Shown: in pieces, positions 1 to 64,000 of the stretch
Position numbering within the stretch: position 1 is the first letter of the stretch
Layout: each line of letters starts with the position of its first letter
NCBI RefSeq assembly: GCF_020740795.1
Contig: NC_067305.1
Span: 3,224,001-3,288,000, forward strand
Source: Apus apus
Lineage: Eukaryota; Chordata; Aves; Apodiformes; Apodidae
DNA length: 64,000 bases
Direction: 5' to 3'
Notes under the pieces: model-generated
Database searches by the model: none
What the model was told of the DNA's origin: nothing
What the model saw: the letters and a program-made list of their open reading frames with translations, nothing else
Made by a program: the position numbers and the translations under genes

Positions 1-591
1 CTTGCTTGTATATGCACATGCAGAATGGAATTAACATTCAAAGAGAGAGAAACTTTCTTTGGGGGAGAAGAAGGAAGTATTTCCCTCCTTTCCATCCCAC
101 AGTCACAGGTGGAGAGATGACACAGGCAGCAGTGTCTATGCTTTGTTGTTTGGTTTTGTAGCTTGCAGTGTAGCCAACCACCCCTTGCAGTGTGAGGACA
201 GAGGAACAAACCAGGTCAAACCCCCTGATGCTGCAGAGGGACCTGCTGCATCCCCCCTTTCCCTCCATCACAGGAATTTCTGAATTTCTCAGAAACTGCA
301 CTTTAAAACTAGCTACAACCTAGACAGAAATGTACTATTTGGGCTAGAAATCCATATATCCACATGGGAATTAACCCACTTTGTTAATGATCCTGAGCAA
401 ACAGCAACAATTCTTTCCAGTTGGGTCCCCCCTCCCTTTGTTTTTTTCAGTTTTCCCCACATTTTCCATCCAACCCGACTCACTGTGACAAGACAATATC
501 CTCCCTTGGAACTCTATCATTTCTTTTTTCATCCTGCTTTGTTCCCCAAGTGCTTTGCCTACTATTTACCATCACTGCTTTCCAAGGATAC

Positions 592-745
592 ATATAGCCT
601 GAACAGCCTCTATGGCTTGCTCAAAAGTGACAGTGCCAATCCCACGACTTTTGCCATCTTTATCTTCCAGAATGTCTGCCCGAACCACAACACCAGCCAT
701 GCTGAAGACTTCTTTCAGTTTCTTCCAACCAACCTTGTAATCCAG
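592..745 (-). CDS. HNRNPM: HNRNPM coding exon 7 (RRM2)
   Basis: The exon encodes LDYKVGWKKLKEVFSMAG, then the RNP1 region KSRGIGTVTF and ...EAVQAI (residues 223-273 plus one base). The acceptor is TTTCCAG. The donor is T/GTATCC, weaker than usual at positions +3 to +5 but in the expected phase. The next exon (SMFNGQ...) is not in the window. Confidence 0.95.
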
Positions 746-3700
746 CTGGAAAGCAAGTGATATTGGAAGTATGAGAAAGGATTTCCATCAAAAACAGCTC
801 TAGTGTTCTTCTATTTCCTTTCCCACTATCAGCAAGCTTAAGAAAGTCTTTACAGAGAGAGGAGAAAACTGAACTAGCATAAAGAATTATTGCCATGTTC
901 TTGGTTTTGTTAAAAACAAAAATTAACATCCAGGATCCATCTCAATTTACAGCTTCACTCGTATAAAGAAACAAGACTTCTCACAAAATTTTCCTGGAAC
1001 AGAGCTCAAAGTCCAAGGATTTTCTTCTAATTCATTAGATTTAACTCAGTTAAGACAATTGTCAGTTGGAAGGGACCTCTAGAGATCATCTAGTCGAAAT
1101 CAACTCATTTCAATATGACTTGAAAGACTTTTCTTCAAACCCAAGTAAAAGGAGAGCTGGGTATATTAATATATTTGCTGTTCCTGCATCTTGAACAAGA
1201 AAAAATGCATTTCATCATTTCCAAATACAACTGCTGTCTACTAGGCAGCAGCCCAATGCTGACCTTTCCTTTGTAATGCAGAACCATGACCTTCTCTACC
1301 AGATTTTATTAACATTTCCCATGTCTCTTTTGCTGATTTGATTTTATTTTTTTATCCAAAGTCATGTAATTCATGCCACCTCTTAAAAAGCAACCCAGGA
1401 TATCCTGGGTAGATCCTGGGTAGAACCATGAGCACGTACATCATAAAAACAAAATTGGTTCCAAAACAAGTCTTTTTCCTTTCAGATATTCTGGTCTCAG
1501 ATTCCACAGCACTTACATTTGCCACAAAGACAGTGCTTCCCAGTCTCCCTGCCTGTAAGGCATGGATGATCTCGTTGGGGATGTTGGGATTGTTGAGGAT
1601 ACTGGGTGGGATGTTGATCATGCCAGGACCACCCGGGCCAGGACCAATCCCCATCCCACCAGCTGCTGCCATGACCTTCTGCATTGCTCTCCTGGCGTGT
1701 TCCCCATCAGGATCCTGTAACAACAGACACCACATCCTGCCTTCCCTCTGCATCCCACTGGGATTTAGGGGCATGGCAGTCAGGAGAAGTAGGGATTTCC
1801 CTTCATACAGGGCGAGCTGCTCCCTAGAGATCTCCATCCCATCACCACCCAATAATTTAATCTCTTTTAACCAATATGGCACCACCCTTCAGCCACCATT
1901 CCTATTCATGCATCTCCCTTGACTCTCCAAGTGTTTATTATTCAACACCAACAAACCTCCAAATTTCACCTGTTCTGAAGATTGACAAACCCAGCGTGGC
2001 ACTGGGGAGGTTTTGGAAGACAAATGCCAACTCTTGGCAGCTTCAAAACAATGCAACAAACTCATTTACAAGACACAGTGGGTAAAACTCCAAAAAGATT
2101 GACTTGGGCCCTTCCCCCCCACCACCACTCTGGCTTTTCTAACACCAAAAAACCTTTCAATGCACCCCCCCTATTCCTACATCATTCACAATTTTAGGAC
2201 ATGCTGGAGAACATGGATAATTGGATGAAGAATTCAAGGAAGGATATGAGATTAATAATTGTCACTTTCTACTGAAAGTGAACTAAGCACCTTCACCAGG
2301 TGAACTGAATTATTTAGGTTGGAAGCATCACACTATTATTGAGCAAAATGCACCAGCACTGCAAGACTGCTGAAGAAAGCAAAGTGTCCAATGGAATTCA
2401 TGAGTCAGAAATACAGATGCTTTAAAATAAAAGTTATTTGAGGTAATTTGAGTCTTGGTCTGAATTTTAAGACTAAACAATAGCACGTTTTGAGGACAGG
2501 AGGCAGGATAGCTTTCATATTATTTCAGCTACAGAAAATGACAGCAGTCTGAGGTGGAGAACACATTAAAGTGAATACAAGTCACTTTTCAATGTAAATT
2601 TCTCATTCCACTGGTAAAATAAGGTATTACTTAAAACCAGATTAGCTCCAACAGAAAGCTAAGAGTGGTTGTCAAACAAACTCAGGTCTTGTCATCAGGC
2701 AAAGAGCTTTCTCTATTCTGCTCTCAATTTTTATTATGTCACTGGAAGGCCTCGCTCAGCAGTGAGGCAGCCAACAGGAGAGGTATGGCCTGAGAGCTGG
2801 GAAACCTGATGCTAATGGCCACCCACAGTAATTAATTCCACACAGACTGCAGCACTTGGCTGGGATGAGTGTTGCTGAAGTCCCTAAAACCGGTAAAAAA
2901 GGTTCTTCACAAAATCATGGAATGGTTTGGGTTGGAAAGGACTTTTAAAGATCACCTAGATCCAACCCCCTGCGTGGGCAGGGACATTTCCCAGTAGATC
3001 AGTCACTGCCTGATGACTTCCAGGTTCAACTATGTTGTTCTAACCTTCCATGTCACCTCTTCCCTCCTTCACAGGGCAGCAAGAGGTCAACAGTGGCAGA
3101 AGACAGCTCGTGCCCAGAAGCAGGCTGCTCCAGAATTCCTTACTCACAAAACCTGCATGATCTGACAAATGCTGCCACTTCTGCCCCCATCCTTCCTCCC
3201 AGAACCACAGCAAGGGGCAGGGTGCTGAGGGCCGACCTTCTGCACACATTCTATGCTCATGCAGACATCTCTCATCACCCACCATGAAGTGGGCAGGGCA
3301 CCACAGAACACGAAGCCTGCTTAGCCAAGAGCACAGCTCACACACCCTAAGGCCAAGAGTCAATGCTAACACTGAATTAAGTCCCTTTTCATTTTTGTTT
3401 AATTGAACTTTCAATGCAGCTACAGGTTCCAAATTGTTGGAATAAAACTTTAAACTTGTCAGTGGTTAAGAATTAACTCATGGTACAGTTGGGCATGTTG
3501 ACTGGTTGACAATAGCAAAGCCATTAAACTGGAATTAAGTCTTTTGAGGTATTACAGAAAGCAGCTTATTCTACAGAGTTGTTTGTAGAACACATTCTTT
3601 AAGATCCAGAATTGAAAATGAAGGCAGTCAAAAACAAAGAGTTCTGATGCAGGTTTCTTCAAATAACAGACCTCCAGTTAAAGCCAAAGTCTTGCTTTAA

Positions 3701-6700
3701 GTCCTGCATTGCTCCCATCAGCATCTATTCTTTAAATCAAGTTTAGTCTTGATAATCATGTTCAAACTCAAGCTCAGCAGCACATGCTGATGGTTTAAAA
3801 AGTTGTCTTATGTTTTTAAATCCTATTTGGCACATCCTGCCCTTTGTCAGTGATTGTTATCTGCAAATAAATCAGCCATAAATCTTGACTAAGAGCTACC
3901 CCTTCACCTTCAAATTCAACATACTGAAAGAACAGATGCACGTCTTACTTCTTTCACTTTCAATGGTCTTCCACCAAGACTATGCTTGTTCAAAACCTCT
4001 GCAGCCTTTTTCATGCTTTCTTCCATCTTGAATTCAACAACACTGTGGGGATACAAGACAGCTAAGAACATTGCTGATTTTTTTTAGAAGAGTTTCCTCA
4101 TTTCTTGCTAGAAATTCAGAAGTGAACTTACGCGCATCCCTGACGAGATGATTTCACAGGCGAGTAACAGGGAGGAGAGGAGGGAAGAAAGAAGAAATCA
4201 AGTAAGTAAAAGCACAAAACACACAAAACCACTTCTTTTTATCAAGTCAAATCACATTAGTTAGCCCTAATAGTGAAAAATCAATGCAATCTTACCCAAT
4301 AAAGCCTTCAATACTTGAGCTCCATTATATATAATCTCTTAGGGGATAACAGGATTAAACTGTAGCTTCTCAAGTGGGAACAAACAGAACTAAGTCCGGA
4401 TTCTCCAAGAAAAGTACCACACGCTTCATGTGACCTGCTCTTCCCTGTCATACAGCAAAGCCCTGGCCATGTTCTCTCACCCTCAATCCGTATCCTTCAG
4501 TGAAGTGTGCCCTGCTCTTTTCTCCTTGTAAGATCCCGTGGCTGGACTAAAGGACTTAAGTACCTCTGAAGGCAATATACGTTTACATTGAGGACTTGAA
4601 TTCTGTTTACTGGCCCAGGAATCAGAGTTTACAGAACCTGCTTTTACACACTGGCCTTACAAATTCAGCAAACCACTACAGTGACGTTTTCCAAAACACA
4701 AGTATTGCTTTAATATTCCGTACCACCCTACATACTGCTGGGGTCCTGGGGTCATCCAAACAGCCAACACCAACGGAACACAGTGGAAGACCACCCTAAC
4801 CCTGCCTACAAGACCCCATCCCACCTCCTCCCCTCCCCAAAAGAACCTGTTATAGCCACTAAACATACACACTCTCTACCTTCCTGACTTCGTTTCGTTC
4901 CACGCCACCATACAGTTACATTTGTCATGTAGAAAATCCACAGAAGAAATCTCTCAAACACTTACCCTTGACTTTCCTTCAGCGTCCATTAAGAGCTCCA
5001 CGTATGTTACCTCACCAACTACAAATCAGATTCCAGACGACACATATACCAAGGGAGAAAAGCCAAGAAAACAATGGGAATTTAGAACAATCAACAACCG
5101 TGTATGGAGCCTCTGCCTTATAAGAAAGCCCAGAAACACTCCATGTTCTCTAGACCACAAAACTGGACAATTACAGGTATGCAGTAAAGTTTTAAAACAG
5201 GTCAACATGTTCTTGATTTTCCTCCACTTCAACAGCCAGCTGTTTCCACAATAATGGCTTCCTTGATCTTTAGGACCCACTCATTACTTGAGGCAATCCA
5301 AATCCATGGGGAAGTCTGCAAGAATAAGTTTCCTTCACTTGACAGAGCAGGCAATCTTGTCTCCAGAGTCCAGAACTTGAAGAGTTACTTGCTTTTCTCT
5401 GGATTTAAAGACAAGCTTCCAAAAAGGGAGTCAGACTGAACCAAGAGATCACAACTTATTTCAGCAGTTGTTTGGCCTTTTCTTAAGCCACAATAAAGTC
5501 CTTTCTTTTAGCTTCAAGAAGTGGTATTAAACAGTCTGCCATCTTTGCTCTCAAGACAAAACTGTCTCCAGCAACTGGCAAAAGGCTCTGGAAAACCACA
5601 TCTGCACCTTTCCTCACAAGATTAGGATTGCCTCTGGATGACCCTAAGACCGTATCATGTACTTCCAGAATCCAAAGACTATGGCTGCTGCCTTTGAAGT
5701 GACTGGCACACAGAAGAATCTTGGAAGAAAACAGGGGTTTTTAACATTTTCTTTCTGGTTTTAGAAGTCTTAATTTTAAGTTGACAGGAGGACTTCAAGT
5801 TGCATTACCTGAAAGGTGGAAAGCAGTCTTTGTGGGAGACCACAACCCACTCTGAATACTGATGGTATCCTTGGAGCAAGAAACTGGACTTTCATGCTCT
5901 AGAGTCCAGCTCCTAGCAAGGGACAGGAGAGGATGAGGTGTTCATCCTGGCCTCCCAGAGGACCAGTGGTTGACAGGACACCTAGTGGCATTATGCAAAA
6001 CCAACATCCTGAAAGGTCCCTCTCAAAGCTCAAAGAGAAGGAATGCTCAATGAATGAAATCCCTGCATTTTTAATTTAGCAACATGAGCATTCCAGCCAA
6101 AGAACAGTTAGCTGGGCAGAAGAGAATCTCTGATCCAGTCATGTGTTTCTAAGGATTGTGTTTGAGACTGGTAGAGTCTAACAAGCAAGTCCCTTTGAAA
6201 GGGACAGGGCAGATCGAGTGTTCCAAGCCAGAGCTTTGTGTCCAAACAATACTTATTGAAATAAAGCCTACCAAAATTAATTCCATCCTATCAGCTGAAC
6301 AGTAGGAGATCATGTAGTTGTTTCCACAGTGAGAGGGACTGCACTGTAAGCAGCTCCTGGGCTAGTCCTTGGTGGTACATGGTGGCCATACACCGAGTCC
6401 AAGCCCTTCTGAAGCCAACCAGCTCAACAGCAGCAGCCAGAGTCCAACCAAACTTGGATCAAAAATGAAAATGGGATTCAACAATTTCTGTAGGAAGACA
6501 CCAAACTCCTAGATTACCTACAGGACAAAACCACTTGGTTTCACAGAGTCACAGGTTACAAGGCTGTGACTTTGCTCCTACTAACACTACTGAGCCCTGG
6601 ATGAAGGACTCTCCTCTCGCAACAACTAGAGCCACACAAACACTTCCAAAGAAGTTTGCCAAGCTTGAACCTAATTTATTAAATATGATTTAACACTCTT

Positions 6701-9700
6701 TTGACAAATCTGACCTCTGAACAAAGCTTTATAGACAACTGTAATTAAAACTAAATATACATCTAGAAGTAGGTTTTTTCCTTCAAAGGGCATCCCAACT
6801 TCCTGAAGAGCCAAATTTAAAAAATCAGGGGGGGAATGACACAAATTGTGGGACAGCTTGGTATCTCAGACACCAAGCCCACAGGAGAGAACTGCAACAA
6901 AAATGCAGTTTTTCACTGGAAAACCATGTAAAACGATTCATTGTGACACTTTCCAGGAGATTATCATTCAAGGCTGGAAAAGGAAACTTTAAGGACCTAA
7001 GTCGAGTCACATTTTATTTGGCTTTTTTTTTTTTTTTTTTTCTAGATCCCAAACCACTATATATCAGAAGATCAGGCACTGGGGATAAAGCAGAACAGCA
7101 GGCAAGGGCAGCACTGTAGTCACAGGCTAAACCTCCTTCAGGGAGCAAAAGAAATGCCCAGGGAGCCAGGCAGATCATCTTCCTGCTACAGAACAGCTGG
7201 CTGGTATCAAGAAACAGATCCTATATCCACAAATGGAAGTTTATTACCAGACCAGCCTCCAAAGGGAGATAAAACTTGCAGAAAAATCCTAGCTCTAAGT
7301 CAAAGCAAGTATAATTAAGGAACATGTTCCCCCTGGCATCTTTAAGGCTAAAGAGCAGGCTGATTTATTCTTTAAAACTTCACACTTGAGAAAGTTCAGA
7401 AATGTGATGCTTCTTAAAACCAAGAGATTAAAGCAGAAATCACTGCAATAACTAGAAGTACAAAGGGATTTCCAGTGTTACTTATTGTTACAGCCATTGG
7501 GTTTTTACTCCTCAAACTGTAGTTTCACTTCCCAAATAAGTTTATCTGCATGGAAAATTAAGATGTCCAAGCCAGACTGGTCTGTCAGCATTCACATACT
7601 CTCCAAACACTGCCCAGGAATCCCAGGTAAGTATATCCACGTGGTGACTTGAGGGACAGCTCAGATTCACTTAGCCCCAGAGACAGATCTGGGAAATAAC
7701 CAGGATAACAAGCTCAGACACAGATGTCAACTTTGAACATTGTTAAGTTGGGCAATATGATTTTAACAGTTAGTGACAGACCAAGAAGCTCTGAAAGGCA
7801 TGAATGCTGCAGAGAGGCAAGTCTTGACATGAGAAGCACAGACACTGAAAAAGGGGGAAAATCCCTTATGCCAACAACTTTTTATGGCCTAGAGGGTCAA
7901 AAGTAAATATTAAATAGAGAAAGAAGCCTTCCAAGACATCAACAGAACTGTAGGGATGTCCCTTCATCTTCTGAAGTGAAGAACTACAAGCAATGGGACT
8001 GGTTCAAGAGAAATCTGCCATCAGAAGCCTAATCCTTTCAATATGAGAGAATTCAGTCCCAGCTTCTCCTTCAGGGACAGTGTTTGAAGCTCTTGACAGG
8101 CAACTTCTAACAAGCCACATGGGGGTCTTGGGAGAGAGAAAAGAAACACACTCTGTAGATGCCTAAAGCTTTAGTTAAAACAGAAGAAAAACATTCTTCC
8201 CAAAGCAGAAACAGAGAAGAGTTTGCAAGCTATTCTTCTACAGCAAGGAAAAAAGGAAATCTCACTTTTGCATGAGGGAACCCAGAAAAAAAGCCTGGGT
8301 CATTTTGGCTCTCTAACAGCCCAGGCAGGAAAGATGAAGAAGTTTGTATCCACTGATCAAGGCCAATGTCTCCTTGAAAAGATGGTGAAGGCCAAGGAAA
8401 ATAGAGCAATTCCCTAGCTGAAAAGTATGGGGAAACAAGGCAGATGGGGAACAACACTTCCACACTGCTTATTCCTCTTGTTCTCTTTAAAATCTAAGAA
8501 CACCAGCCTGCAAGCATAGTGTGACAGGATCCTGGGCACTGAAACCCACGGGACTCTCCAGTAACAGCTCTCCTCAAGGCACTGGAGTGACAGCTGTTGG
8601 TACCAAAGTAACTAAAGTGCTCAATTAACATTTGGGATTGAGTACCACAGCAAGAGGACATCAGTTACATGTTTAGGAGGCCACAAAGGTTCCAAACATT
8701 TCCGGAGATGGAGCAAGAAGGCAGCACATGAAGTTTAGCAGCTGCTCTTTGTCACAGAAGGGTGAAAATGGGGAAGGTTTGTTGCTTCTGTCCCTCAGAT
8801 CTGTCCACACCCTGGCTGTGGTGTGAAGAGGCAGGAATGCCTGTTCCCTCCCATAGTTCTGCCTGCCCAAAGGTGGCTGCAGCCCTGAAGATACAGTCCC
8901 TGGGGTGTCCTGGAATCCTTGAATGTGACACAAGCATGGCCTTGACCGCCAGTGCTGCCAGCTCTGCAGCAGAGCACAACAGAATGACTGCCTTCATTTA
9001 CAGCTAATCCTTCTCCATGCACTCTATGCCATCTTGCTACTCTGGTCAGGAAAAAGGCTTAAAAATCTCAAATTCTCTATTTCCTAAAGGAATCCGTAAG
9101 TATCTCCAACTCAAACACAAGCTCTCTGTTACCATATGGGACCACCTCACTAATGCCAGCTGCCAGGAAGAGTTACCACTTTTGTCCCTGAGACAGAGCC
9201 ATTTGCTGGGGGGACAGATGAAGACATTCAATCACGCTTACTTTTAGACTGCACTTCCATGCTGCAGAACTGCTGCCTCCTTCTTCTCCTGAAGCCACTC
9301 ACCAATTGCCAGTGACCAATGTCAGTTTAGGAGAACCTTGTGTTTGTCAGCCAATACAAGGGAGTTCCAAACAAGAACATTTTTGCATCTCATTAATAAG
9401 TGTGTCATACTGCATACCTGTAATTGAGTTTCACCAACACATACACTGAAATGACTGAACTCATTGCTCTTGAGAGAGATGTCACCTTTAGAAGACTTGT
9501 ACGCGTCTGAGAAAAACCAGGTTGCAGAAATATGAGCAGACCTCACAGCTCACGTTTCCTAAACCATACTTACTGACACCAACCAGCTGATGGAGGGGAA
9601 CTCCTCCCACGGCCAGCAACCTGCCATGCCAGAGCTGCTACCAGCTTCAGTCTTCACGAATGCCCAGTCACGGAGCAGTCATGAAACACCTATGGTTACC

Positions 9701-12700
9701 CTTTGGGTACAGATCTCCCCAAACCCTGACCTTTTGGCCTGTAATTCTTACACTTACAAACCAGGAATTCTAACTTTTAGGTTTGTCCACGGTCACATTT
9801 CTGGTTCTTGGAACTACTATGCCTTGTATCAAGAAGTCCCGATTGAGCAAGTTCAAGCACAGCACGAGAGCACCAATTTGGTAGAAGTCAAGTGACTAAT
9901 TAGAACGAATCTCAACTACACGGCAAATCTAAACTGTTGTATTTGAACAAGCAGTCCCAAAAACCACGAAAAATGCTGCTCCAGGTTTAGCATAACAAGC
10001 CCTGCAGACAGAATGAAGAGGTTTCAACGTTCCCCTAGGAGTATCTGCTGGAATGAGTAGCTGAACAGCAAGGCAGGAAACAATCTCACACCGGACTTTT
10101 CCATCCACGTGAACTGGAGAGAAACCACAAGACACTTGGAACGGAATTCAACATAGTACTTAAAATTAGACATCTACACATACAGGTGCTCCTGTTCCCC
10201 AAGGGGTCTGTGCAGCAAAGGGAGAGCATGACTTAAGGCAAGGGACCGTTCAGAATTAGGGCCTGTTAAAGCAGTCTTGAATTCTTCACATTACAGCAAA
10301 CCATTGCTGAATCTCGACGTTTCACAGCCTCTAATTAGGGAAGTTTCCCAAGGCTCACAGTCCTGAAGTTCGTTACGCAAACTCGGCTCCATTCTGCCTC
10401 CAAAGACAAACATTTTCCAACCCTTTGGAAATGTGCTTTCCCATTCATTAGGCCACACCTCGTGAACACATTAAACTATCATCCCTCACCTAGTTCAAAC
10501 ACAAGGAAACACTGATCACTATTTTGCAAGACGTTTAGGACTGATGCTATGTATTTTAGAAGTGACCCACAAGAGGAAGGGGATCTATTTGTTACCCTGA
10601 ACTCATTTTGAGACTTTTTAATGATGGAGAAGCCAAGTATTTTCTTGCCACTCTGCTGCATTCCCAAGGTGACTTAAAAATAAGTAGAGTTGGCCATCAG
10701 CTTAAAGAAATAAAACTACATTTAGATTTGTCACCACCTGAGTATAAGCAGTCAGCTCAACTTCAAGAGATGAAGATGCTAAGGTCAACCAAGGCAGATC
10801 CCATTCACATGGGACAGTTAAACAGGAGTGGGGAAGGGGAAACACCAGGAACAGGATATCCAAAACCCGAACAAAGCACAAACCTGATTGTTCTTTTTTG
10901 CAGGTCACCTTTAAAAACATGTTACTGCTATCAAATGGCAGCAGAGATCTTTACCTAAGCACAAATCACTGCCAAGTGTGGGGACACAGCTAGATATACA
11001 CACACCAGATCAGCAGTACATAACTACCTTTACTACCCCAAAGACAAAATGCTTCAGAAAGTTTTGTTCAATGTCGAGGCTAAAATCCAATTAAAGCCTC
11101 ATTTTCCACCCCTCCCAAGAAAAAGACTCTTAAATCTCCAATGAAGCACTATTAGCTGTATGCTAACATGCCTGCAAAGGAACAATCCACCTGAAAGGCT
11201 GCCAGGGAGCAGATGTTGTGGAACCCCCAAAAGGGTTTCAGGCAGACCTTGTCCAAAACTCATCTCGCTACGTCCACACACGACTTCAACTCTTTACAAG
11301 TTCACAAAAAAAAGTCAGCCACGAGTAAGATGACAGACATCACTTGGCCACCTGAGTTGTACATTACCTTTCTCTTTGACCAGGTCTTTCAGAGACTGCC
11401 ACTTGACGTCAAAGGGAATATTTGTAATAAAAGCTCGGTATCTCTTAGCAGGGTTAGCATACGGCTCAAAGCGATTTCCTCCTCTTTTGACACTTTTCTC
11501 TTTTCTTTTTTCATTTTGGCTTGGTCGTTCACTTTCACTGCAAGCAAAGAAAGATAATCACACACATTAACTACTCTGGCATTTGATCAACGACATACCA
11601 CCTCTTGGAACTTGTTCTGTTCTAAAAACTAGGTTGAAACTAACACAGTTACCTCCCTTCACCTTATTTGCAAAACCAAAACTCTGCACACAGGGTCAGT
11701 TGCAAAGATTTCCTAACAGCAGACAACTTAGAATCATGGAATGGTTTGGGTTGGAAGGGAACTCCAAGATCATCCAGTTCCAAAACCCCTGCATGGGCAG
11801 GGACACCTCCCACCAGCCCAGGTTGCTCCAAGCCCCATCCAACCTGCCCTTCAACACTGCCAGGGATGGGGCAGCCACAGCTTCCCTGGGCAACCTGGGC
11901 CAGGCTCTCACCACCCTCACACTCCAGAATTCCCTCCTCATGTCTCACCTCAATCTCCCTCTTCCAGTTTCCATCCATCCCCCCTTGTCCTCTCCTTCCC
12001 TACCCTTGTCCCAAGCCCCTCCCCAGCTTTCCTGGAGCCCCTTCAGGCACTGGAAGGTGCTCTAAGGTCTCCCTGGAGCCTTCTCTTCTCCAGGCTGAAC
12101 ACCCCAATTCTCCCAGCCTGGCTCCAGAGCAGAGCTGCTCCAGCCCTCTTACAACACAAAGACCCACTATTTTCTCCCACATCCATCCACTGCAACCAAT
12201 TTTTTTATTTCATAATAATTTCAAGTTGACCAAGCCTTGCTTTGTCTCCTCACAATGCTCCAGATCAATGTCCCTCTATTTATTTTCTCCTTAGCACACT
12301 ATTCCACTTCAACATCATTAAGTCAAATAATACACTGACCCACCACATTTATAGTCTTGCACTAGAAGAATTTTAACAGCAAAATCCTGAACCTCACTAA
12401 ATGCTCAGGTCACTGGCTCTTACCTAACATCACTTTCCTTTCTCCTCCAATTAATATTTGGATGACAAATTCAAAACCTCTGTGCATGCCAACAAATGTA
12501 TTGAATATTTATTTTAACTGTTTCAGTAAATCAACTCAAACAGGTCAACATTTTAAAAACTAGAAATGAAGACTATTTCTAAATCAACCTGATCCTAACA
12601 GGACACAAACACCACCAAATAACAGCATTTAAAACAGGAGAATACTTGAGCCTCAGCCTGACACAATTTCCCTAACTAAGCCAATTAATCTCCCTGTTTT

Positions 12701-15700
12701 TTGTGCTGGTTGGGAAAATGCAGAAAAATATGTTGTCAGAAAAATAAATGAGAACTTGTTACTCAAAACAGCTGGTAAAGTTTCTAAAACTCATCTGTAC
12801 ACAACAGAACTTCTGCTTAACTTCAGCCCTGCAAGGTCTGAGCCATGTCAGAAATTCTGGCTCCGAGGGGAACACAGTTCCAATCCCAAGGATGTGTTAC
12901 AAACACATGAAAAATATTGTACTTTCTGGACACAACCTTCAACACAAGCAGAATTTGGTGTCACTACATGATAAAAGAGGCTCTGCAGGTAAGATGCTGG
13001 AAAACACTTCTAGAAAAAAGTGTTCCTCAGTTATGTGCAATATTTATTTCACCCAAAAAGTGAAGTTTTCAGGCTGTCCCTCATTGAACTTTAGTTTAAA
13101 GCTTCTGGAGTAATGAAGTAATTAAAAAACCAAAAATAGATTCAAAATAGGACAATCCTTCTAACACCTTAACTTCTGTTGGGCTGCAGACATCACACAA
13201 AATTTAGTGTGTGTTAAAAGCTACACCCAGTTTTTTTGTATGGTTATTCCTCAATCTGGAACTATTTACACTCCCCCTGGGTTGAAATGCTGTGTAAGAT
13301 GCTCTGAAGTCATGCAGTAGGATGCAGAAATATTTTGCAATCCCACATTTAAGGCTCCCAAGTCAGCCTAAAAACACCTCAAGCTTTGATAGATCTGTGA
13401 AGGATTCAGATAAATATTAACCTAGAACATATTCAATATATTCAGCCTAACAAAATCCAGCCAGGTCAAAAGGAAGTGTCAAGGAAACCACTTCAGCTGC
13501 AAAGCTGGAGGATTTTTTTTGCAGGATTTCAGATACCACCCCAATGGTTTCACCCACTGAAAGGGCAAGATCAGGCAGGCAGAAGTCCACAGAGATTGTT
13601 TAAAAAGATGTGGTAACCAAGTATGAAACCAACTGAGCATTCAGGGCTTCTTTTCAAGGGAGTTCTGGACAGCAGGAAGGAAGGAGCCCCATATTCCCTC
13701 CAAAATACACCATGCCTGCCTGGGAGTATCCCAAAATTGGAAGAGCAGGTGAGATAAAATTCCCACAGCAGCTTTGCCCATCCCCATGAGGAACTGGGAT
13801 CCAGTGACACCAACACTAAAGTAAGAGCTACAGGAAACACCCTGAAATAGTTACTTTCAGAAGGTATTTTCTGCATATTATTTTTCCCTGGGTGACAGAA
13901 CTGAAATGCTACATCAAGACTAAGGAAAAAATGATCCCATTTGTGACGTGTGTAGAAGGAGGAACTGAAAGGAAAGCTCTTATTGCCTCCAAAGAAACTG
14001 ACTATTACACACATTCCTCTGCAAGATTTCCTAAATGTGCCATCCAGAACTCCTGAGTGGAACAGAAATCACAAAGAATCAAGATCCAGTTTAGGCAGAT
14101 CCTCTTTTCTGGCCCCCTAGGACAGTGAAAATCTGCTCACATGAACTGGCATTATCACCACAGCCCTGTCAGCTTTGCCACATGGAGCTTGATACTACAA
14201 ATAGAATTGCAGCTCGATTAAAAGATAAGCTCCCTGGAGAGACTCCAAACATAAAGGGGGCCAGGGAAAAAAACAAAACAAAACAAAAACAACAAGAGAA
14301 TTAAGTAGACATCTGTATTTATACTTTCAGGAATAAACTGTCTCCTCATATAAGACAAATTGCTGATGATGTGTTACTTGGATCTGCAGCTCTGGTACAG
14401 TGGCCAGGAGGAAGCTTTGAGGTGTAAACAGAACCTAAGACATAAACATTCTCCACATAGAACCATCCCAACCTGATGGGGAGAAAAGATGATGGGAAGA
14501 TCCTTCCCTAGCCCGGGCTAACATGTGACAAGTCACACTGGTGCCATGGTGGCACTGGGATCCCCGCCCTCTGGGATCAGAGGTGCCTCCAGCCCTTCCT
14601 GGCAGGAAGAAGGCAGGAGGAGTTGCCCTCATGAACATTTTCTCAGTTACCTTAAGCACATATTAACTATTTTGTGAATAAAAAACCGGCCAGATATGGA
14701 CAATTTCCCCAAAAAAGTGACATTTGGAAAGCTTCCTTCCTGGTCACGGGAAGCACAACCCACAAACTCAGGCAGGAGAGGCAGGTTTTCACATTAAGAT
14801 GTTGCCATTTCCTCACCATCCCCAAATTATCTCCAATTAACTCCAGACCATCAAGCCAAGCTCTGTTATTAGATCTGTCAGCTCTGGGTCAGACAACAGA
14901 TATGCAACATGCTTGGGCAGAACAGCCTGCAGGGACCAGCAGCCTGACACACAGCTAACAACACACCTCTGGGACAGCAGATAAACAAATCTGTCCTCCA
15001 GCCCAAAACATTCCTCGCAGAAGAACATCACGTTCAAAATGCTGATCCTTATCTCCTCAGCATTTGAGACCTGAGGCCAAAAATTACCTGAAGAAAGTGT
15101 GGTCTCCATTCCACAGACTTGGTATTAAGAAAAAGAAACGTTGCTAGCTATGAAGTCTTCCAAAATGAGGTTAGCAGCAACATGGCTAAAGCAACAAGCA
15201 GCTCAAATATTTTTCTCCTAACAATCCCCACAATCACCGACCAAGAGCTGTAACGTCTGGAGGTTTTTTCTGAAGTTTCTGTAACGTTCTATCGACATCA
15301 AACACACAACCCTTACTTAGCACCTGGTAAAACCCTCAAGCCCTCTCTCTCACTCTGGAAGCCTTCGTGTTCCTCACCCACTCCACAGGTAAATCAGCAG
15401 CCACGAAGCAAAGCACACTTGGCTCCAAATGTTGCAGCAGCATGAGAGATAACTGCCTAAGAAGAGCCTTAATTATTACAGCCCGCCATCGATACCAATT
15501 AACTCAGAACATCAAAGCCCATACCGGTGGCACAGCCTATACCTTGAGGGAAGGTTTTAAGTCGTCCATTAAGGCCTAGCAGAAACGTTCCCTAAGCGGG
15601 ACAGGGATGATCCCCCAGCCGCTCTACACCGGCTCCCAAAGCCAGGACCGGCTCCTTCCCCGCTCGGCCGGCGGGAGCCCCGAAACGCACCCGCCCGGGG

Positions 15701-16095
15701 CGGCTCCCGCGCCCGCCAGCCTGCGGGCCGCGGCCAGTAGGCCTCACCCGGGATCCCGGGGCTCGCCTGGCGCCCATCAAGCCGCCTTAGCCTCTTCAGC
15801 GGCCCTGCCCCCCAGTCCCGACCCTCCGCCGAGCCCTCCCGCGCTCCGCCGCCTGCCCCGGGCCGCCCCCGCAGGCCGGGCCCGCCGCACGGCGAGGCCG
15901 CGTGAGGCGCAGCAGGCCCACGGCGGCAGCGCGGCCCCTCCCCGCCCCTTACCTCTTGGGGGGCGCATCCCCGGCACTGCCCGTCCCGTTGGGGGGCGGC
16001 GGGGGAGCCGCCGAGGCCGCCGCGGCCGCCGCCGGCTCCTCCATCTTGCCGCCGCCGCTCTCCGGGGCCGCCGCCACCGCCGCCGTCGCCGCCAT
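592..16095 (-). CDS. HNRNPM: HNRNPM, heterogeneous nuclear ribonucleoprotein M (5' part of gene)
   Basis: HNRNPM is a nuclear RNA-binding protein that binds GU-rich pre-mRNA and regulates alternative splicing. Seven coding exons are visible on the minus strand: 15953-16095, 11368-11537, 4966-5018, 4132-4139, 3949-4042, 1517-1714 and 592-745. They join in one frame to about 273 residues. Residues 1-47 are an Ala/Pro/Gly-rich leader. RRM1 spans about 81-157, with RNP2 FITNIP (84-89) and RNP1 around KSRGCAVVEF (120-129). A GPGGPGM linker and the conserved PPSILNNPNIPNEIIHALQAG segment (split here: PPSILNNPN, IPNEIIHALQAG) follow, and RRM2 begins near 216. The sequence matches HNRNPM better than its paralogue MYEF2, for example FDVKWQSLKDLVKEK in RRM1. 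RRM2's second half, the Met/Gly-rich repeat region and RRM3 must lie left of base 1. The start codon is the first ATG in the CpG island. Introns are comparatively poor in transposons. Confidence 0.96.
1058..1105 (-). mobile_element. CR1 LINE scrap (3' end)
   Basis: GTTGGAAGGGACCTCTAGAG and ATCATCTAGT match the reverse complement of the CR1 3' end. It is short and diverged, so probably old. Confidence 0.7.
1517..1714 (-). CDS. HNRNPM: HNRNPM coding exon 6 (linker, start of RRM2)
   Basis: The exon encodes 66 codons from DPDGEHARRAMQKVM through a Gly/Pro/Met linker to AGRLGSTVFVAN. Splice sites are TTACAG and GTAAG. It is in phase 0 at both ends and corresponds to the RRM1-RRM2 linker of HNRNPM. 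Confidence 0.97.
2912..2994 (-). mobile_element. CR1 LINE fragment (3' end)
   Basis: AATCATGGAATGGTTTGGGT through TGGGCAGGGACA matches the CR1 3' terminus in reverse orientation. It is severely 5' truncated. Confidence 0.85.
3949..4042 (-). CDS. HNRNPM: HNRNPM coding exon 5 (end of RRM1)
   Basis: The exon encodes (A)VVEFKMEESMKKAAEVLNK, then HSLGGRPLKVKE (residues 125-156). The acceptor is CCCACAG and the donor GAA/GTAAGA. The first base completes the Ala codon begun in the microexon. Confidence 0.96.
4132..4139 (-). CDS. HNRNPM: HNRNPM microexon, 8 nt (Gly-Cys-Ala of RNP1)
   Basis: Exon 3 ends in ...TCA AGG and the next long exon begins T GTT GTT GAA TTC, so the protein lacks GGN TGY GC. 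Between them lies exactly GGATGCGC, preceded by CTCGTCAG and a C/T-rich tract (4160-4200 read in reverse) and followed by a consensus GTAAGT donor. Joined, the three give SRGCAVVEF, the expected HNRNPM RNP1 sequence. The downstream intron is only 89 bp (4043-4131). Skipping the exon would shift the frame and destroy RRM1. The exon is too short for ordinary gene finders. Confidence 0.9.
4966..5018 (-). CDS. HNRNPM: HNRNPM coding exon 3 (RRM1, 53 bp)
   Basis: The exon encodes VGEVTYVELLMDAEGKSR (residues 105-122) with splice sites TTTGTAG and GTAAGTG. It ends exactly on a codon, in the middle of the RNP1 motif (KSR / GCAVVEF). Confidence 0.96.
5019..11367 (-). other. HNRNPM intron 2
   Basis: This is 6.3 kb of AT-richer unique sequence. 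It contains a run of about 20 T at 7023-7043 and no recognisable transposon. Short reading frames here have no recognisable protein content. Confidence 0.75.
11368..11537 (-). CDS. HNRNPM: HNRNPM coding exon 2 (start of RRM1)
   Basis: The exon is bounded by TTGCAG and GTAATG. It completes the split Ser codon from exon 1 and encodes SERPSQNEKRKEK, then GGNRFEPYANPAKRYRAF and the RNP2 motif FITNIPF. The junction phases (2 in, 1 out) fit both neighbouring exons. Confidence 0.96.
11538..15952 (-). other. HNRNPM intron 1
   Basis: This is 4.4 kb of intron between the leader exon and RRM1. It holds one CR1 copy (11730-12148). The rest is unique, with nothing else recognised. Confidence 0.75.
11730..12148 (-). 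mobile_element. CR1 LINE 3' fragment
   Basis: The fragment runs from GAATCATGGAATGGTTTGGG through the conserved blocks CACCTCCCACCAGCCCAGG and GCCAGGGATGGGGCAGCC to CTTCTCTTCTCCAGGCTGAA. It is 5' truncated and close to the window consensus. Confidence 0.93.
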
Positions 16096-16310
16096 TTTCC
16101 CTGCGCTGCGCCTTTGTGTGAGGGGAGCCCGCCCCGCGCATGCGCAGCGCGGCCGGCCCGGCGGCCTTGGCGCGCGGCGGGGGGGGCTGAGGGAACTGGG
16201 GGGGGGGGATGAGGGGGTGAAGGGATGGGGGGGATGAAGGGATGGGGGGGGGCTGTGGGGATGGGGGGGGGGATGAGGGGGTGAAGGGATGGGGAGACAG
16301 GGGGGCGGGG
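15600..16310 (-). promoter_or_regulatory. HNRNPM CpG-island promoter
   Basis: The region is very GC-rich with dense CpG and surrounds the start codon. GCCGCCATTTT at 16088-16098 is a YY1-type motif that overlaps the ATG. Upstream (16180-16317) are long G runs. There is no TATA box, as expected for a housekeeping promoter. The transcription start site itself cannot be fixed from sequence. Confidence 0.7.
15953..16095 (-). CDS. HNRNPM: HNRNPM coding exon 1
   Basis: The ATG is at 16095-16093 and the exon encodes 47 residues plus two bases (MAATAAVAAAPESGGGKMEE..., then Ala- and Pro-rich). The donor CCAAGAG/GTAAGG lies at 15952. The acidic and Ala-rich leader fits the low-complexity N-terminus of HNRNPM proteins. 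It sits inside a CpG island. Confidence 0.93.
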
Positions 16311-16317
16311 GGGTGTG
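16186..16317 (+). repeat. G-rich low-complexity repeat beside the assembly gap
   Basis: Degenerate repeats of GATGAGGGGGTGAAGGGATG and long G runs (6-10 G) lead directly into the N gap. The strand could form G-quadruplexes and is a common cause of sequencing failure. Confidence 0.85.
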
Positions 16318-16557
16318 NNNNNNNNNNNNNNNNNNNNNNNNNNNNNNNNNNNNNNNNNNNNNNNNNNNNNNNNNNNNNNNNNNNNNNNNNNNNNNNNNNN
16401 NNNNNNNNNNNNNNNNNNNNNNNNNNNNNNNNNNNNNNNNNNNNNNNNNNNNNNNNNNNNNNNNNNNNNNNNNNNNNNNNNNNNNNNNNNNNNNNNNNNN
16501 NNNNNNNNNNNNNNNNNNNNNNNNNNNNNNNNNNNNNNNNNNNNNNNNNNNNNNNNN
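16318..16557. other. Assembly gap (240 N)
   Basis: A run of 240 N of unknown true length lies between the HNRNPM promoter and the 3' flank of SH3GL1. Any part of the SH3GL1 3' end or the HNRNPM upstream region could be missing here. Confidence 0.99.
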
Positions 16558-17488
16558 GAAGGCACGTGAGGATCAGCTGAACCCCTTTCTGGTGGCATCA
16601 GGTGCTGATGGTTTCCCTGGGGAGAGGAGCCCCACTCTGCCCCACGGTGAGCAGATCCCCAGGCTGTGGTCCCATTCCACATCCCCCACCACCCCAAATT
16701 ATCCCCCCCCCCACCTCTGAAGGACACTGTGGAGTAGGGACAACCAGAAGTTCAAAAGGAACCTGGCTGAAAACACTGAAAATCAAGGGCAGGAGGGAGC
16801 AGCCCCAGGACTTTGGAGTGGAACTCTGTGGGAAGGGGAGAGAGGGGCTGCCAGCAGGCAGGGGACAGCCCTGCTGTGACCCTGCAGGATGGTCCCCCAG
16901 CCCCGTGGGGCTGGCTTAGTGTTTGGTGGGTGCTGTAGTGTTGCTGTGCCACCAGATCCCTCCCCTGAGCCCCCCGGGAGCAGGTCCTGCTTTGGTGTTG
17001 GGCATCCGTGGGGAGAAGGGTAGTGTTGGATGGGGTGGGGGCGCAAAGGGCTGGCTCCTCGGTGGGCTTGGGGGCTGCTTTGCCCTCCCTAGGTGAGGGA
17101 TACATCCTGGCTTTCCCACCTGGCTCATCCAGATGCTTGACCCAAAGGAAAGACATAAAAACTGGAAGAGGGAAGAGGCCGGGGAGGACCGAGGGGGGTG
17201 GGCAAAGTACCGAAGATCAAGCACCAGAAGGACAAAACGAAAACAAAAAACCCCACCAAAAAAACCCCCAGAACAATCAAATAACCAAATTCACAGGAGG
17301 CAGGGAGGGGTGTGTGTAAGGGGGAGGGGCCGTTCGACCCTTCTGGCTTGTTCCCTGGTGGCAATCTGGCCCCGAGGTGACACAGAGAGAGGACACGGCC
17401 CCGCTGTCAGGAGAGACCTGGATGGGGGCTGGAGGTGGAATGGAAGGCTCTGCCCGGCGCGGGGGGGACACGAGGGGGCGATGGCGTT
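16558..17488 (-). other. SH3GL1 3' UTR and downstream flank
   Basis: This is the region just after the SH3GL1 stop codon in the direction of transcription. I found no AATAAA or ATTAAA on the minus strand before the gap, so the poly(A) site may be in the gap or use a variant signal. No other gene is seen. Confidence 0.55.
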
Positions 17489-17685
17489 TCACTGAGGTAG
17501 CGGAACCAGCACTTCCACGTAGTTGAGGGGGAAGAAGCCCGATTGGCCGTTGATCATGCCCTCGTACCAGTTTTCGTCGATCTGGTTGGTCAGGGTGATG
17601 ATGTCTCCTTCCTTGAAGCCCAACTCGCCGTCGTTCTCGGGTTCGAAGTCGTAGAGAGCTTTGCAGCAGGGCTGGTCCAGGGGGG
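17489..17685 (-). CDS. SH3GL1: SH3GL1 exon 10 (SH3 domain, stop)
   Basis: The exon encodes [19 protein letters not shown] and then the SH3 core with the ALYDF, DENWYEG and [11 protein letters not shown] motifs, ending LVPLPQ and a TGA at 17491-17489. It contains the conserved aromatic residues of the proline-binding face. Confidence 0.98.
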
Positions 17686-20600
17686 CTGTGGGGAAGAGGT
17701 GTGGGGGGGAGAGGAGGTGAGTGGGACCCCCCCCAACACAGCCCCTGCCCCCAGCCCCCAGCTCTGCCCACACTGGGATGTCCTGCTGCTGGTGGGTGTT
17801 GGATTCAGGCCCCACGCAGGACTTGGGGGCTCAGCCAGAGCTGGGGCTTGTACCAGGGGTTGGAACACCCTGTCCAGGAGCAGCTGGACCTTCGTTGTCT
17901 CCATCATGGTGAAGCATTAACTCCTTTTGATGAGGACTTTCTCTAAGGGCATGGAGGGAGAGGACAAGGGGGGATGGATTTAAACTGGGAGAGGAGAGAT
18001 TGAGGTGAGACATGAGGAGGAAATTCTGTGCTGTGAGGGTGGTGAGACCCTGGAACAGGTTGCCCAGGGAAGCTGTGGCTGCCCCATCCCTGGCAGTGTT
18101 GAAGGGCAGGTTGGATGGGGCTTGGAGCAACCTGGGCTGGTGGGAGGTGTCCCTGCCCATGCAGGGGGGTTGGAAGCAGATGATCTTAAATTCCCTTCCA
18201 ACCCAAACCATTCCATGATTCTGATTTAAATTCCTCACTGGCTTTTAGTTCATTGGTTCCTCTTGCTCTTTCATCATCTTCTCCCAAAGCAGACTCCCAC
18301 CTCCAGCACCTCTGTACTGCTTGTCCCTGCCTGGACTTCCCTGCTCCAAACTAAACTGCAACCTAAATGTGACCACCACACTGGAAACCAGGTGGGGAAA
18401 AGCCACATTATTCTTCCAGAGACAAGAGAACCTGCTGTGCAGCTCATGGAGGATGGGGTTAGACATTGGCATCTGATGGAGGAGGACCCTGAGGGTCCCT
18501 TTAGAGAGGTCACCCCAATTCTGAGGGTGATGGGAGGGAGAGGACTGTGACTGCATCCCTGGCCAGAGAGCTTTAAATCCATGAGCAGCTTGGTGATGCA
18601 TGTGAGGCTGGCCTCCCAAAATGGGGAGAAAAGCCAAGCCTTTCTCCCACATCTTCAGCTCCACAATTTTTTGGACTTCAGATGAGGTGTTTTTGTGGCA
18701 GGGAAAGCTGCTCCCTGCTCCCAGATTTTGGGATGGGGAGGCACTCACCTGTGAGCTGTAGGGATGCAACTGGAAAAGGACTGAGTGAATCAAGCCCACC
18801 CAGGTCTGCAGGGTCCCCCCTTAACCCCCCATGCTCTTCCAACCAGGGCAGGAATATCAACCAGCACCTCTGGTCTGCTCAACTTCCCCAGCAAGAAAAG
18901 AACCCAGCAGAGAACTTGGAAAACACCAAAAGAGGCAGCAAAGCAGGTTTGTGGTCTTGAGGGAACTTCCCAAAACACCAGGCTGGTCCCACCACCCCCA
19001 GCACTGCCCCTGCACCAGGCTCCTCAAGTCCTCTTGCTCCCTTGCTGCATCACCACCAGCTTCACCCACCATGATGACTCTGAGCCATGGAGCCAGCCCA
19101 GCCTCTGGACCCCCAAGGGACCCTGATGGGGGTCCCTTGGGGGTCCAGAGGCTGGGCTGGCTCCCCTCTGGATCCCATCTCCAGGAACTCTGACCTGCAG
19201 ACCCATTTGAGGCTCCTCTGCCCAGCTGGGACCACAGGTCCCACACCCATGGTGTGGCTGAACGAAAACCTCAACTTGGGAGGTGATAAATCCCCAAATT
19301 TGGGCTTAGCTGGAGGGTTTTTTGAACTGGGTTGTCCTGTTGGCCAAGCTCAGCACGGAGGTGTTTTAGTGGCTCCAAAGCAGCAGCATGAGGGAAGGAG
19401 GAGTGAGGTGGGATGAGGAAGAAGAGATGGGACACACATCATGCAGTGCCAAGGGAGGACACTCACGGATACTCCTGACGGAGGATCGGGACGGCTTGTC
19501 GGATCGGAAAGAGGAGGAAGCTGCTTCCAAACAAAAAGAAACGTGCTTAAAACCATGGGAATTGGGGAGAGGGAAAGGCAGGACCCAACGGGAGGAGCTG
19601 GGAGGAGAAAGGAGGTGGCCAACATGCTGTTAGAACCCCCTTTGTGGGGACCAAAGAGGGGGGGGATAAATGCAGCGGGATGGAAAAAGGGGAGGGAACC
19701 AGAGATGCTTCACTCGTCCTGTCTCCAGAGTGGGCATGAGTGGCTGGAGATCCCACTGGGACATCCCCAAAGCCAAGATAACCAAGGTTGTTGGACCCCA
19801 AGAGAAAACAATCCCAGTCTAGAAGCATTTGGGACATTTTTCAGAGCCACCAGGCACACCTAGCACACCACAACCACCGTTTTGGTTCCCTTCCATCCCC
19901 AGGAGGCTGCTCCAGAGGCACCTGCGTGGACACACACACACAGAGAGGACAACTTTACCTGAGCTTTTTGGGGTGGGAGTGCAGGAGAAGCCCCCATTAG
20001 ATTGGTCAGTGTCTGCAAAGTCATATGTCTCCCTGGGTTTGGGCTTGTATTCCCGCTTGGGGCGTGAGGAGGCCTCCCTCATCCTGCAGGAGGGGAGAGA
20101 AAGGTGGATAAATTGAAGTATGAAACAGGAGTGGGAGGAGATCAACGTGGTATTTATTCTTCTTTGTGGCTACACAGGGGAGCAGATTGGTTTGTAGACA
20201 AGAATCATAGAACCCCAGACTGGTTTGGGTTGGAAGGGACCTTCAAGATCATCCAGTCCCACCCCCTGCATGGGCAGGGACACCTCCCACCAGCCCAGGT
20301 TGCTCCAAGCCCCATCCAACCTGCCCTTCAACACTGCCAGGGATGGGGCAGCCACAGCTTCCCTGGGCAACCTGGGCCAGGCTCTCCCCACCCTCACACT
20401 CCAGAATTCCCTCCTCATGTCTCACCTCAATCTCCCTCTGCCAGTTTTCATCCATCCCCCCTTGTCCTCTCCCTCCCTGCCCTTGTCCCAGGTCCCTCCC
20501 CAGCTTTCCTGGAGCCCCTTCAGGCACTGGAAGCTGCTCCAAGGTCTCCCTGGAGCCTTCTCTTCTCCAGGCTGAACACCCCAACTCTCCCAGCCTGTCT

Positions 20601-23600
20601 TCATAGGGGAGCTGCTCCCCTCGGTGCTGGGGCATTTTGAAGATGGATCTGGCCCAGGGTTTGGGGCCTGGCCCTTAGAGAAGGCCACATGTCCCAGGCT
20701 TTGCTGGTGTGGTGTCTCAGGCCATTCAGGCCAGCAGAGGACACTCGTGCTGCAGCTCAGAAGCTCACAGCTGGCAGGATCCTCCCAGCTCTTCTAAATT
20801 CCAACCAGGCACAGGATCGACTCAGCAGTTGCTTCCAGGAAGGAAGAGCAGCAGGGCAGCACCACCAAATTGACCCGAGAAGGGGAGATGCTGCCTTGGC
20901 TCTGTCCAAGCCACCCTGTGCCATGTCCACAGCTCTGCAGGGGAGCCCCAGATGCAAGGAAGACACCTCCATCCTTGGCCAGGGTTTGGGGAGATGCTTG
21001 CTCAGGTGAGACAGAGCAGCAGGAAGAAATTTAGGAAGAAAAATGTGTTCCCGCGGGATCTGCTCTAGGCGATCCTGCTCTGGCAAAGGGTTTGGACTGG
21101 ATGATCTCCAGAGGTCCCTTCCAACCCCACCACTCTGTGATTCTGCAGATGGCTGGGTATTTAGAGACGAGTACCAGAGGGAGGGTTCATGGCTGTGGAA
21201 GCAGAGACCCCACAGCCCCCCAGGACTCACCTCCGCTTGAGCTTCTCCGCGAGCTCGTCCAGGATCTGCACAGCCTGCCTGTGATAGTCCAGCTGGGCGT
21301 CCACCAAGGCTGAGAGCTGGCTCACCTGCTCGATCTGTGGGGGTCACACCAAGGGAGCTTGAGCAGGAGAACCCCTCGTTGTACCTGAGGAGTGTCCTGG
21401 GGACGTGGACCAAGGGCAGCTTCCCCAGGGAGATGACGAGAAGGTTTGGGATTTCAGACATGAGACTCAGGAGGACAGAGGACACCTCCCACCATGCTCT
21501 GGGCTCCTGTGTTGGTACAAGCTCCCTCCCATCCTCTGGCCAGGAGCTGGATGAGGAAGAGGGGCTACAGAAAGGATGACAGACCCATCAAGCCATGTGC
21601 TGGGTCCTCAGGTCTGAGGTTTCAGAGACCAAAACCCCACTTGGCAAAAACAAGAGTGGAAACGAGTGTCTTAACTTCTGCATCCTTCTGAAGATCCCAC
21701 CCTTGTGTACCCAGGACCACACCAACCACCCAGCAGCTCCCGGCCTGGGGAAGGGAAAACTCACATCAGTTTCTAGGAGGTTGTGCATACTGGTCTCTGC
21801 TACTTCCTTGGACTCTTCAAACTTCTCCAAGGCCTGTCGAAGTTCCTCCTCTGGGATTTTGCCCTGTCGTTTCTTCTTGTAGTCAAAGTCCAAACGTCTG
21901 CCTTCCAGCTTCTTGAGATGGTGCTGGGAAGAGGATGGTTATCAACAGCAAAAGAAAAGGAGGAAAAGCCAGAGACCAGGGGCAGCCAAACTCTCCTGCT
22001 GGGAAGGCAGCTCCAGTTACAGGTTGAGTTCATTAGTCTCAGCAACCTGATCCAGGAGCACATGTTTCTGTGGCTCCCACCTTTGTCCACCCTCTGGAGA
22101 GGCCCTGGAAGGTGATGGAGAACAGCAAGGCTGGGCTGCTGGGGGGTGACAGGGAGGAGGGCACCCCCCAAGTGCCAGGGATCACTGCCCTGCCCATGCC
22201 AAGGATCATGGACATGGCCATACCAAGGATCCCTGCTGTGGCCACGGGGATTCTTCCTAAAAACAACCTTCCACAAATTGGCCTGTGGGTGTGATTTCAC
22301 CCCTCCCTTCCAGCCAAAAGTTGGAGGAAAACAGTGGAAGGAGCAGCCCAGGTCTGCTCCTCATGGAGGCCTCTGGTGAAGGTGAAGAACTGGCCCCCAG
22401 CTCCCCAGGAACAATGGGATCTCTGGAGGTCAGGGACTGGGATTCAGGCTCTGCAGCCCCTGATTCCTTAGGGTTGGGCTGTTTAAAGGAGCTCCATGGC
22501 AGACCTGGAGTAGAGGTAAGTGCTGAAACAGTAGTTGGCTGTTATTGTATCTGGGACACCACTGGAAGAGAAAATTCACTCCAGAGAGCTGCCCTGTGGA
22601 TCCCAGGTTGGGATGGATCCTGTTACAAACCCTGGCCCTGCTTGGTATGGACTTGTCTCCCTGGCAGCACATGGGACAAGGGCAGGGAGGGAGAGGACAA
22701 GGGGGGATGGATGAAAACTGGAAGAAGGAGACTGAGGTGACATGAGGGGGAAATTCTTCCCTCTGAGGGTGGTGTGAGCCTGGAACAAGTTGCCCAGGGA
22801 AGCTGTGGCTGCCCCATCCCTGGCAGTGTTGAAGGGCAGGTTGGATGGGGCTTGGAGCAACCTGGGCTGGTGGGAGGTGTCCCTGCCCATGCAGGGGGGT
22901 GGATCTAGATGGTCTTGAAGGTCCCTTCCCACCCAAACCAGTCAGGGATTCAGTGATTCTGATGAGCTGCTGAGGAGCAGCAGCAGTGGTGCTGAGCAGG
23001 GAGGAAATAGCAGTGGATCTGGGGAGAGAAGGCACATGAAGGGAAGGAAACTGTGACACCCACAGGAGTCCTTGGCTCCCCCCACTACAGAGCAAGGGCT
23101 TCCATGCACCAAGAGAGGCCAGAAATGAAAGAAATGAGGAGGAGGGAGAAGCATCGAGGTGTTTACCTGTATCTCTTTCAGGTCTTTGTCACACAGGTTC
23201 TGGAGAGGATCAATAAAATTCTGTTTGACTTCAATATCCAGTGAGTCCTTCACCTCTGCCAACCGCTTCATGGACTCTCCAGCGTCGAGCAGCGCGTCGC
23301 CTTGGGGTGAGAGAAGGGAGGGAAGGAAGAGAGGAGAAGTGCTCAGCCAGTCACCCAGAGCTGCAGGTCCTGCTGGCTGCACACAGAACCACCCTGCCAA
23401 CACACCCAAGCTCCATATCCCATCCAACATTCCCATTTTCTATCTGGAGCCAATCTCCCAGCCTGGCACAGAGCAAGCGGTGCCCGGTGGGAGCAGGCAG
23501 CTCCTGCTGGCACCACCTCCACACAGGACACTTCACTAACCTGCTGCATTTTCTTTTTTTACCCTCTGAAAAAAACCAGGAACAATCTCTACCGACTCCC

Positions 23601-26600
23601 CAGAGGAAGGAAAAGTCCAAATATTTGTTAAAATTGGCATTTTTAAGAGCTGCGAATTGGCCACGCGGAGCTTTTCTCTGGCCACTGCTGGCAGGAGAAG
23701 CCCAAGGCTGAGGTTATGTTGGGTCTGATCCAGCCTGGCCATCCTTTGATTCAGATAATTTTAAGCCCTGAACACTCTGACCAACTTTTCAAGTTTCCCC
23801 AGGTGCTGGCAGCAAACCTGCAGCCTTTTTATTCATTCCAGAAATTAATCTCCACTGGGCTGATCTTATCCCTTCTGTTCCTCTCTGAACCAAAGTTGCT
23901 TCTTGAAACCTGTTTTGTTTCATGCTTTTCCAAAGCTCCTGCCACAATGACAGAGGAGCTGCAAATGATTTTTAGTCCTGGCTTTTTATTCTAGTAGAAA
24001 ACATCTCTAGGCTAAATTATCCCTGTGCAGCATGAGGAAAGCAACCAGGACAGAACAAGGAATACACCAGTGGAGAAGGAAAAGTGGAAACCCCACTCTA
24101 CTCTCCAGCTGGGAAAAGAAATATCCAAAAAGAGTTATTTCAATTGTGATAACTCTAGATAACCTGCCCTAGGGAGGGATGCAGCACTAACACTGACATT
24201 TATCAAGTTAAGTGCTCCTTTAAACAGAGGCTATTAAAGGAAATCAAGGTTGGTGTGTTCTCCTAAAAACTTCCTTCCCCCTTGCTCTTTGTAACCACTC
24301 CAGTTCCTGCAAGTCAAGAGAGATGCAGGGCCCTGAGTTGGCCTAAGACTCTCTCCAGACTCCTTAACTGCTCCCAGTGGCCTCACCTGGAGCCCTGTGT
24401 CCAGTTCTGGGCTGCCCAGGTCAGGAAGGACAAGGAACTACTGGAGAGAGTCCAGCACAGGGCACTGAGATGCTGAGGGGGCTGGAGCATCTGCCTGGGA
24501 GGAAAGGCTGGGAGAGCTGGGGCTGCTCAGCTGAGAGAAAAGGAGGCTGAGGGGGGATCTGGTCAGTGCTGGTGAATATCTCCAGGGGGTGGCAGGAGGA
24601 TGGGGCCAGACTCTGCTCAGGGGTGCCCAGGGACAGGACAAGGGGCAATGGGCACAAACTGCAGCACAGGAGGGTCAAGCTAAACGTAAGAAAAATACTT
24701 CTTGGCTCTGAGGGTGACAGAGCCCTGGGACAGGCTGCCCAGGGAGGCTGTGGAGTCTCCATCCCTGGAGACATTCCAACCCCACCTGGATGTGTTCCTG
24801 TGGGATCTGCTCTAGGGGATCCTGCTCTAGCAGGGGGGGCTGGATGATCTCCAGAGGTCCCTTCCAACCCCGCCACTCTGGGATCCTGTGATTTTCCCAA
24901 GGCATGAAGGCTCCTCCCTGCCCTGGCAGCCACCCGACAGCTGTGCCCTCTTCCAGGTCTGTCACGTGCACAGGCTGATGTTTTAGTGGATTAAAATTGA
25001 TGTCACAGAGAAGCTTCATCCTCCCCACACTCCCCCCGCCCTGCAAGTCACACGTGGTTATGAGGAACTGTCACGCAAAAGCAGTTCTTGGCTCCAGCTC
25101 CCTGAGAGCAGAGCTCTGAGCTGGGAACGGCGCCGGAAAACTCGGCATCTCGTTTCCACCTCAGCGTTGGTTGTTTTAGAAGCAGGGAAGCATTTTTTTC
25201 CTCCCTGCAAATTCATCTCAGGGTTTAACGAGAAAGGGTGAAGAGGTGGTTTGGCACGATGGATTAGGGGCCAGGCCACTTGGGATCTGCTCACCCCTTC
25301 CCTGGAATCCTTTGAACCTCATTTCACAGCCCCCAGCACCGTCAAGGTGATGCAACGAGTCAGGAAGCCCTTCCAGAATGTGGAGTAACAGCTTGGAAAC
25401 CTGGCAGCAGGCTTCACCAGCTCACCTGCATGAGATGAGATGGGGGGTGGGGGGGAGGTCTGGGGAGAGGTGGCCTGATGGGACACTCACCAAAGTTGGA
25501 ATCATCTCCCAGCTCCTTGCCATAGCGGATCATGCACTCCCCCAGCAGCCCCTCCGACTGCGGGTACCCGGGGTTCTTCACCTGCCCGCGGATCTTGGAC
25601 ATGGTGTTGAGCATGGTGAGCTTGGCCCTGGAAGCTGGCACAGAAACAGCCACAGTCGTGCTTGCAGTTATTTGGACTTGCCAGCAGCTGCTGGTCACTG
25701 CCAACATTTATTTTTTTCCCCTTCAAGCTACACCCAAAGCCAAGAAGCCCTATTGTCCTCCTCAACCAGAAATACCATTCGCGGCGAAAAGAGCCGGTTC
25801 TTTTCCAAGGCACCGAGCAAAAATAGTTCCCCACAGCTTGGTAGTGAAGGCCAAAGGAGCTTCACCAGCCCTCCCATAGTCCCTGGAGTGCTCTCTGAAG
25901 GAGCTGGCTGGAAGCACACAGCACAGCAGGCTCCAGAGGAGCAGCCTGCAGAGCCAGTCTCCCCTTCCCAGCCCTGACGCTGCTTTTTATGGACACTCCA
26001 AGAAAATACAACCCTGGAGCACCTTCCAGTGCCTGAAGGGGCTCCAGGAAAGCTGGGGAGGGACTTGGGACAAGGGCAGGGAGGGAGAGGACAAGGGGGG
26101 AGGGATGAAAACTGGAGGAGGGGAGATTGAGGTGAGACATGAGGAGGGAATTCTGGAGTGTGAGGGTGGTGAGAGCCTGGCCCAGGTTGCCCAGGGAAGC
26201 TGTGGCTGCCCCATCCCTGGCAGTGTTGAAGGGCAGGTTGGATGGGGCTTGGAGCAACCTGGGCTGGTGGGAGGTGTCACTACCCATGCAGGGGGTCGGG
26301 ACTGGATGATCTTGAAGGTCCCTTTACACCCAAACTATTTTGTAGGTCTGTGATTCTATGAAAACCAGGTCTCCTTCAGCACCTCTCTAGATCCAAGGCT
26401 AAAGACGTGTCTGTTCTTTCACTGCTCAACAGCACCAGCAGCATCTGACAGCCCAGGAACACAAAGAGAGGGATCAGGATCTTCACCTGTGTCACCAGAT
26501 CTCAAACGTGGGCTGGTGACCAGTATCTTAGGGCTAAACAAATTTTCTCTGATGTCTCTCTGACCCCTCTGTCTCTTTTCCTGGGGGACAGAGGGAAGGG

Positions 26601-29600
26601 GACAGGAGAGGTCCAGGGACTCACCTGGGTTGGGCTGGAGGTACTCTATTGTTCTGGTCAATACTTCTGTAACTGCCTTGCTGGTCAGGTCCACTTTCTG
26701 TAGGAAAGACAAGATGATCAAGTTCAGCTCAAGGCTTTGCCAAGGTCACAGAGGAGTCAGCTGGGCTATTTTAGTGGTTTCTCTTGTTCTCTGCTCACCT
26801 TTTCCATTTCCTTGAAGTCATCGTCGAGTTTGGTCCCTTCAGCTCCCCCGACCTTCTCACTGACCAGCTGCAGAGAAAGAAGGAGGAGGAATCAGGCAGG
26901 GCAGCTGAGTGCTTAAAGCTCCTTAGTCCTCATGTAGTGAGGCCCTGGGGCAGAAACGGATGAGGGGTGGTCCTGACAGCACCAGCAAGGGGCTGGAGGT
27001 GGCAGAACAGCCCAAAGCACCTCACAAAGACACCGTCTCACCACAAATCCAAGTGTCTCCAACCCTCTGGCTCAGTCAGGATATTCCTCACCCAACACAG
27101 ATCCCTCAGTCCCACCACAGGGCCCAACTCCAACACCTGCTGGCAAAAACAAGCAGCAGAATTGTCTCTTGACTCCATTTTGAGCCAAGACTTCAGTTCC
27201 AGACACGGCAAAACGCAAATAAACAGGGAATGAACCCACTCTGCTCCCAGCACAAGGACAGGGGCTAGGGTGAGCAAGGCCCTCTGAAAACCCTAAACCA
27301 TCATTCCTCCTTGAGGGAGAGGCTGGAGAAGTTTGGGATCTGGAGCAGGTGGGGTTGGATTCTTTGTCAGTGGAGCACAGAGACCTGCAGTAAAGTTTCC
27401 AAATCCATTTCTCAAAGCGTCTCTGAGGTCTGTTCAAAAAGTAGTGAGAAGGTGAGATGCTTAAAAGGCTTGGGCTGTTGGTGTGAAGGGCTTATCAGCC
27501 TTCTCCTAAAGATCACTTGGTCTAAGAAAAGCCCCTTGCTCCCTAAACCTCATCATCCAACCAGCCGAGCTGAAGGAGTAATACATGACTCAATAAATCC
27601 ACCCCAAAGTGTCTTTCCCTGCAGCCCAAATGGAGAGGAACATCTTCCCAGCTCCATGCTGGTGTGGAGTGGCAGGACCAGGATGCAGGACGTGAGGATC
27701 AGTCAAAATTCATTCTTATCTTGCCCCAGACTGATCTGAATGGGCAGAAAATCACATCCAGGGACATCAAAAGTGGTCAAGGAAACAGGAGCTGACTCCC
27801 AAGCACTTGATCCCTGCTGTGGGACACTGCCAGGATTTCTCCTGTTTGGAGTCAAAACTCCAGCTCTGGAGGAACAATACAGACTTGTTTACTTCAACAT
27901 CAAATATTTGATGTTATCAAGTCTTTCTTCCTCTGGAAGCCTCCTGCTCCCAGGGGGATTCAAACTGGTTCCTTACTTTTTGGAGGAAAGTGGGGAGGGG
28001 AGGAATCCAGTTCCCAAGCAGGACATTACAACGAACAAGATCTTCAGTGTTTCAGCAAAATCTCCTGGTTCAGACCCCAAAAGAGGAAGGAGAAACAAAT
28101 AATGCTCATAGTCAAAGATCCTCAGGAGCTGTGGTGTGGAGGAGCAATTATCACTGCTCAAAGCCCAGCCACAGCTGACCAGCTTCTTGTATCTTGGTAG
28201 GGGAACAGCTGGAACTGCCAAGGCAGTTGCTGGGATTGTGGAGCAGAGGATGGGGAGCACAGAGAGCTCTTGAAATGGACCACTGGGCATGGAGCTGGGC
28301 AGGCTCATCACCACAGGGCCAAAAGGAGGGCTCAACAAGGCTGGCAAAGCAGGGAAGAGCTTGGTTGCATCCAGGGAAGCCTTTGGTTTTCCTCTTTGGG
28401 AGGAAGAACAGCTCAACAGAGGACCCGAGATGCCAAAGAGGGATTCCTGGAGCTCACCCCCTTCACATACACACACTGGGGGGAAGGAAAGGGTTGATGC
28501 TCTCCTGGGGATTTAACTGTCCTTCTTAACCCTCAGATAAGGTCTTCACAGGTTCACAGGGAGAACAGGTCAGGGCAACCCAGACCCACATACAAAAAAG
28601 GTTTGAATGGGTATAATCACCCCACAGGTCCCTGCAGACAGGCAAGTGATCCCAGCTTGAGTTCTTTGCCCCCAGCATAAGGACACGGAGCTTCTGGAGA
28701 GAGTCCAGAGGAGGCCATGGAGATGATCCAAGGGCTGGAGCAGCTCTGCTCTGAAGACAGGCTGGGAGAGTTGGGGTGTTCAGCCTGGAGAAGAGAAGGC
28801 TCCAGGGAGACCTTAGAGCACCTTCCAGTGCCTGAAGGGGCTCCAGGAAAGCTGGGGAGGGGCTTGGGACAAGGGCAGGGAGGGAGAGGACAAGGGGGGA
28901 TGGTTTTAAACTGGAAGAGGGGAGATGAACATTAGACATTTTGAAGAAACCCTTCCCTGTGTGGTTGGTGGTCCTTCACACCCAAACCAGTCTGGGATTT
29001 GATGATTCTAAATCCTCAACCAAATTCAGTGGCCCAGATACTCTCCTAGGTTCATGCTGAAGCACATCAGCTGGTTGGTGTGAAAGCTGAGAAGCAGGCT
29101 GAGCTCTCTGGTTTCTTCAGCCTCTCAGCCCTGCCAGGACAGGACACACACACTAAAAGGTTAAACCTGAAGCAAACCCTGCCCCAGCTCCCAGAAGGGA
29201 GCAGAAACCCTGGGCTGCACCACCACAGCAGCCAAAGCCAAGTGTTTCCTAGAGCAAATATTAACACAGGGAGATGGAATTGAGTGTCATGGCCCAGTGA
29301 GATCAGAAACTGGTTCCAAGCAGGACAGCTGCTGAGCTGGCATCCCACCCAGGCCAGGTTGCAGCAGACAGGGCACACGAGGTCCAACAGAGGAGCCAGG
29401 AACCCATCCCTTGCTCCTCATCATCTTTAATGAAAGGGATACTGGCAGTTGCAATATGCCCCAGATAACTCCAGCCTGAGATCAGAGCAGGGAGGTGTGT
29501 TTAATTCGAGGCTGGTGCCAGGCTCCTGAGCAGGGTTAGGGCTCAGTGACCATCACCAGGAGCATGGCATCCAGCCTGCTTCATCCTGCAGGAGAGCTAA

Positions 29601-32600
29601 TCCAGAGGGATGGGAGACAGGAGAGCTAATCCAGAGGGATGGGAGACAGGAGAGCTAACCCAGAGGGATGGGAGACAGGAGAGCTAATCCAGAGGGATGG
29701 GAGACAGGAGAGCTAATCCAGAGGGATGGGAGACAGGAGAGCTAATCCAGAGGGATGGGAGACAGGAGAGCTAATCCAGAGGGATGGGAGACAGGAGAGC
29801 TAATCCAGAGGGATGGGAGACAGGAGAGCTAATCCAGAGGGATGGGAGACAGGAGAGCTAATCCAGAGGGATGGGAGACAGGAGAGCTAATCCAGAGGGA
29901 TGGGAGACAGGAGAGCTAATCCAGAGGGATGGGAGACAGGAGAGCTAATCCAGAGGGATGGGAGACAGGAGAGCTAATCCAGAGGGATGGGAGACAGGAG
30001 AGCTAATCCAGAGGGATGGGAGACAGGAGAGCTAATCCAGAGGGATGGGAGACAGGCACTTCTGTCCACCCCAGAGCAGTTCCCAGACTGCTTTGTGGTT
30101 TCTACAGCCTCAAATTAAAGAGCACTGACCCACGAGGGTTCCCATCCCTCCCCTTTTGCAGGGAACTGGAGCCATCCCCATTTCCCCTCACTGTTCCCAA
30201 CCCACCGGAGGGGCTGCACGTGGTGGAAACTCTTTGGAAATGAAAGAGCTGTTGTTTGAAGGCCGTGCTGGGGCAGGAGGTCGTCGGCAGGGAGAGGCAG
30301 GGTTGGTATGTGGAGAGAGGGGGAAGGAGGGCAGGATGAAGAGGGCTTCTCTCTCACAGCTGGGAGAGAGAGAAATGTCTCTGGGGGATGAGGGAGGGCT
30401 GTGAATTTAGACACAAAACCCACAAGGGCTCTCGTCAAAACCCACAATTCCTTCAGCCCCATCAGCTCCAGGACAACCCAGGGCAAATAAAGAAACCTGA
30501 GCAACCACCCCTTGCAAGGTCAGGCTGGCAAACTGCACGTGAAGCAGGTGGATCAGCCAGGTCTGTCTACACCACCACTGGAGCCCACACAGGTCCCAGA
30601 GATCTGGAGAAGGACCCAACCTGCTCCCACCCCAAAGCTGAGTTTCCCTCATTGCTGGCTGCAGTGTCACCCCCATTGAAGTTAGGGTGTTCAGCCTGGA
30701 GAAGAGAAGGCTCCAGGGAGACCTGAGAGCACCTTCCAGTGCCTGAAGGGGCTCCAGAAAAGCTGGGGAGGGACTTGGGACAAGGGCAGGGAGGGAGAGG
30801 ACAAGGGGGGATGGATGAAAACTGGCAGAGGGAGATTGAGGTGAGACATGAGGAGGGAATTCTGGAGTGTGAGGGTGGTGAGAGCCTGGCCCAGGTTGCC
30901 CAGGGAAGCTGTGGCTGCCCCATCCCTGGCAGTGTTGAAGGGCAGGTTGGATGGGGCTTGGAGCAGCCTGGGCTGGTGGGAGGTGTCCCTGCCCATGCAG
31001 GGGGGTTGGGACTGGATGATCTTGAAGGTCCCTTCCAACCTAAACCGATCTGTGAGACTGTGATTAGCATTCCTGCCAGGAGCAGAGGGCTGTGCAGGAG
31101 GTGTGCCCAGCCAGGATCTGCCTCCAGGAGCACATCAAGATGGGGAGAGGTTGTGTGAGCAGCAGATGAGGCTGTTCCTCAGGGCAGCCCCAGCTCAGAG
31201 CAATGGGATGGGCTGTTCTGCCTTGTTGTGTGGCTCCCAGGAGCTGCTGTTGGCAGAGTGTGAGAGATGCAGAGAAGAAAAAAAAGAAGAAAGGAGATTT
31301 TTGTACAGCATCATCAGCACAACTCAGGATAAAGTGAGAGGGAAGATGCCATCAGCCAAACCTCCCCCACCAAGGAGTGCTGGACACCTGGAAACACAGA
31401 GGAGAGCAGGTCTGCAGCACTTGCCACGCTGCAGGTTCTTTCCCCTGCCCAACCCAGGGCACAAATCAGTGTCATTTTCTGCTAATAAACACCTTTCCCA
31501 TGGGACTTGACACACCTGATTTTGACATCCTGCTCTTTAGCCTTCAGACACTTTCAGATGGGACATGATCTCTGACTCCCACAGCCTCAAACAGTCAAAA
31601 CACACCAAGAGAAACACAAAACCTGTTGTTTTTAAACTGGCTTTTTCCACAGCCAACACTCAGCCCTGTTTATAACACATCAAACACACCCCACCCTTGC
31701 ATCCAAACCACTTGCCCACAGCAGAATGAAAACCTTCTCCCTCCTGATGCTGAAGTATCAAAGCCTTCCTCTTCCTCCCCAACTCTCAACAGAAAGTTCC
31801 CTTCATGAACTAATAAAAAAAAAACACCCTACAGATGAGCAAACATACAAGCAGCTCTACCCTGGCTGCCTTCATCAGGGAAGAGCGAGTCCAGTGGAAA
31901 AAAACAGCCCATAATTTTTAAAGGTGCTGTAAATATCTTTGTTTTACATTGACAAAAGGGCTTGAGGACAAGAAGAGAGCCTGCTAGGGACATGTCAAAG
32001 CAATCAAAGCAAAGCAGGCTAACTGGGATCACTGGTGCGCAGTTCCAGCCATGTCTGGTAGAACAGATCATAGACTCAGACTGGTTTGGGTTGGAAGGGA
32101 ACTTAAAGATCATCCAGTCCCATCCCCTGCATGGGCAGGGACACCTTCCACCAGCCCAGGCTGCTCCAAGCCCCATCCAACCTGCCCTTCAACACTGCCA
32201 GGGATGGGGCAGCCACAGCTTCCCTGGGCAACCTGGGCCAGGCTCTCCCCACCCTCACACTCCAGAATTCCCTCCTCATGTCTCACCTCAATCTCCCTCT
32301 GCCAGTTTTCATCCATCCCCCCTTGTCCTCTCCCTCCCTGCCCTTGTCCCAGGTCCCTCCCCAGCTTTCCTGGAGCCCCTGCAGGCACTGGAAGCTGCTC
32401 TAAGGTCTCCCTGGAGCCTTCTCTTCTCCAGACTCAACACCCCAACTCTCCCAGCCTGGCTCCAGAGCAGAGCTGCTCCAGCCCTGGATCATCTCCTTGG
32501 CCTCCTCTGGACTCTCCCCAGGAGCTCCGTGTCCTTCTTGTGTTGGGAGCTCTAGAACTTGACACAGATGAGTGGGAAGCTGCCTAAAACCTTGTTAGAG

Positions 32601-35600
32601 CCTTGGCCACTGCTCTGGCTCAGCAGGCCCCGACTCCCTGGCATTTAATGTATGTTGAAGCTCTAAAATGGACGGACAGTAAACAGGGTCAGTGTCTGGG
32701 TTGCAGTTGGTGGGGCTGGGCACTTGGCAGGGCCCCAAAAAAGCCCTCTCAGAACATGCTGTGATTCCAGCAGCATGGCCAGGAGGAGCTCAGCAGTGCC
32801 TGGAAACACCCAGGGGTCCTGCCTGAGCACCCCACATCCCTCAGCCACTGTAGAGCCTCCTGGCCTGGGAGGTGTCTGGGTGATGTCTGAGCCCTGACGT
32901 GATGCCTGTCCCCACCAGCACAAAGTGTCTCATTAGAGGTTAATTGTCACCTTCCTGGTGCAATCCTGGGAAATGAAGTGAGACTGGAAGGTGCTGGTCT
33001 GATAGCAGACACCCTGTGGGATGCAGAGCCCGGGGACATGGTGGTGAGGGTTCACCATCCTGGGTACAGCTCCAGCTCCTGGCCACCAAGGCACTGAGCA
33101 CGAGGGGCTGGGAACTGGGAAGAGGACCAGGAAGCTGCCATGGAGCTGACCCAAACCCAACCAGGAGCTTTGACACTGCCCTCTTCTCTCCAGCCAGCCC
33201 ACAGCTCTGCCTGTTCAGGTTGGAGCTGCAGGTCCATGTGCTGCCTCCTTAGAGGCTTTTAAGCTTTTCTTTTTGAAATGAAAAATGGAAGGTACCCTCT
33301 CCTGAGGAAGGAGGGTGCTGAGAGGCAGCAGACACCTCAGCTGAAGGAGAGATGGGCACGCCCACAGCAAAGCACATGCCAACCTGAGCAACTTCTGACC
33401 TACTTTAAGAAGAAAACAGATCCAAGGAGGAACAATTACCACCAGCTCCATAACAAAGAGGAAGGCACAATCCCCAGCAAATCCTCATGCTCCAAAGAGC
33501 TGGGGGACTGAGGCACCCAGCAGCTTCGTGGTCCTTGGGCTGTGCATCCACTGGACCCTCTCACCTCATTCCAAGAGAGAATACAAGTGCTAGGAGAGGA
33601 AAGAGCAGGAGGAGCCATTTGCCTGCAGTCAGGAGCAGGTTAGAGGCAGAGTGAAAAACAGAAGGTGGGTGTGACTCAGCAGACCCCATCCCACCATTTC
33701 TCACATGCCTGCACAGCTTCAGGGCAAACCAGTGGATGAGGAACAGCAGCTGAAGCTCTTGATCCTCTAAGCAAGACATCAGCCCTATGAACCAGCCAGT
33801 CTTGGGGCATCCGAGTGCTCTGGTTGGGTCACCAGAGTTGTCTGGTCTGGCTGCTAAAGAGCTGACAGGAGCATTTTTACTCCACTTGCCAGCCCTCAAC
33901 CTTCCCTTGAACTTCCTTGCCTTTGCTTTTCCTCTTCCCATCTGTCACCAGGAGGCCCAGTCCCTTCCCAGTCTCACCACGCGAGCCCCGGCCACGGCGC
34001 ACGCCGAGGTTCTCTGCCTCCTCCAGACACGTGCACCAGGAAAACATGTCTAGAAACAAACCCAGCTTTCCACCCCCTCACCATCTGAGATGGGGATTTA
34101 GCCACTCTCCACCCAACACTGCAGGAATAGCCTTGATTTGGAGCAGGAAGGTCAGCCCAGAGCTATGAAGAGCTCCTTCCCTCCCGACAAGGCAGAAAAG
34201 CCTCCCAAGTGACCTCACCTTGTCATCTTCTCCTAGAAGAACTACAAAGAAAAGGCTGCTGCATTGTGAAGCAGCTTCTAGAGAGACACCTGTCAAATCC
34301 CCTCCTCAAAGTGCTGTGGAATGACTCATCTCCCTCCTGCAGATGTGCTCGGAGGAATGAGGACAGCAGGAATTAAAAAAAATAACACCAAAAAGTCCCT
34401 TCAGCAGCAGCCAGCAGGTCACCTGGCAGAGCTGGGGCCACAAAAGGGCACAGACACCCACTGCAATGCAGCCCCTGCTTTTCCTTGTCTCATGATGGTA
34501 TTTAAAACCCTGGTTGTGATCCCTGGTTATGAGGCTTTGTGGCCTCCAAGGGAAATCCAGAGCCTCCTGCCCTCCTGGAGGTGGCACTGAAAGGGTACCA
34601 ATTCTGCCTCCAAACCAAACCCACCCTGTGGGTGGGGGGAGCAAAGCTTGCAAAATGCAGCTCTCACCATGGGGAAGACACCTGAAATATTCCTGCTGCA
34701 GGGAAGGGGACACACCTCCCCACAGTCAGTGACAGTCATTTGCATCACAAATGTTTGCTGCTATTCTTAGTCCCTTCTCGTTTGCTCTGCACCAAGTGAG
34801 ACATCTTTTCTGTTGGGCTGGAAAAAAAACAAAGTATAATTGGGTCAAGCTAACAGGGAAAACCAAAACCACGTCAGGGAGAAAGCAGCAGCTCTCCCCT
34901 CACTGCCTTCCTCCTCACCCGCTTCCAGCCCCTCCAGCAATCCCAGAGGAAGTCCTCTAAAGCCAGGGGAAATGTGGAATATTTGCCTTGCATCCTGATT
35001 TCCTGCCTGACCTCCCCACGTCCTATCAGGGAAGAGCCTTCAGTGAATCATGGCCTGACGGGGGTGAAGCTGCTGAGCCATCATTCCTCAGCAGCTCCAC
35101 CCGACCTCTGCAGGCCCAGGGGAACAGAGACAAGTCTCCCAGGCCTGGAACTGCTCATTAGATGGGATATAATGAGTAGAAAGCACTGCAAGTGCCTCCT
35201 GCTAATTTCAAGTACAAAAGCTCTTGTGCAAAGCTTCCAGGATGAGCTGGAGCAGAGCATCCAGCAGGCCTGTCCTTCAGCCAGAGTGTGGAGAAGCTCA
35301 AACATCTGGGCCTTCCAGTGCCTGAAGGGGCTCCAGGAAAGCTGGGGAGGGATTTGGGACAAGGGCAGGGAGGGAGAGGACAAGGGAGGATGGATGGAAA
35401 CTGGAAGAGGGAGATTGAGGTGAGACATGAGGAGGGAATTCTGGAGTGTGAGGGTGGTGAGAGCCTGGCCCAGGTTGCCCAGGGAAGCTGTGGCTGCCCC
35501 ATCCCTGGCAGTGTTGAAGGGCAGGTTGGATGGGGCTTGGAGCAGCCTGGGCTGGTGGGAGGTGTCCCTGCCCACGCAGAGGGGTCGGATCTAGATGATC

Positions 35601-38600
35601 TTGAAGGTCCCTTCACACCCAACCATTCCATGAGTCTATGATCTGCCTGCACACTGCTCCTAGAGACATCACAAAAAAGGGAAAAAAAGGGACAGGAGGG
35701 TTTATGACACATGGACATCCCTGAGGAAAACACTGCAGCTGCAGGAGAGCTTGTGGAAAAGCAGCAGATGGGATTTCTGCTCCTCTGCAAACCGAGATGG
35801 ATGAAGAAATGCCTCCCTGAGGTGCACGACATGAACTGGCATCACCCAGATTTAAAAAAAAAAACAGCAACAAAGCCTGGAGACTATCAAGGAACGGGGG
35901 AGGAGCCAGAAGAACCTCTGGATTTGCAGCATGATGGGAGCAAACCAGGATGATGGGACAAGTAGAGGAACTACCTAAAGAGTTTAGTCACAGTTTTGGG
36001 TGGCAGACAGTGCTAATGAGTTCAGGGGAGTCAAGGTGAGTTCCCAGGCAGGTGTACAGCCAGAAGGGAGATCAAACAAGCAATGCTGAGCTCAGGCAGG
36101 AGCTCAGCTCCAACAAAGGGAAGAGAAAACCCAGTGTCCTGGCTCAGAAGGGGCAGCAGGAGCTCTGTGCAGAACGTGTTCAGCAGCAACAGTGTCAGCC
36201 AAGGGAAAACTCCAGCACCGACCCAGTGATACCTCAGTGTACACAAACATCAAAGGGGGAGAGAAATCACTGTGCATGTTATAAACACTCCTTTTCCTTG
36301 TTAATTTCAATACTAGGAAAAGCTTGGTGGCTATCGGAGCAGAGCACAGCATCCCAAGGAAAAGGAGAGAGGGAAGGAGGGAACACAGAATCCCATACTG
36401 GTTTGGACCTTCAAGATCATCTAGATCCAACCCCCTGCATGGGCAGGGACACCTCCCACCAGCCCAGGTTGCTCCAAGCCCCATCCAACCTGCCCTTCAA
36501 CACTGCCAGGGATGGGGCAGCCACAGCTTCCCTGGGCAACCTGGGCCAGGCTCTCACCACCCTCACACTCCAGAATTCCCTCCTCATGTCTCACCTCAAT
36601 CTCCCTCTGCCAGTTTTCATCCATCCCCTCTTGTCCTCTCCCTCCCTGCCCTTGTCCCAAGTCCCTCCCCAGCTTTCCTGGAGCCCCTTCAGGCACTGGA
36701 AGCTGCTCTAAGGTCTCCCTGGAGCCTTCTCTTCTCCAGGCTCAACACCCCAACTCTCCCAGCCTGGCTCCAGAGCAGAGCTGCTCCAGCCCTGGGATCA
36801 TCTCCGTGGCCTCCTCTGGACTCTCTCCAGGAGCTCCAAGTCCTTCTTGTGTTGGGGGCTCCAGAACTGGACCCAGCACTCCAGACACCCACAAGACCAC
36901 CAGCAGCAATCCAGCAGTGCACGTTGGACAGACTCGAACTCCTGCTTCTCCAAGAGCTCTCCCTGGGGCCTTCCCCACACCCAGGCCCTGTCACACCTCC
37001 AGCCCATGCAAGGTGCTGCTGAACCCCTCATTTGCTTCCTGATTCTCACTTCAGAAAGCTTTAAATGTGAAAAAAAAAAAATCCCTCCCAGCACTTTGCA
37101 GTTTGTTTTTTCTCTGCAGATCACACTGGGGACACATCACCACCTCCTCCCTGCCCGCAGTAGGTGCACCAGGAACCTGGGTAGACATTTAGCTGATGTT
37201 ATCCCTCTCAAGCACCAAAGCACAGACTCCCTAGGTCTTTAAAATTCTCCCAGCACAACGAGGAGGAGCTTGATGATGGGAACAGCTACACCAACATCTG
37301 GCACTCCAGATTTGTGCCCCCCTCAGTCCACCCAAAACCACGTGCACGGACACGCGCCGCCAGCAAGAAACAAGATGTTTTCTAAATGCTCCACCTCGGA
37401 GCTGAGAGAAGATGATCAGGGAGGGGACAAAAAAAACCAAATCCACAAACTCTTCTGGGCAAGAGCAGCACCTTCTTACACAGTGGATTTGCTCCATGCG
37501 TAGTTAATTATTCACCATTTCCCTGCCTTTTTCATCATGAAGGTGGCAAAATTTAAGGTTAAATACAGAGAATCCTGAAGAGATTTGGTCAAGAAAGTGG
37601 TCAATAAATTATCATTAGTGAACAAAGCCTGGGCCAAGAAGAGGATCCAGCCTGGTTTTCAAGCTTTGGGATGAATTAGGAAGCATTTTCTCAATTAGAA
37701 AAAGCCCTTGAAAGCTTTAATTATGCAAATTTGATCTTCCATCTGAAAGACAGAATTTCATTATGGAGACGTGGGTTGTGGGTGTTTTTTTTTTCCTTTT
37801 TGTGAGCAGAAAAGCAATCTAATTAGTGACACTATCATGAACTTTATTAATAGCCAGTTAATATGAGATAGGAAGATTCTAAAATTCCCAGTGGCTTGAA
37901 GAGACAAAAAGACCAGCTCTATTAATAAGGTATCAGCAATAAAGCTAATTACACATGCCACGGGCTACAAGGCTTTCTTGGGAGCATGAGCAGCCTGGAC
38001 TCCCCCCTTGATGGAGTCTGAAGCAGGACAGGTCCAGGACTTCAGGGGGATCATGTCCCCCCCTCCCCTCTTGGGACAGCCCCAGGGTGATGGGGACATC
38101 CCAGAGCAGCTTGTTTGTCCCACCAGCCCAGGCAGACACAGCCCTTTCCTGTCAACGGGAACCTGTTCCTGAAAGCCACGGGATTGCTGGCAAAAGGGAT
38201 GGGGGGGATGGGGGAGGCAAGGGGAAGAGGAAACCTTTAAAAAAACCCAGTAATCATCATTTTTATAGTCACCAGGAGAGGCCAAGAGGGGCTGAATCTT
38301 GCACCAAGCCAGGTCATGCAGGTGCTGAGAGAAGAGAAGCCCAGGGATGCTATGGGGCTACCCCAGCCCAGACCCTTCCCACCCGGCTCTAGCTCTGGGG
38401 GGGGAATCGCCTGGTCCCCAGGGAAAGGCTGGGACAGGGCATGGGGGTGACATGGCCATGGCTTGGGGGGACACTGCCACAGCATAAGGGGACATAGTGA
38501 CAGCATGGGAGTGACATGGCCATGGCTTGGGGGGACACTGCCACAGCATAAGGGGACAGGGCCACAGAATGGGGGGATGCAGCCACAGTGAGGGCAGGAG

Positions 38601-41600
38601 ACATGGCTGAGGGGGGGGCAGACATTCAGGGAATGTCCCCCCCAATGCTGGGAATGTCCCCCCCATCGCCAGCAGCTGCAGCTCCTGCCCCTGAGGCTCC
38701 ACTCAGGCAACAGAAAAGCCAGAGAGGAGCAGGCAGGACGCAGCCCCCAGACCCTACAGAGCAGCACCCGTGCCCAGCTGCCCCACGGAGCTCCCACGTG
38801 GATGAATCCAGCTGGCACAACAGAGCCAAGAGCTTCTGGATTAGGGATTTATTTTATTTCTGATCTTTTCAGGAGCCAGGCACCCTGCCTGGGAGCAGAG
38901 CCAAGCGGGAACCTTCTCCAGGAGGGACTGCAACACCACAGAGCTCAGGGCTTGTAATGACCCTTCCCACCCCACACAAACTCCCTCCCCGAGGAGAATC
39001 GAGGCCACAGTTGGGATGTTTTTTCCATGGATATTTCTAGGTAGGGTGGGAGGAGCTGCCCTGCTCCCAGCACCCGCTGCATCCCTCTGGTTTTCCCACC
39101 TGGGCTCTGGATGGGGCTGGGAGCCCTGGCAAAAGGCACTGGCATATGTTGGGATAGGGGGAAGAGAAGGAACAACAACAAAATAAAATTGTGCTAAATA
39201 AATGAATCAGCTTTTAACAAGCCAGCCTGGCTGATCTCATCCCTGTTTTGCTCTTTCCCAGGAGGGAAGTGTCAGCAAGGAGAAAAAGGGGGAGGAAGGA
39301 TTTCCTTCCACCACATCCAGAAACCATCCCCCCTGGCACTGTCCCATTTCCACAGCTCACCCATAACCTGGAAGAATGGTCAGATAAATTGAGATAAATA
39401 GATCATTTCAGATAAATCATTTCAGGCAGTCAGCCCCGAGGCAGGGATCACCAGGCAGGGCGGGATGGGGAGGAGGAACCAACACTCCTAATGCTTCACA
39501 ATCATTCCCCCCCCCCCTCCCCAAGCCCTGAGTCACGTCCCCTTCCTGCATCCCAGATTCCCCCAGCTGCAAACGTGGGATAAAACTTTCCCTGTTTGCC
39601 ATTAGAAACCAGGAAGGCAGCAAAGAGAGCTGGGTATGGAAAGCTGGAGTTTCCCAACCTCTGTTTGCTGGCTTTGCCTTCCAAGAATCTGAGTCCTTGT
39701 TCCTATCAGAGCCCAATTGGCTGGGAAAGGAATCTTTAAAGGGAACTCAAAAGCCAAGTTCAAGTAAGTGCTGCAAGGACAAGAGTCATTCCCTGCCCAC
39801 CTCTCCAGACAGGCTGAAGAATGCTCAGAAAAGCCAAGAACTGCTCCATGATGGGGACTGCTCAGCTCAGCTCCCACAATGATTAACCAGCCACCCAACG
39901 TCACTGTGCCAGGCACCTCATCCACGACAAACCAGGCAAGGAAAGGAGAGGGAGCTCATGGGAAAAGCTCCTGCAGGTTGTCATTGTAGCTAGATGGGCC
40001 AGCACTACCCTGTCATTGTCACCACCTAGGCTAGAAGTGACACCTGCTGAAGCCTGGTCCCCTTCACCCAGAGGTTTGCCCAAAGAAGAGGAGATCCACC
40101 CTCCTAAGCTTCGTGGAACATAGAATCCCACAACAGTTTGGGTGTGAAGGGACCTTAAAGACCATCCAGTCCCAAACACCTGCATGGGCAGGGACACCCT
40201 CTCAGCTCTCCTTGGGTCAGAGCCACCCCAGGAAGGACAGTCCCAGTGTCCTCAAGGGAGGGGACACGTTTGCCAAGCCCGTATCACACCAGAGCTGCCT
40301 CCACCCTTGGGTTGGTCCCTTCAAAGCAGCAGCTGATAAACCTGCCCGTGCCAGGCAGGGCTGAGGCTCTGCAGGCAAGTAGTGACAAACCAGTTTATCA
40401 TGGAATCAGGGAATGGTTCAGGTGGGAAGGGACCTGAAAGATCATCTAGATCCAACCACCTGCATGGGCAGGGACACCTCCCACCAGCCCAGGTTGCTCC
40501 AAGCCCCATCCAACCTGCCCTTCAACACTGCCAGGGATGGGGCAGCCACAGCTTCCCTGGGCAACCTGGGCCAGGCTCTCACCACCCTCACACTCAACAA
40601 CTTCCTCCTCATGTCTCACCTCAATCCAGTTTTAATCTATTGCCCCTTGTCCTCTCACTCCCTGCTCTTGTTCAAAGTACCTCCCCAGCTTTCCTGGAGC
40701 CCCTTCAGGCACTGGAAGGTGCTCTAAGGTCTCCCTGGAGCCTTCTCTTCTCCAGGCTGAATAACCCTCTATAACTTTCTCCCTCTTCAAAGCCCAGGCA
40801 GGCCAGGCAGGGTTCAGGCTGGGAGCACACAAGCTTTGGGAGCACGTTAATCCTGTTGGAGAAGACAGCAGAGCCTGGGGCAGGATACCTGGGCAAGCTG
40901 GGCCAATGTCTCACCCAAAACACCACATTCACCCCAAAACACCACCATGGGGCACCCTGCTCAGGCAGCCAGCCCTGCTCAGTGGCTACTGGGAGGTTCT
41001 GCAGGCTTTGAGGACTGAAACTCGTTCATATAAAAACCCAACCTAGCCATTGCTACAGCACAGGGTTCCTAGAAATTCCCTGGATCAAGGCTGGATGGTA
41101 CCTGGAAGAGGGTGGTCTCATCTTCATGCAGGGACATCCCACCCCAAGACACTGGAGCTCAGAAGCTGCTCCTGTTGTTTCTCCTTCCTTTTACCAGGAT
41201 GTTTCCTACAGCTTTCCCCCCTCCTCCACTTTGCTCTGTTCTGAAGGAACATTTTGCTGTGAACCAGCAGAACCTGTTCTGGATACACACACAGAACTCA
41301 CCATCTGCAGCCTTTGCCAGCCTAACCTTTTAAATTGATTTTTTTCATTTTTTGCATCTTTTCAGATTATTATGGCCATGTCACCCCCATGCCCTGTCCC
41401 AGCCTTTCCCTGGGGACCAGGTGCTCTGGAGACAGGCTGGGAGAGTTGGGGTGTTCAGCCTGGAGAAGAGAAGGCTCCAGGGAGACCTTAGAGCAGCTTC
41501 CAGGGCCTGAAGGGGCTCCAGGAAAGCTGGGGAGGGACTTGGGACAAGGGCAGGGAGGGAGAGGACAAGGGGGGAGGGATGAAAACTGGCAGAGGGAGAT

Positions 41601-44392
41601 TGAGGTGAGACATGAGGAGGGAATTCTGGAGTGTGAGGGTTAGGGTGGGCACCCAAGGAAGACTCTGGCTAGCAGGAATCAGACAGCAGAAGCCCACAAG
41701 CCAAACCCTGCTCTGTTTGGCTACCAAGGAGGCTGGACTGGCCCCCTCATCATGCAGGGGGGATCCCAAACCCGTCGCTCCAGCAGCTCCGAGGTCCTTC
41801 CAGACCACAGTCCTGGCTCAGTCCTTCCTTCAACTAACAACAGACGTGGAACGAAACATAACATTTTTAGGAAAAGATCTTCCACATGTTTGGTTTTGGC
41901 AGCATCTGAGAGGCTTTGAGGGAGCCAAAAAAAAAGAACTAATCCTCTTCAGCCAAGGGGAGACTGAGGAGTGGGACCAGTGGAGGGAAAGGGAAGGAGG
42001 GTGGAAAGGGAAGGGAGGGATGACAGAAAAATAGCCCAACTGGAACCAGTCACTCTCAGTTAAAGCATCTCTGAAGCTTAAATACCCCTAATCCCATCAC
42101 TGGGGGACTGGAAAGGGGGTGGCAGCACCTCAGAAAAAGGACTGCATCCCTTCCATCCCCACAACACAAGTTTCTTTGGAAAAACTCCCACCAAATCCAG
42201 CTTTTTGGGATTAAATCAGCTCCCAAAACCCCACAGCAACAAGAGCCACCAAATAACTCACGACACGGTTCCAAACACGCACGATCCAACTGCAAATCCA
42301 ACTTATCTCCTGCTTGAATTCACCACAAACAGCCCAAGAGCTCCAGGGAGCTCCATGCACACAGGCACGAGAGGCAAACGGGCCACCAAGTCTGTGAGAT
42401 GGGCAAGTTCCTTCTCCCCAGACAGCTGTGCTGGGTTTCATTTAGCCACAAGCAGCCAAAATGGTTCCTTTTCAGCAAAAAAAGAGACATTAAAAAACCC
42501 CCAAGACACCACCAAAGACCATAGATGTTTTCACTCCACAATAAATTCCCCCCCAAAAAGGCTTCATCTGGTGTTTTTAAAAATGTTTTTAGACACATTC
42601 ATGACTCACTGATGAGTTTTCACCTCTAATTGCCCCACGATCTCACCACAACACATCCCCACCACCAAAATCTTCCCATGCCAAGTTTTCAGCACCACCT
42701 TTTCCCTGTGGAAATCAGTCAAAAAAAACCAAACCCTCAAAAAACAAACCCACTGACCCTGCCTGGATTTGCAGGAAAGGGGGTGGGGAAAGAGCTTGAG
42801 GAATCTGTCCTTTTTTGCTTTTGCTGCTTGAGCAAAATGCTTTTTTGGTCACCAGGGTCAGGAAAGGAAGCAAGAGAGGGAGGGAAAAGAGCTTGGGTTG
42901 AGCTGAGTGAGGTTGAAAGTTTGTGTTGGGAACCACAGACTGGTGGGAAATTCAGCATGAATTAAAAAACAGGGGCAAGAAAAGCAGCGACCGGGGGGGG
43001 GGGGAAGTGGAAGAGATTTGCAAATTCCTGATTTGTTCTAAAAATACCTGAAATGATCACGACTTCAGTTGAGCAGAGCAGCAGGAAGGAGAAGTCTGCT
43101 CGAGCAGGGGGATTGGGAACAGTCGCCCCTCAGGGTGAGGGGGGAAGACAAAGTAATTCCAAACCCCCTCAGGAGCAGATTCCCACATTTTAGGGTTTGG
43201 GGAGGGGGGGGAGATGCAGCCCCCTGAGCTGCCAGGAGCCCCCCAAGCTGCCAGGAGCCCCCCAGCAAGACCTTGGCTTTAGGACAACACCAACTCAACA
43301 TGTTAACATCAGAGCAACCAATTACAGGATCCAGTTTTTGGTCGACTACTGAAAGAAAACACCCCAAAACCCCACACATCTGACAAGTTTTTTTCCAACA
43401 GTGTTTCCCGTGGGGGGCTGGAGCTCCTGGAACCAACCCCCAAATCCTGCTGGCAGGGGATGTCTCCGGGAAGCAGGAGCCACCCGAGGTCGGGTTGCAG
43501 CTGCACAGCTGCTTTTCCAGGGGTTTTTCCTTCTAAAAACCCCACTTTGCTTAAAAACTTCAGGGGTTGTCAAAGTGCTTTCCCCACCACGGGGTTGGGG
43601 CTCGAGGGGCTTGGATCTGACACCCCCCCCCGGGGCTATTTTTGGGGATGCTGGGGAGGACACCCCCCTAAGTGACACCCCACAGGGAGCTCGGGCACAG
43701 CTGGCACCTAAATTTGGGGATAATCCGGCCAATAACGGGTGTTGTGGGTCCCTCCAGGAGTCTCGGCCCTGAGGGGGGACTGGGACCAGCCCTGAGGGGG
43801 AACTGGGACCAGCCCTGGTTGGGACGTGACTGGGCTGGAGGATAAAGGGCTGACCCGGGGGGGGGGGTAACGGGACCGGCCCCAGGACCCCCGGGTTGCA
43901 TCCCCGGGACCCCCCCAGGCTCCCCCAAAGATTCCGGGGGGCACCCAAGGGGGGGGCTCAGGGGGTCTCTGCCTTGCTCACAACCCACACAGGGCCTGCC
44001 CTGCCCCGCCGCGGCCTAAGGGATGGGACACCGAGCCCCGGGACGGCCCCGAAGCACCGGGCGAGGAAACCGGGGGGTGAACCGGAGGCGGGGGGGGGGA
44101 CGGGACGTGGAGAACCGGGGGGCTGGCAAGCAGGGCCGAGACCGGGAGAGCGGCGAGCTGGGGCAGCGGGCAGGGGAAGGGGGACTGGGGGGATGCTCGG
44201 CGGACACGGAGCGGGGATAACGGCAGGGCGAGCACCGGCGGGCCCCGCCGGCGGCAACGGCTGCGGGGGTCACGGGGGGGGGGGCTGGGACAAGCAGGAC
44301 AGGCCGGTCACCCCCCGGTGGGGGGGTGGGTGGGTGGCGGGACTCACCTGGCTGGCTTTGTAGAACTGCTTCTTGAGCCCCGCCACCGACAT
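17489..44392 (-). CDS. SH3GL1: SH3GL1, endophilin A2 (complete)
   Basis: Endophilin A2 is a cytosolic protein that bends and tubulates membrane at endocytic sites through its BAR domain and recruits dynamin and synaptojanin through its SH3 domain. Ten coding exons were resolved, all with GT-AG sites and matching phases: 44348-44392, 26799-26867, 26625-26697, 25491-25634, 23167-23300, 21765-21923, 21231-21334, 19959-20083, 19467-19520 and 17489-17685. They total 1104 bp, 367 residues plus stop; the human protein has 368. Residues 1-16 ([16 protein letters not shown]) are the amphipathic H0 helix, the BAR domain runs to about 250, a variable Ser/Pro linker follows, and the SH3 domain is at about 308-364 ([33 protein letters not shown]). 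Endophilin A1 and A3 differ in the C-terminal VLVPLPQ region and linker, so A2 is the clear match. The 17.5 kb intron 1 holds most of the repeats. CHAF1A lies head to head with it, as in human. Confidence 0.98.
17950..18225 (+). mobile_element. CR1 LINE 3' fragment
   Basis: It begins GGAGGGAGAGGACAAGGGG and ends AAACCATTCCATGATTCTGA, the standard CR1 3' end. In SH3GL1 intron 9, antisense to the gene. Confidence 0.93.
19089..19164. repeat. Perfect 35-bp inverted repeat (hairpin)
   Basis: The left arm is 19089-19123 and the right arm 19130-19164. They are exact reverse complements separated by six bases (TGATGG). The hairpin lies in SH3GL1 intron 9 and neither arm is part of a recognised transposon. 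Confidence 0.93.
19467..19520 (-). CDS. SH3GL1: SH3GL1 exon 9 (linker)
   Basis: The 54-bp exon encodes [18 protein letters not shown] and carries the Ser/Arg-rich linker before the SH3 domain. Phases match exons 8 and 10, and the donor is ATCC/GTGAGT. Confidence 0.95.
19959..20083 (-). CDS. SH3GL1: SH3GL1 exon 8 (linker)
   Basis: The exon encodes [19 protein letters not shown] then a [14 protein letters not shown] linker and PTPKSS. The linker is the least conserved part of the family. The acceptor is CTGCAG and the donor CAG/GTAAAG. Confidence 0.97.
20203..20607 (-). mobile_element. CR1 LINE 3' fragment
   Basis: Full set of 3' blocks from GAATCATAGAACCCCAGACT to the CCCAACTCTCCCAGCCTG end. 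In SH3GL1 intron 7, sense to the gene. Confidence 0.93.
21037..21146 (+). mobile_element. Older CR1 LINE 3' fragment
   Basis: GATCTGCTCTAGGCGATCCT and TGGATGATCTCCAGAGGTCC then ACTCTGTGATTCTG identify an older CR1 subfamily, different from the abundant recent one. Confidence 0.88.
21231..21334 (-). CDS. SH3GL1: SH3GL1 exon 7 (BAR C-terminal helix)
   Basis: The exon encodes [20 protein letters not shown] then [14 protein letters not shown] plus two bases of the next Arg codon. The acceptor is CCCACAG and the donor GAG/GTGAGT. Confidence 0.98.
21765..21923 (-). CDS. SH3GL1: SH3GL1 exon 6 (BAR)
   Basis: Fifty-three codons run from [20 protein letters not shown] to [11 protein letters not shown], phase 0 at both ends. 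The acceptor is TTCCCAG and the donor GAT/GTGAGT. Confidence 0.98.
22676..22957 (+). mobile_element. CR1 LINE 3' fragment
   Basis: The fragment runs from ACAAGGGCAGGGAGGGAGAG to AACCAGTCAGGGATTCAGTG. Recent-family blocks are present with minor changes. Confidence 0.92.
23167..23300 (-). CDS. SH3GL1: SH3GL1 exon 5 (BAR)
   Basis: The exon encodes [20 protein letters not shown] then [20 protein letters not shown] and LKEIQ. The acceptor ends CCCAAG, an AAG rather than a YAG trimer but in the right place. The donor is CAG/GTAAAC. Confidence 0.97.
24370..24895 (+). mobile_element. Older CR1 LINE 3' fragment
   Basis: CR1 blocks include CTGTGTCCAGTTCTGGGCTG, GGGACAGGACAAGGGGCAAT and TGGATGATCTCCAGAGGTCC, ending GGATCCTGTGAT. 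It is of the same older type as 21037-21146. Confidence 0.88.
25491..25634 (-). CDS. SH3GL1: SH3GL1 exon 4 (BAR)
   Basis: The exon encodes [20 protein letters not shown] then [20 protein letters not shown] and ELGDDSNF, the BAR core and the convex-face insert. The splice phases agree with exons 3 and 5. Confidence 0.98.
26011..26359 (+). mobile_element. CR1 LINE 3' fragment
   Basis: The fragment runs from GAGCACCTTCCAGTGCCTGA to GTCTGTGATTCTATG. It is of the recent family, in SH3GL1 intron 3, antisense. Confidence 0.93.
26625..26697 (-). CDS. SH3GL1: SH3GL1 exon 3 (BAR)
   Basis: The exon encodes [19 protein letters not shown] then LQPNP, plus one base. The acceptor is CCTACAG and the donor CAG/GTGAGT. 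Confidence 0.98.
26799..26867 (-). CDS. SH3GL1: SH3GL1 exon 2
   Basis: The exon encodes [20 protein letters not shown] then MEK, 23 codons, phase 0 at both ends. The acceptor is CTGCAG and the donor AAG/GTGAGC. Confidence 0.98.
28679..29010 (+). mobile_element. CR1 LINE 3' fragment with internal deletion
   Basis: The 5' part (GGAGAGAGTCCAGAGGAGGC to GATGGTTTTAAACTGGAAGA) is followed after a shortened middle by TCCTTCACACCCAAACCAGT. The central 180 or so bases of the family are missing. Confidence 0.88.
29593..30056. repeat. 29-bp minisatellite, 16 copies
   Basis: Sixteen head-to-tail copies of a 29-bp unit beginning AGGAGAGCTAATCCAGAGGG are almost identical; I see a single T to C change, in the third copy. 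The array lies in SH3GL1 intron 1. Confidence 0.95.
30682..31066 (+). mobile_element. CR1 LINE 3' fragment
   Basis: The fragment runs from GTGTTCAGCCTGGAGAAGAG to CTGTGAGACTGTGATTAG. It is of the recent family, in SH3GL1 intron 1. Confidence 0.93.
32066..32560 (-). mobile_element. CR1 LINE 3' fragment, one of the longest
   Basis: The fragment runs from AGATCATAGACTCAGACTGG to TGTTGGGAGCTCTAGAACTT. All conserved 3' blocks are present. Confidence 0.93.
35311..35642 (+). mobile_element. CR1 LINE 3' fragment
   Basis: The fragment runs from GCCTTCCAGTGCCTGAAGGG to ACCATTCCATGAGTCTATGA. It is of the recent family. Confidence 0.93.
36383..36890 (-). mobile_element. CR1 LINE 3' fragment, one of the longest
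   Basis: The fragment runs from ACACAGAATCCCATACTGGT to GGGGGCTCCAGAACTGGACC. A short deletion removes part of the terminal GGTTGGAAGGG block. Confidence 0.92.
38410..38459 (+). repeat. 50-bp segment with an inverted perfect copy at 41372-41421
   Basis: This segment is the exact reverse complement of 41372-41421, 3 kb away in the same intron. Identity stops at both ends. The other copy abuts a truncated CR1. Confidence 0.93.
38440..38580. repeat. 64-bp tandem repeat, about 2 copies, with 21-22 bp sub-repeats
   Basis: The block GTGACATGGCCATGGCTTGG...AGCATAAGGGGACA recurs 64 bp apart (38447 and 38511). Within it, shorter units of the form GACA(CTGCCACAGCAT) recur every 21-22 bp. Confidence 0.8.
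40119..40199 (-). mobile_element. CR1 LINE 3' scrap
   Basis: AACATAGAATCCCACAACAG to GCATGGGCAGGGACACCC is the CR1 3' end only, strongly 5' truncated. Confidence 0.85.
40397..40763 (-). mobile_element. CR1 LINE 3' fragment
   Basis: The fragment runs from ATCATGGAATCAGGGAATGG to TCTCTTCTCCAGGCTGAATA. It has a small deletion in the middle. Confidence 0.92.
41372..41421 (-). repeat. 50-bp inverted copy of 38410-38459 at a CR1 5' junction
   Basis: The 50-bp identity ends directly before the CR1 fragment that begins at about 41422, so the copy sits at the 5' junction of that insertion. Confidence 0.93.
41422..41641 (+). mobile_element. CR1 LINE internal fragment lacking its 3' end
   Basis: CR1 sequence from AGACAGGCTGGGAGAGTTGG to TTCTGGAGTGTGAGGGTTAG, then unique DNA. 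It is unusual in losing the 3' end, and its 5' side abuts the 50-bp inverted copy. Confidence 0.9.
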
Positions 44393-44600
44393 GGTGCGGC
44401 CGCGCCGAGCGAGCCTGAGGCGGCGGGAGACGCGGAGCCCGGCCCGCCCGCCGCGCGCCACCGAGAGCGGCCGGAGCGCCGCAGCCACCGAGAGCGGCCG
44501 GAACAGCGCCCCCTGGCGGCGGGGAGGAGGCGCGGAAACCGCCCGCTCGGAGCGCCGAGATCCTCGATCCCGGCCCCGCACCCAGCCCTGCCAATCAATG
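43700..44600 (-). promoter_or_regulatory. SH3GL1 CpG-island promoter
   Basis: GC-rich, CpG-dense sequence surrounds exon 1 and the start of intron 1. No TATA box is seen upstream of the ATG (44393-44580). The CCAAT minisatellite lies just outside it. Confidence 0.65.
44348..44392 (-). CDS. SH3GL1: SH3GL1 exon 1 (H0 helix)
   Basis: The exon encodes [15 protein letters not shown] from an ATG in a CpG island, with donor CAG/GTGAGT. It carries the conserved amphipathic membrane-inserting helix of endophilins. Confidence 0.97.
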
Positions 44601-44829
44601 ACCGACCCGGCCCTGCCGATCAATTACCAACCCAGCCCTGCCAATCAATGACCACCCAGCCCTGCCAATCAATGACCGACCCCGCCCTGCCGATCAATTA
44701 CCAACCCAGCCCTGCCAATCAATGACCACCCGGCCCTGCCAATCAATGACCACCCGGCCCTGCCAATCAATGACCGACCCCGCCCTGCCAATCAATGACC
44801 GACCCCGCCCTGCCAATCAACCCCTAACC
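44584..44829 (+). repeat. 24-25 bp minisatellite of CCAAT boxes upstream of SH3GL1
   Basis: About ten units of GCCCTGCCAATCAATGACC plus 5-6 bases. Eight carry an intact CCAATCA (44591, 44641, 44665, 44715, 44739, 44763, 44788, 44813) and two carry CGATCA instead. The array starts about 190 bp upstream of the SH3GL1 ATG. CCAAT is the core of the NF-Y site. Confidence 0.92.
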
Positions 44830-44930
44830 CGGCCCTGCCAGCCCCTAACCCAGCTCTACCGACCCCTATCCCAGCTCTACCGACCCCTAACCCAGCTTTA
44901 CCGACCCCTAACCCAACTCTACCCCATCCA
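44826..44930 (+). repeat. 20-bp repeats with CCCCTAACCC core
   Basis: About five degenerate units of CCCCTAACCCAGCTCTACCG follow the CCAAT array and probably arose from it by divergence and re-amplification. CCCTAACCC resembles telomeric sequence by chance composition. Confidence 0.8.
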
Positions 44931-44959
44931 GTGCTGACCCGTGTCCCCCAGCACCACAT

Positions 44960-45457
44960 CTCCAGGGCTTGGAAACACCTCCAGGGGTGGGGATTCCACC
45001 CACCTCCCTGGGCAGCCTGGGCCAGGGTTTGAGAGCCCTTTCAGGGAAGAAGTTTCTCCTAATATCCAATCTCAACCTCCCCTGGGCACCTTGAGGCCAT
45101 TTCCTCTTGTCCCATCACTTGTTCCTGGGGAGCAGAGCCCGACCCCCCTGGCTCCAACCTCCTCTCAGGAGCTGCAGAGCCAGCAGGTCTCCCCTCACCT
45201 CCTTGTCTCCAGGCTGATCCCCCAGCTCCCTCAGCTGCTCCTGCTCACACTTGTGCTCCAGCCCCTTCCCTAACTCCATTACCCTCTGAACATGCTCCAG
45301 CCCCTCCATCTCCCCCTTATCGTGGAGAGCCTAAAATCTGACCCCAGAATTCGAGGTGCCCCCGAGCACAGGGGGACGATCCCTGCCCTGCTGGCCCCTC
45401 CATGGCTGATACAAGCCAGGACGCTGGTGGCCTCTGTGGCCACCTGGGCACACACTC
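44960..45457 (-). mobile_element. Older CR1 LINE 3' region
   Basis: TCCAGGGGTGGGGATTCCAC, CTCCCTGGGCAGCCTGGGCC, GCACCTTGAGGCCATTTCCT and ATACAAGCCAGGACGCTGG are classic older avian CR1 blocks in reverse. It lies between the SH3GL1 and CHAF1A promoters. Confidence 0.9.
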
Positions 45458-46150
45458 TCTGCCATCAACACCTTGTGATTGAGCTGTGGGGGTGGAAGGG
45501 GTGCTGTGTCGTGACATGGCGGGGGGGTCAGTCCTGCTGCCTCGTGTCTTCCTGTTGGGAATGCAGGGGGGTGTTGGTTTCACGTCCTAGTGTCAGCAGC
45601 AGAGGGTTGGGGTTAGTGTTGTTTTCCCATCCTAGTGCTGGAATCACGTTGTTGGGGTTTTTTTTTTCTCTCTATACCCTATTGTCAGGGATATATAGTT
45701 TGTTGAAGAGAAGGGAGATCTCTGCAGGTCCCAGTGACCCCTGGGGGGATTTTACGGTCCCAGCAACCGAGGGACTGAACTGGGCTCCACCCGGGGGGTC
45801 CCCAGACGGAGCAGGATTGATGCCAAGACCAGCCCCAACACAGCCCCTTGTGCCCTGCTCCCCGGGGCAGGAGGACACCAGCGGGTGCGGGTCATGGTGG
45901 GGACTGGGAAGGCAGCCACGGGGGCAGGAAAGGGCAGAATGAGACCTTGAAAGGGACAAAGTGACCTGCTAGAATGGAACGTGTGAACAGGAGGGGGGAA
46001 CTGACAGGATCAGCAGGAGCGTGGGCTGGGCTGTAAACCCTGGAGCGCCCGGGCAGGGGGGAAAGAGGGGAGGGAGCTTTGGGAGCAGGGAACACCAAGG
46101 GTTGTTCAGCTGGCCATGGGTGCGCCTGCTTGTGGAGGTCACCCAGGCTT
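45458..46150. other. Intergenic stretch between SH3GL1 and CHAF1A
   Basis: No gene is seen. The sequence includes an AT-richer patch near 45650-45710 (T run and GGGATATATAG) and otherwise moderate GC content. I could not assign 45560-45850 to any element. Confidence 0.5.
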
Positions 46151-47250
46151 GCCAGGGTGTCAAGAACCCGAAGGATCCGCTCGGGCCCGTTCCCCGGCGC
46201 CACAAAAGCCGCTCCCATTCCCGCCACAGCCACGTCTCTCTCCTGCAAGGTCGGGGCCCCCCCCGCCCCCCGGGACCCGCCCCCGGGACCCGCCCCAGCG
46301 CGGCGGGGGAACGGAGCCCCCCCCCGGAACTACAACTCCCAGCACGCCCCGCGGCAGGCAGCGGCCCCACTGCGCCTGCGCGCCCCGGCGCCGCCTTCTG
46401 ATTGGCCGGCGAAGCCGCCGCCATTTCGCGCCCCGGCTGGTGGCCCTCGGTAACGCGGCGGGGTGGGCGGGTCTGCCCCCCTCCGCCCGGTGCTGCGGAA
46501 AAAGCTGCCCCGGCCTGTCCCGGGGCCGCTCCGGGGATCCCGCCCGTTGAGCGGGCAGAGCTCCAGCCCGGGCGTCAGGACCCAGCGGCTTCTCACCGAG
46601 CTATCCAATCAACGCCTTCAGCTCGTCAGATTGACAGCCGCCTCCACCAATCAGCGGCGGCCGTCTCAGTAGCCAATCGGGAGGCAGCGTGAAGGCCGAG
46701 CGCCCGCCCCGCGGGGCGGAGCGGGCGGAAGGGCCGGGTCACGTGGGGCGCGCTCAGCCAATCAGCGCGGAGGCTGGCGGGGTCGCCCCGGCTCCCGCCA
46801 AATACGAGCGGGCGCCGCCGGGGCGGGACCGGACGGGCCGGGCTGGGCCGGGGCCGCTCGGGGCCGCTCGGGGCCGCTCGGCCGCCGCCGCCACCGCCAC
46901 CGGGACAGCGGCGGGAGCCGCGGCGGCCGCCGCCGGGACAGGTGGGACCGATCTCGGGGTCGCGGGGTGTTTCTGGGCGCGGTTGGGGTGCGCGGGGCCT
47001 GCCCCGGGGTAACAAAGGAGGCCTCCGAGCCTGCCGCCACGCCCCGGGGCTAGGCCTGGGCCCGGTAGCCGCCTCCCTCGGCGCTTCCCTCCTTTCCCTC
47101 CAGGTCCCCGCAGGCAGGGGGCTGCCCGGTGGGCCCGGGCTCCGGGTGGGACTCATCCCGAGCCCTTTGTCCGGGCTGGCGGTGCCCGCCCTGCTCCCTC
47201 AAGAAGAGCTACGGGGCCCGGCTGGCTCGGGGAAGCGGGTAACGACCCCG
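46150..47250 (+). promoter_or_regulatory. CHAF1A CpG-island promoter with CCAAT, ZNF143-like and E2F-like motifs
   Basis: A dense CpG island with several recognisable motifs. A ZNF143/Staf-type site ACTACAACTCCCAGCACGC is at 46329-46347. CCAAT boxes lie at 46401-46405 (inverted), 46605-46609, 46647-46651, 46673-46677 and 46758-46762. TTTCGCGC at 46424-46431 fits the E2F consensus. NF-Y plus E2F input would suit a gene expressed for S phase. The motifs are read directly; their use is inferred. Confidence 0.7.
46820..46941 (+). other. CHAF1A: CHAF1A 5' UTR exon (putative)
   Basis: GC-rich sequence ends in GGGACAG/GTGGGA, a plausible donor, 354 bp before the acceptor CGTAG of the first coding exon. 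The 5' end is not defined by sequence. The exon is inferred because the ATG exon begins only two bases after its acceptor. Confidence 0.45.
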
Positions 47251-47297
47251 GGAACGGGTCCCGGGTGTTTATTGTTCCTCTCTTTCCCCTCGTAGCC

Positions 47298-47346
47298 ATG
47301 GAGTGCAGAGACAAAGCAGCTGGTCCTCCCAGGAAGCTCGTCCAAG
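47298..47346 (+). CDS. CHAF1A: CHAF1A coding exon 1
   Basis: The exon encodes MECRDKAAGPPRKLVQ plus one base. The ATG follows the acceptor by two bases and matches the internal start MDCKDRP of the human protein. The donor is AAG/GTAAAG. Confidence 0.93.
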
Positions 47347-50300
47347 GTAAAGCTGGGGGGGTGTCAGGCCTGGTTCTGTGGAACTTCTTGCCTTTTCAGT
47401 CCTAAACTGGCCTCGTTTCAGTTAAAATGCCTTGATATCTGATCCCCCCCCCAGCTCCCATCACTTGTATAATGTGACTAAACCAATAAAATGCTGTTTC
47501 AGCTCGACTGCCCTTCAAACGTTTGCATCCAGTGCCAAAGGAAAAGCTGGAGGCTGATTCCCAAGTCAAAAAAGTGAAGAGTTCCCAGAGTGGTTTTGAT
47601 CCCACTAAGGATTCCTCCCTGGATGCATCCTCTGCATCCCTGGACAACCTGGAGAACAACTGTCAGCTGGATTCAGATGGGAATTTTTCACCAAAACTCC
47701 TTAATGGGAAAGGTCCATTAGACCATTTTATCCAGAAAACCACAGAAGTGAATCCAAATGAACCTGTGATTGTCATTGACCTGACAGAGGGCACGAGCCA
47801 CAGACTGAGTGATGGTGTGGACCATGTTCATGTTGATCCAAAAGCTTCTTCATCCCTAGCAGTAAGTAATGGCACGTTAGGAAAAGAGAGAAACCAGCTG
47901 AGCTGCCTGAATTCCAGTCAGAGAAGCCAAAGGGGTGATCCCCTGGAGACTGATGGACCTTGTGAAGCTGCAGGGGATGAAGAGGAGTTGGTTGGTGGGA
48001 TCCAGTCACGTTCTGGGATAGCAGAGTGTGAGGATGTGGAAGAGACCAAGGGAAAGCAGAGCAAACTGAAGGACATCATCTTTGAGGGGAAGATGCCCGT
48101 GGTGCTCCTGGAGGACATCATGACAGCAAAGTCACCCCAGGTGGTTTCTCTGGATGGAGCTGTCACCTCAGGAAGTGAGTCCATGGAATCATCTCATGAA
48201 GGAGACTCTGGACTTACCAGCTCCTCCCTGAGCCCTCACTCTGTGAGCTCCCCTGAGGCTCAGGCTGCTGCAGAACCCAAGAGGAACACCAGTCCCCTGG
48301 CTGCCTCCACACCCCTCAGGAAGGTTGGTCTCCTTTTTTTTAAGCTTTTTGTTTTTAAAGCTGCTGCTTTGCAGGCAGGTTGTGCTGTTCCCTGCCCTTG
48401 GAGTGAAAAGGGTGTTCACAAACATTGTGAGGAGTGTGTGGAACAGGTGTGGAATTCTGGAGTGTGAGGGTGGTGAGAGCCTGGCCCAGGTTGCCCAGGG
48501 AAGCTGTGGCTGCCCCATCCCTGGCAGTGTTGAAGGGCAGGTTGGATGGGGCTTGGAGCAGCCTGGGCTGGTGGGAGGTGTCCCTGCCCATGCAGGGGCT
48601 TGGATCTAGATGATCTTGAAGGTCCCTTCACACCCAAACCAGTCTGTTTTTCCCTCCTGAAGTGTTTTCCCTCCTGAAGTTCATGCCTTTGGCCTTAGCA
48701 TTTTTGTCACTTGGATGAGGACAGTGACCAAAAGCAGTTTTGTCCCTCAGGAGATGTTTCACAGCCTCTGTTCTCTCCTTGATGAAGCTGCTCTAAGTGC
48801 TGCCAGACACTTGGTGTCAGTCAGTGCAGACCCTATTCCTGCTGGGAACTGCTGTGTTTTCTCCAGCTGAAGCTGCAGCCCAGCAGGGGAAGGTGCAAGA
48901 TCTGTAGGTGGGGATGGAGGACAAACCTCTTGTCTCTCTGGGGAGAAACCCCCACATGTCCAGCACTCCTGGGGTGCTGTTGGGCAGTCAAAGGTGGAGG
49001 GAACACCTCAAAAACCAGCTCATTAGCTCTGGGTTGGATCTTGGTTCCAGTTGAGCACCTCAGCTCCAGCAGGAGACCCCAAAACATTGTGGGGTTTGAT
49101 GCTGTGTTGAAGGAGAAGCTTCTAATGACAACAGTGCAGGTGGCTGAGACCTTCATGTAGCTCAAACACCTCTTCACCCTCAAGCATTTTGAGGAGGACA
49201 CGAGAAAGGGGGGGGGTGTTTCTGGGGGGGCACAGCCCTGGTGAACATGCCTGGGTGCTGTAGCTAAGCCCCACCTACAGTTTAAGCTGGATTCTTTGAG
49301 CAATCTGTTCATTTTGCTTAATTATTAGAGGGCATCACAAGGAAGGTGGTGATGGTGGCTCCATGCTGTGCTGCCAGGAGGGGGGAGGGTTGAGTGTGTG
49401 GCTGAGGGTGAGGGGATGGAGGAGCTGGAATCCATCCTGCTTGTGCCACCTTGAGCCTTTTAAGAGAGATTTTCACCAACTGTCCCCTCCAGAATTCCAG
49501 GGGCTGTCCCCCAAGTGAGGAGAAACCTCCCTGGCCTGGAGGAGGGATGGATTAGAATTCCAGGAGCTGTCCCCCAAGTGAGGAGAAACCTCCCTTGCCT
49601 GGAGGAGGGATGGATTAGAATTCCAGGGACTGTCCCCCAAGTGAGGAGAAACCTCCTTGGCCTGGAGGAGGGATGGATGAGTTAGCTTGGAGCTCACAAC
49701 CTGCCATGGCTTCCTTTTCTTCCTGCTTAGCAAGGAAAATGATCCATTTCCCCCACTGTTAAAACTCACAGTGGTTCATCTCTCAAATAAATAACATCAC
49801 TTCAAGCAGGCATGAAGTGTTTCAGGCCAGACAAACCAAGCCCTTGAGTCCTGAGTTCAGATGATAACACCAAGTGCCTGGTTTCCTGAGGCTGGAACAG
49901 CTCAGATGCTTCACCTGGGACCTCTGTGGTTCTCTGTCCTAGCATGTTGGTCTCCCTAGGTGGAAACACCTCTGATAAACTCCACCTTCCCAGCTGAAAG
50001 AACCTTTGATTTTTGTGCCAGATAAAAGCAGCAGCTCCTGGTGCAACTTGGTGCTGTGTCAACTGAAATGTGAGCCCAGGAGATGAAGCAGTTGGGCTGG
50101 GTGAGTCTGTTCATCACACACCTGGGACTTGCTGCTGCCCAGGGCAGGAGGAGGAAGAAGATACAAGTCACACTGTGCTGAATTATTGACAAATGAAGCC
50201 TTTCACAAGTCTGTAAACATTTTTTTTTTGACATCAAATACCTTTTCACCTATAAATAACAGCTTGAAGAGAAATGAGAAGGGTGACCTGTTGGGTTGGT

Positions 50301-53300
50301 GTGCTGGTACTAGTGGAAGGGCTAAGTGGCTCTTCTGGTTACAGAAAGAAGGAATGGTGTTAAAATATGGAGAACAGTCCTGGTGTTGATATTGCATAAT
50401 GATATTGCATAAATATCATGGCATGATTAGTAGTGGATGCAAAAAAAACAAACCCCCAAACAAATCAAGTTAAACTCAAAGGAAGCGACTTTGCTGTAGA
50501 TAGAGCATAGAGGCATGGAATGGTTTGGGTTGGAAGGGACCTTCAAGATAACCAAGATCCAACCCCCCTGCATGGGCAGGGACACCTCCCACCAGCCCAG
50601 GCTGCTCCAAGCCCCATCCAACCTGCCCTTCAACACTGCCAGGGATGGGGCAGCCACAGCTTCCCTGGGCAACCTGGGCCAGGCTCTCACCACCCTCACA
50701 CTCCAGAATTCCCTCCTCATGTCTCACCTCAATCTCCCTCTGCCAGTTTTCATCCATCCTCCCTTGTCCTCTCCCTCCCTGCCCTTGTCCCAAGCCCCTC
50801 CCCAGCTTTCCTGGAGCCCCTTCAGGCCCTGGAAGGTTCTCTAAGGTCTCCCTGGAGCCTTCTCTTCTCCAGGCTGAACACCCCAACTCTCCCAGCCTGG
50901 CTCCAGAGCAGAGCTGCTCCAGCCCTTGGATCATCTCTGTGGCCTCCTCTGGACTCTCCCCAGGAGCTCCATGTCCTTCCTGTGTTGGGGGCTCCAGAAC
51001 TGCCCACACTTGTGTTCTGCTGTGCTCTGAGGATTTGGAGCAGCTCCTGTTTGTTTTTCTGCACACAATGTTCCCCTGGAAATGACACTTCAGATCTGAG
51101 CAGGCTGGAGGGATTTGTTATGCAAAACTGTAACATGAGGACTTAATGTAAACTGAAGTATTTAGATGTGTTCAGGCTTCATGTAAATCAGAGAGATTAG
51201 ATGTTCTTGATCCATGTCTTCATGCTCTGTTCTGGGAGAATTGTGCTGAATGTTCATAGAACCATGGATTGGTTTGGGTTGGAAGGGACCTTCAAGATCA
51301 TCTAGACCCAACCCCCTGCATGGGCAGGGACACCTCCCACCAGCCCAGGCTGCTCCAAGCCCCATCCAACCTGCCCTTCAACACTGCCAGGGATGGGGCA
51401 GCCACAGCTTCCCTGGGCAGCCTGGGCCAGGCTCTCACCCCCCTCACACTAATCCTGATCTGCAGGAGAAATGTTGATGGAATTGAGGCACAGCTCTTGA
51501 GAGTCCTAGTGCCTTGTGGAGAGGGAACCAGGTGGCTCTCTGAATCCTGCCTTTTGTCATTCTAGGTGGCTCAGGAGGTCCTCAGACTTGTCTTTTGTCA
51601 TTCCAGGTGGCTCAGGAGGTCCTCAGACTTGTCTTTTGTCATTCCAGGTGGCTCAGGAGGTCCTCAAATTTGTCTTTTGTCATTCCAGGTGGCTCAGGAG
51701 GTCCTCAAACTTGTCTTTTGTCATTCCAGGTGGCTCAGGAGGTCCTCAAATTTGTCTTTTGTCATTCCAGGTGGCTCAGGAGGTCCTCAAACTTGTCTTT
51801 TGTCATTCCAGGTGGCTCAGGAGGTCCTCAAATTTGTCTTTTGTCATTCCAGGTGGCTCAGGAGGTCCTCAAACTTGTCTTTTGTCATTCCAGGTGGCTC
51901 AGGAGGTCCTCAAACTTGTCTTTTGTCATTCCAGGTGTCTCAGAAGTGCCACAGAAGCTCAGCTGAGAAGGAGAAGCTTCGGTTGCAAAGAGTAAGGGCT
52001 TTTCCACTGCCACAGACACTCCCCCTGCTGTGCTTTCCCACTGAGCAGTGAGCAAAGCCCCTTTACATTCCATCTTAGTCCACTTGGAACATCTCCCTTC
52101 CTCCTTTTCCTCACTGCTGAATATGGAAGAACCTTCATCCATGCACTCAAAGCCCTTGGCTGGTTCCCAAGCTCCTTAACATGTAGCTCCTGGAGTGTGG
52201 GTCCCTGCACTGCAGCTCAGTGCACTTTGGGATGAGATTAAGAACCTGGAAATGTTGGTGGCTGCTTCTCTAAGTGATTTTTTGGGAATCCTTTGTCTTT
52301 CCCAGCCCCTTCCTCAGCAGGTAGGTGCCTCCTGCTAAGGGCACAGAGTCAAGTGCCACCTTCAGAAGCTTTAAGGCTGGTTTCTTCATCTCTCACTCTT
52401 CCCTCTTTTAAGCCACAAAGAATAGGGGCTGTTACTTTATTTTCTTGTGCACTTATGGGGTCCCCCCTCATTTTCTTCCCCACTTAGGGGGTCCCCCCTC
52501 ATTTTCTTCCCCACTTAGGGGGTCCCCACTCAGTTTTCTTTAGCATTTAAGGGATCTCCACTTGTTTTCTTCCCCACTTAGGGGGTCCCCCCTCATTTTC
52601 TTCCCCACTTAGGGGGTCCCCACTCAGTTTTCTTTAGCATTTAAGGGATCTCCACTTGTTTTCTTCCCCACTTAGGGGGTCCCCCCTCATTTTCTTCCCC
52701 ACTTAGGGGGTCCCCACTCAGTTTTCCTTAGCATTTAAGGGATCTCCACTTGTTTTCTTCTGCATTTAGGGGGTCCCCCTCATTTTCTTCCCCACTTAGG
52801 GGGTCCCCACTCAGTTTTCTTTAGCATTTAAGGGATCTCCACTTGTTTTCTTCCCCACTTAGGGGGTCCCCCCTCATTTTCTTCCCCACTTAGGGGGTCC
52901 CCACTCAGTTTTCTTTAGCATTTAAGGGATCTCCACTTGTTTTCTTCCCCACTTAGGGGGTCCCCACTCAGTTTTCTTTAGCATTCAAGGGATCTCCACT
53001 TGTTTTCTTCTGCATTTAGGGGGACCCCCTCATTTTCTTCCTCACTTAGGGGGTCCCCACTCAGTTTTCTTTACCATTTAAGGGATCTCCACTTGTTTTC
53101 TTCTGCATTTAGGGGTCTTCATTTCTTTCCTCCTACATTTATGACTTGCAGAAAGAACTGTGGGAAATTACTGCTAAAAATGCCCAAGCCCTGATCTCTC
53201 CTTGCTCCAACATAACTTGTCAGCAAACTCAGTCCCATACCAGCTCTGTGGTGGGATGATTTTGCTGTCTGTCCTGCTTTCAGGCATAAAATGCTAAAAA

Positions 53301-56300
53301 TAAAAGAGGGTGATGGATCACATGGAATTTTTGAGCCCCCAGTGCTGTAGGGAATGAGCTTTCCCTGCTGGAAAACTGGCTCTTGTTGGGCATTGGAGTC
53401 TTGTGATTCCTAATAACCAATTTCTAAAGCTGATAATGGGGGCTGTTGTGTTTTATTTGAGCTAAATGTGCTCCAAGCCTGTTCCCAAGATGCTTTTTAC
53501 ACTTCAGAAACCCAGTCTGTTGTTTTCCTCCCCTTCTAAATGGGTGTTAAAAATACCATGAAGGTGAGGGAGGGTTGAGAACAGAACCTTGAGCAGACTC
53601 AAAACTAAACAGACCTGTTCACTTCACACCATTTCCCAGCCTTCCCAGTGGATTTGCTCTGATTACCATGACTCAGTGTTGACAAAGTTGGTTGTTGTTT
53701 TTTTAAAATTGGCAGAATTTGGGGGGGGTTTTGGTTCCTCCTGCAGTGATTTGGATGTTGTGACTCTGCTCAGCGAGTCCCGACGTTGCCAAGGCAAGAA
53801 ATGTGACATAAATAAAACTCAACTGCAGACACACAGAGAGGGTGTTTGTGTGTGTCTGAGCACAGATGTCCCCTGGTTTCCTGCTGAAGTCACCAATGCC
53901 CTGGGAAGCTGGAATTGTTGGCATTTTTCAGGAAGATTTCCACATTCTCCTTGATGTGGCAGTAAAGCCCTCGTGAGAAATTCAGCTGCCTTGGGAGGGA
54001 AATACTGTGAAGAGCAACATTTTCAGGCTCATCTCCTCACCTTGATCTCACAGTCCCCTTTAAATGAGCTTTAGGGTGTCTGGGGTTGTCTGATCAACAC
54101 AAGTGACAGTGATTTTTGTGAGCTCCAGGTCCTACAAGCAGCTGCACAGCCAGAGTTTGGAGACTTATTCCCTGATCCAGTGAAAAACATGGTCAGGGAA
54201 AAGAAAAGCTTGGTGGGTTTAATATAAAATCAGATCAAACTATTCAAACCAGCCCTAATTGATGATGATCCCAGTTTCACATCAAGTGATTAGGGTTGGA
54301 AGAGACCTTTGGAGATCATCTAGTTCCAGGTTCACCATATCCTAAAGTGAAAGTGTTTGGGAAACAATCTGAAATCCTCATAAACATTTAAAAATCATGT
54401 TAAAAATTCCCATCTCGTTTTAGTTGGTAATGGGGGTGACTCAAAGGATCAAGGAAAGAGAATTCCAAGCTTCCCTTGATGCTGAGGGGGTGGAAACAGG
54501 AGGAAAAGAACAATTAATGCAGCACCTGGTGCAAGGTCTGAGGGCACCGTGTTAAATAACCACTTGTCCTGTGAGAGTAGGAATCCACTCTGGATTCCTG
54601 GAGCTGGAGATTCAGCTGGAGAATGAAATTCTTACTTTAGTCAGGGGTTGTGTTTGGGTTTTTTTTTTTCTGGCAGCAGCTTTTGCTGGGCCCAAAGAGA
54701 CACTTGTTTCTGTCCCAGGACCAGGAACGTGCAGACAAGCTGCAGAAGCTGCAGGCGGAGCGAGAGGAAAAGGGGAGGCTGAAGGAAGAGGCAAAAGCTG
54801 CAAAAGAAAGAGCCAAGGAGGAGGCCAAGAAGAAGAAGGAAGAAGAGAAAGAGTTGAAAGAGAAAGAAAGGAGAGAAAAGAGAGAGAAGGAAGAGAAGGA
54901 GAAAGCTGAGAAGCTGAGAGTCAAGGAGGAGAAACGCAAGGAGAGGCAGGAAGCTCTGGAGTAAGTGGCTTCATTTCCACAGGTCCTGGGGATTAAGATG
55001 TGAACACCTTTCCATGCCCCCTGGACTTTCAGAGGCCACACTGGTCAAACAGCACGTGTCACTTTTTTCACAGGGGCTATTTTAAATGTATTTTAATGCC
55101 AGCCCCTCATCCCAGCAGGACATTCTGTCTCCAGATGACCTGGGCTTCTCATTGGATGTGGCTGATGGGAGCTGTTCTGCTCCACTGGGTTTTCATGGCC
55201 AGTCTTGTTGTGCTTTTGCAATTTCTTGGCACTGGTGCCTTGTCTGGTGAGGAAGTTCCCTGATCTTGAGGGAAATTGGAAGCAACCTGGCTAATTGGTG
55301 GCTAAAACAGGTCAATATTTGCTCAGGAAGGAATGCAGAGAGTTCTCAGTGGGTTTAACCAAGTACAGCCCTTGGCTGAGTTAATAGATGATCTTCTTTC
55401 CTAGCATGATGGGTTCTTAGGGTCTGGGGCTTCTCACCTCTTCCTCAGTGCAAATAATCACTTGATGGGCTTGTGACAACATCAATTTTGTATTAAAGGG
55501 CAAAACTCGAGGAGAAGAGGAAGAAAGAAGAGGAGAAACGGTTAAGGGAGGAGGAAAAGGTAAATGTCATCTCTGGCTTGTCTCTAAATTCTTCTGCTAT
55601 GGTGAAAGGGTGTTCATGGGCTCCCTGGAACCCTGCTGAGGGCTCCTGAAGCTCCTGTGGTTCTCCAGGCAGTGTCCCCTGCCTCAAGAGCTCCTGAAGC
55701 TCCTGTGGTTCTCCAGGCAGTGTCCCCTGCCTCAAGAGCTCCTGAAGCTCCTGTGGTTCTCCAGGCAGTGTCCCCTGCCTCAAGAGCTCCTGAAGCTCCT
55801 GTGGTTCTCCAGGCAGTGTCTCCTGCCTCAAGAGCTCCTGAAGCTCCTGTGGTTCTCCAGGCAGTGTCCCCTGCCTCAAGAGCTCCTGAAGCTCCTGTGG
55901 TTCTCCAGGCAGTGTCTCCTGCCTTAAGAGCTCCTGAAGCTCCTGTGGTTCTCCAGGCAGTGTCCCCTGCCTCAAGAGCTCCTGAAGCTCCTGTGGTTCT
56001 CCAGGCAGTGTCTCCTGCCTCAAGAGCTCCTGAAGCTCCTGTGGTTCTCCAGGCAGTGTCCCCTGCCTCAAGAGCTCCTGAAGCTCCTGTGGTTCTCCAG
56101 GCAGTGTCTCCTGCCTCAAGAGCTCCTGAAGCTCCTGTGGTTCTCCAGGCAGTGTCTCCTGCCTCAAGAGCTCCTGAAGCTCCTGTGGTTCTCCAGGCAG
56201 TGTCCCCTGCCTCAAGAGCTTTTGAAGCTCCTGTGGTTCTCCAGGCAGTGTCCCCTGCCTCAAGAGCTCCTGAAGCTCCTGTGGTTCTCCAGGCAGTGTC

Positions 56301-59300
56301 CCCTGCCTCAAGAGCTCCTGAAGCTCCTGTGGTTCTCCAGGCAGTGTCCCCTGCCTCAAGAGCTCCTGAAGCTCCTGTGGTTCTCCAGGCAATGTGTCCT
56401 GCCTCAAGAGCTCCTGAAGCTCCTGTGGTTCTCCAGGCAGTGTCTCCTGCCTCAAGAGCTCCTGAAGCTCCTGTGGTTCTCCAGGCAGTGTCCCCTGCCT
56501 CAAGAGCTCCTGAAGCTCCTGTGGTTCTCCAGGCAATGTGTCCTGCCTCAAGAGCTCCTGAAGCTCCTGTGGTTCTCCAGGCAGTGTCTCCTGCCTCAAG
56601 AGCTCCTGAAGCTCCTGTGGTTCTCCAGGCAGTGTCTCCTGCCTCAAGAGCTCCTGAAGCTCCTGTGGTTCTCCAGGCAGTGTCTCCTGCCTCAAGAGCT
56701 CCTGAAGCTCCTGTGCTTCTCCAGGCAGTGTCCCCTGCCTTGGTGACACTTGGGGAGTGAGCTCATCCATTTGGGATGCAGCCAATCCACCCTGACCAGG
56801 TGGTGCTGCTCCACCAATCCTGTCATGCAGGTTTCTTGTCTTTCATGCAAGTTGGTGCTTTGTTTTTACCTGTTCAAACTCTTTTCTGTCTTGGTTTCTC
56901 AATGCCCACGAGTGAACCTTCTGCTTTGTCTTAGAGACACTGGAATCCACTGAGCTGTGGGAGGGGAGACAATTATTATTGAGCTGGGAAATGACTCAAC
57001 TTGGCTTTCTACCTTACTAGGTTTGAACTTGGGTCATGCATGAAGGAATGATGAGGCTTGGTCCTGTCTTGGTGTTTATAATTTGCCTTTTCCTTCTGAT
57101 TTCAGCGAATTAATGCCCAGAAAGCAGAAATCACCAGGTTCTTCCAGAAACCAAAGACTCCACAAGCCCCAAAGGTGAGGTGTTGCTGTTCCTGTGGTTT
57201 CTTGGTCTTCCATTAATCATCTTTTGACAAAGACACTTCATTTCCTTCTGCTCCATCCCATAGAGCTGAGATGGCCAGAGCATTAATATCCCTTCCTAAT
57301 TTTAAAAGCAGTTGCTTCAGTAAAAAAAAAATCTCACCTGTGTTTTCTGCTGCCCTTGGCTGTAAAGACTCAGATTCCCTTGAGGAAGATCTCTTGGGAG
57401 TCTCAGACAGGAATGGCTTCACCACAATCTTCACTCAAAGGTTTGGTGTTGAGGTTTGTGTGGCTGGAATGTCCTGGTGCTGCACGTTCTCTGGTGCTTC
57501 AGCCCCTGATGATCCTCACTTGGCATTTCAGATTCTTGCTGGTTCTTGTGGAAAGTTTCCTCCTTTTGAAATCAAGGAGAACATGGTCTTAGCTCCTCTC
57601 TGCCGTGTTGCCCTGGATCCAGACTTGTTGGAGCAGCTGGATAAGCTCCTGTGTGGCCAGAATAGTGAAGATTCCTTCTTGAGGGATTTAAAGTGTCGGA
57701 AACCACGGAAAACTGGACCCACTTTTGTCAGTAGCAGCACTGACATAGTGAACAGGTTAGTCTGTGTTTTGGAGGGGGGTTTCTTCACCTTTTTTTTGTG
57801 TAGAATCAACTGCAGAATGGTTTTGAGATCCTCTTGGTCTGATGTTGGAGGTGGTGGAAAGATGAAGCTCTTCTTGGAATGCTCGTTTTGTAGGAGAATT
57901 GTTTCTACGGGGAGCAGGATTTTGTGATGTAGAATTAGAGAATCCCAGGCTGGTTTGGGTGGGAAGGGACCTCCAAGATCATCCAGTCCCAACCCCCCTG
58001 CATGGGCAGAGACACCTCCCACCAGCCCAGGCTGCTCCAAACCCCATCCAACCTGCCCTTCAACACTGCCAGGGATGGGGCAGCCACAGCTTCCCTGGGC
58101 AACCTTGGACAGGCTCTCACCACCCTCACAAGGAAGAGCTTCTTCTTCATGTCCAAGTCTAGATTTCTTTCACAGAATCATGGAATTATTTGGGTTGGAA
58201 GGGACCTTATAGATCATCTAGTTCCAACCCCCTTGCATGGGCAGGGACACCTCCCACCAGCCCAGGTATTAGCAGCATCAAGTTGGGTTAACCATTCCAT
58301 ATGGTGCTTCTCAAGCCCTTCTCCAGAGGAAACACAAGCTTCAGGCAGCTGCCACTGGACACTACTGGTCCTAAAGGGTGTTTGTCTTTGATAATTTAAA
58401 GAAGTTAACACATGGGTGGCCAAAGGAGAGGTGAGCTGAGGAGGGAGGTGGCTTGTCTGGAGCTTCATGGTCTTGCAGGAGAATTGGGAGAGTCTGTTGC
58501 AATGAACTCAGGCCCTGGGTTGGTTTGTGGCTTTCTCTGAGATGTTTTCCCAAGCAGCAGGGGAGTGTTCTGGGAGGACTGAAGATGATCTCTCCTTTCC
58601 ACAGTGATGTGGTGGTCGTGGATAACTGCAAACCAGATGCTGTTCCAGAAAGAGGGAAGTTTGGTCGGATGAAACTCCTGCAGTTCTGTGAGAATCACCG
58701 TCCTGCCTATTGGGGCACGTGGAACAAGAAAACCTCTGTGATCCATCCCAGGAACCCGTGGTCAAAGGACAGTGTAAGGAAGTCCCTGGTAGTGCAGTTG
58801 GGTTGTGTGCTTTCTGTATGCTCCTGAATTCATGGAGTCATGGAATGGTTTGGGTGGGAAGGGACCTGAAAGATCATCTAGATCCAACCCCCCTGCATGG
58901 GCAGGGACACCTCCCACCAGCCCAGGTTGCTCCAAGCCCCATCCAACCTGCCCTTCAACACTGCCAGGGATGGGGCAGCCACAGCTTCCCTGGGCAACCT
59001 GGGCCAGGCTCTCCCCACCCTCACACTCCAAAATTCCCTCCTCATGTCTCACCTCAATCTCCCTCTGCCAGTTTTCATCCATCCCCCCTTGTCCTCTCCC
59101 TCCCTGCCCTTGTCCCAAGTCCCTCCCCAGCTTTCCTGGAGCCCCTTCAGGCACTGGAAGCTGCTCTAAGGTCTCCCTGGAGCCTTCTCTTCTCCAGGCT
59201 GAACACCCCAACTCTCCCAGCCTGTCTCTGTAGGAGAGAACTGAACACACAGTTGGCCACGTTCACTTGTTTTCTAGGATTTCTAATCCCCTTTTGCATG

Positions 59301-61967
59301 TCCCCTCTTGCTCCTGAGATATGAAACCCTGACCAGGGTCTGGCATCCTCCTCTCACATCATTTCCAGAGGTGACATGTTGGCATTTCTTCTAGAAACTC
59401 CTGGACTATGAAGTAGATAGTGATGAGGAATGGGAAGAGGAGGAACCTGGAGAAAGTCTCTCCCATAGTGAAGGGGTAAGGATTCCACGTGCTGACCAGC
59501 AGCTTTCTGAACCCAACCCCACTTGTCAGACTGATTTCTAACAAGGAGGGTTGATTTTTAGGATGATGAAGAGGAGGGAGAGGATGAAGATGATGACGAT
59601 GGGTTTTTTGTACCCCATGGGTACCTATCTGAAGATGAAGGAGTGACAGAAGTAAGTGAACTGGCTGTGACTGGATTTCCATCTCTGTGTCCAGTGACTT
59701 GTGTAGAACTGGCTGTGGTGTAATCACCTCAGATCTGCAGGGTTCAGGAGCAGACTGCTCCTTGAATCATGGAATGGTTTGGGTTGGAGAGACCTTCAAG
59801 ATCATCCAGATCCAACCCCCCTGCATGGGCAGGGACACCTCCCACCAGCCCAGGTTGCTCCAAGCCCCATCCAACCTGCCCTTCAACACTGCCAGGGATG
59901 GGGCAGCCACAGCTTCCCTGGGCAACCTGGGCCAGGCTCTCACCACCCTCACACTCCAGAATTCCCTCCTCATGTCTCCCCTCCATCTCCCTCTTCCAGT
60001 TTAAAACCATTCCCTGTTGTCTTCTCCCTACAAGCCCTTGTCAAAAGTCCCACCACCAGTGGTGCCACTGTTGAATCCCAAAGGAAAGGATGGATTCTGA
60101 TCCTGCTTAATGTAGAGCCCCATCCAACCTACCCTTGAACTCTTCCAGGGCTGGGGCACCCACAGCTTCCCTGGGCAACCTGTCCCAGTGTCTCACCACC
60201 CTCACAGGGAAGAATTTCTTCCTGCAGCTCAGGGGATGTGATGAAAAGTTGGGTTGAAACAGCTTGTCTTTTCCCTGCAGTGAATGTTACAGAATCTCTC
60301 TCTCACCTGTGGCTTTAGGAGTGTGACCCTGAGAACCAGAAGGTCCGTCAGAAGCTGAAAGCAAAGGAATGGGATGAGTTGATGGCCAAGGGGAAGAGGC
60401 TCCATGTCCTGCAGCCTGTGAAGATTGGCTGTGTCTGGGAAGGCCCAGGCAAGGACAGCAGCTCCAGTGCAGACCTGAAGGTTCTCCAGCAGTTCACAGC
60501 CTGTATCCTGGATTCACTCGGCCCAGAGGAGGAACAGCAGATACAGAAAGGCAGTAAAAGAAGAGCAAAAGATCAGCAAAGTAAGACCTGGAGGGCTCAG
60601 TATTTGTGTTTATCTGCTGTTGTGTTCCACGCTGAGAGAGCAGATGTGGTGGGTGTGAAATTCAGAATGAGAAGGCTGAAATCCAAGGAATCTCTGAGAG
60701 ATCTTGGAGAGGAGCTTCCTGGCTTTGCTTCCAGTGTGGCCTTAGTTACACCCTCTAGAAACTCTTGCTCTAGATCATCTAGGAAGTGGAGCCAACAGGA
60801 GCAGAAGGCTCAGATTTAGGATGGTTCACTGGAAGTGATGGAGCCCACAGACCCATTTACAGTTCAGGAGGAGAGGGTTTGTTTTGTGTGACAGGTCCTG
60901 GTACTGAGGATCTGCTGTGTGTGAGTGACACAGGGATGTGGGTAACACAAAGGCTGGAAGAACTTTCACTTCAGGGGGTTGTTTATTACTGGGGGTGAAT
61001 TTCTACAGCAGATTGAGCTCCTGGTACAATCTCACATCTAAAATGAATCTTGTAGGTTCATAGAATAGTTTGGGTTGGAAGGGATCTTCAAGATCATCCA
61101 GTCCCAACCCCCTGCATGGGCAGGGACACCTCCCACCAGCCCAGGCTGCTCCAAGCCCCATCCAACCTGCCCTTCAACACTGCCAGGGATGGGGCAGCCA
61201 CAGCTTCCCTGGGCAACCTGGGCCAGGCTCTCACCACCCTCACACTCCAGAATTCCCTCCTCATGTCTCACCTCAATCTCCCTCTGCCAGTTTAAATCCA
61301 TCCCCCCTTGTCCCATCACTGCCCTCTCCAGGAAGAAGTTTCTCCCCATCTTTCCTGTAGGCTCCATCTTATCTTCTTTCTTTCTGGAGCCACCTGTGCT
61401 GGTTGGTCATGTCAGCCTGGGTTTTATCAACCTTCCAAGTTCTTCCCTACCACCTCTGTCCCTCCTTTCTTCCCTGCAGTCCTTGGCCAGCTTCTCCCTC
61501 TGCTTCATGGCAACGTCCACGGGAGCAAAGTGATCATCCAGGAATTCCAGGAATGCTGCCGGCAGGGACTGTTCAGCGAGGGGATGGCAGCTGCTGATGG
61601 CAGTGACACCAGCCCCACGAGTCCCCACCCCTCCAGGCCACAGACCCCTGTGGGTGAGGACAGTGGTGTCCCTTCCAAAGCCAGGCTAAAGAGAATCATT
61701 TCAGAGAACTCTGTGTACGAGAAGAGACCCGAGTACAGGATGTGCTGGTACGTCCACTCGGAGGTGCTGAAGAGTTTTGACCAAGAGCACCTCCCTGTCC
61801 CCTGCCAATGGAACTACATCACCCAGGTCCCTTCTGCAGGGAAGGAGGAAGGTGGCAACGTGCCAGCCCTGGCTGTCCCACCAGCCACCCCCGTGGCAGT
61901 GAAGAGGAAGGCCATGGGGAGCATGTCCATCACGAGGTTCATGAAGAGGCCTCGGGACGCTGAGCAG
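47298..61967 (+). CDS. CHAF1A: CHAF1A, chromatin assembly factor 1 subunit A (p150), 3' end missing
   Basis: CAF-1 p150 brings H3-H4 to newly replicated DNA through PCNA. Twelve coding exons join in frame to 871 codons: 47298-47346, 47503-48323, 51935-51991, 54719-54960, 55499-55559, 57106-57174, 57532-57755, 58605-58773, 59395-59475, 59562-59651, 60319-60580 and 61480-61967. Visible parts are a PIP-like box QARLPFKRL near 16-24; a SUMO-interacting motif VIVIDLTE (105-112); an HP1-binding PxVxL motif PVVLL (215-219); the Lys/Glu/Arg-rich KER helix (about 310-410); a second PIP KAEITRFFQ (416-424); the ED acidic domain (about 570-615, EEWEEEEPGE and EDEDDDDGFF); and the winged-helix domain (ISENSVYEKRPEYRMCWYVH). 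Human p150 has 956 residues. The final exon with the C-terminal acidic tail was not found before 64000. Introns carry four minisatellites and twelve CR1 copies. Confidence 0.97.
47503..48323 (+). CDS. CHAF1A: CHAF1A coding exon 2 (N-terminal regulatory region)
   Basis: This is the largest exon (821 bp), from ARLPFKRLHPVPKEK to STPLRK. It contains LDNLENNC, the SIM VIVIDLTE and the PVVLL motif. The acceptor is TTTCAG and the donor AAG/GTTGGT, weak at +4. An antisense-truncated CR1 begins 120 bp downstream. Confidence 0.95.
48443..48645 (+). mobile_element. CR1 LINE 3' fragment
   Basis: The fragment runs from GTGGAATTCTGGAGTGTGAG to CACACCCAAACCAGTCTG. It is the only CR1 in CHAF1A lying in the sense direction and starts 120 bp after an exon. 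Confidence 0.92.
49491..49678. repeat. 63-bp tandem repeat, 3 copies
   Basis: Three units begin GAATTCCAGG and contain CTGTCCCCCAAGTGAGGAG and CCTGGAGGAGGGATGG. The period is a multiple of three, so the array is open on the minus strand, but nothing suggests it is coding. Confidence 0.88.
50510..51003 (-). mobile_element. CR1 LINE 3' fragment
   Basis: The fragment runs from AGGCATGGAATGGTTTGGGT to TGGGGGCTCCAGAACTGC, with nearly consensus blocks throughout. Confidence 0.93.
51256..51450 (-). mobile_element. CR1 LINE 3' fragment
   Basis: The fragment runs from TCATAGAACCATGGATTGGT to GGCTCTCACCCCCCTCACAC. It sits about 100 bp before the 41-bp acceptor array. Confidence 0.92.
51551..51946 (+). 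repeat. 41-bp minisatellite built from the CHAF1A exon-3 splice acceptor
   Basis: Ten copies of the junction TTTTGTCATTCCAG/GTGGCTCAG occur, with the last exonic base of intron at 51565, 51606, 51647, 51688, 51729, 51770, 51811, 51852, 51893 and 51934. The last is the authentic exon boundary (GTGTCTCAG). The first copy has TTCTAG. The unit tail alternates between AAATTTG and AAACTTG in the middle copies, hinting at an 82-bp dimer. The reading frame from 51566 is open into the exon. Confidence 0.95.
51935..51991 (+). CDS. CHAF1A: CHAF1A coding exon 3 (57 bp, behind a repeated acceptor)
   Basis: The exon encodes VSQKCHRSSAEKEKLRLQR, which aligns without gaps to human ITKKFVKGSTEKNKLRLQR. The acceptor TTGTCATTCCAG/GTGTCTCAG is the last of ten copies, the nine upstream ones belonging to a 41-bp tandem array. 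The donor is AGA/GTAAGG. Confidence 0.92.
52440..53130 (+). repeat. 94-bp higher-order minisatellite of about 31-bp monomers
   Basis: Three related monomers alternate: CTCATTTTCTTCCCCACTTA-GGGGGTCCCC, CAGTTTTCTTTAGCATTTAA-GGGATCTCCA, and CTTGTTTTCTTCCCCACTTA-GGGGGTCCCC. The CAGTTTTC monomer recurs at 52531, 52625, 52719, 52812, 52906, 52969 and 53062, giving spacings of 94, 94, 93, 94, 63 and 93. The array is in the CHAF1A intron between coding exons 3 and 4. Confidence 0.92.
54287..54332 (-). mobile_element. CR1 LINE scrap
   Basis: TTAGGGTTGGAAGAGACCTT and GGAGATCATCTAGTTCCAGG match the CR1 3' end. It is short and diverged. Confidence 0.7.
54719..54960 (+). CDS. CHAF1A: CHAF1A coding exon 4 (KER domain)
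   Basis: The exon encodes DQERADKLQKLQAEREEKGR then a long Lys/Glu/Arg helix ending RKERQEALE. This is the KER single alpha-helix that binds DNA and sets the spacing of CAF-1. The acceptor is TCCCAG and the donor GA/GTAAGT. Confidence 0.97.
55499..55559 (+). CDS. CHAF1A: CHAF1A coding exon 5 (KER end)
   Basis: The exon encodes AKLEEKRKKEEEKRLREEEK. The acceptor is TTAAAG and the donor AAG/GTAAAT. A 48-bp minisatellite starts about 60 bp downstream. Confidence 0.95.
55622..56745 (+). repeat. 48-bp minisatellite, 23 copies
   Basis: Units contain GCTCCTGTGGTTCTCCAG then GCAGTGTCCCCTGCCTCAAG and AGCTCCTGAA. The first unit has GCTCCTGTGG at 55651 and the last has GCTCCTGTGC at 56707, exactly 22 periods of 48 bp apart. 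Variation is small (TCCCCT or TCTCCT, and ATGTGT in two units). Because 48 is divisible by three, long open frames arise on both strands (minus 55493-56785, 430 codons; plus 55657-56760, 367 codons). It lies in the CHAF1A intron between coding exons 5 and 6. Confidence 0.95.
57106..57174 (+). CDS. CHAF1A: CHAF1A coding exon 6 (internal PIP box)
   Basis: The exon encodes RINAQKAEITRFFQKPKT then PQAPK, 23 codons. KAEITRFFQ is the p150 internal PCNA-interacting motif. The acceptor is TTTCAG and the donor AAG/GTGAGG. Confidence 0.97.
57532..57755 (+). CDS. CHAF1A: CHAF1A coding exon 7
   Basis: The exon encodes ILAGSCGKFPPFEIKENMVL then APLCRVALDPDLLEQLDKLL and ...SSSTDIVN plus two bases. Human LAGSCGKFAPFEIKEHMVLA is closely similar. 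The acceptor is TTTCAG and the donor CAG/GTTAGT. Confidence 0.96.
57932..58155 (-). mobile_element. CR1 LINE 3' fragment (first of a tandem pair)
   Basis: The fragment runs from AGAATCCCAGGCTGGTTTGG to GAAGAGCTTCTTCTTCATGT. A second CR1 3' end follows 18 bp later in the same orientation. Confidence 0.92.
58173..58266 (-). mobile_element. CR1 LINE 3' fragment (second of a tandem pair)
   Basis: The fragment runs from AGAATCATGGAATTATTTGG to ACCTCCCACCAGCCCAGG. It is strongly 5' truncated. Confidence 0.9.
58605..58773 (+). CDS. CHAF1A: CHAF1A coding exon 8
   Basis: The exon encodes SDVVVVDNCKPDAVPERGKF then GRMKLLQFCENHRPAYWGTW and NKKTSVIHPRNPWSKDS. The acceptor is TCCACAG and the donor AGT/GTAAGG. 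Confidence 0.97.
58834..59232 (-). mobile_element. CR1 LINE 3' fragment
   Basis: The fragment runs from AGTCATGGAATGGTTTGGGT to CCCAACTCTCCCAGCCTG. It is of the recent family and begins 60 bp after coding exon 8. Confidence 0.93.
59395..59475 (+). CDS. CHAF1A: CHAF1A coding exon 9 (ED domain)
   Basis: The exon encodes KLLDYEVDSDEEWEEEEPGE then SLSHSEG, the conserved start of the acidic histone-binding region. The acceptor is TTCTAG and the donor GGG/GTAAGG. Confidence 0.97.
59562..59651 (+). CDS. CHAF1A: CHAF1A coding exon 10 (ED domain)
   Basis: The exon encodes DDEEEGEDEDDDDGFFVPHG then YLSEDEGVTE. The intron before it is only 86 bp. The acceptor is TTTTTAG and the donor GAA/GTAAGT. Confidence 0.97.
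59764..60060 (-). mobile_element. CR1 LINE 3' fragment
   Basis: The fragment runs from GAATCATGGAATGGTTTGGG to CAAGCCCTTGTCAAAAGTCC. It is of the recent family with a diverged 5' part. Confidence 0.92.
60113..60235 (-). mobile_element. Diverged CR1 LINE fragment
   Basis: GAGCCCCATCCAACCTACCC, TTCCCTGGGCAACCTGTCCC and AGGGAAGAATTTCTTCCTGC match an older CR1. Its own 3' end is missing. Confidence 0.8.
60319..60580 (+). CDS. CHAF1A: CHAF1A coding exon 11
   Basis: The exon encodes ECDPENQKVRQKLKAKEWDE then LMAKGKRLHVLQPVKIGCVW and ...KRRAKDQQ plus one base. The acceptor is CTTTAG and the donor AAA/GTAAGA. Confidence 0.96.
61059..61376 (-). mobile_element. CR1 LINE 3' fragment
   Basis: The fragment runs from TCATAGAATAGTTTGGGTTG through the usual blocks to AGGAAGAAGTTTCTCCCCAT. 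It ends about 100 bp before coding exon 12. Confidence 0.9.
61480..61967 (+). CDS. CHAF1A: CHAF1A coding exon 12 (winged-helix domain)
   Basis: The exon encodes ILGQLLPLLHGNVHGSKVII through RLKRIISENSVYEKRPEYRM and CWYVHSEVLKSFDQEHLPVP to SITRFMKRPRDAEQ. It holds the DNA-binding winged helix. The acceptor is CCTGCAG and the donor CAG/GTGAGT. Confidence 0.96.
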
Positions 61968-61998
61968 GTGAGTCCTGTCCAGGTGCTCTTCCTTGGTA

Positions 61999-62600
61999 AG
62001 AATCATAGAAGGTGTGGGGTTGGAAGGGACCTTGAAAGGTCATCTAGTCCAGCCCCCTGCAGGGCACAGGGAACTTTTTAAACAGCCCAGGTTGCTCCAA
62101 GCCCCGTCAAGCCTGACCTTCTACACTTCCAATGATGGAGCCTCTACTACCTCTCTGGGTGACCTGTTCCAGGGTCTCACCACCCTCACAGCAAAGAATT
62201 TCCTCCTCATGTTTCACCTCAATCTCCCTCTTCCAGTTTTCATCCATCCCTCCTTGTCCTCTCCCTCCCTGCCCTTGTCCCAAGTCCCTCCCCAGCTTTC
62301 CTGGAGCCCCTTCAGGCACTGGAAGCTGCTCTAAGGTCTCCCTGGAGCCTTCTCTTCTCCAGGCTGAACACCCCAACTCTCCCAGCCTGGCTCCAGAGCA
62401 GAGCTGCTCCAGCCCTGGGATCATCTCCGTGGCCTCCTCTGGGCTCTCTCCAGGAGCTCCATGTCCTTCTTGTGCTGGGGACTCCAGAACTGGACCCAGT
62501 GCTCTAAGGAGGTTCTTGCCAGAGCAGAATAAAGGGGGACAATCCCCTCCCTTGCCCTGCTGGCCACACTTCTGGTGATCCAGCCCAGGACAAGGTTGAA
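61999..62600 (-). mobile_element. CR1 LINE 3' region, longest copy, intermediate subfamily
   Basis: The 3' part (CCAGCCCCCTGCAGGGCACA, GTGACCTGTTCCAGGGTCTC) differs from the recent family, while the 5' part (CTCTGGGCTCTCTCCAGGAG, TGCTGGCCACACTTCTGGTG) is typical CR1. It may be an older subfamily or a composite. Confidence 0.88.
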
Positions 62601-62886
62601 TGCTGCAACTCAACCCATAATAGTCTCTGAAGTCTCCAGTTTCTGACATCACAAAACTGAATTTCAAGAGCTGGTTTAAAAATGTAATAACCCACAGGAG
62701 CAAAATGAGTTGGATTTGGGAGCAGTTGCTACCCCAGCTCTGAGCTTTGGTCTGGTCTTCCTGTTGTTGGCTTCTGCTTTTCAGGGTGACCACAAATAGC
62801 ATTAAGAGCTTAATCACCCCCAAAAAAATGACTGAAAGTGCAGTGGGTGCTTTCTGAGTGTTGGTCTGTAGATGGAAGGCTTGAGG

Positions 62887-62940
62887 TCATAGAATCATAG
62901 AATGGTTTGGGTTGGAAGGGACCTTAAAGATCCTCTGGGT
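62887..62940 (-). mobile_element. CR1 LINE 3' scrap
   Basis: GTCATAGAATCATAGAATGG then TTTGGGTTGGAAGGGACCTT, including the ATTCTATGA terminal microsatellite of CR1 in reverse. Confidence 0.88.
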
Positions 62941-64000
62941 CCTGAAGTTTGGTGTTACCAACCCTTTGCTTCCAAGCCTGCAGGCAGCACAGGGTTTGCA
63001 CTGGATTGATTCCTCATCCCCTGTGGACAAGGAGGTGAGGAAAGAAGCCACAGAAAAGGCTTTTTATGCTTTTCCCTCCCACTTTATTCTTGGCTTCTTT
63101 GGCTCATCGACTGCAAATGCTCTGCATTCAAGTGTTGATGGGGATCAGAGACTTGGGAGAAGCTGTTCAGCCCCCAAACTCCATCTGCTTGGTTTGTTTC
63201 TTCTCCTAAATAAAGGCAGAGATTAAAAAAAAACCAACAATCTCTGCTTGGCACCCACTGGAAGTTCTGCTGATAACAAATGACTGGGGCAGAAACAGCA
63301 AAACAAAAGAGGTTTGGTAGAATTCCATTCATTTTTCAAAGCATTTTTGAAGCTGCCCCTGTGAAGTTGGGGAGCAAAGGTGTCCTGAAAGCCTGATGTC
63401 TTAAAATCAGCCACCACTCAGGTGTTGGATCCCATCTTTCCTCTCTTGGAGACTGGGGACAGCCTGGGAATGACCTGGAGGGGGGAGTCAGGGCCACCAG
63501 GTTCTCCACCCCTGGCACATGTTGCTCTGCTGTGAAGCTCAAACCAAGCCCCATGGAGGTAAATGTGCTCTGAAACAAACTGTGGGGAGAGAAGAACTTG
63601 GTCCCAGGGTGGGCAGCACCTGCCTGTGTGTGGGAGGGAAGAACTTCAATCTGACAAATTGTGGCTTTAATGCAAGACACAAATTAAAAATGTCCCTTGC
63701 AGGGGGTGGGGGTTGGGCTCTGGGGCTGAGGTTTTGCATTCCCCAGTTCCAAGTTGAGGGGGTGGTGGGGAACCCACCACAAAAAAATCACTTGCAGCTG
63801 TTCAGTGCTGGGCAGTTTGTGTCATTCCTTCTATTATTCCTTTTCCTGATGAATAGTTTGTGCTGAAAATGGGGTCACCAAGGGGAGCAACTGTCCCCCC
63901 CTCCCTGAACAAAAGCCAAAGATGAGGAGTCAAGGGGGACAGAACAAGCTTCAAACTTGACCAACAAAAGTCACTCCAAGTCCAGAAGGAGGAAAAGCCT

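Follow-up and report, generated by a model that had tools for sequence, protein, structure and literature searches.

Introduction

A minisatellite in IFI6 (6-16) is said to provide multiple splice donors, an observation attributed to Turri et al. in 1995. Use of these repeats in mRNA has been reported, with two downstream repeat units serving as donors (PMC4526556). The CHAF1A array described here resembles this case in presenting tandem repeat units as alternative splice sites, but its members are candidate acceptors, read from sequence, rather than donors.

In human ABCA7, a VNTR in intron 18 has a 25-bp unit, the first two bases of which are the exon 18 donor (PMC5954066). According to the accessible parts of that report, retention of one unit causes a frameshift and accounts for 2 ± 1% of measured transcripts independently of VNTR length, transcripts with premature stops increase with cycloheximide, skipping of the next exon increases with VNTR length, and in one brain region the alternative transcripts combined exceeded the canonical one in 90% of cases (PMC5954066). 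The same parts give one-unit retention, at about 2%, as the only usage of array sites (PMC5954066). Both loci carry a minisatellite that includes the authentic splice site together with further copies of it, in both the unit is not a multiple of three, and in both the next copy shifts the frame. They differ in that the ABCA7 array consists of donors, shown to vary in length and associated with altered splicing, whereas the CHAF1A array consists of acceptors and is known from the sequence of one assembly.

GC-rich bird genes have been described with introns built from tandem repeats, so that, as in CHAF1A, repeats lie between exons; the parts of that work consulted make no mention of units that carry the acceptor itself, as ours do (PMC6792250). 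NAGNAG tandem acceptors also place more than one acceptor AG at an intron end (PMC3250501), but their two isoforms differ by three bases, whereas successive AGs in CHAF1A are separated by 41 nt, mostly with a branch candidate and a pyrimidine tract for each. Among titles and the beginnings of abstracts, mostly open-access, we recognised no acceptor-bearing minisatellite at a coding exon, a search that counts as weak evidence; the accessible parts of PMC7536079, PMC12776774, PMC8912139 and PMC3039753 likewise describe no such acceptor array.

A conserved CHAF1A exon and its acceptor

The array lies in the window (the whole 64,000-nucleotide stretch of Apus apus DNA analysed, in whose coordinates all positions are given) among the following features, all on the plus strand.

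47298-47346, plus: CHAF1A exon, placed by the joined open frame
47503-48323, plus: CHAF1A coding exon 5' of the array, by translation and alignment to 8iqf; its last codon is complete (TPLRK); donor AAG/GTTGGT
51528-51547, plus: candidate degenerate eleventh copy (CCAGGTGGCTC then TCTGAATCC), by local alignment and an exact 11-mer
51551-51565, plus: opening acceptor of the array, in frame (CTTTTGTCATTCTAG), with branch-point candidate CTGAA 22 nt 5'
51566-51934, plus: nine 41-bp units, each GTGGCTCAGGAGGTCCTCARAYTTGTCTTTTGTCATTCCAG with a terminal acceptor AG, by TRF and repeat-family search
51917-51934, plus: authentic acceptor of the 57-bp exon (TGTCTTTTGTCATTCCAG), by gapless spliced-protein alignment to 8iqf CHAF1A
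51935-51991, plus: 57-bp CHAF1A exon VSQKCHRSSAEKEKLRLQR, by alignment to 8iqf; donor AGA/GTAAGG
54719-54960, plus: next CHAF1A exon, KER-rich, by translation
55499-55559, plus: CHAF1A exon, placed by the joined open frame
57106-57174, plus: CHAF1A exon, placed by the joined open frame

Joining all six exons, from 47298-47346 to 57106-57174, gives one open frame on translation. The product of the first four matches the CHAF1A chain of 8iqf, which we take to be human, at 1.5e-78 in protein alignment, and matches the Pfam families CAF1-p150_N (4.8e-35) and CAF1A_acidic (4.5e-7). Across both ends of the 57-bp exon the alignment is gapless (TPLRK/VSQKCHRSSAEKEKLRLQR/DQER here versus TPLRR/ITKKFVKGSTEKNKLRLQR/DQER in 8iqf), with gaps elsewhere, and the 8iqf protein likewise has 19 residues at this place, indicating that the exon has its ancestral length and that 51934 is the old acceptor. 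The coincidence of the array end with the conserved exon points to the same site as ancestral. The acceptor junction falls between the residues aligned to R320 and I321 of the 8iqf chain, about 10 residues N-terminal of the start of the predicted KER helix, which spans Thr330-Phe448 (PMC9570017). These results bear out a first-pass annotation of this DNA that had called the gene CHAF1A, had placed the authentic acceptor of the 57-bp exon at 51934/51935 just before the KER domain, and had the preceding exon finishing on a whole codon.

Judged against the donor consensus, the donor of exon 47503-48323 (48321-48329, AAG/GTTGGT) fits poorly at +3 T and +4 G, which may be relevant to competition among acceptors. 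The host contig, at 6.55 Mb, would fit a bird microchromosome when taken together with the genome size of 1.10 Gb and with repeats that we take to be avian CR1.

Structure of the array

TRF describes 51551-51943 as a repeat of period 41 with 9.6 copies, 97% matches, 0% indels and a score of 737, and a repeat-family search returns a single family with nine start-to-start steps, each of exactly 41, in agreement with the unit length and spacing first annotated. The AGs end at 51565 + 41k for k = 0 to 9, the last at 51934. Only two of the 41 columns vary among the nine full units: column 20 is G in units 1-2 and A in units 3-9, while column 22 is C or T, alternating through units 3-8 with an 82-bp step.

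The array had initially been described as ten near-identical copies of one intron-exon junction. The register of ten stands, but the exon side of the tenth copy has diverged, with identity to the unit complete only to exon +3 and 15 of 23 nt shared after the AG; near-identity holds for acceptors 2-10, which are the same from -19 to +3, but not for the first, at 51565, which reads TCTAG instead of CCAG.

A 27-mer of the unit, searched with up to three mismatches, has 10 forward and 0 reverse matches in the 1.10 Gb assembly (110 contigs), all of them in the array, and the reversed-pattern control has 0 matches. A mobile or dispersed repeat was rejected on the basis of this single genomic place. 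At the upstream edge, CCAGGTGGCTC at 51528-51538 tentatively suggests a degenerate eleventh copy, its AG ending at 51531, 34 bp 5' of the first acceptor, and lacking a pyrimidine tract; four of 500 shuffles reach its score, as do 29 of the 633 other 81-nt segments compared from the window, and by itself it falls below significance.

Acceptor signals of the ten sites

The units span branch-point candidate, pyrimidine tract and AG, so that nearly every copy is, on paper, a complete acceptor. All 22 letters from -19 to +3 are identical in acceptors 2-10 (9/10), and any score that reads only these positions is therefore equal for the nine. Branch candidates were assigned by the AG-exclusion-zone rule (PMC1431707): eight of the ten acceptors have a TNA candidate 22 nt 5' of the AG with an AG-free zone of 27-32 nt, and those at 51606 and 51647, with candidate CTCAG and an AG-free zone of 19 nt, may be weaker than the others. 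The locus shares with multi-splice-site VNTRs or minisatellites both an arrangement of tandem short units containing the authentic splice site and the presence of complete sites in the units (the -19 to +3 letters in 9/10, a branch candidate in 8/10).

We rest the main argument on this identity of letters, the numerical scores coming from an approximate acceptor matrix. On that approximate matrix the array acceptors score 11.06 and the first 9.22; the four other CHAF1A acceptors tested score 2.64, 10.67, 4.45 and 7.98, all below 11.06. Of 5295 plus-strand AGs scored in the window with the same approximate matrix, 41 reach 11.06, the nine array sites included.

Comparing cores, branch candidates and fold, we found no sequence feature that favours 51934 over the upstream acceptors. 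The latter are closer to the donor and would give exons of 98-426 nt, versus 57 nt. Pyrimidine words in 51548-51934 comprise nine TCTTT and ten CTTTT, which we take to be PTB words.

Other explanations of the repeated AGs were considered. All 100 shuffles fold more stably than the RNA spanning 51520-51991 (z = +3.09), which rules out concealment of the array by RNA structure. The spacing of 41 nt rather than 3 nt rules out a NAGNAG tandem acceptor. In a recursive (ratchet) splice site the acceptor abuts a good donor (CAG/GTRAGT); here a weak donor, AG/GTGGCT, heads all nine full units, with +4 and +5 off the donor consensus, and this class too was rejected.

Reading frames and possible products

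By translation, acceptors 51565, 51688, 51811 and 51934 are in frame and stop-free through the exon ending at 57174, adding 123, 82, 41 and 0 residues, respectively. The other six of the ten are out of frame and all lead to premature stops: from 51606, 51729 and 51852 the stop falls inside the 57-bp exon, 28 nt short of its end, and from 51647, 51770 and 51893 it lies 61 nt into exon 54719-54960. All six stops are more than 100 nt 5' of the 54960/55499 junction, and by the established rule of nonsense-mediated decay on the distance from stop to junction, decay would be expected for the six frameshifted transcripts. Skipping of the 57-bp exon preserves the frame.

The 41-bp cycle contains no stop triplet in any forward phase. 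The same is true of 18.7% of the 41-mers in 48330-54700 (a background that leaves out the CHAF1A array and the array at 52.4-53.15 kb), and the open frame is therefore no evidence of coding selection; selection for frame was rejected on this ground. The frame arithmetic of the first-pass annotation (+123, +82, +41 and +0 in frame, six frameshifts) proved correct, and the open frame it had reported from 51566 into the exon is confirmed by translation but is one fact rather than three and, against the 18.7% background, weak evidence. The 123 extra residues have no Pfam match at E 0.001, so a known protein domain in the insert was also rejected. Each translated 41-residue repeat contains cysteines and a tryptophan.

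Origin and age

The array is probably a young minisatellite in which the final 41 nt of a CHAF1A intron were copied head to tail. Two variable columns in 41, the C/T column alternating, are what recent slippage or unequal exchange would be expected to leave, and the alternation in units 3-8 suggests growth by 82-bp dimers in part of the array. Growth would have kept the register of a short, imperfect copy of the exon start: past GTG, 11 of 17 positions agree between the exon side of the unit and the true exon start. This level of agreement is reached at 0.18% of the other positions in the window and at none of 93 other AGGTG sites (the window without 51500-51959 serving as background), and its rarity supports an in-register origin. 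With one genome compared, either of two routes could account for the pattern, an old duplication of the junction with later amplification of the distal copy, or an imperfect repeat of the exon start, lying 41 nt upstream of it, that seeded slippage. Where the unit has GAG the exon has AAG, and the corresponding lysine is also present in the 8iqf chain, a weak hint that the exon retains the older state at this codon.

Each unit contains one AGGT and each joint forms another, the arrangement of intron gain by AGGT-bearing duplication, in which GT and AG lie one unit apart and the new intron falls between copies. Vertebrate introns are normally longer than one 41-nt unit.

Other arrays in the region and the genome

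In 264 kb of the contig (200 kb upstream plus the window), a census of minisatellites with period 20-120, at least 150 bp and at least 3.5 copies returned 20, covering 11.8 kb. The CHAF1A array has the only consensus unit of the 20 that reaches 11.06 on either strand, the next reaching 10.7 (approximate matrix). Two of the other 19 lie inside CHAF1A introns, and copy-number mutation therefore suits the local setting. Repeats inside the gene, besides the acceptor array, are as follows.

49491-49678: three-copy array, by TRF
52439-53115 (52471-53115 in the census): 31/94-bp higher-order minisatellite with repeated TTTTCTTCCCCACTTAG/G acceptor-like words (8.9), in the intron after the 57-bp exon
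55642-56740: 48-bp minisatellite of 22.9 copies (97% matches), 82 bp past exon 55499-55559 in the following CHAF1A intron

The unit of the array at 55642-56740 contains an acceptor-like word, CTGTGGTTCTCCAG/GCAG (8.2, approximate matrix). Elsewhere in the window, a 29-bp minisatellite at 29589-30056 has 16.1 copies with 99% matches.

A plain-letter pattern of three TTCCAGGT at steps of 26-48 nt has at least 18 matches at no fewer than seven genomic places, seven of the 18 being in the CHAF1A array, and the reversed-pattern control gives at least 0 forward and at least three reverse matches. One locus was viewed from each of the six other places. That at C1:205.26 Mb (L030) has units of about 41/42 nt and 13 TTCCAG/GT sites scoring 9.3-11.6 on the approximate matrix, some of its acceptor-like sites directly preceding GTGAGT. 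With 13 equally strong sites at L030, the CHAF1A array is not the sole acceptor-bearing array in the genome. L037 has five TTCCAG/GT-type sites (0.0-9.3) and L038 eleven (1.8-3.8), again on the approximate matrix, and the minus-strand matches L033, L046 and L047 show no motif as read.

Two further arrays were seen. L019:2588-3349 is a 48-bp array of CCTGCTCCCTGCAG/GT units (10.7, approximate matrix) that stops about 65 nt before a likely exon acceptor, the acceptor itself lying outside the array; the AG of that acceptor, read by eye, ends at L019:3414, and the frame beyond looks glycine/proline-rich. The array at L023:7702-7945 (9.0) reaches no recognisable exon junction in the stretch read. 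As a minisatellite the CHAF1A array is unremarkable; what sets it apart is the inclusion of a conserved coding acceptor.

Discussion

The first-pass annotation had offered a protein-length switch, a decoy array and a neutral expansion as readings of the array, and the evidence leans towards the last. We consider it reasonably probable that the array is a neutral expansion, with splicing mostly at 51934 and minor leakage to transcripts bound for decay. A minisatellite would have arisen by chance head-to-tail copying of the last 41 intron nucleotides, most CHAF1A transcripts would still be spliced to the old, exon-adjacent 51934, and a small share would go to the upstream acceptor copies. Splicing to 51893 or any other out-of-frame copy would lead to a premature stop and decay, whereas splicing to 51811, 51688 or 51565 would occasionally give proteins lengthened by 41, 82 or 123 residues ahead of the KER helix. 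This reading is favoured by the lack of any mark of frame selection (41 is not a multiple of three and six of the ten acceptors are out of frame, leaving no frame signal), by the minisatellite-rich stretch, and by the roughly 2% use of the neighbouring site in ABCA7, the closest precedent with measurements. It is by analogy with ABCA7 that we would assign most transcripts to 51934 and a low leakage to the upstream sites, but ABCA7 can be read in either direction: the 2% was measured at steady state, in a class of transcripts that increases under translation block, and other mis-splicing next to the array is large there, so that exon skipping may matter in CHAF1A as well. Donors and acceptors are recognised by different steps, which limits the analogy with a donor array.

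On sequence alone, the upstream sites would be able to compete with 51934. Were several or all ten near-equal acceptors used in appreciable, perhaps tissue-dependent shares, the locus would yield CHAF1A with 0, 41, 82 or 123 residues added ahead of the DNA-binding KER helix, plus decay transcripts, and copy number would set both the protein series and the share lost to decay. Equal acceptor cores at nine of ten sites, branch candidates at eight, accessible RNA (less stable than all 100 shuffles) and the open frames of the in-frame members speak for such usage. We nevertheless think it unlikely, given the single-unit retention of about 2% in ABCA7 (PMC5954066), the lack of a Pfam match in the insert, the cysteines and tryptophan that each 41-residue repeat would bring, and the disruption of the frame by six of ten choices. 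The upstream acceptors and pyrimidine tracts may instead act as decoys that divert U2AF or PTB-like factors, so that CHAF1A output falls through frameshift and decay or through omission of the 57-bp exon with the frame kept. Dividing cells are expected to need CHAF1A, and a strong decoy should be selected against; we rate this lower still, even though the six frameshifting acceptors with early stops, the nine TCTTT and ten CTTTT words in 51548-51934 (if they are indeed PTB words), the frame-neutrality of exon skipping and the growth of next-exon skipping with VNTR length in ABCA7 (PMC5954066) are all consistent with it. An assembly artefact, with a true array shorter or longer than the one assembled, is very improbable: ordered variants inside a repeat of only about 0.4 kb, and its single location among the 110 contigs of the 1.10 Gb assembly, argue against it.

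Differences in site strength usually obscure what governs the choice among acceptors. In this array the core from -19 to +3 is shared by nine evenly spaced acceptors whose main differences are their distance and flanking sequence, and junction counts at these nine would reveal directly whether position decides. This makes the array an unusually clean natural test of choice among equal splice sites, and any variation in copy number would provide a natural dose series within the species. Splicing almost wholly at 51934 would show that equal competitors can be overruled by exon context in a core histone chaperone gene; if instead the graded series of isoforms is real, a minisatellite would have converted a single acceptor into a set of ten nearly equal sites.
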